Positions 1-64,000 of a DNA stretch of 64,000 bases are shown piece after piece. The notes beneath the pieces were generated by a model that was not told the origin of the DNA, made no database searches, and saw only the letters and a program-made list of their open reading frames with translations. Position 1 is the first letter of the stretch, and each line of letters starts with the position of its first letter. Origin of the DNA: Xanthostigma xanthostigma (Eukaryota > Arthropoda > Insecta > Raphidioptera > Raphidiidae); assembly GCA_963575645.1 (NCBI GenBank), contig OY754473.1, forward strand, positions 4,092,001 to 4,156,000. The letters run 5' to 3'. The translations under genes and the position numbers were made by a program.

Positions 1-219
1 ATGTATATGTCATGCCATTAGTAGAGCCGTAGCTAGCCTGTTTGGGGCCCAATTTTGTAGCATTCAATAAATTAATGTGTGGACCGCTTGTTGGTCTGGT
101 CTCTACCCTTTGACCTTTCCGGGATTCGTTTTCCCGCTCCCCCGCCGACATAGGTCATCGGGTCACTGAGACTCGCAAGCCCTCCCACCGCGACAAGGTC
201 ATGCGGTCCATAGGGAGGG

Positions 220-370
220 GGGTGTGTGTGTATTAATGTATGTATGCAATGTAGGTGTATTTTTTGTGTAATGTATATATATATGTATGCAATGTAAGTG
301 TATGTTTTTGTGTAATGTATGTATATGTATGCAATGTAGGTGTATGTAATGTATATATCTATTTCAACTT
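220..370. repeat. TATG-rich minisatellite, left arm
   Basis: Short GTATG/TAATGTA units separated by GCAATGTAGGTG blocks lie between the ORF stop and the outer end of the left arm. The mirror copy is at about 4995-5140. Position after the ORF suggests 3' untranslated or terminal sequence of the element. Confidence 0.6.
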
Positions 371-486
371 TTCACAATCGATTAAATAACACTTTATGAA
401 TATTCACAATCAAACAAATAACACTTTATAATTTACACTATCACGAATGTCTTGTTTTCGTCTGATGCGGGCAATTTCCGTTGTCG

Positions 487-1431
487 TTAAAGCAGACCTC
501 CTTTACGATAGACGTTGGCAACTTTTTGGCGGAATTTCGATAGACTCGAATCTTTTTTCTTTTTTACAGGTTTCTGCCCCGGCTCCGAAATGTCCGTCTT
601 CTGTTTTTTTGGGGCGGGCTCTATATTTTCGATGGCCTGTTTATCGTGGTTTTTCAGCGTTTTCTCTTCGTCCCGAAGACGTTTGGCGTCCATTGCTCTT
701 AGTCTGATTTCGATTTTCGATTTTCTATTCTGGACGGCTCCCTCATGAAGCTTCTTCTGTCGTTTTTCTAGACGTCGTCGACTGTCCTGCTCCGTTGAAT
801 TACAGCTAGCTATCTTTGTTAATGGCATTGGAAGCATTGCGGCGGACTGCTTCTTTCCTTGCACGACTCGACGTTGAATATCCTTATTCAACTTTTCAAC
901 TTTTTTTTCGGCTGGTACAGGTATCCGCGAAGCTTGTTTTTTCTCATTTCCTAAATTGTTTGATTGTCGTCTTTCTTCTTGCAATAACCGCACGCATTCC
1001 TCTGTGTGCAGCCACATCATGCGATCTCTTTCGGCGTATATATCTTTACCCACGGTATCTTGGAGTTGTTCTGGTTCTATTTTCGAATCGCTATTCTCTT
1101 CTTTTAGTTGAATTTTATCCTTATCACTTGTCGTGCAGCGTATTTTTCGCGGGTCATCTTCACTCAGGGGTTGACTTATCTCCGTTTTCCTTTGTCGATC
1201 CTCTTTCGCCTCTTCGGCATTTGTTTCGGCCATCAATCGTAGCATTTTTTGCCATTTTACTTCATACGTGTCCTCGATTTTTTCCGTTCCTAGACAATCA
1301 AGGAAATCTTTTTTTGTAAACGATCTTATTATATTGTAATTTCCTAGACATTGCTGAATCTCCAAAGCTTCAGCATCCAAAGTGGTAACTCGTCGCATTG
1401 GCCCGAATAGTGATTCTTCAAAACTTGCCAT
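487..1431 (-). CDS. Uncharacterised charged coiled-coil-like protein, left-arm copy
   Basis: This is a 314-codon ORF beginning at an ATG in the context AAAATGGC (complement of 1429-1431). Ten upstream codons remain open but start only with GTG, so the ATG is preferred. The N-terminal 65 residues (ESLFGPMRRVTTLDAEALE onward) look like a compact domain. The middle is rich in Lys, Glu, Arg and Gln with heptad-like runs (DRMMWLHTEECVRLLQEERR). The C-terminus has two basic clusters, KKQKTD and KKKKDSS, which would suit a bipartite nuclear localisation signal. I recognise no transposase, reverse transcriptase or zinc-knuckle motif. It is transcribed away from the element's centre. Compared with the right-arm copy it has 14 amino-acid differences and no frameshift. 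Function unknown; a gag-like or DNA-binding element protein is only a guess. Confidence 0.7.
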   Translation of the reverse strand: MASFEESLFGPMRRVTTLDAEALEIQQCLGNYNIIRSFTKKDFLDCLGTEKIEDTYEVKWQKMLRLMAETNAEEAKEDRQRKTEISQPLSEDDPRKIRCTTSDKDKIQLKEENSDSKIEPEQLQDTVGKDIYAERDRMMWLHTEECVRLLQEERRQSNNLGNEKKQASRIPVPAEKKVEKLNKDIQRRVVQGKKQSAAMLPMPLTKIASCNSTEQDSRRRLEKRQKKLHEGAVQNRKSKIEIRLRAMDAKRLRDEEKTLKNHDKQAIENIEPAPKKQKTDISEPGQKPVKKKKDSSLSKFRQKVANVYRKGGLL

Positions 1432-1469
1432 TTTTAAATTCAAAACACTATTATCGAACACAATTGAAA

Positions 1470-1935
1470 AACACGCACTGACACTATTTTATCACAATTC
1501 AGAAACACACACAGACACTATTTTTTCACAAATCAGAAACACGCAAAATCACAATTTTATCACAAGTAAAAAATACGCACAATCACAATATTGTCACAAA
1601 GAAGTAAACCTGTTAATTCGAAACGCACACAATCACTATAATAACACAAGTAAGTAATTCAAAAGTAACACATACGCATTCACTATTTTATCACAAACAA
1701 GAAACACGCACAATCACAATTTTCTCACAAGTAAGAAATACGAACAATCACAATTTTGTCACAAACAAGTAAACCTGTTAATTTGAAACGCACACAATCA
1801 CTATATTAACACAAGTAAGTAATTCAAAAAAAACACACACGCATTCACTTATTTATCACAAATAAGAAACACGCACAATCACAATTTTATCACAAATAAG
1901 AAACACGCATAAATAAGTAAACCTGTAAGTTAGCA
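1470..1935. repeat. Tandem 34-bp repeat array upstream of left-arm ORF
   Basis: Units of roughly 34 bp of the form ACACGCACAATCACAATT followed by TTATCACAAATAAGAA are repeated with small variations and some spacer units (AAGTAAACCTGTTAATT). The array mirrors the one at about 3540-3905 in the other arm. It lies directly upstream of the ORF, so it may be a promoter, leader or protein-binding array. Confidence 0.75.
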
Positions 1936-2560
1936 ACACGCACAATGGCTGTTTTATCACAATTAAGTAAATACAGCGAAGTTCACAGTATGAAAAGCAC
2001 AATTAAATCGTATAATTTGGTTTATAGATCAAAGAAAATAAAAGAAATTAAATTCCAATCCACTTACCAAAACGATGTTCACAGCACGAAATTCACAACT
2101 GTAATGAAAATTTTGAAAGAAAGTAGGTACCTATAATATAAATCCAATCCGCTTACCTAAGTTTTCGATAAATTTCTCAGAAAAGGTCATTTACAGGTCA
2201 ATTTTCTTTATCATTTAAAAAATTAATGACCGGGTCTAGGTAATTAGTACTTTGTAAAGTACAGTTTTGCCAAAATAAAATTAACTCGACAAGAATTTTT
2301 GTAAATTTAAATATGTTTATACTATTTTGATATAGAAAACATTTATTTAAAGTTAGAGTCAGAAATTTGCAAACAAGCAAAAACATCCACATTGTCGACT
2401 AAATATAATTATAAACACTTCGAATATCTATTTTCAAAAAAAAAAAAATTTTATACAAACCTTGTCGTGACAATTACGAACACAACAAAAAAAAATTCAA
2501 ATCGGTCGAGCCATTTTCGACTTTTGCGAGACTAACGCACGGAGATTGATTTTTTATATA

Positions 2561-3005
2561 CAGTGTAATATAACGAAAAACTCCCTATAATTTTTTACAA
2601 TTTGGTTGGTTTACCTTAAAACCCATACATTAATACCCCCTTTATAGCGCAGCAGCCATGTCTCTATTACGAAAAAATATGTTCATATTTAGGTGTCAGC
2701 AAATGTTTACAGACTTAAAGAGGACGATTCTGAACCATCAACAAGCACTTGATGCAGCCAAAACTTATCGAAAAATTCCTATTGTTTAATGAAGATGATT
2801 CCACCACATAAAATACTTAATAAAATACAAAACAAATATTGGCATAGCAAAAAACGTCAGGCAAAGTTAACAGACTCTATGTGTTTGGAATAAATTAACT
2901 AGGTGAAATTTGGTTATTTTTCTTTCTTCCCTCCATATAACGAAAACTCTTTACAGCGCAAAAAAATGCTCGTCCCTTGAGATTCGTTATAAAAAGGTTA
3001 CACTG
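2561..3005. mobile_element. pogo/Tigger-like miniature element in the centre of the giant repeat
   Basis: The ends are inverted: CAGTGTAATATAACGAA at the left and TTCGTTATAAAAAGGTTACACTG at the right in broken complement. The left end is preceded by TA and the right end followed by CA, consistent with a decayed TA target duplication. The interior resembles the Tigger-like copies at 28487-29039, sharing the phrases ATAACGA-AAACTCC and TCCCTTGAG near the ends. No intact ORF. It inserted after or during formation of the giant inverted repeat and separates its two arms. Confidence 0.7.
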
Positions 3006-3539
3006 CATATAGATAGATAGATATTCGAAGTGTTTCTAATTATATCTAGTCGACAATGTGGATGTTTTTGCTTGTTTGCAAATTTCTGACTCTAACTTTA
3101 AATAAATGTTTTCTATATCAAAATAGTATAAACATATTTAAATTTACAAAAATTCTTGTGGATCTAATTTTATTTTGGCAAAACTGTACTTTACAAAGTA
3201 CTAATTACCTAGACCCGGTCATTAATTTTTTGAATGATAAGGCAAATTGACCTGTAAATTACCTTTTCTGAGAAATTTCTCGAAAAATCAGGTAAGCGGA
3301 TTGGATTTATATTATAGGTACCTACTTTCTTTCAAAATTTTCATTACAGTTGTGAATTTCGTGCTGTGAACATCGTTTTGGTAAGTGGATTAGAATATAA
3401 TTTCTATTATTTTCTTTGATCTATAAGCCAAATTATTCGTTTCATTTGTGATTTTCATACTGTGAACTTTGCTGCGTTTACTTAATTATTGTGATATAAT
3501 AGCCATTGTGTGTTTTGTTGCTATCTTACAGGTTTACTT

Positions 3540-3905
3540 ATTTGTAATAAAAAAGTGAATGCGTGTGTGATACTTTGTAATTGCTTACTTGTGTAAAATA
3601 GTGATTGGGTGCTTTTCAAACTAACAATTTTACTTGCTTGTGACAAAATTGTGATTGTGCGTGTTTCATATTTGTAATAAAATTGTGATTGTGCGTGTTT
3701 CTTATTTGTGATAAAATTGTGACTGTGCGTGTTTCTTTTTCGTGATAAATTTGTGATAGTGCGTATTTCTTATTTGTGATAAAATTGTGATTGTGCGTGT
3801 TTCTTATTTGTGATAAAATAGTGATTGTGCGTGTTTCTTATTTGTGATAAAATAGTGTCTGTGCTTATTTGTGATAAAATAGTGTCTGTGCGTGTTTTTC
3901 AATTG
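3540..3905. repeat. Tandem 34-bp repeat array upstream of right-arm ORF
   Basis: About ten units of the type TTTGTGATAAAATTGTGAT followed by TGTGCGTGTTTCTTA run up to 30 bp before the ORF start. The units are most regular at 3640-3890. This is the mirror of 1470-1935. Regular spacing and proximity to the start codon make a transcriptional or replication role possible; neither is shown by the sequence. Confidence 0.75.
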
Positions 3906-3934
3906 TGTTCGATAATAGTGTTTTGAATTTAAAA

Positions 3935-4879
3935 ATGGCAAGTTTCGAAGAATCACTATTCGGGCCAATACGACGAGTTACCACGTTGGATGCTGAAGCT
4001 TTGGAGATTCAGCAATGTTTAGGAAATTACAACATCATAAGATCGTTTACAAAAAAAGATTTCCTTGATTGTCTAGGAACGGAAAAAATCGAGGACACGT
4101 ATGAAGTAAAATGGCAAAAAATGCTACGATTGATGGCCGAAACAAATGCCGAAGAGGCGAAAGAGGATCGACAAAGAAAAACGGAGATAAGTCAACCTCT
4201 GAGTGAAGATGACCCGCGAAAAACACGCTGCACGACAAGTGATAAGGATAAAATTCAACTAAAAGAAGAGAATACCGATTCGAAAATAGAACCAGAACAA
4301 CCCCAAGATACCGTGACTAAAGATATATACGCCGAAAGAGATCGCATGATGTGGCTGCACACAGCGGAATGCATGCGATTATTGGAAGAAGAAAGACGAC
4401 AAAAAAACAATTTAGGAAATGAGAAAAAACAAGCTTCGCGGATACCTGTATCAGCCGATAAGAAAGTTGAAAAGTTGAATAAGGATATTCAACGTCGAGT
4501 CGTGCAAGGAAAGAAGCAGTCCGCCGCAATGCTTCCAATGCCATTAACAAAGATAGCTAGCTGTAATTCAACGGAGCAGGACAGTCGACGACGTCTAGAA
4601 GAACGACAGAGAAAACTTCATGAGGGAGCCGTCCAGAATAGAAAATCGAAAATCGAAATCAGGCTAAGAGCAATGGACGCCAAACGTCTTCGGGACGAAG
4701 AGAAGACGCGGAAAAACCACGATAAACAGGCCATTGAAAACATAGAGCCCGCCCCAAAAAAACAGAAGACAGACATTTCGGAGCCGGGGCAGAAACCTGT
4801 AAAAAAGAAAAAAGATTCGAGTCTATCGAAATTCCGCCAAAAAGTTGCCAACGTCTATCGTAAAGGAGGTCTGCTTTAA
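3935..4879 (+). CDS. Uncharacterised charged coiled-coil-like protein, right-arm copy
   Basis: This is a 314-codon ORF, the inverted twin of the one at 487-1431, starting at ATG in AAAAATGGC and ending TTTAA. It has the same layout: a compact N-terminal segment, a Lys/Glu-rich middle and a basic C-terminus (KKQKTD, KKKKDSS, ending YRKGGLL). By hand alignment the two copies differ at 31 of 945 positions: 14 codons change the residue (16 nucleotide changes) and 15 changes are silent. Random drift would give roughly three non-synonymous changes per silent one, so the pattern hints at purifying selection. Changes cluster around residues 97-175, while residues 40-96 and the last 60 are almost unchanged. 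Family unknown. Confidence 0.7.
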   Translation: MASFEESLFGPIRRVTTLDAEALEIQQCLGNYNIIRSFTKKDFLDCLGTEKIEDTYEVKWQKMLRLMAETNAEEAKEDRQRKTEISQPLSEDDPRKTRCTTSDKDKIQLKEENTDSKIEPEQPQDTVTKDIYAERDRMMWLHTAECMRLLEEERRQKNNLGNEKKQASRIPVSADKKVEKLNKDIQRRVVQGKKQSAAMLPMPLTKIASCNSTEQDSRRRLEERQRKLHEGAVQNRKSKIEIRLRAMDAKRLRDEEKTRKNHDKQAIENIEPAPKKQKTDISEPGQKPVKKKKDSSLSKFRQKVANVYRKGGLL

Positions 4880-4994
4880 CGACAACGTAAATTGCCCGCA
4901 TCAGACGAAAACAAGACATTTGTGATAGTGTGAATTATAAAGTGTTATTTGTATGATTGTGAATATTTATAAAGTGTTATTTGTTCGATTGTGA

Positions 4995-5140
4995 AAAGTT
5001 GAAATAGATATATACATTACATACACCTACATTGCAAACATATACATACATTGCACAAAAACATACACTTACATTGCATACATATACATACATTACACAA
5101 AAACATACACATACATTGCATACATACATTAATACACACA
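4995..5140. repeat. CATA-rich minisatellite, right arm
   Basis: About 40-bp units with ACATTGCATACATATACATAC and CACAAAAACATACA blocks repeat two to three times. Mirror of 220-370. Confidence 0.6.
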
Positions 5141-5311
5141 CACCCCCCTCCCTATGGACCGCACGACCTTGTCGCGGTGGGAGGGCTTGCGAGTCTCAGT
5201 GACCCGATGACCTATGTCGGCGGGGGAGCGGGAAAATGAACCCCGGAAAGGTCAAAGGGTAGAGACCAGACCAACAAGCGGTCCACACATTAATTTATTG
5301 AATGCTACAAA

Positions 5312-5830
5312 CATGAATTAACTAAAGCTAGGTACTACTTATATTGTTTACTATTTTCGGACGAGTTCCCATAAAATTGTAGAGTTCTTTTTTTATTAAT
5401 GCGAATTTTTCTAGGGCCCCCTGTCCGTTTAGATACTACCGGTACGTTTCGTAGCGTAGTCCGCCATTCCTTTTTAACGTTACGTGACGACTCTACAATA
5501 TATATAATATATCCTATTTGCTATTAATAAGTCAGCATCGTGATTGCGGACACGATTTACCTTCTGACCTTGGTACAATAATCGAACAACAAATAATCCT
5601 AACTATCGATTAATTGTTGAAAGCCCATTCAAGCGTCGCGCGCAACTGTTGTCTTTGTTGCTCGTTTGTTTTTGATAGGACTTTTAATTATGAATGACAC
5701 GAGACTGCTATCACATCGAATAGATTAAAAATTTATCGGCTCAGGACATATTCTAAAACTAGCTGCTTCCCGCGATTCCGCACTCGATTGTGATAAAACA
5801 CGGTAGCATTAAAAGTAGTGGAGCTTTATA
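5312..5830. other. Intergenic stretch without recognised features
   Basis: AT-rich sequence between the giant inverted repeat and the next dispersed repeat. I see no ORF with coding character, no RNA gene and no clear repeat. Confidence 0.5.
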
Positions 5831-6100
5831 CTAGCGGGCCCGCCCGGTTTCACCCGGGTGCAAAAAAGCGAATGTTCAAAAGTTTTTGTCGGGCGGACAA
5901 AGTTTGAGTTAGATTTTTCAACATTTTTCATTGATGCTACGCTCCTATTGGTCGTAGCGTGATATTATATAGCCTATAGCCTTCCTCGATAAATGGACTA
6001 TCCAACAAAAGACATTTTTTTCAATTCGAACCAGTAGTTCCTGAGATTACCGCGTTCAACCAAACAAACAAACTCTTCAGCTTTATATAATAGTATAGAT
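5831..6100 (+). repeat. Dispersed repeat family A, copy 1
   Basis: Starts CTAGCGGGCCCGCCCGG and ends CTTCAGCTTTATATAATAG. It contains the blocks TATTGGTCGTAGCGTGATAT and AACCAGTAGTTCCTGAGATT. Other copies: 62348-62688 (same strand, longest), 58168-58902 (opposite strand, interrupted) and an end fragment near 53390. It looks like a truncated non-autonomous retroelement or Helitron-type family common in insects; the class is not decided here. Confidence 0.7.
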
Positions 6101-6642
6101 ATATAGAGGAACAAATAAAAAATACCTAAGCAAACAACAAAGTATGATCTAACTGCAAGAAAACAAGATACAATATAAGAAACTGAAAGAAACTACATGG
6201 CGGATTTTAAAATGGCCGCCTTACAAACAAAAAAAAAACGATTAAGCTGATATTGAGCATGCGTGTTCAGTCCTATTAAAATTGCACGAGAATTAAAAAT
6301 AGAACCAAGACGAGAATTTTCAAAATGGCCTAACTGTCGAGTGAAGTTAATAAAAAGCTTCTAAAAAGGCATTAGCAATGCCGACGTTTTCATGCCGCGT
6401 CAATAAGCATGCAATTTTTAAGATCTAATCTTGAGAAGCAGAGGAAGTAGGTACACATAAACTGGATTTTTTTAATTGTTATTAAAACCAATAATGATAT
6501 TTAAAATATTAAATCGTGTTTGATCCGGATGACCCTCAGTAGGTGACTGCAAATAATTATAATAAAAATTAAAAAAGCATTAACTATGCACCGTTTATAC
6601 AGTAATGGGGTATTTACTTTAGTAAAAAACCCCTTTTCAAAT

Positions 6643-6895
6643 CTATATTAATATTATAAAGAGGTAAAGTTTGGATGTAGGAGGTAATCTCCGAAACTAC
6701 TCATTCGATTTCTAAAATTTTTTCACCAACATTTAGAGTAGAACTTCAGAATGGTCATAGCCCATAGGTTATATTATATTATCGCGTTAAAATATAAGCG
6801 CTTTTCGTGGAGACCAATTTTGCAACGCTAGTCGATGATAAAACGCTGTCAATCTACAAATTCGGGCAAAGCCCAGTCAGGCCACTAGTGGACAA
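6643..6895 (+). repeat. Dispersed repeat family B, copy 1
   Basis: Begins TATTAATATTATAAAGAGG and contains TAATCTCCGAAACTACTCAT. A second copy is at 53763-54345, where it is interrupted by a hAT-type element. Confidence 0.6.
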
Positions 6896-7250
6896 ATAAA
6901 AACCTAATTTTTGTTTGGCGGTCGACGACATTTTTGAAAAATAGCCCTATTTTCACTTCTAAATTAAAATCAGAAATATTGGTGGTAGAGTTCCAAGAGC
7001 TGGAACTTTTTTGTAAGAAATTTCCTGCTCTTTCAGAATCTTTTTTGTGATTTCAGATATCTGCAATCCTTTTTAAGATATTCGCAAAAAACCAAACCCC
7101 TCTTTTTTCTTTTACTGAAATGTTTATAAACCCACTTATTTTTTTTTTTCAAAAAGTTTCTAGATATCAGTCCGAATCGAATGGCACTATGATCATAATT
7201 TTCTTTGAAGGAGAACAGGAATTCACCAAAAAGGGATATGTGAACTAGAC
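6896..7250. other. Short intergenic stretch
   Basis: AT-rich sequence between family B and the next TIR element. It contains a stop-free minus-strand run of 76 codons that is Lys/Phe-rich and shows no coding character. Confidence 0.4.
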
Positions 7251-7519
7251 AATAGTTTCTCAACCGGTGTTCCGGGGAGATTTTTGGGTGGTCCGCGAAG
7301 ATTATTAGGATGGATTTTTAAACTATATTTGTTTGTTACTGTTTGTTTAATTTTACTTAAATATTGTTATATCTGCATACGGTGTTGCAAAATTGTTTTG
7401 AAAAAAAAAAATCAATTATATAAATATTTTTTAAATAAATAAAATTGTCGACCAATTTTTCTCAGACCATATGTAGACAAAAAATAATAAAAATACAAAT
7501 CAATATAACACAAAATGAC

Positions 7520-7548
7520 TTTTCGATCCGGATTTGAATCTTCTTCAG
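7520..7548 (-). other. Hammerhead-ribozyme-like core, decayed
   Basis: Minus-strand reading gives CTGAAGA, a stem GATTC...GGATC with a mismatch, and GAAAA in place of GAAAC. It is the mirror of 7753-7781 in the other arm of the palindrome. Confidence 0.35.
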
Positions 7549-7752
7549 AAATATCAAAAAAATATAAAAAATAATTAGTATTAAGTTATTAATTATCTAA
7601 TAGAATTCACGGAAGATTGAAAGTTTGAATAAATCAAAAAATTAATGAAAAATTAATTAATTTTTTGATTTATTCAAACTTTTAATCTTTCATGAATTCT
7701 ATTAGATAATAAATACTTAATACTAATTAATTTTTATATTTTTTAGATATTT

Positions 7753-7781
7753 CTGAAGAAGATCCAAATCCGGATCGAAAC
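7753..7781 (+). other. Hammerhead-ribozyme-like core
   Basis: Reads CTGAAGA, then a potential stem GATCC...GGATC, then GAAAC. This is the conserved order CUGANGA / helix II / GAAA of hammerhead ribozymes, as found in Penelope-like retroelements. A 3-bp helix III (ACG...TGT) followed by a UA cleavage dinucleotide can be drawn, but I could not form helix I, so activity is doubtful. The inverted partner is at 7520-7548. Confidence 0.4.
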
Positions 7782-7987
7782 GTCATCTTGTATTATATTG
7801 ATTTGTATTTTTATTATTTTTTGTCAATATAATATGGTCGACAATTTTATTCATTTGAAGAGTTCTATTCAGACGTTAATCAAAGGTTTGTATATAAATA
7901 TTTATTATTTTATTTCAATGTTGATGGCCCGCAAAACATTTTTGGTGGTCCGCGGATGTAAAAAGGTTGAGAAACTATGAACTAGAC

Positions 7988-8902
7988 TATAATAATATGT
8001 GATGATTTTATCTGCCAGATCTCGACAAGCTAACGAATTGAATAAACAGAATCGTGTGTGAGAAATGGATAAACCAGTACGCAATTGAAAGTGCGGTTAA
8101 TAATTTTAATGTCCAATCAATTGCATAACAATAATGACGTGTCGAAATAGGTAAAGAAACAGTCATAGATGACGTGATCTTCGACTAAATACGTCCCAAT
8201 ACTTCATTGTTCTCGATTCATATTAAAAATGTAGCGTTGATAAATCTTTAGCTTTTCTAGGACAAGACTTGACACCCTTATAAATATATCAGTAGGCATG
8301 ACGTCAAAACCACTTACTAGTGTAGTTCACACGTTCAAAAAAAGTGTTAAGGCTTGAAATAGCTCGTACAAAAATGACCGATGGCTCATTGGATTCGAAA
8401 TAACGTCTAGAAAAATGTATTATATTAGTTATTGGCGTAACTAGTAGTCTAAGTCATTCATCGCGCTGACGGGTCATGACTTAGCCTACAAGTTGCGCCC
8501 ATAATTTTATTCAACAATTGCGCGTTATTCATGTTTTATTTATTGTTATTAATGAGATGTTGTAAATATCTATTTATTTCTTTATAAAAAAAACTGTCAA
8601 TACTAACAGCACGATTCAATGTTTTGGTTTGAGGTTAGCCGGTTATGAATAAACTCCATGTCGAAAACATTCGGTCTCTCAATTTTAGTCTCAATGGGTA
8701 ACAACGGAGTTGTTGTTACCTACTATTTCGTTACGACTCAGAAAATAGTTACGTTTATTTTCATTACTCCACAATGGCCGAGCTAGTAGGAATCTTCATT
8801 GAGTTATGACAAGTAATTGTCACCAGTCGGTAAATGGCTATTTAGGGTTCGGTTTTTAGGCATGATAAAACATGAATAGCGCGCATGAGTTGAATAAAAT
8901 AT
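7988..8902. other. Intergenic stretch without recognised features
   Basis: AT-rich. A GGGTTCGGTTTTTAGGCATG fragment near 8846 may be the edge of a dispersed repeat. No coding ORF or RNA gene seen. Confidence 0.4.
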
Positions 8903-9303
8903 TTTATTAGCACATCGTCGTTGGTTCTGTAATAGCTATGTGCTGATTGGCAGATTTTACGTTTTTTAAATGAAAAGATTCATAAAACGGAGCTATATAC
9001 ACTAGTAATACCTCCAAATTAATTTTACAGTAACCAACAAGGGGAAGTAACTCTTATGTGAAAAGTTGTATCAAATAATTCCTCCCATGTGCCAATAAAT
9101 CCGAAATTCACGTTAAATATTTTTTAAGAAAATACTTCGTCTTAATTAAACATGTATAGTAAAGATAAGTATGAATTTGTAATATACCTCTGAAATTGCT
9201 AGTTCTTACCATCCATTGCTGAAATAACCACTTTTTGGCCTTTCCTGCAAATTTTACTTTTTGCACATAAGAGGTATTACAGTACCAACGACGACATAAT
9301 AAA
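8903..9303. mobile_element. TIR miniature element
   Basis: Inverted ends TTTATTAG-CACATCGTCGTTGG at the left and CCAACGACGACATAATAAA at the right, with further matching GTAATAGCTATGTGC / GCACATAAGAGGTATTAC inside. About 400 bp, no ORF. Family not recognised. Confidence 0.6.
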
Positions 9304-10097
9304 TTGGAAAAGTTATAAACAAATTGAGATGAAAGAGTTTTTCGCTAATATTTCAAAAACAATAAGCGATAGCCCAAATCGTAAAAAAGATTCTTAAAGA
9401 GGAGGAAATTTCCAATAAAAAAGTCTCATCTCCCGGGACTCTATCTCTATTATTTATAGTTTGAATTTAACGTTAAAAATAGGGTTCCGTGCGGCCATTA
9501 CAGCTCGAAAGCACAGCCTTGTGGAGTAAGTACAACACAAAATAATTTTGTTATAGTATTAAATAATAATTTGAAAATTTGAATAAATTACGGTGTCATC
9601 ATAACACTTGAAAGAATAAAGTTCCGTTGAAAAACATTTTTTAAATTTATTTTTAAAAAAGTTACGCTATTGTTAATTTTTCCGAAAAAACCGTTTCCAT
9701 TGACAACAACAAAAAATCATCGTGTCATAGCGTGTGTTCTGTTCAGAGACAATAAACGTTAACTCCCCTGAGGGACGACATGAACAGTTTTGCTATTCGA
9801 CCAATGATCTGTAGCTTAGTATTGCAAGCAAGGACTACATGTTACGTTCTAATTAATCTATTTAATTAAAATGCAATCATTAAAAGCTTAATATAACAGG
9901 ATTGCTGCAGAAAATGTAATAAAATTTGTCATACTTAATTGTAAATTAAAAACAATTGACATCGGTCATTAATTAACTACTTTTCCGTCAGAAAATTAAT
10001 TTCCTGTACCGGCCATTTTATTTTCCAGGCATGTTTATCTTTAAAAAATTATTTTTTGTATATTCTTTTTGATGTACCTACGGAAATTTCTTAAAGG
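9304..10097. other. Intergenic stretch without recognised genes
   Basis: AT-rich sequence. A GGGTTCCGTGCGGCCATTAC block at about 9482 resembles the GGGTTCCGTGC motif of the repeat at 13949-14260. Otherwise nothing recognised. Confidence 0.4.
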
Positions 10098-11303
10098 ACA
10101 AACCTTATGAGATTTGGTTCTCGGTTAAATTGATCGAAAATAGTTTTATTTTATGTCCATGGGCGCATAGTCTAAAAACCAATAGATTTTTAGCTACAGA
10201 TATGTTTAGTGAGCTTTTAGATGTAGGGATATCCATTGAATTCACAAACATGTTTCATTTTGTGCTTTTTTTGAGACAGAAAAATAGTTAAAAACTAGGT
10301 AATGTTGAAAGGCGTCACCCTGTATAAAATAAAAAAAAAACTCGGGTCGCAGTGCGAAACCCTGCCGACAATATAGTGTATTTTCTAACATATAGGCAGT
10401 GTGGCTTTATTATGTGATTTCTTTTGTTTTTGAAGAAAATAAAAAATTAAACCCCTTAATACATCCCTTAAAATAATATTTCATTTATTAATTTCAATAT
10501 TACTATCAATTTACCAAATTAAATTCACCCTTCACTAAGTAAGTCTAGGTTTATCTACAAACTAATGTTTTCATAACATTTTTAAGTCCGGTCCTGCCAG
10601 GCCGATTTTAATAAAATTTTGGTGACACATTTTTATCTTTATTAGTGGCTTAAATTTCAATTTTGAAACGACTCGGAGAATTTTTTCGGTATTTTTGGGT
10701 CACAAAAATATGTTACAGCCCCTAAAACCCAACCTTAAAGTGGTCCGATTGGGACCATTTTAAATAGGCTTCGTGCAGTGATGGATTTCAACATGTGGAC
10801 CAAATTTCGTTAAAATCTATTAACTCCTTCGAAAGTTATAGCCCGTACATACTCCTGCCATCCCACTGACGCCAATAGTGTAAGTGCCTTATGGCAAATA
10901 GAATAGAATAGAATTAATATATGTTCCCATACAAAATTGATGTAGGTACACATATTTTGCAATAAAAATACAAAAAAATAAAACGAAACATAAATTACTG
11001 TATGGGAGCTATAGGTACATCCATAGGAAAGCCCCACTAATAATGTCATATTCGAATTCAGCGCACTCGAAAACATATTTCTAGAGCTTAGGATTTTTTA
11101 AGATTGTGTTGCTAAACATATCTGTAGCTAAAAATCTATTGGTTTTTAGGCTGTGCGCCCATGGACACTTTTTCTTAATGACCTTTAAACTATAAAAGAA
11201 AACAATTTTCGATCAATATAACAGAGAACCAAAGTAAAAATTCAGGTCTGGTCAAATACATACTGGTAGCCGGCTACTGGCTCTTATACTATAAGGTTTG
11301 TGC
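10098..11303. repeat. Foldback family D, copy 1, split by a nested repeat
   Basis: Left part (10098-10331) begins ACAAACCTTATGAGATTTGG and includes TTGATCGAAAATAGTTTTAT. Right part (about 11025-11303) is its rough inverted partner, ending CTATAAGGTTTGTGCGG. Together they make the palindromic design seen in the uninterrupted copies at 24898-25351 and 60908-61408. Family E (10332-10903) is inserted in the middle. Confidence 0.75.
10332..10903 (+). repeat. Dispersed repeat family E, copy 1
   Basis: Starts AAAACTCGGGTCGCAGTGCG and ends TAAGTGCCTTATGGCAAATA. The second copy at 32463-33161 has the same ends and similar interior (GCAGTGTGGCTTTATTAT, ACGCCAATAGTG). No TIRs are obvious and no ORF remains. 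In both places it is inserted inside another repeat, so it is among the younger families here. Confidence 0.75.
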
Positions 11304-11415
11304 GGATTAGTACCTTTAAAAAAATTAGTATTGATTTAGGTTTAGACAACTAGCTTTATTAAATACTAGTGGTTGGGTCCGGCTTCGCTCGATTTTTTTT
11401 TTACTCCTAAGCTAT

Positions 11416-12140
11416 TAGTCTGGGAGGTGGTGTCAAAATTTATCAGTGATTTATCTGCGACTCAAATGTAATTGATTGAAGAGTTTAACCATTACTCTGT
11501 TCGAAATCGAAAGTCAGTCAGCGCTCCCGCGGTGGGTGTGGGCGTGGGAGGCTGTGAAACTTGTCGGAAAAACTATGAAAAAAAGTGATAAATCTGCTGA
11601 TGAAAATTTGTTAGATTGTAAATAATTTATGATTAGACGTGAAAATACTCGTCAGTCACTTTCCCGACGGGGGAAACATCGTCAGTCATGAATGGTTTCC
11701 TTTAAAAGAATATCAATTGCTCAGTGTTTGAATTTAAAATCAATATTTTCAGAACGAATAGTAGGAACTGAAACATTCTATTCCTACTATTCGTTCTGAA
11801 AATATCGATTTTAAATTCAAACACTGAGCATTGGAGCAATTGATATTCTTTTAAAGGAAATCATTCATGACTGACGATGTTTCCCCCGTCGGGAAAGTAG
11901 CTAACGAGTATTTTCACGTTTAATCATCAATTATTTACAATCTAACAAATTTTCATCAGCAGATTTATCACTTTTTTTCATAGTTTTTCCGACAAGTTTC
12001 ACAGCCTCCCACGCCCACACCCACCGCGGGAGCGCTGACTGACTTTCGATTCCGAACAGAGTAATGGTTAAACTCTTCAATCAATTACATTTGAGTCGGA
12101 GATAAATCACTAATAAATTTTGACACCACCTCCCGGACTA
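11416..12140. repeat. 725-bp near-perfect palindrome
   Basis: The arms 11416-11770 and 11784-12140 are reverse complements with only scattered mismatches. The spacer is about 13 bases (CTGAAACATTCTA). Ends are TAGTCTGGGAGGTGGTGTCA and complement. The arms contain a GC-rich block, GCTCCCGCGGTGGGTGTGGG, in otherwise AT-rich DNA. No ORF. The family looks like a foldback element; no second copy is in the window. Confidence 0.9.
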
Positions 12141-13948
12141 TATAGAAAAGCACAATAAAATAAATTGTGGATCTATAATAGCAATTTTATTTTGTTGAAA
12201 TGCTAATTAGTAATTACATAGTGTTTAAAAGTTGTAGGTACTTACCACAGAACCTGTGGTACTTACCAACTATATTTCCCAAAAAAAAAAAAACACAAAA
12301 TATCACTAAATAACTTTTTATTTACGTAAATTCCATTTACAAATATTTACATTATTAAAATCGTAGAAGTAAATACTCTAAGCAAATACAGAAAACGAAA
12401 TCTTTGAACTTATTGGTCGTATATAGCCATGCAAAAAATGTTGCATAAATGAAAAAATAACCTTTAAATCACCTTCGGTGTTGTTCCCTCAGTGATTGTT
12501 AACTGATTTAGAACAAGTCTTATATAATGAAAAATATATTAAACTCGTTATATTTCGTTCGATTTGAAAGTATATTTAGCGTCGAAACTTGAAAGTCATG
12601 CCTGAATTTACTTTAAAAATGAATTTAGTATTGAAAGTCATACCAAAAACTCAACATAACACGATCCATTTGATCTATGATAGTAGGCATTGGCGATGCG
12701 AGTGAATTTTGACGATGAGTAACATTAAAATTAACAGGGTGAAGTTGCTCGCAGAAAAGGCTACCAACAGAATAGAGGTAGGGACCATGTTCTGTATTTA
12801 TGCTAATCATTTATCATTTTATTTTAATAAATAATTTGCATGCAAATTAAAAATTAGTTTTTCATCACGCCAAAGAACTTTTAAGGAGGTTGAGCCGTTT
12901 TACGAAGATAATGAAAAAAACTGAAATATAGTTTTTTTAATAGATTTTTTTATGACAAAATTTTCTGTAAAAAATCCAAAATCATTAGGAGATTTATAAT
13001 GTTAAAAATTAAAAAAAAAAAACTTTTACATGTAGTCTTATGGAAAATATGTCAACCTAGCATGCGAACGGTACATTTTAATTTTTTGCAAATAACCAAA
13101 TAATGTCAGCAGTTCCGAAAACTAACTACGTAAAGCATCGCACTTTTCGATTGTGGACTTTTATTCTTGACAATTTTGACTGAATTTTCAACTTTTTAAT
13201 GATTTAATTTTAATTTTTATTACTTCTAATTTCTTTTTTTAATTATATACTGCAAAAAATATGTAACATACAGATATTTACATAAATTTATTTTTTCTAA
13301 CCTAACTTTGTACAAAAAATTCAAAAGTTAGTCCATTAAGTAAAATACTAAAATAATTAATTAATATTAAAAAAAAAATTATTTATGCCTTTATGACAAT
13401 AATTTATTGGTATCATCGACTTATAACCTTTTGTAAAAATTTATTATGGAAAAGTTCCCATTTAGAATCCGACTTACTTTTGATTGGGACTGTAACGCAT
13501 CAACCTCCTTAACGTACTTAAGTACACGCACTCATTTTTTTACGTTATAATCTAATATTTACGCCAATTTTTTTTTTGTACATCATCACAATATTTAATA
13601 CCTATCAGATTAATGGAAAAATTCGAGTGGCATCTTTTGAGGGAAGTTATGAACTAAGATACTTCTTGAATTAAAATGTGTTCAAAAAGTTTCGTCTTCT
13701 ATATTATCATTGTGATATTTATACACATGACATAACAATTATTTACAAAAATTCAGTCATCTTCAAAACCATCAACATTCTTTTCACATTACAAAACTAA
13801 CTATGAGCTAAATTAATATTAAAAAATTATTTTTAAAGATGACTTATAAACTCTATGGTTGCTGGTGAAGAGAGAGTTTCCATTGAGCAAGAAAATGTGA
13901 AGCACCATGGAATATTTGATTAATGTCTCGTATTACAAACAAACAAAT
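12141..13948. other. Intergenic stretch, one possible decayed TIR element
   Basis: AT-rich. A 13-bp inverted pair TTAAGGAGGTTGA at 12881-12893 and its complement at 13500-13512 could be ends of a decayed element. No coding ORF or RNA gene is supported. Confidence 0.4.
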
Positions 13949-14260
13949 AAAACCGACCAAGTGCGAGTCGGACTCGCGCACCGTGGGTTCCGTGCAAACT
14001 TGTAGGTATGTAAATAGTTCGTCCATCACGGGAATCGAGTCTCGAAGATTTTTCCCGCTTTGCCGTTGGAAAACTGTTGTTCCCTGCATTACATCGACAT
14101 TAGGTCGCGGTCAATTTACCAAAATTGCAACGAGTTCAGATGAACTACTCGAGCTGTATACCGTGGCTATATCTGAGAGCCTAGCGGTCGTACCGTGCTG
14201 TATGCGAGAGTTCTCAAAATTACATTTTCATAAACGTTCGAGTGTACCGTTATAATCCGA
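13949..14260 (+). repeat. Dispersed repeat with GACCAAGTGCGAGTCGGACT head
   Basis: The head ACCGACCAAGTGCGAGTCGG and GGGTTCCGTGC motif are characteristic of a repeat widely scattered in insect genomes. The middle carries TATACCGTGGCTATATCTGA. A partial copy of that middle part is at about 50510-50600. No function beyond transposable-element remnant. Confidence 0.65.
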
Positions 14261-14441
14261 CCTAGTTTCATTGAATTTTTTTGTATCTATTTGAATGATT
14301 TCAGTGAACATAAAAATGTTCAAAATTACGTATTTCGGAAAGCACCGGAATGAAAATAAAATAAGCGCATAAAAGTAACAAAAAAAAGTATTAAAGCTAG
14401 CCGTGAAACTGGCACGCCATTAAACTAGCGGTAGAACATTG

Positions 14442-15035
14442 CTTAAGACCCCTTCACACGATGCTGTATTTCGAGCTCGCTTGCTTGCTTGAAGTCTTGC
14501 AGTCAGCTTGGCACGCTACGCTGCTGGATTGTGACGTCACTGATTGGTTCGCTTCTCGCTATCTTGCTATATTTGGGTGATAGGATCAGTGCTATTTTTC
14601 ATGCAGCGCTGCCTGCTAGTTTGAGAATTTGATCAATTATGGAGTCGTATTTTATCATCGTGATATTGTCTGACATTCGTTAAATATGGTGTTTCAAGTG
14701 AACAGCGATGGGGCCAAAAGTTGTAAAATTAAAATACAAATGGACTCGACAAGAAATAAGTTTTCTCTTTGATTTTTCTTGTCTCTCCCGAAGCTTTTCA
14801 ATCATTATTAAAGTCATAGTAGCAATTATTTCTTGCATAACCATTACATCTATGTTTAAATTTTAAATATAACTGTCAATCTAGCAAAACAGCGAGCAAA
14901 CTAGCAAGCTGCGTGTGAATCTAAACTAGCAGCGCTCCTTACTAACCACCAGGCAGGATATCATTCATGGCAGCTTGCAAGACTTCAAGCAAGCAAGCGA
15001 GCTCGAAATCCAGCATCGTGTGAAGCGGTCTTTAG
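14442..15035. mobile_element. TIR miniature element of the 'TTTAG-ACCGCTTCACACGA' group
   Basis: Ends CTTAAGACCCCTTCACACGA and the complement TCGTGTGAAGCGGTCTTTAG. The subterminal GCTCGCTTGCTTGCTTGAAG is also inverted on the right. The terminal pattern resembles the elements at 34980-35425 and 54551-55522 (AAAGGCCGCTGCACACGAG), so they appear to be one superfamily, probably hAT-like. Confidence 0.7.
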
Positions 15036-15189
15036 ATTGTATTTAAAAAAAAATTTACCAACCAGTAGCAGAGTATGACTTCACAGAAGAAGAAGTAAGT
15101 TACATGAGAAAGGTTGTATTCAGCGCAGTGTCTAGGAATTCAAAAAATACATTTTCAATATAACCTCTGTATAGAAACTGACGGTATTT

Positions 15190-15516
15190 TCCAAATCTTT
15201 TTGGTTTCCGGGCTTGTATGCCGTGGTCCATTGATATTACTACCTGACGTTTCGTCTACAACTGCGGTAGACATTATCAAAGGCGATGTGGTAGCGGGCG
15301 AAGTGTCCTTCTAGACTGCTCACAGGTAAGAGTGCCGATAAGTGTGGTACTTCCGTCTTTGTGTTCTCTACTCGGTCGTAGTATGCTCTTCTGTGATTGG
15401 TCGTTCAATTCTACCACATCGCCTTTGATAATGTCTACCGCAGTTGTAGACGAAACGTCAGGTAGTAATACCAATGGATCACGGCATACAAGCCCGGAAA
15501 CCAAGAAGATTTGGAT
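15190..15516. repeat. Inverted repeat with Penelope-like hammerhead motifs
   Basis: Arms 15190-15296 and 15411-15516 are inverted copies starting TCCAAATCTTTTTGGTTTCC. Each holds the block GTCTACCGCAGTTGTAGAC followed by GAAACGTCAG (plus strand at 15425-15456; minus strand at 15249-15280). That order (TTGATAA, stem, GAAAC) is a hammerhead core with G8 changed to A, so probably inactive. This layout of inverted end segments is typical of Penelope-like element remnants; no reverse transcriptase is visible. Confidence 0.55.
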
Positions 15517-16397
15517 CAACACCGGCCGTGAAAGCCTACACACTTGGATGACGGTGTTTTGTCTTTTTTTAATAGTTCTGCCTAGTATGAATTTTATGTC
15601 ACGAAATCCTTGTTTCGCAAGAAGCGTCAAGTCTTTCCTTCATCAGGAACGCCAGGACAACTAGATACGGCGCTGAAGGTAATATTAGTAGAGGTCTGAA
15701 AAAGATTCTGAGAGACTTTTTGAATTGAAACTTCTTTATCGTCGTATATGTTTGACATTTTCTGTAACGTTAAACGGGAAAATGATTCAACGGAGGGGAA
15801 AAATAAGAAAAACCGTAATAACGCAAAATGGATAACGTATCAACAAAACTAGTTCATATAACTCTAAAGAAGTTTCACTTCCGCCTTGAGTTTATGTGGG
15901 TGTGGTTATACGTCGCAAGTAAAGCCTTTTAGCGTGATTAGTTTTAAGTGTTTCCATTGGTAACTATAAATAAGCATTGACAACTGTTTGTTGACAACAA
16001 TTGTGAGCGAGCAAGAGGATTAGTGAGAGAGAGAACGAACGCATGCGCAGTATAGCATTGCGCATGCAAGGATCGACGCCATAAGACGGGCTACGTATTT
16101 CGTCCCACCCCCATCACTCGGTCTCCTTATCACTAGTCTTCTTGGTTTTCACAAGTCACTGACAATATCTGTACACAAAAAAATAAGTTGTTGCAAAAAT
16201 GCATATATAAACATTAAGATATACAATAAATAACATATAAAAACATATTTATATAGACTTAGATATAAACAAAGTGTATCTATTGCTTTTAGCTAAGAAT
16301 AGATATTTTGAAAATAAGTGGGGATGTGTGCTAGCACTTTAATACAGGGCTGTACAAAGCATTGTAAACAAATTTGATTTGGCAATGACTTTAGATT
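15517..16397. other. Intergenic stretch
   Basis: The first 140 bases may continue the Penelope-like remnant. A short GCATGCGCA...TGCGCATGC hairpin lies at about 16040-16070. No gene supported. Confidence 0.4.
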
Positions 16398-16981
16398 CAA
16401 GGGCGTAGATATTTTTTTTTCTGGGGGGGGAAAGCAAAAATATCTTTTTTAAAGTGAAACTTTTATTCTATCGCCCCGAATTTTTCTGGCCGTCTGTTGC
16501 ATGTCGTATTACCGGCGGCCGCGGAGTAGAGGTAAAGTGAAAGGCGTTCGGAGTAGGCGCTCGGTAGAGCAGCCAAGGCCAATATGGCGGCGCCCATGGT
16601 TAGCATCAGCTGACCGTGTAGTATGTATAACACATAGTCAGTCTGTCATGCGGGCAAGTGCTATACAGTGTTTACATGTTTTTATTCATGTATTCATGTG
16701 AATATTGTTGTTTATAATTAATCGTGATGGATAAGTGTCTACAATCCAATAAAAGTTTCACTTGCGTCGTGTTTTTTTTTAAGTTTCATTTTTCACACAA
16801 GATTACTCACGAAGGAAGGTGTCAAGCAAAATATTAATTTCCGAACTAATTCCTTTTCAAAAAGTGTTTCTCAATTTTATTTTTTAATCAGGTATTCGTA
16901 TTATTTTCAGTTTTATTTTTTTATTATTATGATCCTGGGGGGAGATAATTACCCCCTTCACCCCCCATATCTACGCCCTTG
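16398..16981. mobile_element. hAT-type miniature element with exact 8-bp target duplication
   Basis: Ends CAAGGGCGTAGATAT and ATATCTACGCCCTTG are perfect inverted repeats. The flanks 16390-16397 and 16982-16989 are both TTTAGATT. Inside both ends lie C/G homopolymer tracts (GGGGGGGG at the left, ACCCCCTTCACCCCCC at the right in complement). The GC-rich interior (CCGGCGGCCGCGG) is not coding. The exact duplication indicates a clean insertion. Confidence 0.9.
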
Positions 16982-17305
16982 TTTAGATTATTTTTATTTA
17001 CCATCACAGTTTTTATATATGCAGGATAGCAAGATAAAAAACGTTCCATACTTACAGAGAAAATAAATTTCAAGCTAAATTTTGATTAAAATGCCCACGG
17101 AAAAACAGTTTTGAAAAGTAAATTGTACAAAAAAGTATGCTAAATAAACGCGTGCACTGTTTACAAAAAATACCGTTTCAATCGAACGGTTATTTTTCGA
17201 ACGGCATCGATTCAAAATTATGTAATGTTTTCCTTATTAACCGATGGTCATTGTCAAACCAGATTTTTTTGACAGCGCGTCTGCACCCCGGCGTCAGTGT
17301 CTCAA

Positions 17306-17496
17306 CCATAGAGATATAAGTAACTAAAGTACGCTAGTTCGTATGCTTGCCATAAGTGAAAGTGTCCTCAGTTGAGAGAGAGAACGCTGCAGAAAGCCCA
17401 AAAATCCAGATATTTGTTTACTCAAATCAGCATTGTTTTGTATCATCAGTTACCATAGAGATAAGGAACTGATCTCTCTCTCTAATATCTCTATGG
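17306..17496. mobile_element. Short TIR element family H, copy 1
   Basis: Ends CCATAGAGATAT and ATATCTCTATGG, flanked by TCTCAA on both sides. An internal ACCATAGAGATAAGGAACTG repeats the end motif. The opposite-strand copy is at about 22974-23191. Confidence 0.7.
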
Positions 17497-17502
17497 TCTC
17501 AA

Positions 17503-18249
17503 CACCCAATTTTTGTTTCTCCCACAAAGAAAAAGTTTAGATACTATTTTCAATACATGTAAAGTTTTCTCTCCGTACAATTCGAATTATTTTTCACACA
17601 CCCCTAAAAATAAACAATCTATTCTTTTGTTCAGTAGTGAAAAAATAAATAGTGCACCAGTAAACGTACTATATTTGTTAACCTGTGTTGCTTAGATTTA
17701 TTTAAAAATAAAAGAAATTATTTTTTTGTAATGTACCACGTTTTTAAAACAAACTAAAAAAGATATTTTCTTCTGTATTTTAGTATTTTCTCGTATTGTC
17801 ATCTAATTCTGAGTTATGTTAAAAATTTCAAGTCTGTATCTCATCAGGAAGTTTTTTAAAATCAATTACAAAGTTCCACCCGGACAGATATACAACAAAG
17901 CTAGTTACTAAAAACGTGGTAAAATGTCGCACCAATGACGGTTCGTCACGGATTGACGCACTTGACGTTAGTTGTCGAGCATCTATAATTCATTCATTAG
18001 GTTCGCCAAGGTCGAAAGATTATAGATGCTTGGCAACTAATGTCAACAGCGTTGTAGACACAGTAGGGTAGCACTGAATGAAAGTTAATATTATTTTTTT
18101 TTTTTAATTAATCTATGTGTATTTTTTATTAACTATTGTTTATCATTGTCAAACTTGGTTATTAATATTTAAATATCTTAAATAATCACGAGTCGTCATT
18201 GTTTTGCATTTAGAAAAGAATTAAAAATATTCTTTTATTCAACACGCGT
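17503..18249. other. Intergenic stretch with a small palindrome
   Basis: Between about 17965 and 18050 the sequence TGTCGAGCATCTATAAT and its near complement face each other. Nothing else recognised. Confidence 0.4.
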
Positions 18250-18600
18250 GAGTAATATATAATTTCGGGGCCCTGCTAAATTCGGGAGAAATAATAAATT
18301 AGTTCATGTTGACGCGTAGAGCGCTAATAATGAGCCGAAACTGTACGATAATGTATTACTGCATAGTTTCTGGACCAATAGGAACACGGTAGCGAGCCGA
18401 AACTGTACGGTAATGAATGATTACTGCGTAGTTTCTGGACCAATAGGAACGCGGTAGCGATTTGTGTATATGAAAACAGCATCGCAATTCAGCGAAAGTC
18501 AGAGCCATCTTGTGTGCATCGAGGGCGGTGGGTACGTCAATCAATGAAGTGATTTATTATTTTTCTCTATTTTATCAGGGCCCCGATTACATATTACTCG
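18250..18600. mobile_element. TIR miniature element with internal tandem duplication
   Basis: Ends GAGTAATATATAATTTCGGG and CCCCGATTACATATTACTC are inverted, with GGGCCCTG / CAGGGCCC just inside. No ORF. Family not recognised. Confidence 0.7.
18332..18459. repeat. Two-copy tandem repeat of about 62-66 bp
   Basis: GAGCCGAAACTGTACG opens both units and GGACCAATAGGAAC close to GCGGTAGC ends them. Lies inside the TIR element. Confidence 0.85.
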
Positions 18601-19285
18601 TGCTAGTTGTATAAAGTATTATGTGCGACCATTGATCGAAGGAGAATATTCCACTCACGCTTATGGAATCTTCTCCTTCTCTCACTAGTCGCACAATATA
18701 CTATTTATAGATAGACAAACGATGCTAACTTAATCGATGAGCAAACATCTAAAAAAAATAATTATCGATATGTCAACCATTTTCGAATGTGAAGTATTAA
18801 ACACGCCATGTTATAATACAGTAGTTACCAAACCGTGTATTTTAAAACTGGATATAAATAATTACATTTTCTGTGACTGTACGCCATCAGGTCTAACGTT
18901 CTCTTCGGAGATGCTACAATTTTTAAATTAAATTATAATGCTAAACTATTTTTTCTACAGAGCAAAAACTGACCTCCAGTACTCAATTTTAAAATACACA
19001 GTGTAAAGAGTTTTTTCAATATTGATAACAGTGATATTATATGTTAAACCCACTGTAAGATGCAAAAAGTATGACAGATAAGAAAAAAATCCTGTGTAGT
19101 TGGATTTTGACTTTTTTCAAACTTCGCTCAAGATATATCAATTAATCAGCTACGAAAAGCTTTTGATGACACTTTTTTTCATTATTAAAATAAATGTCTA
19201 TTATTATTTTTTTAAGTATCACAAGTGTTTGATATTAGTGACTTGAAGAATTCATTAAAAAAGACCTAAAATCACTGAAAAATCA
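18601..19285. other. 3' flank of the minus-strand gene
   Basis: Downstream of the stop codon of the large gene, so it should hold the 3' untranslated region. I found no clear AATAAA on the minus strand close to the stop. An imperfect palindrome lies at about 18614-18712 (TATGTGCGACC...GTCGCACAATA). Confidence 0.4.
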
Positions 19286-19372
19286 TCATCCAGCAACCGA
19301 TCCCAAACTGAAATAGTCGCTAACTCCCCTGGTGCCTGAATTAAGGAATGATTGGAACGAATTGGCTGCCCC
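19286..19372 (-). CDS. Last coding exon of the large Ser/Thr-rich protein gene
   Basis: A pyrimidine-rich acceptor (TCTCTTTTTCAG) is followed by 28 codons and TGA. The translation GAANSFQSFLNSGTRG, then VSDYFSLGSVAG, continues directly in phase 0 from the previous exon, whose end reads AFSQFLGAAIQ. Together these form an alternating hydrophobic/small-residue C-terminus (AFSQFLGAAIQ / SFQSFLNS). This fixes the gene's strand and 3' end. Confidence 0.75.
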   Translation of the reverse strand, partial: GAANSFQSFLNSGTRGVSDYFSLGSVAG

Positions 19373-19476
19373 CTGAAAAAGAGAATTTAATTTTAAAGAA
19401 GTATTGCTACCCGTTTCAACGATAAAATGATTTCTCGTTTAGAGGATTTTACTTAAAAATAAAGTTAGAAGTTTAC

Positions 19477-19953
19477 CTGAATAGCAGCTCCAAGGAACTG
19501 TGAAAAAGCTTTAGTAACGTTAATGGCCGCGTCGACCAACTGTCCTCGAGTTTGTCTTTGGGACTCGTTCACTCCATCGCCTTCTTCCTGCGACGAGAAC
19601 GGATCTATTGTCGACGTCACTCGAGGCCTCGTTCTTGGAGTCTGAGCCGGCGTCTTCTTCGTCACTTTCGTCGCCGATTCGAGCGCCACCGAATTATCAA
19701 CTGTGGCTATCTCGATTGCTTGAGATTGGCTTGCCTTCGCTTTCTGCGTGGTCGTCGTTTTGGGACGAGGTCTCCTTGTTGTTTGTGCAGGAGCGGGTCC
19801 TGGATACGCCGAGGCTTGGTTGAACGCGTTGAAAATCCAGTTGCGGAAACCGTCTATGATCGGTCGAGGAGGTGCCGGGCGAGGTGTTGTCGTTGTACGC
19901 CGTGTTGTTTTCGGTTTCGGTTTTGGAGTCACTATAATTTGATCCAACAGTGC
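19477..19953 (-). CDS. Penultimate exon of the large Ser/Thr-rich protein gene
   Basis: 159 codons in phase 0 at both ends. The acceptor is TTGTTACAG and the donor CAG|GTAAAC. It begins ALLDQIIVTPKPKPKTTRR, is Pro/Thr/Lys-rich (TTRRPRPKTTTTQK), includes a short aromatic patch (DGFRNWIFNAFNQ), and ends LVDAAINVTKAFSQFLGAAIQ in two pieces of helix-forming character. It is visibly GC-richer than the introns. Low complexity suggests an extended, possibly O-glycosylated segment; the C-terminal 25 residues look more ordered. Confidence 0.85.
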
Positions 19954-20107
19954 CTGTAACAATAATAAACGATTAAAATAGTTATGAGTTTTAAGTCCGA
20001 AATGAAATCTAAAAGATGGCCGAACTTTATAAAATTCTGGGCAAGTTATCTGGAACGCAAGTTTCTAAGTGAGCAAAGTCATACAAGAAATTATACTTGA
20101 AACGTAC

Positions 20108-20476
20108 AGCTAGCTGGAGTTGTTGCTGCAAATTCGACGTTTGTCCCGGCAGTGACGGTCCGATGCCTTGCTCCTTGAGCAAGGCAGCCAACAGAGCATC
20201 GCTGCTCATACCGTAAGTCGTGCTGATAGGCGTTTGCCTCGTCGTGCTTCGGATACCGAGCTGATTCAAATACTTGAGCAGTTCCTCGTCGCTGACATCG
20301 GCCGCTGCCGGTGCTTGATTCTTCGACTTGCTGCTACCAGATGGCGGCAGCAGGTTGAAAGAAGTTGTTGATGCGGAAACCCTTGGGCGAGCTGTTGACG
20401 TCGTCGTACTGGTCGTTGTTGTTGAACTCGTAGGCCCCGGGGTTGTGGAAGTTCTGCCGACCGCCAAAGCGATTAT
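20108..20476 (-). CDS. Exon of the large Ser/Thr-rich protein gene
   Basis: 123 codons, phase 0 at both ends. Acceptor TTACTTTCAG, donor GCT|GTACGT. It opens IIALAVGRTSTTPGPTSS, then a Thr/Ser tract, and then two short amphipathic helical motifs: DEELLKYLNQLGI and DALLAALLKEQGIGP. It ends NLQQQLQLA. The Leu-rich motifs stand out from the low-complexity background and may be interaction sites. It joins in frame to ALLDQII of the next exon. Confidence 0.85.
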
Positions 20477-20920
20477 CTGAAAGTAAGAACATTTCATGAA
20501 ATCATTATTAAAGAATATACATACATCATTATATCCGAAATAGTATCTCTTCCGTAATTCCATATGAGCTGATAACATGACGCGAATTCTTATAATGAAA
20601 GTTCGTGGTACGAGGTGTTCCTAAATGTTGTTAATCTTCAGTTTTGCATGCCTTCTTAATCTTAAAAATTTCAGCCTCCTTTCTTACTAAAATTCCAATC
20701 ATCACAACTGTAAAATAGTTTTTTTTTCTACTTTTTTTGCTAAATAAAAGTGTTAGCTGATATTAACTATAAAAGTTATAAAGCTTTGACGTAGGTGCCA
20801 TGGTTCTGATGCCTTAAAGTTGATAAAGACGATCCTGCCATGAAGTATATAAAATCCAACAAATATTAACTACGATACAAACATAACTTTTCTATCAGTT
20901 CGAAAGGAAGATTTGCTCAC

Positions 20921-20983
20921 CCTGTTTGCCAATTCTTCTTGTTCTTTTCTTGGTCGCGTGGTTATGCCAGCAGTAGCTTGTCT
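20921..20983 (-). CDS. Small exon of the large Ser/Thr-rich protein gene
   Basis: 21 codons (RQATAGITTRPRKEQEELA, then NR). Acceptor TTTCGCAG, donor AGG|GTGAGC, phase 0 on both sides. It was identified by splice signals and by frame continuity with its neighbours, since it is too short to stand out as an ORF. Confidence 0.7.
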
Positions 20984-21182
20984 CTGCGAAACAAAATACA
21001 AGTTAAACCGTCAATTAATAACCAATCGAAATTCGTGACGATTATTTCATTTCGTTTAAGAATAAAAGTCGGAAAATGTTACAAAATCTACTAAGGATGT
21101 TAAAACAAGATTTATAAGGATTCAGGAACGAACAATAGTAGCAACCTTCTCCATGGTGAATGGGACACTCGAATAAACTTAC

Positions 21183-21692
21183 TAAATTATTAAGGAAGGC
21201 AAGGTCAGCCAAATATTGCCGTTCTTCCTCAGGGGTAAGTTTACTTGTCTTCTTCGGTATCACCTGAATTGTAGATGATCTCTGCGGAACTGTCGGCTGA
21301 ACCCTGAACGAAGACGGTGTTGTCACAGGCACCTGGTTAGCCGTACTGCCCACATTGTCTCTCCCGACTGTGGACGATTGTTGCCGAGGAGTCGACGATT
21401 GTTGTTTGGCAGTTGACGATTGTTGTTTGGCAGTTGACGATTGTTGTCTGGCAGTTGACGATTGTTGTCGAGCCGTTGATGATAGTCTCTTGGTGGTAGT
21501 TGTGGTCGTCTGTGGTTGAGGTGTCACAGTGATAGGACTTTGGGTCGTGGTAGTAGTCGAAGAACTGCTGGAAGGTCTTACGGTCGACGCTGTGAATGGA
21601 CCCGGTGAGCTCATTTTCACGGGTCTAAGACTCGAAGCCGATGGCATTATTATTGTCGTAATTGTACGTTCTGTTGAGCTGGCAAAGGAGCC
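21183..21692 (-). CDS. Exon of the large Ser/Thr-rich protein gene with QQSST repeats
   Basis: 170 codons, phase 0 at both ends. Acceptor TTTTTTTACAG, donor TTA|GTAAGT. It begins GSFASSTERTITTIIMPS, includes a Ser/Thr tract, and then five tandem heptads of the pattern (A/P)-(R/K)-Q-Q-S-S-T plus a partial sixth. The end, KLTPEEERQYLADLAFLNNL, is a charged then hydrophobic helical motif similar in style to the DEELLKYLNQLGI motif of a later exon. Confidence 0.85.
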
Positions 21693-22215
21693 CTGTAAAA
21701 AAAATTTTGAAACAAAACTTAAATTGCAGTTTTTTACAGTAATAAAATTATTTATATTATTCTTGCAGCTGTCAACCCTTTTAGCTAGTGAATCAGTGGC
21801 GTAACAATAGGGTGGCAGGACGAGCAAAATGCCACTGGATCTCGGCCGGAGTGGGCCCCAGGTCCAAGAGGGTCGTGAGAATAGGATTACACTAACATTT
21901 ATTATTACAACATTCAAATCTTTAATTAGCGTCTGATTAGAATTGGTCGTTAATTTTATTTATTATTACAACATTTAGTAAAATTTGCCACGGGCTTCAA
22001 CGTGTATAGTTACGCCACTGTAGTGAATATATTAGTATATATAACTATATTTCCAAAGTTATCGAGCGTCTTTAACTTAATTGAGTCGCGTCGGTTAAAA
22101 GTAAGATAGTTTTTGGTTAGTTTCTTTAAAAATATCGTTACTATTTTTAAACATTTTTAGGCATCTATTTATTGATAAGTTTGTCTTCAAATAAATATAT
22201 TTTATAAGTGCCTAC

Positions 22216-22281
22216 CTTAACTGAAGGAATGGCATTCAAGGCAGATGATCCTTGCGATTTGTCAAGTCTTATTTGATTTGT
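22216..22281 (-). CDS. Small exon of the large Ser/Thr-rich protein gene
   Basis: 22 codons: TNQIRLDKSQGSSALNAIPS, then VK. Acceptor TTGATTGCAG, donor AAG|GTAGGC, phase 0 on both sides. In frame with the following exon (GSFASS). How it connects to the preceding exon is uncertain because of a phase mismatch described under 24279-24594. Confidence 0.65.
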
Positions 22282-22526
22282 CTGCAATCAAAATTTACAA
22301 ATAATTATTCACTCTGTTTGAAGAAAATGGCTAAATAATTTTCATTTACAAAAATCAGAAATCGAAACAGTTTTTTTATTCTATAAGAAGGTATCATAAA
22401 AGAGTCCTGAAAAAAATGATTTTTAATTTGAAAAAAAAAATTAATTCACTACCTACAAATTTAAAAACAAAATTCAAAATGGAGTTTTAATTTTTATGTA
22501 GCCTGTTACCTGAAAACAAAATTAAC

Positions 22527-22543
22527 CTTATAATTTATTTTCT
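22527..22543 (-). CDS. Tentative 17-nt micro-exon
   Basis: Acceptor TTTTACAG and donor AAG|GTTAAT bound 17 nt. It would turn the phase-1 end of 24279-24594 into phase 0 and encode EKINYK at the join. It is proposed only because it repairs the frame, and may well be wrong. Confidence 0.2.
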
Positions 22544-22973
22544 CTGTAAAATAAAAATTAAAAATAATTTAGTTTCATCAAAAAGCAAAACGAAACTTTC
22601 CAAATAACGAGGTAAAGTAACACGCAAATAATTTGAACAACAAAGGATGACACTTTCCCTAATGTTCCCGAATTTATACTGCCTAGTGTCTACCCAAGGT
22701 AACCTCTTTTCGTTGGGATAATAGCTGGGAGATGACGGCAATTGATATTGCGCAGTTGTTCAAAATATGAACGGTCTTCCACCTGACGTCATTCATTAAC
22801 GAGGTGAACAGTGTATCTAATGATCTTACTAACTACCTGCTCAAAATTTGAGCTACAAAAACATTTGTAAAGTTATGTAGATAAGCGATGATACGACTAG
22901 GTATATTATTTTTAAATTGATAATTTTAATAACGACCTGAATCATTGGACGTCAATAACATAGAAATATTAGA

Positions 22974-23191
22974 CTAGAGTACGCGAGTGAGCCGTGAATG
23001 TGTCTGCAATTCAGACAGAGAACAGTTCCTTATCTCTATGGTAACTAATGATGCTGATTTGAGTAAATAAATATTAGGAATTCTGAGTTTTCTGCAGCGT
23101 TCTCTCTCTCAACTGACGACACTTTCGCTTATGACAAGCATACGAACTAGCGTACTCTAGTTACTTATATCTCTATGGTCAATACTCTACA
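22974..23191. mobile_element. Short TIR element family H, copy 2 (intronic)
   Basis: Inverted relative to 17306-17496: contains TTATCTCTATGGTAAC, GCAGCGTTCTCTCTCTCAAC and ends CTTATATCTCTATGG. Confidence 0.65.
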
Positions 23192-24278
23192 CCAGTCGAA
23201 TTTAATCTAACAAAATTATAAATAGTTCAATTACTTTTGTTTGTTGATTTCGTCTAAAAATAAAGTTTCTAACGTCATGTTCGAAATTAATTATTACGCG
23301 TTGAAATAAATGTTTTCGAATTTATTTAGCCAAATAAATGTTGCCTACAAAAATATACTTTTTTCATACCTCGTGAACTTTGCTTAAAAATAAAATCCGT
23401 TTCTATAACTTGATATTTTTAGAAATACAAAAAATTACGACTGATCAATTTTTACCATTCCAACCCACAAGTGGGGAATGGTACTAGTTTAGGTCTAAAA
23501 TCACTTTTCAAAAATTTTACAATATCTTTCCGTCTTGATGTCCGCCGAATCCAAAAAACATGTTTTTGAAAAAACTCTGTGCGTCTGTTAGTCTGTCAAA
23601 CAGATGAGCGGATTGAAACCAAATTTTGGGAGGATGTTTGGTATGCAAATATGAAGAGCCCTATTGTTTTTGGGGAAAATCGGCGCATGCGCAGAAGAGA
23701 TATATGCTATAACGATGTTTTTTTTATATAATAATGATATACTTTTCATAACGGCTTATTATTCTATTTATTTTTTCAAAAGAATTTTGTTGAAAATTTT
23801 TTTTTCTAAACTTTATAGTTTCGGAAATATTTTGAAAACAAAAAAAAAACAGCCGCTCTTTTGTTTTATGGATCTGTCAAAAATAAACTAGTTCGGCATG
23901 CTTTGATTAATTTTTACATGACGTGGAACATATTATGTAGATAACCATGGCAACGAATAGCAAATATCATATTGAATACTAGCCATTACTCGCGTCACCT
24001 CACACGACATCAAAAATTTTATTTTCTTTATAATCAAATGTCAACATTTTTGCAGTTGGAATAGTCCCGTCGCCCAATTGGCTGGAATTTTTCTACTGAG
24101 GCAAAAGGGCGTAACTCCTTTTTGAGTTATAGATTTCGCCTATAAATAAAAACCGTATTTGAAAACGATCAGTATTCAATTTTTCAAATTACGCAGAAAT
24201 TACTTCCATCTAATTTTTGCCCTAAAACGGAAAGGCCAATATTTGTTCCAGTGTTGTCCATTTTGGAGATTAATATAC
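23192..24278. other. Intron sequence of the large gene
   Basis: AT-rich intron. A block at about 23450-23545 (GGGGAATGGTACTAGTTTAG and following) recurs at about 42227-42300, so it is a dispersed repeat fragment. No exon recognised. Confidence 0.5.
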
Positions 24279-24594
24279 CTAGTGAATCAAATTCTGTTTG
24301 AAAGCGACGAAGAAGTGTTCGTGTTTCCTGGCGATCAAGTTGCAGTCTTACCAAAAGATCAACATCCAAAGTTTGAATTGCCGGCGCTTGTGCCTTGGGA
24401 GTCGCAGTACTCGTCGTGGTGGTGGTACTCGTAGTACTGGTCGGTACTGTTTCGTTATAAATCGTATTCAACGCTTCCACCGTCTTACTTCCAAGTATTC
24501 CCGCAAGGGAAACAGCTTCCGTCGATGTGGTCGTAACAGTTGCAGACGGAGTAGAGCTAGTTAATGGTGTCGCCATTGTCGTGGACGTCGTTTG
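24279..24594 (-). CDS. Exon of the large Ser/Thr-rich protein gene
   Basis: The acceptor CTATTGCAG is followed by QTTSTTMATPLTSSTPS, Ser/Thr-rich sequence, and a more ordered end (LDVDLLVRLQLDRQETRTLL, RRFQTEFDSL). The best donor, CTAG|GTATAT, leaves phase 1, unlike every other junction of the gene. A weaker in-phase alternative is TGC|GTAATT at about 24187, which would add 31 residues. Either that, a missed micro-exon, or a different partner exon explains the join to 22216-22281. The start side is firm; the end is uncertain. Confidence 0.7.
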
Positions 24595-24897
24595 CTGCAA
24601 TAGAGAAATGACGGATGGGTCAATTGAAGGTCATCTCTGGTGAAGTGTCACCCCATGATATTAGATTTGGTTTAGTTTGTTAGTTGCCACTTCCTTCGAT
24701 GCGAATGCCGGTTTTGGTTAAAATGGATTATAAGTTAGTCTCTACCCCTATACTCGCTTCTTAATTGTCGAGTGTCTAGAATTTATGATCTAATTTGTTC
24801 ACGTAATGGTTAGTTTATGGAATGACGAAACTATTATTAACAATATGCTAGATACTTGACCTATTTTGTCGTGCAACGTCAATTCCAGAAAGGACCA

Positions 24898-25351
24898 CGC
24901 ACAAACCTTATGGGATTTGGTTCTCGGTTAAATTGATCGAAAATAGTTTTATTTTATAGTTTAAAGGTCACTAAGAAAAAGTGTTCATGGCCGCATAGCC
25001 CAAAAACCAACAGATTTTTAGATTTTAGATATAGGGATATCTATTGAATTGAGAAATATGTTTTCTACTGCGTTGAATCCAAATATGATATAATTATTTT
25101 ATACAGGGTGACACCTTCCAGCATTACCTAGCTTTTGACTATTTTTCTATTTCTAAAAAAAAGCACAAAAGTTGAACATGGAACATGTTTGTGAATTCAA
25201 TGGATATCCCTATATCTAAAATCTCGTTAAACATATCTGTAGCAAACAATCTATTGTTTTTTAGGCACTTTTTCTTAGTGACCTTTAAACTATACAATAA
25301 AGCCATTTTCGATCAATTTATACTAGAACCAAATCCCATAAGGTTTGTGCG
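24898..25351. repeat. Foldback family D, copy 2 (intronic)
   Basis: The cleanest copy of this family. CGCACAAACCTTATGGGATT at the left faces its complement ending AAGGTTTGTGCG at the right. The arms of about 200 bp include GTTTAAAGGTCACTAAG. A central CCTGTATAAAATAATT segment contains no ORF. Confidence 0.8.
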
Positions 25352-25854
25352 GGGTCCCTTGATTGTTTCGTATATATCTTTTAAATTAAGAATAAAAAAA
25401 CTCTTCAAAAATTTGTCATACCAAAAGGGTCTAAATGTGACAGAACCTTTTCAAATGTAGATATAAATACTAATTTGGTGACTCAAAACAAAACAACGCA
25501 GAGTATTTAAGTTGTTGCAAAAAGCCACAATAGTATTTGTACCAATTTTTAATATAGATGGCTTTTGAATTTTTATGTTTTGAAAGTGAGCACAAAAATT
25601 ATAAATAATTGTTTATTTTAATTGATGATGAAAGCAATATCAAGTATTGAATAAAATTAATTATTAAGATTAAACAATTAATATTTTACTTTAGTTATTG
25701 ATATTTAAGCGCAGTAAAATTGCAAAGTTCTGTGATACAAAATTATTTACTTAATTAATTAGTTAGAATGTTAATCAAAATCAAAATGAATTCGGATTTG
25801 GTGTTAATGCATTTTAGGTTAATATTTGCCTTCAAATCTTACAAGCAAACCGAT

Positions 25855-26171
25855 TTTAAGGTACTATCTCCACAATTTTCGTCTCAAACAAAAAGAACAT
25901 AGACTTAAAATAAATAAAAAGCTGGAAAAATGTCAACATTAAGTTACTAAATGTCTGGAACCAAGAAATTTTAAAAGCAAGTGACATTTTTTCAGTGAAG
26001 TCTTGGCTTGTGAACTAAAGACCCTTGTATCAATGGGTCAGGTTTATTTATTACCAAATCACTTTGGTAAATATATCAAAGGTTTTCATCTTCGAGGAGA
26101 AGTAATATTAAATTTTTCTGATAAAATATTTCAAAAAGAAAGTTTTTAAAATTGAGGAGATAGTATCAACA
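25855..26171. repeat. Inverted-repeat element close to an exon (intronic)
   Basis: GGTACTATCTCCACAATTTT at about 25861 faces AAAATTGAGGAGATAGTATC at 26149. About 320 bp, AT-rich, no ORF. It ends about 100 bp downstream of the donor of the 26274-27902 exon. Confidence 0.5.
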
Positions 26172-26273
26172 TCCGACCTTATTTCTATTTATGAGTGGCT
26201 CAAACAGCATTGTTATTTAGATGAGTTAACCAACTTTCCACCTCAAGAAACGATTAACAGAAAGTAACAATAC

Positions 26274-27902
26274 CGTTTTAATACTGTTATCCGTAGTAGA
26301 GTTGTTTATTTGCCGCAAATCTGATGCAGTAGTAGCGGGTTTGGTTATCTCGTTATTTAAAAACCTGGCAATATTATTGGTCGCCAGGTTATATTTAAGA
26401 GTGGCCGGTGTCAGTCCAGGAATCTCGACTGTATCGTCGGGCACGATCGTGCCGTTCGGATACTTCCGTACGACCGTGTTATTGGGATAAACACCATAAA
26501 TTATGTAAGTGTTCTCTGGAGTCGTGTTAGGATTTCTACGTACCACAGTATTGTTCGGAAGGATGCCGAAAACGACATAGTCGCGTTTCGGCTTCGCCGT
26601 TGCCGAGCTCGCGGTCGATTCAATCGCCGGGCGATTAATTGCGAACCTCGGATTGTACGATTGGGTAGTGAACGGGATGGGCGGCAGAGTTACGAATGGA
26701 TTCGGCGAGCCCGTCGTGAATGGAATCGGAGGAAGTGTTGGAACGGTTGTAATTGATGCTTGATTAGAAGTAGTTGTTGGATAAGTTGGAGTTGTGACTG
26801 CATCACTGACGGTAGCCGTGTTACTAGGACTTGCAGTGGTAGTTGTTAATGAGAGAATGTTTGTATTCGGGGTCGAAGGAACGATTTCATTAATGCTGAT
26901 ATTGATTTCATCGTTAGTCGTCGTACCGGAAGTGAATGGGGCAACGGTGGATGATTGGTTACTCGTGTTTGGCGATAATTCGTTCGAGTTAACGTACGGT
27001 ATCGGTATGTTAATTGTTAAAGAACCGGCAGTTACCGAATCGTCAGTGTTATCAGTCAGAGGAAAAGGTGCTACCGATAGCGACACCAGAGCTGGTGATG
27101 AAATTGACACGGCCTGTGTTTTTGTGCTAGATAACGGTGCGTTTGTGAATGGTGCAATAGTAGATGATGGTTGTTGTGTGCTACTTGTTGCTGTTGTCCC
27201 ACTTACGAAGGGTTTGTTAGTTGTTGATGGCGACACTATATTGTTGAACAGTCTGGAAATAAACGGAAACAGTGACGTGGATGTTGGTTTTGGTGATGAG
27301 GGAGATGGGACAGTGGGTTTGGTTGACATTGGTGAGTTGAATATCAGCGTGGGAGTTGTGAAGGAAATTGATCTTGGAGAAACTGTCGACACCGGAAATA
27401 GTCTTGTGGTTTTGAACGTGGTTTTCGCTGGTGATCCGGTAGTTAGTGTTAATTGTGGTGTTGTTATCTCTGGTTCTACTGTTGTGGTGGTTTCGAGTCT
27501 TTTCGTAGTTGTTTCGGGTCGTTTCGTAGTTGTAGTCGAAGTAGTTTCGGGTCGTTTCGTAGTTGTAGTCGTAGTTTCGGGTTTTCTTGTCGTCGTTGTC
27601 GTAGCTGTAGGTTTTTGGGTAGTTGTGGACGTTGTAGTTTCAGGTCTTTGCGTTGTCGTAGTAGAAGTCGTTGTGGGAGCAGCCGTTGTAACGGTGGCAG
27701 CAGTGGAAGGATTCTCGGATGTGGCAACGTTTGAAGAAGCGGTAGTGACTTCGGGGAAAAGGATATCAGAGAAGCTTTTTTCAGAAGAAGTAAGATTTGA
27801 AAGTAAAAGTTCAGATATTAAATTATCAGAATAAAGAGTGGAAGAAACAGAAGCTGCTAGAGTAATAATTTCTATTTCATCATCATCGTTCACTTTGTTT
27901 AT
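26274..27902 (-). CDS. Largest Thr-rich exon, mucin-like, of the large gene
   Basis: 543 codons, phase 0 at both ends. Acceptor TTATTTTCAG, donor ACG|GTATTG. It starts INKVNDDDEIEIITLAAS. Around residues 70-145 it has tandem mucin-type units of the form TTT(K/R)(K/R)PETTT, dense in Thr and Pro and therefore likely O-glycosylated. The middle is Ser/Thr/Pro-rich with two LPPIPFTTGSP-like units. Near the C-terminus two copies of a motif Y-V/I-V/I-F/Y-G-x-x-P-N-N-T-V-V-R lie about 25 residues apart, the second followed by KYPNGTIVPDD. N-glycosylation sequons (NNT, NGT) recur. No chitin-binding cysteine motif and almost no cysteine is present. Secreted, mucin- or cuticle-type role is inferred from composition only. 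Confidence 0.88.
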
Positions 27903-28486
27903 CTGAAAATAAACATTTTACGGATTACAAATAAGGACACTTCTTTTCAAATAATAAATCCCACACAAAGCAAAAAAGCCAATACATATTCCAACGCCAT
28001 TTTATTTATCTACATATAAACATAAAAAATAAATATATTGTTAATAACACAACAATAGCCGGCCTCAACACCTTTCATTAATTAGTTTATCAAATATTAA
28101 ACGGTTGTGCCAATCGAATAAATCAAATTAATAAAGGTGAGACTACCAACCCTGCGTATTGAATAATCCCTACATGCTATATAATTAATATCACTAAAAA
28201 TATAATATTAAAATGTAAACATGCTGCTAAATATAAGAATATAAAAGTTTTGTTTTTATGGATAGTTTGGGACGATCCGTTTCTCGTTTGGTGTTCAACG
28301 GCGAACGATGACGTCACAACTGATTTATTGACCAATGGGGTTCCATCCGCATATCTACTGCTTCAACCTTTGACAAAACAACGAAAATCATTTAGTATCC
28401 TATCATTGGATTTTTAGTGTCGTTTTACTGGACCACTGTGCAAATATATACAGTGTTAAGAGAAATTCTAAGATAATAAAGAAATA

Positions 28487-29039
28487 CAGTGCAAACTCCA
28501 TTCAACGTCACTCGATATAACGACAAACTCCTTAAAACGTCGAAATTACTTAATTCTAGTTGGTTTACCTTGTTGCTCATAAAAATAACGACACACCCAC
28601 TCTAAATAACGACAACAACACGTCATCATTAAGCAATAAACAGTACTTGTTTGTTATTTTGTTGCTTTGTTGTCGGCATCATGCGTACCGAAGATTCTAA
28701 AAAATTCGTTCTTTTGTTTGTTGTAATTATCTTTCATATGATTAGCTGCTTATCGATAAGTTATCATATTCTTAGTTGCCCACAAACTTGCAAACTGTGA
28801 ACATGGCGAGTAAAAGAAAATCTTTGTGTATTGACGAAAAAGTTTTATTAATATGCGCAATAGAGGCGGGAGAAAAGATAAGTGATGTTGGAAGACGCTT
28901 TGGATTCAGTCGCTCGACCGTATCGACAATATGGAAAAAAAATATTAATGGATTATTTCTTCTCTCCGTTTAACGACAACTCTCAATAACGCCACAAAGT
29001 GCACAGCCCCTTGAGTGTCGCTATATAGAGTTTACACTG
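28487..29039 (+). mobile_element. Tigger/pogo-like deletion derivative (intronic)
   Basis: Flanked by TA on both sides (28485-28486 and 29040-29041). Ends are CAGTGCAAACTCCATTCAAC and a matching AGAGTTTACACTG. It keeps the first 47 codons of a transposase (28803 on) and then jumps to right-end sequence. Related pieces: 42447-42909 (same deletion), 59973-60063 and 52207-52226 (ends only) and the more distant 2561-3005. Confidence 0.85.
28803..28973 (+). pseudogene. Truncated pogo/Tigger-type transposase N-terminus
   Basis: Reads MASKRKSLCIDEKVLLI, then CAIEAGEKISDVGRRFG and FSRSTVSTIWKKN. This is the helix-turn-helix (CENP-B/Psq-type) DNA-binding start of Tigger-like transposases. After codon 47 the frame enters unrelated terminal sequence and stops nine codons later; the catalytic domain is deleted. 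The in-frame ATG nine codons upstream is less likely because the family normally begins at MAxKRK. Confidence 0.8.
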
Positions 29040-29470
29040 TATATCGCTGTATTAATTCAAGTTTTTATCATTATTTATGATCTAAGTGGCGGCCATAATT
29101 ATTTTATCAAGCGAATAAATATTTATACCAACGAAGTAAGACAGAATAGATTTATACCTGCAGTAAGCATAATTATGATTGGTGAATTGAATTATCGCTA
29201 TATACTCGGAGGAATAGTTACCTGATGAAGAAATGAACCGACTAAATAATTACTTACGTTCGGTCTATATGGCCATGAGTCAATTATCAAAGCAATTCTT
29301 AAATAACACAGCGGATAATGCCGAAGTATTCCGAAAGGATGAATAAAACGACACCAAAATCCTTCATAATCATTTCGCGCACATATAAAAAAGGATCATA
29401 AGAAGACAAACATGGGTTGGATATGCATTTGGCTTTTCAACAATCAAGGAATCTATCCATAGTTACTTAC

Positions 29471-29629
29471 GTTTGTGTAGGGTGTCGTAGTGGAAGATGT
29501 TACCACTGGCACAGTTGGTACGTATGGCGGTGTTGATGACGTTTTAAAGTTGGTAGCTCGTAAAAGTTCGTTGCGATAACGCGAACTGAACTTTTGTTGC
29601 GAGTTTGGCTTAATGGCTACCGCTGAAAT
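29471..29629 (-). CDS. Exon of the large Ser/Thr-rich protein gene
   Basis: 53 codons, ISAVAIKPNSQQKFSSRYRN, then ELLRATNFKTSS and a Pro/Val/Thr tail ending TTTPYTN. Acceptor TTTTCTAG; donor AAC|GTAAGT; phase 0 on both sides. A second AG seven bases into the exon (TTTCAG) would give an immediate TAG, so the upstream acceptor is used here. Confidence 0.8.
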
Positions 29630-29892
29630 CTAGAAAATTACAATTCTGGTTTTTAAACAGTTGTTGAAAAATGTGGGCATCTATGGACTGTTATTCTATT
29701 TTAATATAAAGAATATATGCGGTAATTTTGAAAATAAAATAAGATAAAAAAGGCACTTATTTCTGCAATATTGTTAATTTTATGAATCCCTTAATTCTAG
29801 TTTGTGAAATTGAAGAGGCTTCCACTTGATCAATTTTTTTTTTGTTTAAAGCCAATTTTACAGCTTAGCTTGTCATTCCTATTTGTTAGGTA

Positions 29893-30090
29893 GGCATTTT
29901 TTAGGATGCATGGTCTGAAGCACTCTCACAATAAAGCTCTATAGAATCGTCAAAAAGAAATAACAAGCTGAGTTGTCTATGCTACGAGAAGATGGCCATT
30001 AATTTGGTATTTGGTACGACTTTTGTCAGGTATTTTTTAGGACGCATGGGTTGAAGCACTCCCAGAATAAAAGTCTATAGAATCGTCAAA
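29893..30090. repeat. Intronic direct duplication of about 62 bp
   Basis: TTTTTTAGGATGCATGG at 29893-29954 and TTTTTTAGGACGCATGG at 30029-30090 head two similar segments, each ending TCTATAGAATCGTCAAA. The second begins about 80 bp downstream of the donor of the 30172-30747 exon. Confidence 0.8.
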
Positions 30091-30171
30091 ACTAATCGGT
30101 TCAGCGATTTTAAAATTAATCACGGACATACCGACACGAAAACGGGACATCCCGGATGAATGTGTACTTAC

Positions 30172-30747
30172 CGATGTGGTAGACGTGAAGCCATCTAAAT
30201 CACTCTTCTGCGTCTGGACTTTTCTATACCCAACCGTTGAGGAAGGCACCACATCGACAGGTACATTCGACGACGACGCGCTCTTCTTGCTACTGTAAAT
30301 CCCCCTCGGAGGCTTGGGGGAAAACGTTCTGACTTTCGGAACAAAGTTCGAAAGTTTAGAGTTAGAAGGCGAGACAGTAGAAGAAACAGAAGAAGCAGTT
30401 GAAGAAGAAGAAGAAATTGCTTCCAGTTTTGGATTTTGTGCGGAAGATGTTGATTTTTTTTCGGTCAACGTTTTAAATCTGTTGTGATATACATAGCCAG
30501 GTGTCACACTGTTGTCAACGTCATTGGTTGACCTTGGCGTATACCTTTTAGTCGGTAAAGTCGGTCGTTTGAGATTGTTTACCGGCGGTAAAACAAAAGG
30601 TTCAGTGACGGCTTCGTTTTGTTGAACACGATTAGGTAATCGACGCAATGATCTTACTGTTGTAGGGTTCGTTGCGGATTCGATATCATTATTTATTTCT
30701 TCTGTTGTTGTTGTTGTTGTCGTTGTTGATCTTATCACATTCCTATT
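30172..30747 (-). CDS. Exon of the large Ser/Thr-rich protein gene
   Basis: 192 codons, phase 0 at both ends. Acceptor CGTGTTTCAG, donor TCG|GTAAGT. Starts NRNVIRS followed by eight Thr, then mixed Ser/Pro/Lys-rich sequence (PTLPTKRYTPRSTNDVDNS, YVYHNRFKTLTEKKSTSS, KPPRGIYSSKKSASSS) and ends DLDGFTSTTS. No recognisable domain. Tyr- and Arg-containing, so less mucin-like than the 26274-27902 exon. Confidence 0.87.
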
Positions 30748-30947
30748 CTGAAACACGTCAACTTGTTGATAACAATCTGTTTTACTCGATTGGTTTTTTT
30801 AACCATAATTTGTCGCCCCGAGATAAAGAAACTGTTTAACTGGAAATTCGTAGTTAAATGTCAAATACTGGCAATCAAGGTTATTACTGCCTGAGCACAA
30901 ATAATTGCTTTTTGTAATTTTTTCAGGAACAATCTCTTATTTGTATA

Positions 30948-31456
30948 CAGGGTGTTTCAAGCAATCTTTCAAGAAAGTTTTGTGTTTGTTTATGCCCAAT
31001 TTATAATAATAATAATGCCCTTAACGTCCGTTTCTCGACTTTATGTCATAACAGACGCCATTCGCATCTATCACACTTCTCGTTATTTTCTATATTTTTC
31101 AACTTCAACTAAATAGCAACGGGCGAATGAGGGAATTTTGGGAAATTGGGATAAGGTAGGCGAATTTTGAGCTAAGGAGTTTGACAGGTAATCGACCATA
31201 GTCTAGAATAAGGAACCATCTGGATATTTATCTGGAATTGTTGAAGGAAACCATGGAAAGCGTCAACAGGATGGTCGGTACAGGAATTACCGTTTCTCGG
31301 CGAGAGGCAGCAGGAAAGAGTCCCAGCCACAATGCCCCCGCCGGGATTCGAACCTGGTACCTCCCGATTGCGAGTCTAGTGCTCTACGCTACACCGCTTC
31401 GTGTTAATTACGCCCAATTAAAACTATCTGAGATTTCGATTTTTTGAAACACCCTG
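30948..31456. mobile_element. TIR element with CAGGGTGTTTCAA ends and nested SINE-like repeat
   Basis: Perfect terminal inverted repeats CAGGGTGTTTCAA / TTGAAACACCCTG with TA on both outer sides, as in IS630-Tc1-mariner elements. Almost the entire interior is the SINE-like repeat at 31002-31402. Confidence 0.75.
31002..31402 (-). repeat. tRNA-derived SINE-like repeat, copy 1
   Basis: Read on the minus strand it starts with a tRNA-like head. Box A-like TAGCGTAG-AGC is followed by the box B GGTTCGAATCCCGG and a body with CTGCCTCTCGCCGAGAAACG and GTAATTCCTGTACCG. The 3' end runs into (ATT)n. Other copies: 57019-57428 (minus, most complete), 52230-52402 (minus, fragment), 59025-59150 (plus, fragment). 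Confidence 0.75.
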
Positions 31457-31458
31457 TA

Positions 31459-32271
31459 TAAATACCGAGGACCGATTTTCCAGTTCACAGCTCGTACGGA
31501 ATTAGTGTTGTTAATTAAGCAATACTTTTTTGTTATTAGTTATATTTTTTAATGTAAATATTAGCCATTAATTAGTATTAAATATTGTTATAATTGATTA
31601 TTAGATATTATTTTATTAGTAATACAAAAATATTTTTATTGAGCAAATTTCTATTTCAATTCTTTGTGCGAAATTGACAAACAAATCGTCTTTAATTTCT
31701 CACCGGATACCAAAAAATTGCAAATAATTATGTCTAATTTCTAAATTACTAACGATCTTTATTTTCACTAATTTACACGATTGCTTAGGAATTTCATTTT
31801 TTCATTCACTAATTAATTTGTCAATTAATTTATATTGCACACCCGGCTAGATGGATGTGCTCTATTATCGCTTTGCGCACGATTTGTTTTACCTGTGACG
31901 TCATCACACGATAATTTTATTAATTGAAGATTCTAATCAGACGTTAATCAAAGATTTGAGTATCTTAATTTTTATAGTAAACGAGACAAAATTCAAAATG
32001 ATTCTTCTTTTTAAAGTTGTCAAAAAATATTTCAGTTCATATTTGGCAATATTAGCCTAGGGCATCTAGGGTGGGGTCATTGGTAAACTCTAAAAAAACA
32101 TTGACAAAAATGCATTTATTTGCAATAGTTAGCTGGGTCAGTTAGAAGCGTGAACAACACATGGAGGTAGAAATGATCGGAGATCATAAAATTTTCTTCA
32201 GTACCGCTGAAGTAAGTTTTTGCGAATAAAAACAGGGCTGTCGAGGCTTCAGAGCCAACAATTTTTTTTTT
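31459..32271. other. Intron sequence
   Basis: AT-rich. A fragment of the family C tail (GACGTTAATCAAAGATTTGA) is at about 31938. No exon recognised. Confidence 0.5.
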
Positions 32272-33375
32272 CGGTGAGTCATTTAATGTTGAATGACACA
32301 CTGTAAGTGTAATAGTACTAAGCTTAACAGTGACTTAAACCATTCACATTGACGTCGTTGACAAAGATATAATATTGTAACAATAAACATTAGTATTGTT
32401 AAGCTTTTATTATACTTTATAGTTTATCCGAAATGCGAATAATATAAGATCAGTATCATATTAAAAAAACTCGGGTCGCAGTGCGAAACTCTGCCGACAA
32501 TATAGTGTATTTGCTTTTATAGGCAGTGTGGCTTTATTATATGAATTTAACTTTGTTTTTGGACAAAATAAAGAAAATTACCCCTTAATACACCCCTTAA
32601 AACAACATTTTTTTACTTAATTTCAATACTATATATCAATTCAACATCTGTACCAAATTATATACACCCTTCAGCATGTAAATCCATATCGGTAAACTTG
32701 CGTTTTCATAAAATTTGTAAGTCCGGTCCTATCGGGCCGATTTTTTTTAAATTTTAGCAGTACATTTTAATAATTACTAAAGGGTTAAATTTTAAATTTG
32801 AAACTATTCTGATAATTTTTTCGGTATTTTTGGGCCCGAAAACTTTTTTCAACCCCTAAATACCACCCTTAACATGGCCCGATTGGGCCCATTTTAAATA
32901 GGCTTCGTGCGGTGATGGATTCCAACGTGTGGACTAAATTTCGTTTAAATCGATTAAGTCTGTCGAGAGTTATCGTGCTAACACACATATATATATATAT
33001 ATATATAAATATATATATATATACATATATAAACATACTTTTCCAAAAATGGTGCCAAACTTCTTAGAAAGTTATGAAACGTCGAGAAATTTTGGTCCGA
33101 CCCCTAGGTCCCGCCATCCGACCGACGCCAATAGTGTAAGTGCCTTATGGCAAATACACTAATGAGCTCAGAGCTGAATGTGTGTATTGTGCTGTGCAAT
33201 GCTACGTAACTCATGAGCATGTATGATGACAGTTCACACCTCTGCAGTCTGCACTCTTGTGTAGTGCGTACTGTCTAGAGTCGCTCCTTTGAATGACTCG
33301 CTCTAAGTGACTCTTTTTCTTGAGCGGAGCGCACGGAGGTAGTTCCTAATAAAGAGTCATGTGGACACATCACTA
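32272..33375 (-). mobile_element. hAT-like family G element, copy 1, split by family E
   Basis: Right end GACACATCACTA matches the terminus seen at 54959 and 63909 (TAGTGATGTGTC in complement). Parts 32272-32400 (GAGTCATTTAATGTTGAATG) and 33165-33375 match the continuous copy at 54959-55504. Family E (32463-33161) interrupts it. The left end is missing. Confidence 0.7.
32463..33161 (+). repeat. Dispersed repeat family E, copy 2, with (TA)n tract
   Basis: Starts AAAACTCGGGTCGCAGTGCG and ends AAGTGCCTTATGGCAAATA. It includes a (TA)n microsatellite at about 32983-33030 that copy 1 lacks. Confidence 0.75.
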
Positions 33376-33759
33376 TCTCTATGGATTTAATATAACGGTA
33401 TTAGCTACAAGTTTAGAATCCATATGTGTGTGTGTCTGTGTGTGTGTTACTAAACCGCGTCATAGCCAACTGCTGGTTAAATATTTAAACTGTAACACAG
33501 TTAATTTCATATGAAAGAGAAAGTCAAACAACTTTTTGTTACACTTTAAGTACTTTTAGTATAGATATAATAAACTCGAGGTGATATGTAATAACCAGTG
33601 TCTGCTTGACCCGCGGATATTTGATTTAACCCTCTACACCACAAATTTATAATTTGCACTTATAACCTTGGCCTGTTCTTATGTCACTGTCATGTTCAGA
33701 AAAAAAAAGCGCGATGACTTTTTCATTATTACCTATCGAAAATATATATTGGGTAGTTC
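33376..33759. other. Intron sequence
   Basis: AT-rich with a short (GT)n tract near 33425. Nothing else recognised. Confidence 0.4.
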
Positions 33760-34720
33760 TTATTAATAAAGAAACGAGCTGGGACAGTTATAAATAATAG
33801 AACTGTTAAAATAAATGACGATATAGGACAGTTCTATTAAACCACAAAAGGGAACCGCAATAAATAATACGCAGACGATAAGGTTGGGTCTAGTTAAAAA
33901 AACAAACGATCTGGGAAAGTTGTAAATAATAAATAGAACAGTCCAAATTAACAAATACACAGTATAGGACAGTTCTATTAAATAAATAAACGGTTTGGGA
34001 CAGTTCCAATTAATACACAAATGATCTTAGACAGTTACAAAGAATAAATAGAACAGTCCAAATTAATAAAAAGACGATATAGGATAGTTCTATTAAATAA
34101 AGAAACGATATGGTACAGTTCTAATTATTAAACAAACGATTTTAGACAACTACACATAATAAAAAGATTAGTCCAAATTAATAAAAAGACGATATAGGAT
34201 AGTTCTATTAAATAAACAAACGAAATGGGACAGTTCTAATTATTAAACAAACGATCTCAGACAGCTAAACATAATAATAAGAACAGTCCAAATTAATAAA
34301 AAGACGAAATAGGATAGTTCTATTAAATAAATAAACGATATGGGACAGTTCTAATTATTAAATAAACAATCTTAGACAGCTACACATAATAAAAAGAACA
34401 GTCCAAATTAATAAATAGGCAATATAGGACAGTTATATTAAATAAACAGGCGATATGAAGCAGTTCTAATCAATAAACAAACTATCTGGAAGAGTTGTAA
34501 ATAATAAACAGAACAATCCAAATTGATAAATAGACGGCATAGGACGGATCTATTAAATAAATAGACGTTATTGGACAGTTCTAATTAATAAACAAACTCT
34601 CTGGGACGGTTACAAGTACTAAACAGAACCAAACTCACAAATAGACGATATAAGATAGTTCTATTAACTAAATAGGCGATATGGGACAGTTCTAAATAAT
34701 AATGAGACAATATGGGACAA
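33760..34720. repeat. Satellite-like tandem array, about 115-bp period (intronic)
   Basis: At least eight units with start points near 33814, 33953, 34073, 34188, 34303, 34419, 34532 and 34646. Each unit has about three diverged sub-units of roughly 38 bp, typified by GGACAGTTCTATTAAATAAA, GGGACAGTTCTAATTATTAA and AACAGTCCAAATTAATAAA. Middle units are the most alike, as expected for unequal exchange. Confidence 0.9.
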
Positions 34721-34979
34721 ATACGCTGTTCTATCTCTCCAATAAGAGTTGTGTAGAGGGAACAAACAATTTAGAACTGACAGAACTACTTCAGAACTGC
34801 ACCAGCAAACATATCTAGTTCAGTTCATAAATTGTAGACAGTATCTACACAATACAAGCAGCACAGTTTTTACGCATGGGATTTTAAGAACGGGGTTACT
34901 GTTTAGTTATAGTTCAGTTCAATGCTAATGGATTGTCCATTATAAGGTTAACTAAACGTGTGTTTATGGAACATTTTTA

Positions 34980-35425
34980 CTTAAGGCCGCTGCACACGAG
35001 GCTGGAAAAACTGTTTGGACTTCTGCTGGCTGGCAGGCTGGGTACGAGACTGGAAATGCCGTGACTGCGGACTCGCCTGCTAGCTCACAAGATTTTAAAA
35101 TTAAAACGGGCTATTTTTCTTGCTAGGTTTTCTGCAAGAATCAATCAGGAAACAGTATATTGTCACGTGGGTGACATGAACAAACGCCCACAAACCAACA
35201 TGGTGTCATTCTGCTCAGAGTCAGACAACAGACACGTTTTGCTCTATGTTTATAATTTTGAACAGTCACTGCGCGCGAACCAGATCTATCCCCAAAACAA
35301 GTTTGAAAAGACGTTTCGTGTGAAGCGAGCACATAAAGGGAATCAAGCAAACCAGCGCTAGACAAGAAGGCAAATTTAGCAAGGAATCTAGCGGCAAATC
35401 CTGTCTCGTGTGCAGCGGCCTTTAG
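34980..35425. mobile_element. TIR miniature element family F, copy 1
   Basis: Ends CTTAAGGCCGCTGCACACGA and TCGTGTGCAGCGGCCTTTAG. Interior includes AACAAACGCCCACAAACCAA and CAGACACGTTTTGCTC, shared in inverse orientation with 54551-55522. No intact ORF. Confidence 0.75.
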
Positions 35426-36540
35426 ACTGTGAAAGATTAAAGACCTTTCAGAGGCGTAACAACAATCCTATTATAGATTGTGAACGGGAATTACAGCTGG
35501 AGTCGATGCATTGATTATTTATTAAATCTTTTTGTTTCGAAAACGCCCCCTCAAGAAATTGTTACGTGTTTTCCTGTATTGTTGGAACAAGTATTGTGTA
35601 TATATAATACACTGTCTAAAAGTGGGTATACCAAACACAATTTTAATGTTTTTTTCGATGGACTTGTAGAATTGAATTTGAGTCACACTTAAAAATGGAT
35701 AAAAAAAGTATTTACGCATATTCAAATAACAAATTTCACTACCTCACTTGCGGAGAGGAATTTCCACAACACGAAATTATTTTCATGAGTGAATTACAGT
35801 TTCTAGAGTACGTCACCTTTGAAATTACAAAGGCTACATAAGAAAAAAAATTAGACGCATACGGGAGTCGAACCCGAAACTTTCAGAAACGTATAAAAAT
35901 ATTGTACACTAATATTTATTTACGAAGACAATTTAATGTACGTAAAATGTAGAAACATTAATTATATTTTTCTTGGTAAAAATAAAAAAAAATATTCACA
36001 ATGATACTGTACAAATTTTATGTGCCGTTTTTTTATGTGTCTGATTTTCTTGATACAAAAATGTCAAGATTTATTTTTTATTTTATTTTGGAGAAATCGA
36101 TTAGGTACAAATGAAATGATTTTAAAGGTTAACACCGACTGTGGTTATTTTATACAAGATTTATACAGGATATAGATTAACCCTGAGGTTAAATAATTTA
36201 ATTTGACGGTAAGAAATTAACATATTATTATACAACAAGATTGTTGGCACAATTTTGACTGGTTCTATCAATTATAAAGCGTTTGTTAGCACTACAAAAC
36301 ATCTAGGACTGCCAAAGCGTGTTTGTTGGACAAATTTTCGAACACCTCGAACTTGGTTCTAGCAATTACAGGTCTAGAATTAATATTCTAAAAGCCTTCA
36401 CAAGTAAAAAGTTTTGTTAAAAACATTCGTTTGTTAGAAAAAGAAAATTAAGTTTATTGTTTTTTGAAGTGAAAACTTCTTTAGCGGCGTTGTACACTTT
36501 TTTTGTAATGGGTAAAAAATGTTAAACTCGCGTCAGGACA
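35426..36540. other. Intron sequence
   Basis: AT-rich. A T-arm-like GGGTTCGACTCCCG on the minus strand near 35865 is too little for a tRNA gene. No exon recognised. Confidence 0.4.
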
Positions 36541-36546
36541 CGTGAC

Positions 36547-36632
36547 CTGATCGAAAATTCGTAAGACGAATGGAGAGTAGAGGTATGGGTAAACTGATCG
36601 AAAATTCGTAAGACGGATGGAGAGTAGAGGTA
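36547..36632. repeat. Two-copy tandem repeat, 47-bp period
   Basis: CTGATCGAAAATTCGTAAGA begins both copies, each ending GGAGAGTAGAGGTA. Confidence 0.9.
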
Positions 36633-36837
36633 ATATTCAAGTTTTCACTTTTGCAGGCACTCCCGGAGTGCAACCCGTCTTTTTTTTTTTGTAAATCAGA
36701 CGAGCCAACTGTTTAAGAATTGAGTTCTTTTGGAAATTCGCCTTTATTAGAAATGAAAAAAAAAATTACAAATGTCAGAAAAAATCTCTTACAATTAAAC
36801 CAAAAAATCTAGTTGTGTAAGAGGTATTATTTTACTG

Positions 36838-37420
36838 ACAATTTCTAACTACAACTTCTAATTCTGGTTTGGTTGTAATAGATCCGTCTGAATTGTCCGA
36901 AAAGTTCTAGAACAGTTCTTGAACTAATAACATGGTGAAAACAGAATTTTAACGTAAGTAACACTAATTCTGATTGGGTTCAAATAGTACTGGCTGAATT
37001 TTCCGAAAAGTTCTAGAACAGGTCTAGAACTTAGCCAACAAACACAACTAATAACATGGTGAAAACAGAATTCTAATCACAAGTAACAATTCTGAGTTGG
37101 TTCTAATAGTTTTGTCCGAATTGTTCAAAAGTTCTAGAATAGTTCTAGAACTTGACCAACAAACACAACTAATAACATGATGAAAACAGAATTTTAATTA
37201 CAACTAAGAATTCTATTTGAATTTTACAAATAGTTCTAGAACAGTTCTAGCAAATTTCCGAAAAGTTCTAGAGCTTGTCTAACAAGCACAGCTATTAACA
37301 TGGGTAGAAAACAGAATTCTTACTACAAGTAACAATTTTGATTCGGTTCTAATAGTTCTGTCCGAAAAGTTCTAGAACAGATTGGGGACTTGGTCAACAA
37401 ACATTAATAACACTGTTGGA
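36838..37420. repeat. Minisatellite of about 120 bp with TTCTAGAAC motifs (intronic)
   Basis: Five diverged units share AAAAGTTCTAGAACAGTTCT, CCAACAAACACAACTAATAA and CATGGTGAAAACAGAATT. TTCTAGAA occurs about six times. The motif matches two inverted nGAAn half-units of a heat-shock element. Confidence 0.85.
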
Positions 37421-38029
37421 TACAAACAGGTTAACACGTTTTCGAAATGCGTTTGAAAGTGTGGTTACGAAAATAATTGTTATTATTGTTAATTTAACGC
37501 TACAATAATTAATAATAAAATATTGTTTTATTGTCCGTTACTTTTAGCTCTATTGTGAGTGTATTTTTTTCCAAATTCTCGACAGTAATTAAGTATAATA
37601 ACATTGGGAACAATTTAGAGATGACAGTGTTTAAAAAACAAACAATTTGTAGTGAAAACAAAAATTAAATATTTCGTAACAAAAACATAAACAAATTAAC
37701 AATGTTTTGTTTTCAGATTCTTTGTTTTGGAAAATGTGTTTACATTGAACTGTCGGCTAAATGTCTAAAAATTGTATAAGAAAAACATTAAATAATAAAA
37801 AAGTAAGTAGATTACAATAATGAATAAATATTAGTTCATAATAATAAATGTTTAACCGTTAACTTGCAACAATATACGAATTCACTTTCATTAGTGAATT
37901 ATTACATTTTCTATGTTACAAAACACTAATCAAAATATAACTCGAAACTCCCAGAGTCTTAGAAGGTACGAATTTCCCTTGCGTTTACAAAACTACTTTT
38001 TTTGTGTTTCAAAACTCGTCGTGGTCTGA
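37421..38029. other. Intron sequence
   Basis: AT-rich; nothing recognised. Confidence 0.4.
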
Positions 38030-38325
38030 AAATTAAGTTAGTTGCTCAAAATGCCCACCCAGTTGCTGTATACATAGTCTAGCTCTTCTTAGCACGAATA
38101 AATACTAATGGTGATTCACAGCCACCTGGTCTTTTTAATAATAACAAAACCAACAGCCGAACCTAATACCTGCATTAGTGGGCTTACTTATTTAAAATTT
38201 CAAAGGCTTCTAGCTCAGTTAGGATAGCGTTCCTGGTATATGTTCATTAGACATTTTTGACTTGAAATCACCCCAGCAACACAGTCCCAGGCTATGGCAG
38301 TCATGTCGTGGGACACCCTGTATAT
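38030..38325. mobile_element. Partial copy of the CAGG(A/G)TGTCCCACGACATGA TIR element
   Basis: Shares GCTCAAAATGCCCACCCAG, AATAACAAAACCAACAGCCG and the right terminus CATGTCGTGGGACACCCTG with the full element at 41686-42188. The left terminus is missing. Confidence 0.75.
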
Positions 38326-39234
38326 AGTGTACTAAAGCGATCTAAAAATCTTGACTTCCAATCAAAATTTTCGAAAAAATTCACCAGCCCAAATTCTAAA
38401 TACACTTTTTCCTGGGTTAGAAGATGTTAAAGTCAACAAACCTTATAAAAACATATTATTAGTGATAGTATAGTTAGTCTTTGTTATTATTAAGCGCGGT
38501 TTTATGTATTTTAATTATTTACTTTAAATCGTGAAATAATAACGCGTTCTGTCGTTGAAGTGGGCGTGGCCACCAAATTGACGACGACTTTCTCAGAGCT
38601 TCGCGTGACCAAACCTTCCTGTGCGGCTCCCTGTGACCTTGGCCCCTGCTTTAATGCAATAATAATACATCACACAACAATAACAATTTGACATTGTTAT
38701 AATACACTTACTTATTTACATTTCACTCATTGTTATGAATTGTTAAACTGTAAATTAAACAATGTAATTGCACTGATGAAGAATTTGAAGCACCTCAACT
38801 GTGAAATATCTTAATTGGGGAATTTTAAAATTAAAATTACATTCTAAACAGCTGCAACAAAGACGTGTCATTAGATTGCTCGCATTTTAAATACAATGGA
38901 GTCACTTTTAATAATAGATATTAATGAATTATTATCTCGGATTTCTAAACTGAATTGCAATTTAATTGTTGAAGTGAATATATTTTAATAATTTGAATGT
39001 CTGAAGATTCGACATCCATACAATACTTCATGGGTCTAGTAATTTCAATAATATAAATCTAAATTATTTCTATTGTTTGTTTTATGACGTCGTGTCTACA
39101 AGGAACAGAAATCTGAAAAAAAGCTATTCTTCATTTTTGCAATTAATTCAGAAACTCAAAAAACAATCAGCAGCACTAAATATCGACGCAGCATCGCTGA
39201 AAAAAAGGTGTATTTCTATTAGCAACTAGTTTAC
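38326..39234. other. Intron sequence next to the 39235-41109 exon
   Basis: AT-rich, with a more GC-rich patch at 38560-38650. No exon recognised in phase 0. Confidence 0.4.
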
Positions 39235-41109
39235 CTTTAGTTTGGCTCGTTTCTGAAGCAGCGCTTTGAACGGTTCAGGATAGTTATCCGATTCCGCGAT
39301 TTCTTCTTCCTTCTTCGTCTTCTCAGGTTTGACTTCTCTATGCCTGGATGCACCTCTGGCTCTTCCACGTTCCGTAGAAACACTCACTTCGAGCGACTCC
39401 CTGGAAGCATTTTTCTGCGTTTCTTCTTCACTACTACCAGAAGGTTTTCTCGAAGAAGGAGTCCTTCTTCTGTACCCGGTAGATCTAGAAGTTGTTGTAT
39501 TATTTCTTGTCGATTCTGTGACTTCATTATAATTTTTCTGAGTCGGCCTGCGCCCTCTCGAAGTCGTACGAGGAGTGTTTTCTTTAGATTTTTCACGCGG
39601 TTCGTATTTCCTCGTAGAATTTCTTCCAGACGGTTCGCGAGGTTTTATAGTCGATCGAGTAGTTCTTCCAGCCGATCTCGATGTGAAGGTTTGTATCGTG
39701 GTATACTCTTCAGGAACTTCGGTAATTGTAGTTCTTTGATGTACACGTTCGGGATAGTTCGATTCGACAAAGTCCGTATCACCACTACTACTTCTACGAG
39801 AAGCGACATTCCTTCTTTGTGAAAGTTCGCTTCTACTGATTTCAGGAGATTCGGTTTCAGCTTCAATATTTCTCTGTGAACTAGTTCTTCTCGATGGGTC
39901 CACTCTTCTGCTACTGATTTGACTTTCAGAAGGCAAGGTATCAATATTACTGCTTCTAAGCGGAGCTACATTTCTTTTTTGAGTACTTTCGCTTCTCCTG
40001 CTTTCACTAGAGTCAGTTTCAGCATCAGCGTGTCTCCGTGAAGCGGTTTTTCTTGTCGGTTCCACACTTCGGCTTATTATTTTACTCTCAGAAGTCACGG
40101 TATCAACATTGGCACTTCTTCGTGCTGTTTCAAGTCTTCGACCATTTCGACGACTAGATTTTTCAGTCACAGCTAATGTGATCTGGTCATTTATATTTCT
40201 AACTTCGTTCCTTCGAGACGATCGCCTTGCACTTTGGGTAACTTTCTCGGTTACAGGAATTTCAGTCGTAAAATCTTCAGATTTCTTCAGTTCCATAGTC
40301 ATCAGCGGTAATACTTCGATATTATCGATTGCTGTTGGAAAACTTTCGTTTTCAACCAAAACATCCGATCGGCGATTGTTATTAAAGACAAAAGAATCAT
40401 CAATATTTACTGTTTTTTTATTAGTTTCCAAGTCACCAGATAACATGGGCGGTCCTCTTTTTTGAAAATCCGGCGAAGGACTCGAAACTTCGTTCGATCT
40501 ACTCGAATACGAATAAAGTTTCGGTTCTGTGATTTGTTCCGATTCATTTTCATGGACTTCAATAACTCTCTGAGAAGTATTTTCAACGAGTGCCGAAGCC
40601 TTCTTATTCTTCCTGATCTCATTTATTTCAGTCGAGACTGTTTCGGTATTCGGTGCTCTCGTTCTTGATCTCGATTTGCCACGCTTTTCTTCGGGTTTGA
40701 CTGTCGTTTGTTCCTCACTCGGTCTTCTTCGTGTCACGACTACCCTCGATCTGGTAGGTTTTGATTCGGGCTCCTGTGTAGGTTTCCTTCCTCTAACATT
40801 TTGCTGTTGTACTTTCTCGGAAGCGATAGCCGAAGCTTGCCTCAAGGTACTGTCCGTAACTCGGCGTGAGTATTTATACTCGTGTTCCCTCGGGACGTCG
40901 TCAATAACTTCCTCGACTTCGTAAGGTCGTTCGGTACTCCGTCTGGATTCATGCTCTATCCTACGACTCGAAGATTTTGGCCTTTCGGAAGATTTTAACG
41001 GTTTCGTTTCGGGGTCTTTTGGGTTCGAAGCTTCTACATATTCGGGCGTCAACGAGAATTTCGTTTTTCCTCGGCTCGTGAATATTTTTTGTGTGGTTGT
41101 TTCGGAATT
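39235..41109 (-). CDS. Arg/Ser/Glu-rich exon of the large gene
   Basis: 625 codons, phase 0 at both ends. Acceptor TTCTGTTCCAG, donor AAG|GTAAAC. It starts NSETTTQKIFTSRGKTKFS, LTPEYVEASNPKDPE and continues as a highly charged, disordered sequence rich in RR, SR, ER and TR dipeptides. Residues about 330-440 contain a 54-residue unit repeated twice (30 of 54 identical) and a degenerate third. The end, YPEPFKALLQKRAKLK, is more ordered. Cysteine is absent. Codon usage and GC content clearly exceed the flanks. The basic character contrasts with the Thr-rich downstream exons; composition alone does not say whether it is extracellular matrix or another disordered scaffold. Confidence 0.88.
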
Positions 41110-41157
41110 CTGGAACAGAAACATGAACTAATGAAACACGAATACAATATTTTCATT

Positions 41158-41361
41158 AAAAAAATTGGTTGTCTGTAAAGTCGGTTTACGGACGATAGTT
41201 TTACGTGATAACGTATTCCGCTCGAATATCATATTTAATAATCACGCACAGGGTCAGGCGGAACGTTAGGAACGTTACACTTTTTCGTGCATGCAGCCGG
41301 TGTTACATCTTTTTATATTGACGTGATTCATCAATTTATAAGACGTTATCACGTCAAAAAG
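41158..41361. repeat. Dispersed repeat family K, short copy
   Basis: AATTGGTTGTCTGTAAAGTC start, CAGGGTCAGGCGGAACGTTA core, and an inverted pair ACGTGATAACGT / ACGTTATCACGT near the ends. Longer copies: 50945-51690 and 55937-56538. Confidence 0.75.
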
Positions 41362-41685
41362 ATTTTTCTCTTTGAATATTCAAGAGACATGATAGTTTAA
41401 ATTTTCTTTAATCATTTCAGAGATAGAAACTACAAACAATTATATTTCATAATATACATATGGATATCCTTTTCTTTGTTTATAATTCTATTTTTATAAA
41501 ACGTATTGAAACAATCGAAGGTAGGTAACCAGTCGCTTAGATAAACGTTACAAATATCTTGTATTGCGAAAGTTACGTTGTCAGCGGACAGCGCGAGCTA
41601 TAACTATAACAGTTAACTATAACGATCAGCCATTCACTGTCCACTGAGTCACCGACGACGTCAGTCCAGATTAGTCTGTTATATA

Positions 41686-42188
41686 CAGGATGTCCCACGA
41701 CATGACTTCCATAGCCTGGGACTGTGTTGCTGGGGTGATTTCAAGTCAAAAATGTCCAATGAACATATACCCGGAACGCTATCCTAACTGAGCTAGAAGC
41801 ATTTGAAATTTTAGATAAGTAGTAGTAGGAATTCCCTACTAATTTAAAAACTATTTAAAAATAGATCGCTTTATTGAATTAGTTGCTCAAAATGTCCACC
41901 CAGTTGCTATAAACATAGTCTAGCTCTTCTTAGAATTGAAGTGGTAGCTCTGCGAAGAGTCTCAGGATTAGCACGAATAAATACTAATGGTGATTGACAA
42001 CCACCTGGTCTTTTTAATAATAACAAAACCAACAGCCGAACCTAATACCTACATTAGTGGGCTTTCTTATTTAAAATTTCAAATGTTTCTAGCTCAGTTA
42101 GGATAGCGTTCCAGGTATATGTTCATTAGACATTTTTGACTTAAAATCACAGTCCCAGGCTATGGCAGTCATGTCGTGGGACACCCTG
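41686..42188. mobile_element. IS630-Tc1-mariner-type miniature element
   Basis: Ends CAGGATGTCCCACGACATGA / TCATGTCGTGGGACACCCTG in near-perfect inversion, with TA at 41684-41685 and 42189-42190. Interior keeps the C-terminal codons of a transposase on the minus strand (41871-41972). Confidence 0.85.
41871..41972 (-). pseudogene. Transposase C-terminal remnant
   Basis: Translates ANPETLRRATTSILRRARLC, L-stop-QLGGHFEQLIQ and a final TAA. The GGHFExL ending with an upstream N-P-E-x-L-R-R is the usual C-terminus of a group of insect IS630-Tc1-mariner transposases. One internal stop. The rest of the gene is gone. Confidence 0.7.
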
Positions 42189-42446
42189 TACAGATTGCTC
42201 ACAAAAAAATAACTTTACATTTTGATGCGTAACTACCATTTCAACTCTACAAGTAAGGAATGGTACTAATTTTAACGAAAATTCACTCTTCGAAATTTTA
42301 CAATCTACCCTAATATCTGCCTGTCTTTCCAAGTCATTCAAAAGGCTCCTGTTGACCTAGGAAGCTGGAACTTTGCACACTTATAAGTATAGACCACGGG
42401 ACAGAACCTAACAGAGCCGGATTTTTGATTTTCTCTACTGGGGAAG

Positions 42447-42909
42447 TGACAAACTCCTTAAAAGTTAAAACGTCGAAATTACTTAGAAGGTTTACCTTGT
42501 TGCTTATACAATGATACACTCTAAATAACGACACATCCACTCTAAATAACGACAAAAATACGTCATCATTAAGCAATAAACAGTACTTGTTTGTTATTTT
42601 GTTGCTTTGTTGTCGACACCATGCGTACCAAAGATTATTTTGTTTGTTGGGATTATCTTTCATATGTTTAGCTCAGCTGCTTATCGATAGGTTATCATAT
42701 TCTTTGTTGCCCACAAACTTGCAAAAAAGTTTTATTAATACGTGCAATAGAGGCGGGAGAAAAGATAAGTGATGTTGGAAGACGCTTTGGATTCAGTCGC
42801 TCGATCGTATCGACAATGTGGAAGAACAAATTAATGGATTATTTCTTCTCTCCGTTTAACGACACAAAGTGCACAGTCCCTTGAGTGTCGCTATATAGAG
42901 TTTACACTG
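42447..42909 (+). mobile_element. Tigger/pogo-like deletion derivative, copy 2
   Basis: Same layout as 28487-29039, with right end AGAGTTTACACTG. Transposase codons are further eroded: the start region is missing and the frame resumes at GCAATAGAGGCGGGAGAAAA. The left terminus is absent. Confidence 0.75.
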
Positions 42910-43334
42910 TATGTTAAGTAATCAAACAAATTGACTGTTATTTTTTTAGCGTCAGCTGTTAATATTTTGGAAAGATCAACTTTCGGTATTCTTCCACTTA
43001 AGAGATTGCAACTGCATAACTCAGCATCAGCTGTGAGTTTCGGACGATGTCTACTTTATGAATGCTTTTATTTTTGAAGTGGTCAACTTTCTCTACCTCA
43101 TATAGTTGCAGTAAACCACAAGTTATACATTATTAGGTCCAACTATATATGCTCATTAACGGAAGATATTGAGTTAAATCACACGATGATCGAATGAATG
43201 CCGACAGTGCAGTAAGAAATAGGTACAGGGTGCGGTCAAAAGATTTGTTTTTTTTTTGTTGACGAAACAAACGAACGAAAGTACATCGACCTGCAGAATA
43301 CAGATCAATTAATCAAGAAAAAAAAACAGTAGGT

Positions 43335-43454
43335 TGCGTAACAAGTGTGAGAAGGTATTTTTTTTAAAACGAGTGCAAAGATAGTTGGAGGCGCCCTGGG
43401 CGGATACTAGTTTAAAAATAACCGCAGCGGTATACCTTCTCACACTTGTAACGC
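43335..43454. repeat. Short inverted-repeat element, about 120 bp
   Basis: GCGTAACAAGTGTGAGAAGG faces CCTTCTCACACTTGTAACGC. GC-rich centre (GGAGGCGCCCTGGGCGG). Confidence 0.75.
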
Positions 43455-43717
43455 ACGATCCTTATTATTACGGTAACGAATGTGCGTAAAAAGTGAACCA
43501 CAAAAATAAACAAATTGAACTTTTTACAAAAAAAACACTAAAAAAATTTAATTAATAAAGTTTTTTACACATCTACTTTTATTGAATTAGCGCCGACCTT
43601 AAAATTTTATTGACATCCTCAACGACAACAGAGAAAATATTGGAAAATTATTCAAAATCCGGAAAAATACTAATCTTTTTAGCGAAATCTAAGCATCGAT
43701 TAAACCTCTTTACTTAC

Positions 43718-43753
43718 AGCAACGTATTCTATACCTGGAGCTAATGGCCTTTG
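43718..43753 (-). CDS. Tentative 12-codon upstream exon of the large gene
   Basis: Acceptor CTTCGGCAG with a T-rich tract about 15 bases upstream; donor GCT|GTAAGT is a strong match. Phase 0 both sides, encoding QRPLAPGIEYVA. It would join in frame to NSETTTQK. The surrounding sequence is not an obvious repeat. Proposed from splice signals only. Confidence 0.35.
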
Positions 43754-43897
43754 CTGCCGAAGCCTCAAAATAAAAAAAAAATATGATTTGCTACTTTTTA
43801 GTTATTTTTAAGGGGGTTCAATATTTTTTTTTTTTGAAAGATTTTTATTTTTGCCCCGCTCTATTGCCCACTAGCGTGGAAATAAACGTCGAATAAT

Positions 43898-44442
43898 ATA
43901 TATGTTACGGTTAATACGAGAAACTAGTTAATTCGCGAATTAACCGGCTAATACCCGAATTAACCAATACAGCCGGTTATTACCAAAGAAAGAAATATGA
44001 TTTAACAATTTTCGCAAATTATTCGGTTAAAACGCGAATTAGACAATATGATCGGTTATATCCGATAGCTCTTGGCTCTTTCGCGAATTAGCCGGATAAT
44101 ATGTTAAGTAAGCAATTAACCTCAAATTCATAGACGTGCGTATAAGTAGTGAGCTGTAATTTTTATTAAAATAATACACAATAACAAATGTTCTCCAAAT
44201 AAAATAAAACAACACTGATAAAAAACAAATAGATTTATCATAAAAATAAGAATACCCTGTTTAAATAACCGGTATGAGACAATAAACGTTTTATACGGTT
44301 GCTTTTGGATAATTCGCGTTTTAACCTGCTTGCACTTGATAATAGGCAAAAAAGCGAGAAACTAAGACATATTCGGCATTTATCCTTGACGCCGGTTAAT
44401 TCGCGAATAAACCAGTTTCTCGTATTAGCCGTAACATATATT
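43898..44442. mobile_element. TIR element with repeated TTCGCGAATTA motifs
   Basis: Ends ATATATGTTACGGTTAATAC and GTATTAGCCGTAACATATAT. The motif CGCGAATTA / AATTAACCGG recurs at least six times across the interior, in varied forms. No ORF. Family not recognised. Confidence 0.7.
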
Positions 44443-44475
44443 TTTTACATTTTTCTAAATAATAGTTATCCTCAA

Positions 44476-44957
44476 CTAGCGGCCCGGTCTGGCTTCGCTC
44501 GACTTTGTAGATTGCTACCGTTTTTTCGTCGACTTACGTTGCAAAATTGATAGCCACGAAAACCGCCATTAAAATCGGTATAGTAAGCTATCCTTAAAAG
44601 ACAGACATATGCCATTGCGGACTTTTCTGTAGACCTATAAAAGAGGAACAATTCCACCATACATTGTTTTGTTACATCTCAAAGGGATTAGGCAGCGTTT
44701 TCGATGAAAGCTCCCGCGGTCGACCTGATTTTTTCTGACATCTTCAACAATCATCGTCATAATATTTCAACTAATTTACACAACACTTTAATGAATTATA
44801 CACATAAACCTTTCTTGTTTATCGCTCAGAAAGAGCGATAAACGAGAAAGGTTTAACCGTATGAAAATCCGTTCGGTAGTTTTTGACTTTATCGCGTTCA
44901 GACAGACAGACAGTCGCGGCGGCGGGGGGGACTTTGTTTTATAATATGTAGGATATG
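44476..44957 (+). repeat. Dispersed repeat family L, copy 1
   Basis: Head CTAGCGGCCCGGTCTGGCTT, tail CAGACAGACAGTCGCGG...TTTTATAATATGTAGGAT. Heads of the same type occur at about 11375 and 48930. Retroelement-like remnant. Confidence 0.6.
44806..44854. repeat. Hairpin with 22-bp stem
   Basis: AAACCTTTCTTGTTTATCGC... faces its complement with one mismatch around an AGAAA loop. It sits inside family L and is absent from other L heads seen here. Probably a template-switch duplication. Confidence 0.7.
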
Positions 44958-45480
44958 TTGTTTTAATGCAACATAAACACTATATCTCCTTAACTGTCAC
45001 GCGCCCAACGAACGTTTGGCGGAATTATCTGTAAACAAATGGAATTAATACATGACCGATTTTTGATAAATTAATTCCGTTAAGTACGGATAGTGACGTA
45101 ATGGAAACTTAATAAAAAAAACTTATTTAATAACTGTTTTAATAAATCATAAATATCGTTCGTTAATAGCATATTCGTATTCCACGCAAGGCGTGTCGAA
45201 CAACTAAACTTTCGATTTCTTTAGCAAATCTTCTCAGCAAGTCCGTCTTTTTAGACTGAATGTGGTCAAAATTTATGATCGTTTATTTGCATATGAAAGT
45301 GCAATTCATAATAAAATGAACAGAAGATGAAAGTTTTGTTTCTTACAAATTAGATTATAAGCATCAGAAAAAAAATCAATAGGTATTCCAAAGGTGAAAT
45401 ACTTTATTAAACCTCAAGAGCTAGGAAGCGAATTTTTGAAAAGCATGGTTTAAATACAGTAAAATATTAAAATTATTTTA
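44958..45480. other. Intergenic or intronic stretch
   Basis: AT-rich; nothing recognised. Confidence 0.35.
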
Positions 45481-45687
45481 TTCTTCATACCTCGATCGCA
45501 AGTGCGTACTTTCGGCACCAATTGTAAGGCAGAAAGTCTAACATTTACTCCTTGGAGGGATTACACGCACCGATGCGGGAAGTTCGTACGTTCGGGCGAT
45601 CGTAAAGTAAAAACAACCAATCAACTTTTTATGTTGTTAATTAATTAATATATTTAATAAGCGTGCTTACGACCGAGGTATGAAGAA
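45481..45687. repeat. Short inverted-repeat element
   Basis: TTCTTCATACCTCG at the left faces CGAGGTATGAAGAA at the right. About 207 bp, no ORF. Confidence 0.6.
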
Positions 45688-45690
45688 AAA

Positions 45691-45802
45691 TAGTATACAC
45701 CACACTGGCCGAAAGTGTGACACCTTGCCCTTCGCGCCATGATGTCTGAGGCGAAGCAGGGCAAGCATATCACACTTTCGGCCAGTCTGGGGTAATATAC
45801 TA
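45691..45802. repeat. Short foldback palindrome
   Basis: TAGTATACACCACACTGGCC and CACACTTTCGGCCAGTCTGG arms of about 45 bp with a short GC-rich loop. The arms share GGCCGAAAGTGTGA and TTGCCCT / AGGGCAA. Confidence 0.75.
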
Positions 45803-46269
45803 TTAAATTCAGTGTAAACTCTATATATCGAAATTGAAGAGACCGAATCGTTTGGACACAATACCCACCCCCACCACCTCATCCCTTAGCAGGAGGAAGG
45901 GGTGACTTTTGTTTTTTAAATGAAAACCCCCATTTTTTATGGTGGGATACTGGTTATTGTGTTAAATAATTTTTGTCTGAACTTTTCTTCAATTCGGCTT
46001 GTAGTTTTTTTACCAAAACGCTCATTAAAAAAAATCATTATTAGCGATTTGCAAAAAAAATACAAGCTAAATAAAAATAGTTGGCAAAACCAAAAGTGCA
46101 CATCCCGCAAGTTTTCCACTGTATGATAAAAAAAACAATTGAAAAAATATTCTTAAAAAGTTTAAAATTAAGATATTAAGTTTGAAAAAATAAAAAAAAA
46201 ATAAGAACTATACATAATATAATATATAATTAATATCAAGTGGAATAAAGTGGAATAGAAAAAAAAATA
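45803..46269. other. Stretch without recognised genes
   Basis: A fragment TTCAGTGTAAACTCTATATA at about 45810 matches the Tigger-like end. Otherwise AT-rich. Confidence 0.35.
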
Positions 46270-46345
46270 AAAATAAATTATTTCGTAAGGAATCGAACCC
46301 AGGACCTTTCCCTTGTGGATCTAACGTCATAACCATTGCGCCACG
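46270..46345 (-). pseudogene. tRNA-like sequence, degenerate
   Basis: Minus strand reads CTTCGTGGCGCAATGGTTAT (box A-like) and GGTCCTGGGTTCGATTCC (box B-like). Arms do not pair well, so it is a tRNA pseudogene or SINE head. Confidence 0.4.
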
Positions 46346-46810
46346 AAGCTTGCTATGCGTTTGGATGTTATTACGATATACAAGTGTAGCACTATATTTA
46401 CACAGGAACTATTGTTTTTTCAAACTACTAGCTGTCAAAAATAATAAAATAAAACTGTTTATAAAAATTAAACTATTGAACACATTTTAGTGAATTTAAA
46501 TAGGGTTCTGGTCTGATAGTAAACAAAGTGAATAAAATATAACCCAAGGCAATCCGACCAAAATTGCGATCTGTAGAGTCGTGACGTACATACGTACGTA
46601 CAGACCAACCGACAACTGCTGTTTGAGATTTTCAATTACAATTTTAATAGTATTTATGAACTCCAATTGATTTAAAAATGGCTCTATTTTATAGATCAGA
46701 ATCTCCTCTTTTCAAAAAGCCTTAATTTGAATGGATTTCGTGTGAAATTAACTTAGATATAACTTCTTATATGAACGAAAGTCAGCTCTGATGCACAAAG
46801 CGATAATAAA
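46346..46810. other. Stretch without recognised genes
   Basis: AT-rich; nothing recognised apart from a short CGTACATACGTACGTAC tract. Confidence 0.35.
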
Positions 46811-46839
46811 GCACATACCGCTAGTTTAGCGGTATGTGC
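46811..46839. repeat. Perfect 13-bp hairpin
   Basis: GCACATACCGCTA, loop GTT, TAGCGGTATGTGC. Confidence 0.85.
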
Positions 46840-46920
46840 AATAAAATGTTAATTTTCATTAAAAAAAATCTATAATAATAAAACGTCCTAAGTTTAACGG
46901 TTTAACGTGTTTTTTTTATA

Positions 46921-47568
46921 CAGCGTGTCCACGGAAGTTCTTTACAAATGGAATTTTTTTTTGTTAATTATTGAAGCAAAAATTTTTTTCTGTGGAAAAG
47001 TTCTGCTTCGTCCAAAACCTCTAAAACACTAAAGAAAATTTTCTTCGGTCTAAAGTTATACGAGGGAAATCAAAAAGTTTTATTTGACTAAAAATAAAAA
47101 TTATCTGTGATATTCAAGATTTTCGAAAAATTAGTTACATAATCAAATTCAATTCAAAATAATAACATAACAAAGGAATTGCATGCAGTACATCAAAAAT
47201 TTGATTATTCAGAAATTGGTGATATGCCTCCGAATTGAGATTATGTCGAAAAAAATAAGGTCCAATTATTCGATTATTAAAAATACCAGCCCATACGTTT
47301 GTCTTGAATGAATTAGAAGTTATGTTATTATTTTGAATTAAATTTGATTATGTAACTAATTTTACGAAAATCTTGAATATCACAGATAATTTTTATTTTT
47401 AGTAAAATAAAACTTTTTGATTTCCCTCGTATAACTTTAGGCCGAAAAAAATTTTCTTTGGTGTTTTAGAGGTTTTGGACGAAGCAGAACTTTTCCACAG
47501 AAAAAAATTTTTGCTCCAATAATTAATAAAAAAAAATCCATTTGTAAAGAACTTCCGTGGACACGCTG
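46921..47568. mobile_element. Foldback IS630-Tc1-mariner-type element with transposase fragment
   Basis: Arms of about 250 bp (46921-47170 and 47321-47568) start CAGCGTGTCCACGGAAGTTC and are bordered by TA (46919-46920, 47569-47570). They are nearly identical. The 150-bp centre codes for part of a transposase on the minus strand. Confidence 0.88.
47171..47317 (-). pseudogene. Internal transposase fragment of the DDE type
   Basis: 49 open codons: SNSFKTNVWAGIFNNRIIGP, YFFRHNLNSEAYHQFL and NNQIFDVLHAIPL. The order VWAGI...IIGPYFF...LN...Y..FL is the region following the first catalytic Asp in IS630-Tc1-mariner transposases. No start, no stop, and flanked by foldback arms. Confidence 0.75.
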
Positions 47569-47570
47569 TA

Positions 47571-48929
47571 TTTAACTATAATTGTATCCTTTTGAGGTAT
47601 AGGTATGTAAAAATCATCAAATAATAACACGGGATTAAGAAACTTCAATGAATGCATTATTATATAAATAAATCGATCGTTAAGATGTTCTACTCGACTT
47701 GTGCATAATAAAAGAAACGATTTAACATAAAATATACGGTTGCGTAAAAGAGTGGGCCGCAACTATCCACCGATGATGACTCGGTTAATTCTTTAATTCT
47801 CTTTCCGTTTTCTATAATTTATTTACTATACTTTTGATTTGTTTCCGCTTTTCATTTTCATGAATACCAACTGCTAATTGGATTAGTATAACAAATAAAT
47901 GCGTAACAATAAAAAAACACTCTTACGCAATCATTACATCTATTGTTTTACAATAAATAATTATATTGTTGATTTAATAAACCACAAACTTAGGTACATA
48001 ATTGGGCTTTTGAATGAAATTTTTTTTTGTCATAAATGGAAAGATCGTATATAAGTTTTATAACAAAACTATTTTTCTTTTTTTTATTTTCGTTATAATT
48101 CAAAAGTTATATCAAATTAAAAATAAATTTTTGTACCCAGTTCCGAGAACGCGCCGACATTTCCCGAACATAATGTGACGTCATAATGGTAATTTATATT
48201 ATTATAATAATAATACATGTAGAAGCCATTGATAGTATACTGCGTACCTATATATACATTTTAACATTATGACGTCACAACTGTCAAAAACAATTTTAGT
48301 GCGTTTGCAGTCACGTGATTTTTTTAAATATTTTATCAATTTTAAATTGCTTATAATTAATTTAAAAAAAGTTTTTTGAAAGTTTTTCGCATCGATATTA
48401 TCAATATTATTTATAATAAAGTTTTAAAATACAATAAAAAAATCGATAATTATTTTTTTTTTCAAAAGCCTAATTGCTTAGGGATCAAACCACGAGGAGA
48501 TTCTATGTATTTCGTTTATAGTACGCGCCACGAATCTAAAAGTCTGTTGAAAAACTACAAACTCGCAACTCAACATAACTAAAATAACAATAACAACTTG
48601 ACAATATAGGGTACTCGACTGTACTTTAAAGCAAGAAAGCGACAAGTGAAAAAAGGCAACGAGCGATCACGGCCAATCACCGACGAGCGCACGTTACGTG
48701 CAGGTAGTAGTCTATAGTCTATATTCTATAATATCTCTATGTTTGATGCAGTAGCAAAGTATGCTGATTACAGTGTTTCGTATCTAATTGATTAACGAAA
48801 ATTATTATTGTACGAGATTCATTAGACGATTAGCCAATCTGTCACGCCGATATAAATTCTCTACGAATGTTAGCGCGAGCCGGTCACGCTTTCGCCGTCT
48901 ACGGCCGGCGTGCCTTCTTTATTAGCAGA
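47571..48929. other. Stretch without recognised genes
   Basis: AT-rich. GTGACGTCATAATGG at about 48176 faces ATTATGACGTCAC at about 48268, a possible small inverted element. No exon supported. Confidence 0.35.
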
Positions 48930-48965
48930 CTAGCGGCCCGGTCCGGCTTCGCCCGGATTTGTATT
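48930..48965 (+). repeat. Family L head fragment
   Basis: CTAGCGGCCCGGTCCGGCTT matches the head of 44476-44957. Confidence 0.6.
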
Positions 48966-50015
48966 GACTGCCAATTAAGGGGGGGCACCTAGTGTAACAG
49001 CTCAAAAAAAAACCGCTTATTTCAAACATTTTTTTTAGACTAACTATACTTGTATGATATGTTAATGAATTAGGCCTTATAGAACAGCTTTTAAAGTTTT
49101 TTCGGTACAAAATGGCGGCGTGGTAAGCATTTCTATCAGGTGCGATGTTCATTTTGTGGGCGTAATTACAGCCCTTAGAGTGAACCTGGAACACCCATTC
49201 AAAAAATTTCTTGTTAATAACATTCATAATTCGTAGTTAAACCTATAAAATATGTAAAAAAATGAAAAAGAAGTATTTAATTTGAAGTTTGAAAAACATT
49301 TTTCATTTTTCGCATAAAATGTCGACCTATAAACATTTATAAATCAAATTTTTAACAATAATTTACCAAACAAGTAGGTTCAACTACGAATAAAAGTTGT
49401 TTTTTATATCTGGTAAAAATTTCGGCCCATAATCTTCAATAGTTTTTTAGATATTACGCCATAAAATTTCGAAAATGATGTTTTAAGAAAAACGCCTTTA
49501 AAAAAATTAGGTTTGATAGTGAACAAATTTGTAATTAATACCCTAACTATTAACGTAAAAAATCTCGTTTTGAAATTTTGTAGGCTTGTTCTACATAAGA
49601 TTTGATCATTTCTAAGCAAAAAAAATCTTTTTTTTGAGCTGTTGCACTAGGAAACGCGTTCAATTTAACTAACCAAAATAAATTCCCAGAAGCACAACTG
49701 TTGCACAAGGAACCGACCACACAACGGCATGGTACGCCACTGACCTGGGCACTCACACTTCGGTAATGTTCGGTTCTCGGCATATGTATATTTCGCATTT
49801 ATCTATTTTTTTTTATAATCACCTCAAAAACTGTAAACAATTTCATTTCTCTTTTAACGGACGTCTAAAGTTATTCTTCCGTTATCTTTACAAAAACAAT
49901 TACCGTGATTGTAAAATTAGTCATAAAAATTAATAACGTTTCGTTTAATTTCTCAATGATAAACGCGAGACTAGAAACAGAAACGAAACAGAAAAAAACA
50001 CTTTCTTTTATTTTC
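48966..50015. other. Stretch without recognised genes
   Basis: AT-rich, with imperfect TTGCACAAGGAA / TTGCACTAGGAA repeats at 49640-49710. No exon or RNA gene supported. Confidence 0.35.
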
Positions 50016-50164
50016 ACGCCATCGTTCAATTGTTTTTATTGCAGCTATTTTGTTTAAAACAAAGTTATTAACACTGTCGCCACGGCATTCTCAAATATAA
50101 CAAAACAATGCCGAATAGTGATTGTATTTTTGTGAGAAAATTAACTTAACAATTGAACGGTGGC
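50016..50164. repeat. Short inverted-repeat element
   Basis: CGCCATCGTTCAATTGTT faces AACAATTGAACGGTGGC. About 150 bp. Confidence 0.6.
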
Positions 50165-50509
50165 TTAAAAGCGATACCAACAGCGGGGGGCACTGTGCAA
50201 GAATTACAAAATTGCAACAAAGTAACAAAAAAAAACATCATGCAGTTCTTACATCATAACATATGCTAAGAATAATCTAGGTAATGTCTATCCGTAAAAA
50301 ACCAAATTAAAAATTTTGAAAAACCCACTACGAATGTAAATGTTGCAATAGAAAAAGAATTAAATAAAATTCTAAAATCCCCCAACTTCACGCAGGTAAG
50401 TACCTAATCAAAGAAAATCCGTCGAGGGCTGCCATTCGCTGATTTTTAATTTTGTAGAGATTTTGTAAAGTGTGTTCAGATGGTCTAGCCGAATTAACGT
50501 AGGTACTCA

Positions 50510-50600
50510 GTGTAGCTATATCTGGTAGCCTAGCTGTCGAATCGCGTTATGTGCGAGAGTGCTCATAATTTTTTTAATAAATGTTCAAATGTATTGCTGT
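50510..50600 (+). repeat. Fragment of the 13949-14260 repeat
   Basis: Shares GTAGCTATATCTG, AGCCTAGC and GTGCGAGAGT with the second half of that repeat. Confidence 0.55.
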
Positions 50601-50944
50601 GAAAAGCACTAGTAACGGACGCTTGTCAGATCTGTTGGTGCGTAGCACGTTTGTTATGGTTTTTGCGATTCTTTTCAGTTCAGCTCCTCCTAGGGGGCGT
50701 TACCATCGTAATATCTATCTAAGAACCATCGCAGATGAATTAGCCTTTACAGAAAACCGCAACTGAATTAATCAAACCATTTTCCAGATAAATGGCGACA
50801 TTCGAGTGCACAAACAATCGAACAATCTCTCAGGCTAAATGCATATACCTTCGTCGTTCCCAGTGAAGAGGTCTTGCCCAGAGCCCCAAATTACGGCCCT
50901 GGGCGCATTTATTCACACTTGACCAGCCTTGTTAAAAACGAGAC

Positions 50945-51690
50945 AAAAAAAATTGGTTGTCTGTAAAGTTGGTTTACGAACGATAGTTTTACGTGATAAC
51001 GTATTCCGCTCGAATATCATATTTAATAATCACGCACAGGGTCAGGCGGAACGTTAGGAACGTTACACTTTTTCGTGCATGCAGCCGGTGTTTCATCTTT
51101 TTATATTGACGTGATTCATCAATTTATAAGACGTTATCACGTCAATAATTTATGTTCTATTTCTCCTATCTTCTACATATAATAATTATATTAATGCGAA
51201 TCTATCATATTGCATCTTTCGCTTCAAATTTAGGTTAATTTTATTTATTTAAATTACTCACCACCTATAATAATAATTGTTTTTTTTTTAACTTTCTTTC
51301 TTTCGTATTTATTTTAAGTCTCAAAGATTAACTGTCATAATATTTTGAAAACAATTGTTTCATTTTTTATATAAAATTCCAAAACCTACTTAGGTACAAT
51401 ATTTAAGTATTTTCATACGTCAAAAAATTGATTTTTATAATGATAAAATTTGTAAGAAAACGATTTTTTCGAGAGATGAGACCTAGCTAAAACGATTTTT
51501 TGCTCCCCAAAATCCATTTTCAGTAAATTTCATCCAAATCGTTAGGGCCGTTTTCGAGAAAAGCACGCACAGGGTCAGGCGGAACGTTAGGAACATTACA
51601 CTTTTTCGTGCATGCAGCCGGTGTTTCATCAATTTATAAGATTGGTGATTCATCAATTTATAAGACGTTATCACGTCAAAAGATTTTTTT
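50945..51690. repeat. Dispersed repeat family K, long copy 1
   Basis: Contains the core of 41158-41361 and a further 400-bp body that also occurs at 55937-56538 (TTGCATCTTTCGCTTCAAAT, CGTCAAAAAATTGATTTTTA). The core end segment (GGTCAGGCGGAACGTTAGGA) occurs twice within the unit. Confidence 0.75.
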
Positions 51691-52206
51691 TAAATCTAAT
51701 CTTATCAAGTTTTGTGTGAAGCCCTTATAAACCCTGAATTTATTGACTGTAGACAACTTCTCTTATAAGCGGTTGTGTTAAACGAAAGTTTTGTAATAAC
51801 ATTATCATTGATCTATATTTAACGGCCTCCGATTAAGGATAGTTGATTAAAACTACGAGAACAAAAATATGCATCGGTCGCTTATCTGAAGTGCATGCAA
51901 CGTGCAAAAGAGATTTCTCTCTAAAAGACTCGAACGTTTGTAGAGAAACGGAGCCCGCACCGCGACCTTGCCGATTGCAGACCGCGTGCGTGCATAGGTT
52001 AGGACACATGGGTGGCAAACCTTTCGACACCTACGTGCCAATTTTTTTCAAAAATGTTTAATGTAGCCATAACGTGTCGACAAGCGATCAAAGAAATTTA
52101 GTTGTCAAAAAAATGAATCAAACATAATAATTTTAATAATACATTGAGCGCCATTTTTTATTCGGTGATAGTCAATTGTTTTCGGCATCTAGCATATTTT
52201 TAATAA
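51691..52206. other. Stretch without recognised genes
   Basis: A more GC-rich block at 51870-52030 shows no coding frame with splice support. Nothing recognised. Confidence 0.35.
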
Positions 52207-52402
52207 CAGTGTAAACTTTATATAGCGACATCTGGAATTATTGAGAGAAACCATGGAAAACCTCAACAAGACGGTCGGGTACAGGAATTACCGTTTCTCG
52301 GCGAGAGGCAGCAGGAAAAAGTCCCGGCCACATCTGCCTCCGCCGGGATTCGGACGCGGTACCTCCCGAATGCGAGTCTAGTGATTTCACCACCCCGCTC
52401 GG
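52207..52402 (-). repeat. Tigger-like end fragment joined to a SINE-like fragment
   Basis: 52207-52226 is AGTGTAAACTTTATATAGCG, an end of the Tigger-like family. 52230-52402 is the tRNA-derived repeat on the minus strand, with GTACCTCCCGAATGCGAGTC. Confidence 0.6.
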
Positions 52403-52815
52403 TAGAAAACCTAATATAGTCCGTGGCGTTTGGCCTCAAGAGGGCCTCGCACGAAGCCATGGGCGAGGGCCCGCTTTGCCCACGCAATCACGATTCGATT
52501 CAGCCCAGCAATGTTCAGTTCGAGCAAATAACTTTCATAACGGACAGGTGATTAATTTATTTTAATGGATTATTATGTCTTACGAAGCCCAAGATAAGTC
52601 ATCCGTAACAGAATAATATGAATTACGAATGCCGGAATTATAATACAATTAATATCAACAAACGGGTTCGTCGTCTGTACTTGCGTTGACATTACACCGA
52701 GATTTTATAGTCGCGCATGCAATATTCGCGTGTTTTTATTAACACTGGGTCATTTTTTAGAATCCTTTCAACATACACTTTTCTCTAAATGTATTTATTC
52801 TTTGATTCTTTTATA

Positions 52816-53366
52816 CAGTATGTAAACACGTAAGGTGCACATAAGGAAATAAACATTGGAAAAAAATGACTGGATCAGAGTGAGCCTTGAAATCTTGTTT
52901 TTCGATTTGACAGATAATATTCTTTTGCAAAATGAATGTGTATACTACCGAAGAAAATATTCAAATGATTACAACATAATCGGACTTTTTTTATTAATGG
53001 GACATTAAATTCCCAAAAATACTTAAATATGGCGCGAGATCAAATATCTCCGCCTATTCGTGTTGAACCTAAAGACATTGGGTCACTGATTTACCAACGC
53101 GCATACGTCATAGCAGTCAGACAATTTTTGAATGAAATGTTTCCAAACAGATGAAGTTGTTTTTTTGTTTTATTTTTGTACAAAAAAATTAAAATAATGA
53201 TTTATAAGAGCTTTTTATTATTAAAAAAGCCAAGCAAAATAAAAATAAATCAAAATAAAATAGAAATCCTCAAGATAACCACGATAATTAATAATAAATG
53301 CATCTGATCCAAGTATTTTTTCCCAATGCTAATTTCCCTATGTGCACCTTACGCGTTTACATACTG
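52816..53366 (+). mobile_element. IS630-Tc1-mariner-type miniature element with transposase fragment
   Basis: Ends CAGTATGTAAACACGTAAGG and CGTTTACATACTG with TA on each side; the inverted match extends over about 40 bp (GGTGCACATA). Interior retains coding sequence at 52981-53154. Confidence 0.85.
52981..53154 (+). pseudogene. Transposase fragment lacking the catalytic QQDGAP block
   Basis: 57 codons and a stop: RTFFINGTLNSQKYLNMARD, QISPPIRVEPKDIGSLIYQR, AYVIAVRQFLNEMFPNR. The first and last parts match the layout FFxxGTLNxxxYLxML... and ...AVRQFLNExFPNRW of IS630-Tc1-mariner transposases, where a W-Q-Q-D-G-A block with the second catalytic Asp should lie between. That block is altered or lost. 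Confidence 0.7.
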
Positions 53367-53762
53367 TATGTAAAATATATTATCAACAAACTCTTCAGCT
53401 TTATATATTTAGTACCTATAGATTAGAAAGATAACTACAATATTACGATTGAAATTCATATGGATTATGTAAAATGACCATTATGACGTTGACATGGTAA
53501 TGTTGTGATCAAAGATGAAAGTTGCCGATACTACTTTAATAACATAACATAAAAATTCAGTTGACATTTAATAAGAAAAGTCATAATTTTCTTATCAAAA
53601 ACGCCTCTCTATTATGCAATAATAAGAATGACATTCGAGTTGACGTTATAAAAAATAATTATATTCTTGCCTGACCGATTTGATAACATGGGAAATTTTT
53701 TTATGACACTAATTTGTCAGTTATAACATTGTTACAAGAGTTTCAAAATCAATGCTATCTAT

Positions 53763-54345
53763 ATATACTAATATTATAAAGAGGTAAAGTTTGTAAGTTG
53801 GGATGTAGGAAGTAATCTCCGAAACTACTCATCCGATTTAAAACATTTTTTTCACCAAGATTTGGAATGGACCTTCAGGATGGATAGGCTATACCAGAGG
53901 TGGGGAACCTTTTTACCATTAGAGGCCACATTTAAATTAGGCAGCAATAAGAGAGGCCGCATAAGCTGATTGACCTAAAAAAGTGACTTTTGTGAAATTA
54001 TTATAGTTTTTCTATAGATTTAACAATTTATTGCATTATATAGAAAAAATAAAATATAATACTACAAAATTTTAAATATAATATACATATAAAGCAAGGT
54101 GTGACAGTCAAATGGGAGATCTGAAACTAGACTAGTATTCTGACGTCATGTTACAATATGACTGTTTTTGGCGGGATTTTCCGCGCAACTGTCATGGCGT
54201 TGATGTACAATAGTTGTTTGAAACGAACTCTACCATTTTGAAATAGGTGGCAAAGGGCCGCACAAGAACCTCGCGGAGGCCGCATGCGGCCTCGAGGCCG
54301 CAGGTTCCCCACCTCTGGGCTATACCACTAGTTAAGTAATAGAGC
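53763..54345 (+). repeat. Dispersed repeat family B, copy 2, split by a hAT element
   Basis: Begins TACTAATATTATAAAGAGG as at 6643 and is broken at 53895 by the hAT element. Confidence 0.65.
53895..54317. mobile_element. hAT-type miniature element with exact 8-bp target duplication
   Basis: Ends CAGAGGTGGGGAACC and GGTTCCCCACCTCTG are perfect inverted repeats. Flanks 53887-53894 and 54318-54325 are both GGCTATAC. The interior near the right end is CG-rich (GGCCGCATGCGGCCTCGAGG). No ORF. Confidence 0.92.
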
Positions 54346-54550
54346 ATTATGACTTAGTATTGATAATCAAGCTAGTACCCAGAACCACTACAAATGTTAA
54401 CCTACGTGCGACTTGCGCAGTCAATCAGCCATCAAATTTTAATCATGGACAAATGCCGCTAGAGTTGAAAACTAAATATTCCCATCAGATATTCGTATTT
54501 GCTTTGTCTAAAAATTGACATTTGTTATATCACTAATACACAGTTTAAAA

Positions 54551-55522
54551 GTTTACGCCGCTGCACACGAGGCTGGATTTGCCGCTAGATTCCTTGCTAG
54601 ATTTGCCTACTAGTTTTCTAACACTGGTTTTCTTGATTGCTTTTATGTGCTCGCTTCACACGAGACATCTTTTCAAGCTTGTTTTGTGGATGGATCTGGT
54701 GCGCGCGCAGTGACAGTTCAAATAATAAACACAGAGCAAAACGTGTCTGTTGTCTGGCTCTGAGCAGAACGACGCCATGTTGGTTTGTGGGCGTTTGTTC
54801 GTGTCGCCCACTGCTTCCTGATTGGTTCTTGCTCAGAGCTAGCAGCGGACCTAGCAAGAAAAATAGACCCTGTTCTAATTTTAAAAACCATCTTGTGAGC
54901 TCGCAGGCGAGCCCGCAGTGACGTCATTTCACAGAAGAAGTTGCAGCAGGGTTTCCAGTAGTGATATGTCCACATGACTCTTTATTGAAAGCTGGCTCCG
55001 TGCGCTCCGCTCACTAAAAAGAGTCGCTCAGAGCGAGTCGTTCAAAGGAGCGACACTAGACAGTACGCACTACACAAGAGTGCAGACTGCAGAGGTGTGA
55101 ACTGTCATCATACATGCTCAGGAGTCATGTAGCATTGTACAGCACAATACACACAATAATAAGCTTAACAATAATAATGTTTATTGTTACAATATTATAT
55201 CTTTGTCAACGACGTCAATGTGAATGGTTTAAGTCACTGTACGCTTAGTACTATTACACTTACAGTGTGTCATTCAACATTAAATGACTCGGCAAAGATA
55301 GCTCCGTACGTGCAAAGTTCACTAGTGCCTCTGTGGCCTGTGCTGTGTGCGCTCTGTAAATGTGCGAATGCAACAGTACAGAACAGCTCAGCACAGAGCA
55401 ATGACGCTCGGAGTGAGTCATTCACAAAAAAAAGAGCGACTCGCTCCGCTCCGAGAAAGGAGTCGTTCATTATTAACGACTCGCTCAGGAGCGACACATA
55501 ACTAATCTCCAGCGGCCTTTAG
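54551..55522. mobile_element. TIR miniature element family F, copy 2, with nested family G
   Basis: Left end TTTACGCCGCTGCACACGAG; right end CCAGCGGCCTTTAG. Interior is an inverse of 34980-35425. A complete family G element is inserted at 54959-55504. Confidence 0.75.
54959..55504 (+). mobile_element. hAT-like family G element, copy 2
   Basis: Ends TAGTGATATGTC and GACACATAACTA. Flanking 8-mers GTTTCCAG and ATCTCCAG are similar enough for a decayed duplication. Subterminal GAGTCGCTC / GAGCGACTC blocks. No ORF with coding character. Confidence 0.7.
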
Positions 55523-55630
55523 TCTGACGTTAGGCCACTTTGCTTTGAGGTCTGTGCGATTCGTTAAGTTTGCATAGAGAAATGACAGAGAACCTGATCG
55601 TAACTTTTACCATTTCAATACAACTTTTAC
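55523..55630. other. Short unannotated stretch
   Basis: Sequence between family F and the tentative exon; nothing recognised. Confidence 0.3.
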
Positions 55631-55666
55631 CTGACTGACGCCGGTATTTTTATACAAGTGTATCAT
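55631..55666 (-). CDS. Tentative 12-codon upstream exon of the large gene
   Basis: Acceptor TTTTTTTTCCAG (very strong tract), donor CAG|GTAAAA, phase 0 on both sides, encoding MIHLYKNTGVSQ. It would join in frame to QRPLAPGIEYVA of 43718-43753. Speculative; chance occurrence is possible. Confidence 0.3.
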
Positions 55667-55936
55667 CTGGAAAAAAAATAACCAGTTCGACAGGTCTACT
55701 TCGATATTATTGTCATCCATTTCCCAATAGGGTCTTCGCCCTGATGTACGCTCAACTCTCGCCGAGTTTGCGATTGACGTTTACGGGGCGTCGTCTCATC
55801 GACAGCTTTTTATTTTTTATATACGCTGCTTAATTGGTTCATTGATAAATCAGGGCCGCAAACAACAGGACCGTAACAAGGCGGGGGCAACAGGGACAAG
55901 GGTATAGGGCCCAGGTTGAAGATGTGCTCCAGAAAA
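55667..55936. other. Stretch without recognised genes
   Basis: Moderately GC-rich; nothing recognised. Confidence 0.3.
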
Positions 55937-56538
55937 AAAAATTGGTTGTCTGTAAAGTCGGTTTACTGACGATAGTTTTACGTGATAACGTATTCCGTAA
56001 TACATAACCTAAATGTATATAATAATTATAATAATTCGAATCTATGATATTGCATCTTTTGCTTCAAATTTAGGTTAATTCTATTTATTAAAATTACTTA
56101 CCACCTATAATATAATTGTTTTTTTTTTTAACTTTCTTTCTTTCGTATTTATTTTAAGTCTCAAAGATTAACTGTCATAATATTTTGAAAACAATTATTT
56201 CATTGTTTATATAAAATTCCAAAACCTACTTACAATATTTAAGTATTTTCATACGTCAAAAAATTGATTTTTATAATGATAAAATTTGTATGAAAACGAT
56301 TTTTTCGAGAGATGAGACCTAGCTAAAACGATTTTTTGCCCCCCAAAATCCCTTTTCAGTAAATTTCATCCAAATCGTTAGGGCCGTTTTCGAGAAAAGC
56401 ACGCACAGGGTCAGGCGGAACGTTAGGAACGCTAGGAACGTTAGGAACGTTACACTTTTTCGTGCATGCAGCCGGTGTTTTATCAATTTATAAGATTGGT
56501 GATTCATCAATTTATAAGACGTTATCACGTCAAAAAGA
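55937..56538. repeat. Dispersed repeat family K, long copy 2
   Basis: Same unit as 50945-51690 with part of the core missing after ACGTGATAACGTATTCCG. The motif GGAACGTTAGGAACG is expanded to three near-copies at about 56418-56452. Confidence 0.75.
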
Positions 56539-56868
56539 TCGAAATAAATCGTATTATGTTTTTAAAAAAGCGGTATGCCTTCCAAAAACTTTTTGGAAAC
56601 CCTTCAAAAAATAGTAGATCACCTCTCCCCTTTCTACTATTGCCATAAAGATCGAAAAAATCGTATTATATTTAAAAAAAACGGTATGCCTTCCAAAAAC
56701 TTTTTGGAAACCCTTCAAAAAATAGTAGATCACCTCTCCCCTTTCTACTATTGCCATAAAGATCGAAAAAATCGTATTATATTTAAAAAAAACGGTATGC
56801 CTTCCAAAAACTTTTTGGAAACCCTTCCAAAAATAGTAGACCAGTGACCACCTCTCCCCTTTCTACTA
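56534..56868. repeat. Three-copy tandem repeat, 111-bp period
   Basis: GGTATGCCTTCCAAAAAC starts copies near 56572, 56683 and 56794. The period is divisible by three, so the plus frame stays open (MPSKNFLETLQKIVDHLSPF per unit). Low divergence. No sign that it is a gene. Confidence 0.92.
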
Positions 56869-57018
56869 TTGTCCTAACTTGCATAGTTGGCTGAAGAAAA
56901 ATACACGAAAATTTAAAACTTTTCGTGAAATCAGTGGAAACATACCTAACTAAATTTTTTAGCTTCCTCCAAAATTTCTTTACAACAGGTTAAAACTATT
57001 ATTTTGGGGAAATTTTAA

Positions 57019-57428
57019 TAATAATGCGTTTAACGTCCGTTTCTCGACTTTATGTCATACAAGACGCCATTATTATTGTCCATCCATCATACTTCCCGTT
57101 ATTTTCTACATTTTTAAACTTCCACTTAATAGCAATGGGCGAATGAAGGAATTTTAGGACATTAGGATAAGGTAGGCAAATTTTGAGCACAGGAGTTTGA
57201 CAGGTAATCGGCCATGGCCTTGAATAAGGAACCATCTTGATATTTACCTGGAATTATTGAGGTAAACCATGGAAAACCTCAACAAGACGGCCGGTACAGG
57301 AATTACCATTTCTCGGCGAGAGGCAACAGGAAAAAGTCCCAGCCATATTATCTGCCCTCGCCGGGACTCGAACTCGGTACCTCCCGAATGCGAGTCCAGT
57401 GCTCTCACCACTACGCTACACCGCTCAG
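57019..57428 (-). repeat. tRNA-derived SINE-like repeat, copy 2 (most complete)
   Basis: Minus strand: GCGGTGTAGCGTAGTGGTG, GAGAGCACTGGACTCGCATT, box B-like GAGTTCGAGTCCCGG, then the shared body and a 3' AATAATAAT tail. Confidence 0.8.
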
Positions 57429-58167
57429 TTATTTTGGGGAAATAAGCAGCTTTATTTAATTCGTAAAATTTAGTGTAGGGGTGCTCAGGACCGTGGCGCG
57501 ACCTTGGCAAGCATGGCAAGGCATAAAACAAGAAAATAAGGATGCGTGTAACCTTCAAGATAGTAATACGGTGGAGCCGAGGAGTCCACTACTGATGTAT
57601 GAAACATTGTTTCATCTCAATCGCGTGTAGTAGCTAGTATTTTTCAAAAAAGCGCTACAGAAGTCTTCAACATTTTTCAAATAAATAAAATTGGTCGACA
57701 ATTTTATTTATTTGAAGAGTTCTATTCAGACGTTAATCAAAGATTTGTTCTGCAATATTTTATTTTAAGTATTTATCGACCGATTTTTTTGCTTAAAAAA
57801 TATTATTATTTGATTAATTGGTAGCCCTATAACTGAAAGTAAATAATATTTAAAGGTTATAAAGCGTAAATTAATTAAAAAATACTTGCATATCATTTGT
57901 TACAGTTAGTTGAGCATCGCATATTCGTTTGTTTTAACGGATATCGTGTAACGGTATTTTCCGTCCCTACATTACCGATATTTTATAAACAAATGCAGCG
58001 GCTTTTAAATATGTATCGGGGCTGCCATAATATATTACGAAATTTTCAGTTTCCGCAATTTTTATAGTGATTAATGTACGATTTAATAATTTTATAAATA
58101 ATTACAATATTATGTGCGAATATAAGTACCTACACGTGTTAGAAATAATTTTAATGAAACCGATATC
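57429..58167. other. Stretch with repeat fragments
   Basis: A family C fragment (AAATTGGTCGACAATTTTAT and the GAAGAGTTCTATTCAGACG tail) lies at 57675-57745. AATACGGTGGAGCCGA at about 57565 recurs at about 59150. No gene. Confidence 0.4.
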
Positions 58168-58902
58168 TATCTATACTAATATATAAAGCTGAAGAGTTTG
58201 TTTGTTTGGTTGAACGAGCTAATCTCAGGAACTACTGGTTCAAATTGAAAAAAAAAATTTTGTTGGATAGCCCATTTATCGAGGAAGGCTATAGGCTATA
58301 TAATATCACGCTACGGCCAATAAGAGCGGAGCATCAATGAAAAATGTTGCAAAATGTATCTCAAAAATAAGCTTCTATTCATGTGAAACGCCGTAACTAA
58401 ATATACCAATGTTAGCGTTGCACATTCAGAAGCCCAACTGGCTCAGTCGGTAGAGTACGTGACTCTTAATATCAGAGTCGTCGGTTCGAGCCCCACGTTG
58501 GGCGAATATATTTTTAATTTTTTTTTCATTTTCTACATTACTTTCTTACATTCAAAAGTATTTTAATTTTATTTACGACTAATTAAAATTAAATAAATCT
58601 AATTAATAGCTCATTTGAAAACTGTTATAACTATAGGGACCTATATAAAAATAATTTTCCTACAGTGTTTTCAATTAAATATTTATTATATTTTATTAAA
58701 TGATTTAACAGAAATTTATTGTCTATACTTATAAAAAGTATAATTACTGCTTTTTATCGACAAAAACTTTTGAACGGTAACTCCGATCGTCATGAAATTT
58801 GGACACAACTTTCATCTCGGTAAACTAAGATGAACGTGCGACTCACATCCCTCCCCCCCATTCGTTCTTTTGCACCCGGGCGAAACCGGGCGGGAACTCT
58901 AG
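58168..58902 (-). repeat. Dispersed repeat family A, copy 2, interrupted
   Basis: Opposite strand to 5831-6100. Both halves (58168-58360 and about 58740-58902) match the continuous copy at 62348-62688, but a block of about 370 bp with a tRNA-Lys-like sequence separates them. Confidence 0.7.
58432..58504 (+). tRNA. tRNA-Lys(CTT)-like gene, probably a pseudogene
   Basis: 73 nt: acceptor GCCCAAC...GTTGGGC and discriminator G pair perfectly. The D-arm GCTC/GAGT is intact with one G-T pair, and the anticodon loop CTCTTAA gives CTT. The anticodon stem CGTGA/TATCA has three mismatches and the T stem GTCGG/CCCAC one mismatch. An AT/T-rich tract follows (TATTTTTAATTTTTTTTT), which could terminate RNA polymerase III. 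Mutations in the stems argue for a pseudogene or a SINE head. Confidence 0.6.
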
Positions 58903-59024
58903 TACATAATAAACGAAATTTTAACTTTGTTTGTAAATGTTTGTGCCGAATTTTTGGCTTCAATCTATTGCCTATTAATTATAGCGGCGATTTTCAAACT
59001 TTTCCACCGAAAGAGTAGCATTCG

Positions 59025-59150
59025 TGAGGTACCGGGTTCGAATCCTTGCGGAGGCAGATGTGGCTGGTAGTTTTTTCTGCTGCCTCTCGCCGAGAAACGG
59101 TAATTCCTGTACCGGTCATCTTGTTGAGGTTTTCCATGGTTAGTGTAATA
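59025..59150 (+). repeat. tRNA-derived SINE-like repeat, fragment
   Basis: GGTACCGGGTTCGAATCCTT and CTCGCCGAGAAACGGTAATT match the family on the plus strand. Confidence 0.7.
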
Positions 59151-59769
59151 CGGTGGAGCCGATGGCTCTACTACTGATGTTTTGAAGGCTCCGCTACTGT
59201 TGTATAAGACATTGTTTCATTTCAATCGCGTACTGCGCCCCTTGGGGTACCCATATTGTTTAATTTTTAAGTGTTTATAAGACTTGAAATGCGTTTTCTG
59301 TATCTTAATTTTGTTTTGAATAATTAATTAATGAATTTATCGAAGGACAGAGGGTATAAAAACATTATGATCACTTTCAAAGAATATAGGCAAAAGGTTA
59401 AGAGTATATGAATTATAACAGGACATTAATTGTGTTAAAACAATAATTTGCCATTTGATTTTACCAAAACTGGTTCGCGACCTTCAGAACAAGAAATTAA
59501 ATGCGTTAAAAGCAGTGAGCAGCCACAAAAACTGCAAATAATTCAATTATTAAACGGTACCTAATCAGGAATGTATATGACTTAGCAATATGCAGATATC
59601 TGTGACTTCAAGGTAAAAAGGCTTATGTAGGATTTTCGGAAATACAAGATTGACGTCGATTTAAGGTAGTACGAGCACCAAGACAACTTTAAATAAAAGG
59701 CTTGATTTTTTTTATATTTCGGTAGATGGATGATATGTCTTCATTGATATCTCCAAAACTAGTCGGTGG
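59151..59769. other. Stretch without recognised genes
   Basis: AT-rich; only the AATACGGTGGAGCCGA fragment at its start is repeated elsewhere. Confidence 0.35.
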
Positions 59770-59941
59770 AAATTAAAAAAAAACTATTTAAATTAAAGTT
59801 ATAACGTTAATAAATTATTGAAAACAAAAAAAACCCGTTGTGCCCGACTATATCTTTTTAATTAGTCGGGCATAACGGTTTTTTTTTTGTTTTCAATAAT
59901 TTATTAAGGTTTTAACTTTAATTTAAATAGTTTTTTTTAAA
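59770..59941. repeat. Hairpin palindrome with about 75-bp arms
   Basis: AACTATTTAAATTAAAGTTA and TAATTTAAATAGTT outer parts with CCGTTGTGCCCGACTA / TAGTCGGGCATAACGG inner parts around a short AT loop. Confidence 0.85.
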
Positions 59942-59972
59942 TTTTATTATTAATAAATACATATTATAGTAA

Positions 59973-60063
59973 AAAAATATTAATGGATTATTTCTTCTCT
60001 CCGTTTAACGACAACTCTCAATAACGCCAAAAAGTGCACAGTCCCTTGAGTGTTTACACTTTA
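59973..60063 (+). mobile_element. Tigger/pogo-like right-end fragment
   Basis: AATATTAATGGATTATTTCT through CCCTTGAGTG and TTTACACT, matching the last 90 bp of 28487-29039. Confidence 0.7.
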
Positions 60064-60907
60064 TATGAATGTGAAATAATAATTTATGTTATATAGCATT
60101 TTCTTTATTACAGCACAATACGAACATATAATTATTACTAATACGGTAGTAGGCTAATAACCTTCATTGAAATCGTATCTAATATAATTTTCTGACATAA
60201 GCCGTTTCACCCTGTGACCACAGATGCATAATATCTACCAGTAAAATACGATATGTATAATGCAATAATAATAATATAGATTACATGTTCGATTATACAA
60301 GTAACGAGGTATTCATTTGTTTGGTGGCGTACCAACAGTCCGAACCGAAGCGTGATCCAGTCGTAATATTGAGATCATGATCCATGGCTAACGGCGATCT
60401 ACCGCACTGTTGGTATGATCTAGAAAGGGTGTGGCTCGTGTGCAAGCCTTTTGATCATATGTATAATAAAATACAGTCACTGGAAAATTAAAATTAATAA
60501 TCGAACATTCCTACACGCTGTTTTAAAGTGTTCCGTGTAGAAATTAAAATAAAAATAGGTAAAAAAACTGTTAAGTTAAACCATATAGGTACTGACCATA
60601 TAGGAATAAAATCGCAATGGAACCATTAGGGTGCAAACATATACTTCTGTCTTTTTTTACACCGTAAGTACTGACGTATCCAGAGGGCAAAACAAGCACG
60701 GGGGACCCGGCTTAAGTAATTTCTAATTTGCCCCCTCCTGGGCCAAAAGCTGAGTACGTCCATGTTAACGTCATAGAAAAAACAAAGTTTTTGAAACAGA
60801 GATACTTTATTCAGATTGAATGCAAGTACATCAACCAATCCTATCATCGGAGAAATCAGGGAATTATCTACATCGAAGAAAGAGACGCAGATATATTTTC
60901 GATACCG
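60064..60907. other. Stretch without recognised genes
   Basis: ACCAACAGTCCGAACC and the partial complement CTGTTGGTATGATC at 60330-60425 form a weak palindrome. No gene supported. Confidence 0.35.
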
Positions 60908-61408
60908 CGGTTAAATTGATCGAAAACGGTTTTATTTTATAGTTTAAAGGGCACTAAGGAAAAGTTTCCATGGACGCATAGTCTAAAAACCGATAGATTT
61001 TTAGCTACAGATATGTTTGCAAGATTTTAAATATAGGGATATCCGTTGAATTCACAAATATGTTCCATGTTCAACATTATTTGTGCTTTTTTTTAGAAAT
61101 AAAAAATGTCGAAAACTATAGGTAATGTTGTAAGGTGTCGCCCAGCGCCCTGTATAAAATAATAATGTCATATTCGGATTCAGCGCACTCGAAAACATAT
61201 TTCTACAGCAATTAGGATCTTTTAAGATTGTGAAATTCAATGGATATCCCTATATCTAAAATCTCGCTAAACATAACTGTAGCTAAGAATCTATTGGTTT
61301 TTAAGCTATGTGCCCATGAAAACTTTTTCTTAGTGACTTTTAAACTATAAAATAAAACTATTTTCGACCAATTTAACCGAGAACCAAATCCCATACGGTT
61401 TGTACGAG
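60908..61408. repeat. Foldback family D, copy 3
   Basis: GGTTAAATTGATCGAAAACG through AACCGAGAACCAAATCCCAT. The left terminus is truncated. Confidence 0.75.
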
Positions 61409-61535
61409 GTTCTTTACCAAAGCATGTTTTACAATTTGGTTGAACAGTCTTATTGTGTGTGGCTTATCGAAAAGATTTCACGTCGATGTTTTCCCTTTCA
61501 GTATGTTTTAATAAAAGATAAAAAAAATACAATTC

Positions 61536-62041
61536 AATAAATAAAATTATCGAGCAATTTTTCAGACAATATATTAACAAAAAATATAATTAATACATTA
61601 ACTTCAGTTAAAGTAATGTTGATCCAATAGAATATTAAGATGAAGGAAGGTTTTGGTTGAGGATCATAGAATAAGCTTTACCAGTGTTTCGCTAGTGGCC
61701 AACGTTTCGAAAAAATTATTTTCATATTCAGGGCCACTAGCGAAACACTGGTAAAGCTTATTCTATGATCCTCAACCAAAACCTTCCTTCATCTTAATAC
61801 ATTAACGTTTCAATTATTATTTTTTCAATATTTTGATACTAATTAATAATTTTGAAAGAATTTTATATAAAGCGAATTAGAAATTAAATAGTAATTATAT
61901 TTTTTACATCAGTTCTGAAGAAGGTCCAAATCCGGATTGAAACGTTAATGTATTAATTATATTTTTTGTTAATATATTGTCTGAAAAATTGGTCGATAAT
62001 TTTATTTATTGAAGAGTTCTACTCAGACGTTAATCAAAGAT
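61536..62041. repeat. Foldback family C, copy 2
   Basis: Outer arms with AATAAATAAAATTATCGAGC and the mirrored GGTCGATAATTTTATTTATT, and the GTTCTACTCAGACGTTAATC tail. A perfect 67-bp inverted repeat lies inside the left half. A hammerhead-like core (CTGAAGA, GGTCC...GGATT, GAAAC) is at 61915-61943 on the plus strand. Confidence 0.78.
61634..61798. repeat. Perfect 67-bp inverted repeat with 31-base spacer
   Basis: 61634-61700 and 61732-61798 are exact reverse complements (ATTAAGATGAAGGAAGG...). The spacer is AACGTTTCGAAAAAATTATT plus 11 bases. Zero mismatches indicate recent origin. Confidence 0.95.
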
Positions 62042-62347
62042 TTGAAAAAATACAATTTTCAGTCGTTTTAATATAACCTTCTAACTCAATACTTTCAGTA
62101 AATAATTACCGCCTAATTAGCCTAAAGACTGCACCATCAATAAAAATAAATTATGCATATATGTGGAAAGAAAATCTCGACCTTGTCAACAAAAATCGCG
62201 AGTCAATCGCTAGTCAGTCAGTCATGCAAGGCTGAATTTCATAACAGCGATGATCCATTAAAGCTGGCACAGATTTTTTTATAAGCGTTATTATTTAAAA
62301 TCATCATCATTATTTCATCATTTTTTTTACTCCAATTATATTTAAAA
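62042..62347. other. Stretch without recognised genes
   Basis: AT-rich; nothing recognised. Confidence 0.35.
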
Positions 62348-62688
62348 CTAGCGGTCCCGCCCGGTTTCACTCGGGTGCAAAAAAACGAATGGGGGGGAGA
62401 TATATGATTACGCACGTTCATCTTAGTTTACCGAGATTAATGTTATGTCCAAATTTCATGATGATCGGAGTTTTTGTCGGACGGACCAATTTTGAGTTAC
62501 ATTTTTCATTGATGCTCCCGCTCCTATTGGTCGTAGAGTGATATTATATAGCCTATAGCCTTCCTCGATAAAAGGACTATCCAACATAAAAAAAATTTTC
62601 AATTCGAACCAGTAGTTCCTAAGATTAGCGCTAAGCGCGTTCAATCAAACAAACAAACACCTCAGCATTATACATATATTAGTTTAGA
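62348..62688 (+). repeat. Dispersed repeat family A, copy 3 (longest uninterrupted)
   Basis: CTAGCGGTCCCGCCCGGTTT to CAGCATTATACATATATTAG. It shows the full length of the family in this window, about 340 bp. Confidence 0.75.
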
Positions 62689-62699
62689 TTGGTACCAAT

Positions 62700-63590
62700 A
62701 GGCTCGATCCTGTATTTTCTAAAATCTAGTTCTCTTTTATTGTTTTTCTTTATCACTTTTAAAGATTCCAATAAAAAAATTCTTTCACTCTATTTTATTT
62801 CTTGGTCGACTTATGTCTTGTATTTTCAATTTCGTTTTGCAAATATTGTTTCTTCTTCTATTACCTTGAAGATTCCAAGAAAAAGATTCTTCCATTCTCT
62901 TTTATTTCCTGGTAAGTCTCCATACTGTTCAACATACATCTTTAATTTTCAAATTCTACTGAAATTTCTACGTTCTTTCTTCTTCTCTTACCTTGATAAT
63001 TCGGGGGGGGGGGGGGGGATTTGCCGTCTTTTTTTATTTCTTCTCAAAGTTTCCATTCTTTAGACTTGTATCTCGTATTTTCAAATACGTCTTGCAAATT
63101 TTTTTTTCTGCACGAAAATTTCTACCTTTTTTCCTTTCTAACCTAGAAGATTCCAGAAAGAATCTTATCTTCTTTTATTTCTTCCCAAAGTTTCCATTCT
63201 TTTCCGCCTGTATCTTGTATTTTCAAGTGCGTCTTGCAATTGTTTTCTCCGCGGAAATGTCTCCTTTTTTTTCTTCTTCTCTTACCTTGAAGATTTCAAA
63301 AAAAATCTTGCTGTCTTCTTTCATATCATCCTAAAGTTTCCACACTTTTCCACCTGTATCTTGTATTTTCAAGTGCGTCTTGCAAATGTTTTCTCCTCAG
63401 AAATTTCTACCTCCTTTTTCTTCCTCTCTTATCTTGACGATTCCGAGAAAAAAATCCTGCCTCCCTCTTTTATTTCTTCCCGAAGTTTCCACACTTCACC
63501 GCCTGTATCTTGTATTTTCGAATTCATCTCATATTTTTTTCTGCACGGAATTTTGTATCTTCTTTTCTTTACTACCTTTCGATTTCAAAA
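62700..63590. repeat. Pyrimidine-rich minisatellite, period about 130-150 bp
   Basis: Six or seven units headed by TGTATCTTGTATTTTCAA (near 62808, 62935, 63066, 63209, 63355, 63504). Each contains CTTACCTTGAAGATTCC and TTTTATTTCTTCCCAAAGTT. The plus strand is mostly C and T. A run of 16 G at 63003-63018 interrupts one unit. Confidence 0.85.
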
Positions 63591-63908
63591 TAAAGAGTCA
63601 ACTCCAAAAAAACCCCGTTCAAATGTTCGTGTATATAAATTTAATTGTTGTATTTCTTATTTACTAACAATAAAGAAACTGACTATATTATTGTTGATAA
63701 AAAAATGATTATTATGCATTTATACACTTTTTAAGTTACGAAAATTACTATAATTTTGTGAATAGAATATCTATATGAAAAAGGTGCCCTTATAACGTTT
63801 TGAGATTACACATTTCAATCAGGCTGTATGTAATCTAACAGTTAAATTTTTAATACACTCAGGCATTTACTTTAATCTTGCGTATTCCACGGAAGTTATT
63901 GTACTTAG
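63591..63908. other. Stretch without recognised genes
   Basis: AT-rich; nothing recognised. Confidence 0.35.
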
Positions 63909-64000
63909 TAGTGATGTGTCGCTCCTGACCGAGTCGTTCTTAATGAGCGACTCCTTTCTCGGATCGGGTCGAGTCGCTCTTTTTTTGTGAATGACTCACT
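63909..64000 (+). mobile_element. hAT-like family G element, start only (runs off the window)
   Basis: TAGTGATGTGTCGCTCCTGA terminus and GTGAATGACTCACT match the inverted end of the 54959-55504 copy. Confidence 0.7.

What the first reader, a model, noticed from the sequence alone, without database searches (positions are those of the whole stretch)
54..5311. Giant inverted repeat carrying the same unknown gene in both arms
Two arms of about 2.3-2.4 kb face each other, each with a 314-codon ORF directed outward and a 34-bp tandem array upstream. I recognise no known family for the protein. The design (divergent twin genes, shared centre, defined outer ends) does not match the miniature elements around it. 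It may be an undescribed foldback-type mobile element or a selfish gene pair, and it could be a source of double-stranded RNA.
Basis: partly seen in the sequence, partly recalled or inferred. Interest (0 to 1): 0.75.

Follow-up and report, generated by a model that had tools for sequence, protein, structure and literature searches.

The report
Dispersed palindromes carrying twin unknown genes
The window starts with one of a family of DNA palindromes scattered over several chromosomes, each carrying the same unknown protein gene in both mirror-image halves; how they spread, and why they stay mirror images, is open.

Summary
Arms 54-2431 and 3017-5311 are inverted copies, 90.7% identical. Each carries an open 314-codon gene directed outward, under purifying selection (dN 0.022, dS 0.086), behind a 34-bp array. 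The window's own genome (623 Mb) gave 65 protein matches (a lower bound), merged to 46 gene copies; 30 of them form 15 pairs on seven chromosomes, 15 of 15 head-to-head. I fetched 9 of the 15 pairs; 9 of 9 are palindromes. The two arms of a locus are each other's closest relatives in 8 of 9, so arms are homogenised or made anew. Pfam, NCBIfam and PDB gave no credible family. Against a textbook transposon: no target-site duplication at the arm ends, no transposase domain, and 54 and 5311 are not the ends of the shared unit, since other copies share the flanks, differently on each side. Best reading: a foldback-like mobile family with a novel basic protein in each arm (0.52). Close rival: an ampliconic host gene family spread by segmental duplication (0.35). 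Outer limits were not reached; only 1 of 36 genome-search calls was answered.

The parts
54..2431 (.). left arm of the palindrome
   Evidence: 90.7% inverted match to 3017-5311
3017..5311 (.). right arm of the palindrome
   Evidence: same
487..1431 (-). gene of the left arm, 314 codons, basic protein of unknown family
   Evidence: open frame; dN 0.0218, dS 0.0857 against the right copy
3935..4879 (+). gene of the right arm, 314 codons
   Evidence: open frame; random placement of the 32 changes gives 14 or fewer residue changes with P 0.0008
1459..1907 (-). 34-bp tandem array (165-bp higher-order unit) in the leader of the left gene
3638..3897 (+). 34-bp tandem array in the leader of the right gene
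3292..3531 (+). splice-like sites in the leader (GTAAG at 3292 and 3381, TTACAG ending at 3531), mirrored in the left arm; putative leader introns
   Evidence: donor-like motif in 18 of 19 arms, acceptor-like motif in 7 of 19. Splicing itself untested
2432..3016 (.). centre: a 124-bp piece, then a MITE (2556-3009); 320 bp of it are shared at 85% with the centre of the C3 copy, so it belongs to the dispersed unit in part of the family
   Evidence: not shared with the centres of C10:3028, C10:3129 or C1:4912
54..230 (.). G+C-rich outer block, least diverged non-coding part (3 of 177 differ; excess conservation not significant, Fisher P 0.057)
5135..5311 (.). G+C-rich outer block, right arm
5312..6081 (.). 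flank X, outside the palindrome, 86% shared with the right flank of the copy at C10:3028
1..53 (.). inner part of flank Y (about 235 bp in all, running out of the window), 88% shared with the right flank of the C3 copy

Best explanation
A family of foldback-like mobile elements whose two long arms each carry the same protein gene (it works like a foldback element; membership is not claimed). Shown: copies dispersed over seven chromosomes, a head-to-head layout in 15 of 15 pairs found, centres shared within groups of loci (not across all), selection on the protein, and arms of one locus being closest relatives in 8 of 9. Inferred: the unit spreads as a whole (arms plus centre, perhaps with extra flank); each new copy starts with near-identical arms, either because one arm templates the other during spread (snap-back copying) or because arms convert each other afterwards; the palindrome centre then degrades first. 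The protein (pI 9.5, about 22% Lys+Arg, predicted helical at low confidence, basic clusters that resemble nuclear localisation signals, a recalled motif) probably acts in the nucleus on DNA, RNA or chromatin. The oriented TTGTGA-rich leader repeats may be its binding sites or promoter units. The cutting enzyme may be this protein, or may be supplied by another element.
For: 65 matches, merged to 46 gene copies, 15 of 15 pairs head-to-head on C1, C3, C4, C5, C8, C10, C12. 9 of 9 fetched pairs (of 15) are palindromes, arm identity 89-99.9%. Arms are sisters in 8 of 9 loci, three of them as identical coding sequences; the ninth, C1:31014, is unresolved. Within-locus dS 0-0.091, while the C1:4912 copy differs from all other loci by dS 1.2-2.0. 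Recent spread: copies on C1, C5 and C8 differ by dS 0.005-0.035. Centres shared: ours with C3 at 85%, the C1/C5/C8 group at 95-99%. TTGTGA in the 600-bp leader: 5-15 sense and 0 antisense in 19 of 19 arms. C5:22696 has no mismatch over its outer 3,462 bp, with divergence rising towards the centre.
Against: No target-site duplication at the arm ends. Arm ends are not constant: ours, C10:3028, C3 and C6 match from about 54; C10:3129 matches ours only from 80; C1:4912 runs about 175 bp further; the C1/C5/C8 group runs at least 1.1 kb further (except the left side of C5:14097, 741 bp); C8:27267 has outer arm sequence found in no other fetched copy. Flanks X and Y are shared outside the palindrome, as in segmental duplication. 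Centres of C10:3028, C10:3129 and C1:4912 match none of the others, apart from 165 bp between the first two. No transposase or integrase domain in the gene, and no second ORF of 90 codons or more that recurs between loci except ORFs antisense to the gene. 10 of 26 hand-made clusters lie on C10, 6.6% of the assembly, unlike free transposition. The outer limits of the unit were not reached.
Confidence: 0.52

Rival explanations
1. An ampliconic host gene family: a lineage-specific host gene kept in palindromes, spread by segmental duplication and homogenised by gene conversion between arms, as for multicopy germline genes on sex chromosomes.
For: Shared flanks outside the palindrome; no duplicated target site at the arm ends; clustering on C10, 10 of 26 hand-made clusters, P 3e-6, or 6 of 22 without the four near the window, P 0.0024; unpaired, more distant copies with open frames of 417-430 codons on C10; selected genes.
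Against: Spread over seven chromosomes, with near-identical copies on C1, C5 and C8. Only head-to-head pairs found, 15 of 15. Whether C10 is a sex chromosome is unknown. The query is itself a C10 copy, which biases the clustering.
Confidence: 0.35
2. A non-autonomous retroelement pair: an ORF1-type gene with promoter-like leader repeats and a special 3' end, copied in trans.
For: Tandem leader repeats, a little-diverged G+C-rich 3' block, a basic protein.
Against: Head-to-head pairing in 15 of 15 pairs and centres shared at DNA level within groups; no target-site duplication at the arm ends; the 3' block folds no better than shuffles (z -0.76); putative introns are kept in the leader.
Confidence: 0.05
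3. A hairpin-RNA locus whose read-through transcript yields siRNAs.
For: Long near-identical arms.
Against: Genes point outward and would give same-sense mRNAs; the protein is under selection; an AATAAA lies at 66 on the strand reading into the left arm (its reading as a poly(A) signal is recalled).
Confidence: 0.04
4. Assembly artefact.
For: Long inverted repeats can arise from chimeric reads (general knowledge).
Against: Arms differ by about 9%, arrays differ in structure, and the layout recurs in 15 pairs.
Confidence: 0.01

Closest known systems
Foldback elements (Drosophila FB, Tetris)
   Same: Long inverted arms with internal tandem repeats around a variable middle part (Tetris: sections 10 and 17 of PMC4079207 read).
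   Different: The three complete Tetris copies lack conserved ORFs and Tetris has 8-10 bp target duplications (same sections); here each arm carries a selected gene and no target duplication was found at the arm ends.
Galileo (P superfamily)
   Same: [quoted passage not shown] extension of the repeats is discussed (abstract and background of PMC3573991 read).
   Different: Galileo's transposase lies between the repeats (recalled); here the gene is in the arms and matches no transposase family.
Ampliconic palindromes of sex chromosomes
   Same: Inverted duplicates that allow gene conversion between arms (start of the abstract of PMC3403216 seen in the listing).
   Different: Those are large and sit on one chromosome (recalled); these have arms of about 2.2 kb to 3.9 kb or more and are dispersed over seven chromosomes.
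Hairpin-RNA loci of Drosophila
   Same: Inverted repeats (listing only).
   Different: Here the arms hold coding, outward-directed, selected genes.

Membership tests
Foldback-type transposon | Long inverted arms with internal tandem repeats | tested here: met
Foldback-type transposon | Dispersed copies | tested here: met
   15 pairs on seven chromosomes
Foldback-type transposon | Target-site duplication (8-10 bp in Tetris, PMC4079207 section 10) | tested here: not met
   none at the arm ends; true ends of the unit may lie further out and were not reached
Foldback-type transposon | Arm ends shared by all copies | tested here: not met
   arm ends vary; flanks shared one-sidedly
Foldback-type transposon | Linked or related transposase | tested here: inconclusive
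   no domain in the gene and no recurring second sense ORF in the fetched parts; sequence further out was not available and trans-acting elements were not searched
Ampliconic palindromic gene family | Gene in both arms, arms alike within a locus | tested here: met
   (8 of 9 loci)
Ampliconic palindromic gene family | Sex-chromosome location and germline expression | not testable with these tools
   chromosome identities and expression unknown; clustering on C10 only
Hairpin-RNA locus | Transcript across both arms, siRNAs | not testable with these tools
   no RNA data; anatomy argues against

The most novel reading that the evidence does not exclude
A new class of mobile element that is reborn as a perfect palindrome at each move: one arm, with its gene for a novel DNA- or RNA-binding protein, templates the other through a snap-back intermediate, so every new copy carries two identical genes, and the palindrome decays from its centre afterwards.
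Probability: 0.17. Interest if true: 0.85.

Novelty: new variant of a known kind. Interest (0 to 1): 0.6.

Why it matters
How foldback elements move, and why their arms stay alike, is to my knowledge poorly understood. This family has many copies of graded age, each with two selected genes whose divergence dates the arms separately from the locus, so arm regeneration can be told from later gene conversion. It also defines a protein family that none of the searched libraries holds. If the host-gene reading is right, it is a dispersed ampliconic palindrome family with hints of concentration on one chromosome, a pattern associated elsewhere with genetic conflict.

Tried and rejected
First idea, that the central MITE inserted later at this locus only: dropped, since the C3 and C6 copies share parts of it. 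Host gene pair unique to this place: dropped. An earlier 201-kb sample of the genome without arm or protein matches had suggested low copy number; it was too small and misled. Structured RNA at the outer ends: folding no better than shuffles (z -0.76 and -1.20), Rfam matches only far below the gathering scores. Monomer with its own terminal repeats: no significant match between outer and inner arm ends. Structure: low confidence (mean pLDDT 59), so no fold search was run. No relatives by protein in viral contigs or genome contigs, no exact match of one outer-end pattern there. Pfam hits of single family members are weak (ARGLU, 1 of 13 members, E 0.0032; Tcf25, 1 of 13, E 0.12; POR_N, 2 of 13, E 0.63) and I read them as chance or composition. 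Lack of indels in the CDS is no evidence: the inner non-coding part has none either. Similarity of our copy's left and right flanks just outside 54/5311: P 0.084.
Full report
Observation. The first 5.3 kb of the window are a palindrome: arms 54-2431 and 3017-5311 match inverted at 90.7% over 2,385 columns. Each arm carries a 314-codon ORF directed outward. The two ORFs differ at 32 of 945 nt and 14 residues, dN 0.0218, dS 0.0857. If the same changes are placed at random, as few residue changes arise with P 0.0008; keeping the frame free of stops has P 0.157 and is no strong evidence. The 34-bp arrays lie upstream of the start codon in both arms. Divergence is uneven: 1.7% in the outer 177 bp, 11.5% in the leader arrays; the outer block's lower divergence is not significant (Fisher P 0.057).

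Protein. No Pfam family up to E 10 for the two window proteins, no NCBIfam, no PDB relative by sequence or profile (one E 0.72 match to ribosomal L29). Single weak Pfam hits of other family members (best ARGLU, E 0.0032, 1 of 13) look like chance or composition. pI is 9.5, with basic clusters. AlphaFold gives helices at low confidence (mean pLDDT 59). In an alignment of 13 of the 19 arm genes in hand the others are 56-96% identical to the window's right copy, and the C-terminal YRKGGLL is invariant. Reading the basic clusters as nuclear localisation signals is recalled knowledge.

Copies. The genome search was answered once. It placed the window at C10:4092001-4156000 of a 623.3-Mb assembly in 28 contigs and gave 65 matches from 60 scored candidates (a lower bound). 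Merging same-strand pieces closer than 1.3 kb gives 46 gene copies; 30 of these form 15 pairs less than 6 kb apart, and 15 of 15 are head-to-head. 16 copies are unpaired; several hold stops, and three places on C10 have open frames of 417-430 codons with pieces at 46-69% identity (one piece holds a stop).

Palindromes. I obtained 9 of the 15 pairs and one half locus (C6). 9 of 9 are palindromes with the gene in both arms: C10:4092 (ours), C10:3028, C10:3129, C3:25572, C5:14097, C5:22696, C1:31014, C8:27267, C1:4912. Arm identity runs from 89.2% (C10:3028) to 99.92% over 3,890 bp (C5:22696). By arm length there are loci with arms of about 2.2-2.4 kb (C10:4092, C10:3028, C10:3129, C3) and a C1/C5/C8 group with arms of at least 3.1-3.9 kb; by the tree, C10:3129 is nearer to the latter. 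C1:4912 is a distant member.

Arms belong together. In a tree of 19 coding sequences the two arms of a locus are sisters in 8 of 9 loci, three of them as identical pairs; C1:31014 is unresolved. Within-locus dS is 0, 0, 0, 0.015, 0.035, 0.076, 0.080, 0.086 and 0.091; between-locus dS runs from 0.005 to 2.0. A tree of the 445 bp after the stop codon pairs the arms in 6 of 9 (three as identical pairs) and leaves C10:3028, C3 and C1:31014 unresolved. So arms do not descend as separate left and right lineages: they are homogenised or regenerated. The four loci with 2.2-2.4-kb arms share a similar within-locus dS (0.076-0.091), compatible with one period of spread followed by independent decay. C5:22696 has no mismatch over the outer 3,462 bp and rising divergence towards the centre.

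Centre. 320 bp of the centre of the window copy, a 124-bp piece followed by a MITE, are shared with C3 (85%), and parts with C6 and C5:14097. The C1/C5/C8 centres match each other at 95-99%. The centres of C10:3028, C10:3129 and C1:4912 match none of these; the first two share 165 bp with each other. The 124-bp piece is single in ours, C3 and C5:14097, present on both sides in C5:22696, C1:31014 and C8:27267, single in the half locus C6, and not found in C10:3028, C10:3129 and C1:4912. Either arms grow inward or palindrome centres lose one side; the direction is not settled.

Ends. The palindrome ends are not the ends of the shared unit. Right of 5311, 770 bp (X) match the C10:3028 flank at 86%; left of 54, about 235 bp (Y) match the C3 flank at 88%; X and Y differ. 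C10:3129 matches ours only from 80, C1:4912 runs about 175 bp further, and in the C1/C5/C8 group the arms run at least 1.1 kb further. C5:14097 and C1:31014 lose the match on one side only. C8:27267 has outer arm sequence seen in no other fetched copy. No target-site duplication stands out. This is the main weakness of the transposon reading.

Selection. Between loci omega runs from 0.13 to 0.54, mostly 0.14-0.47 (the 0.54 of C1:31014 against C5:22696 rests on very few changes). The C3 left gene is longer than its partner (355 against 330 codons) and matches only residues 7-308, so one gene there may be failing. C10:3028 left shows a stop that lies outside its 314-codon ORF. Other ORFs of 90 codons or more are antisense to the gene or sit singly in one locus (arm, centre or flank).

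Leader. TTGTGA occurs 5-15 times in the 600 bp before each gene and its reverse complement never, in 19 of 19 arms. A GGTAAG[C/T]GG donor-like site is found in 18 of 19 arms and a TTACAGGTTTACTT acceptor-like site in 7 of 19. This suggests spliced leaders, without RNA evidence.

Distribution. Grouped by hand, the copies form 26 clusters, 10 on C10, which is 6.6% of the assembly: P 3e-6, or P 0.0024 (6 of 22) without the four near the window. The query was a C10 copy, so this is biased.

Verdict. Papers: for Tetris (PMC4079207) I read the outline with abstract and sections 10 and 17; for Galileo (PMC3573991) the outline with abstract and the background; all others only in search listings. In six searches the listed titles and abstract starts showed no foldback element with a coding gene in each arm; most subscription journals are absent from that library, so this is weak evidence of novelty. 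The host is probably an insect; this is an impression from repeat types, not a test.

Noticed in passing
11412-12145: A 734-bp near-perfect palindrome (93.7%), one of several foldback MITE-like palindromes in the window (also 7430-7859, 59770-59944, 61633-61799).
   Followed up: partly
G000 C10:13160271-13161506, 13169602-13170870, 13945961-13947229: Unpaired, more distant copies of the gene with longer open frames; possibly the ancestral, non-palindromic form.
   Followed up: no
48925-49236: ORF with a weak Pfam match to the sarcoglycan alpha/epsilon N-terminal domain (E 0.0085, below cut-off).
   Followed up: no
19468-41127: Minus-strand run of Thr/Ser-rich open frames that look like exons of a large mucin-like gene; no Pfam match for the four tested.
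   Followed up: no
58432-58504: tRNA-like sequence with a stop anticodon, probably a tRNA-derived repeat.
   Followed up: no
2556-3009, with kin at 28522-29042, 42448-42912, 59965-60053: MITE family with termini like TATACAGTGTAA; kin also in the genome sample.
   Followed up: partly
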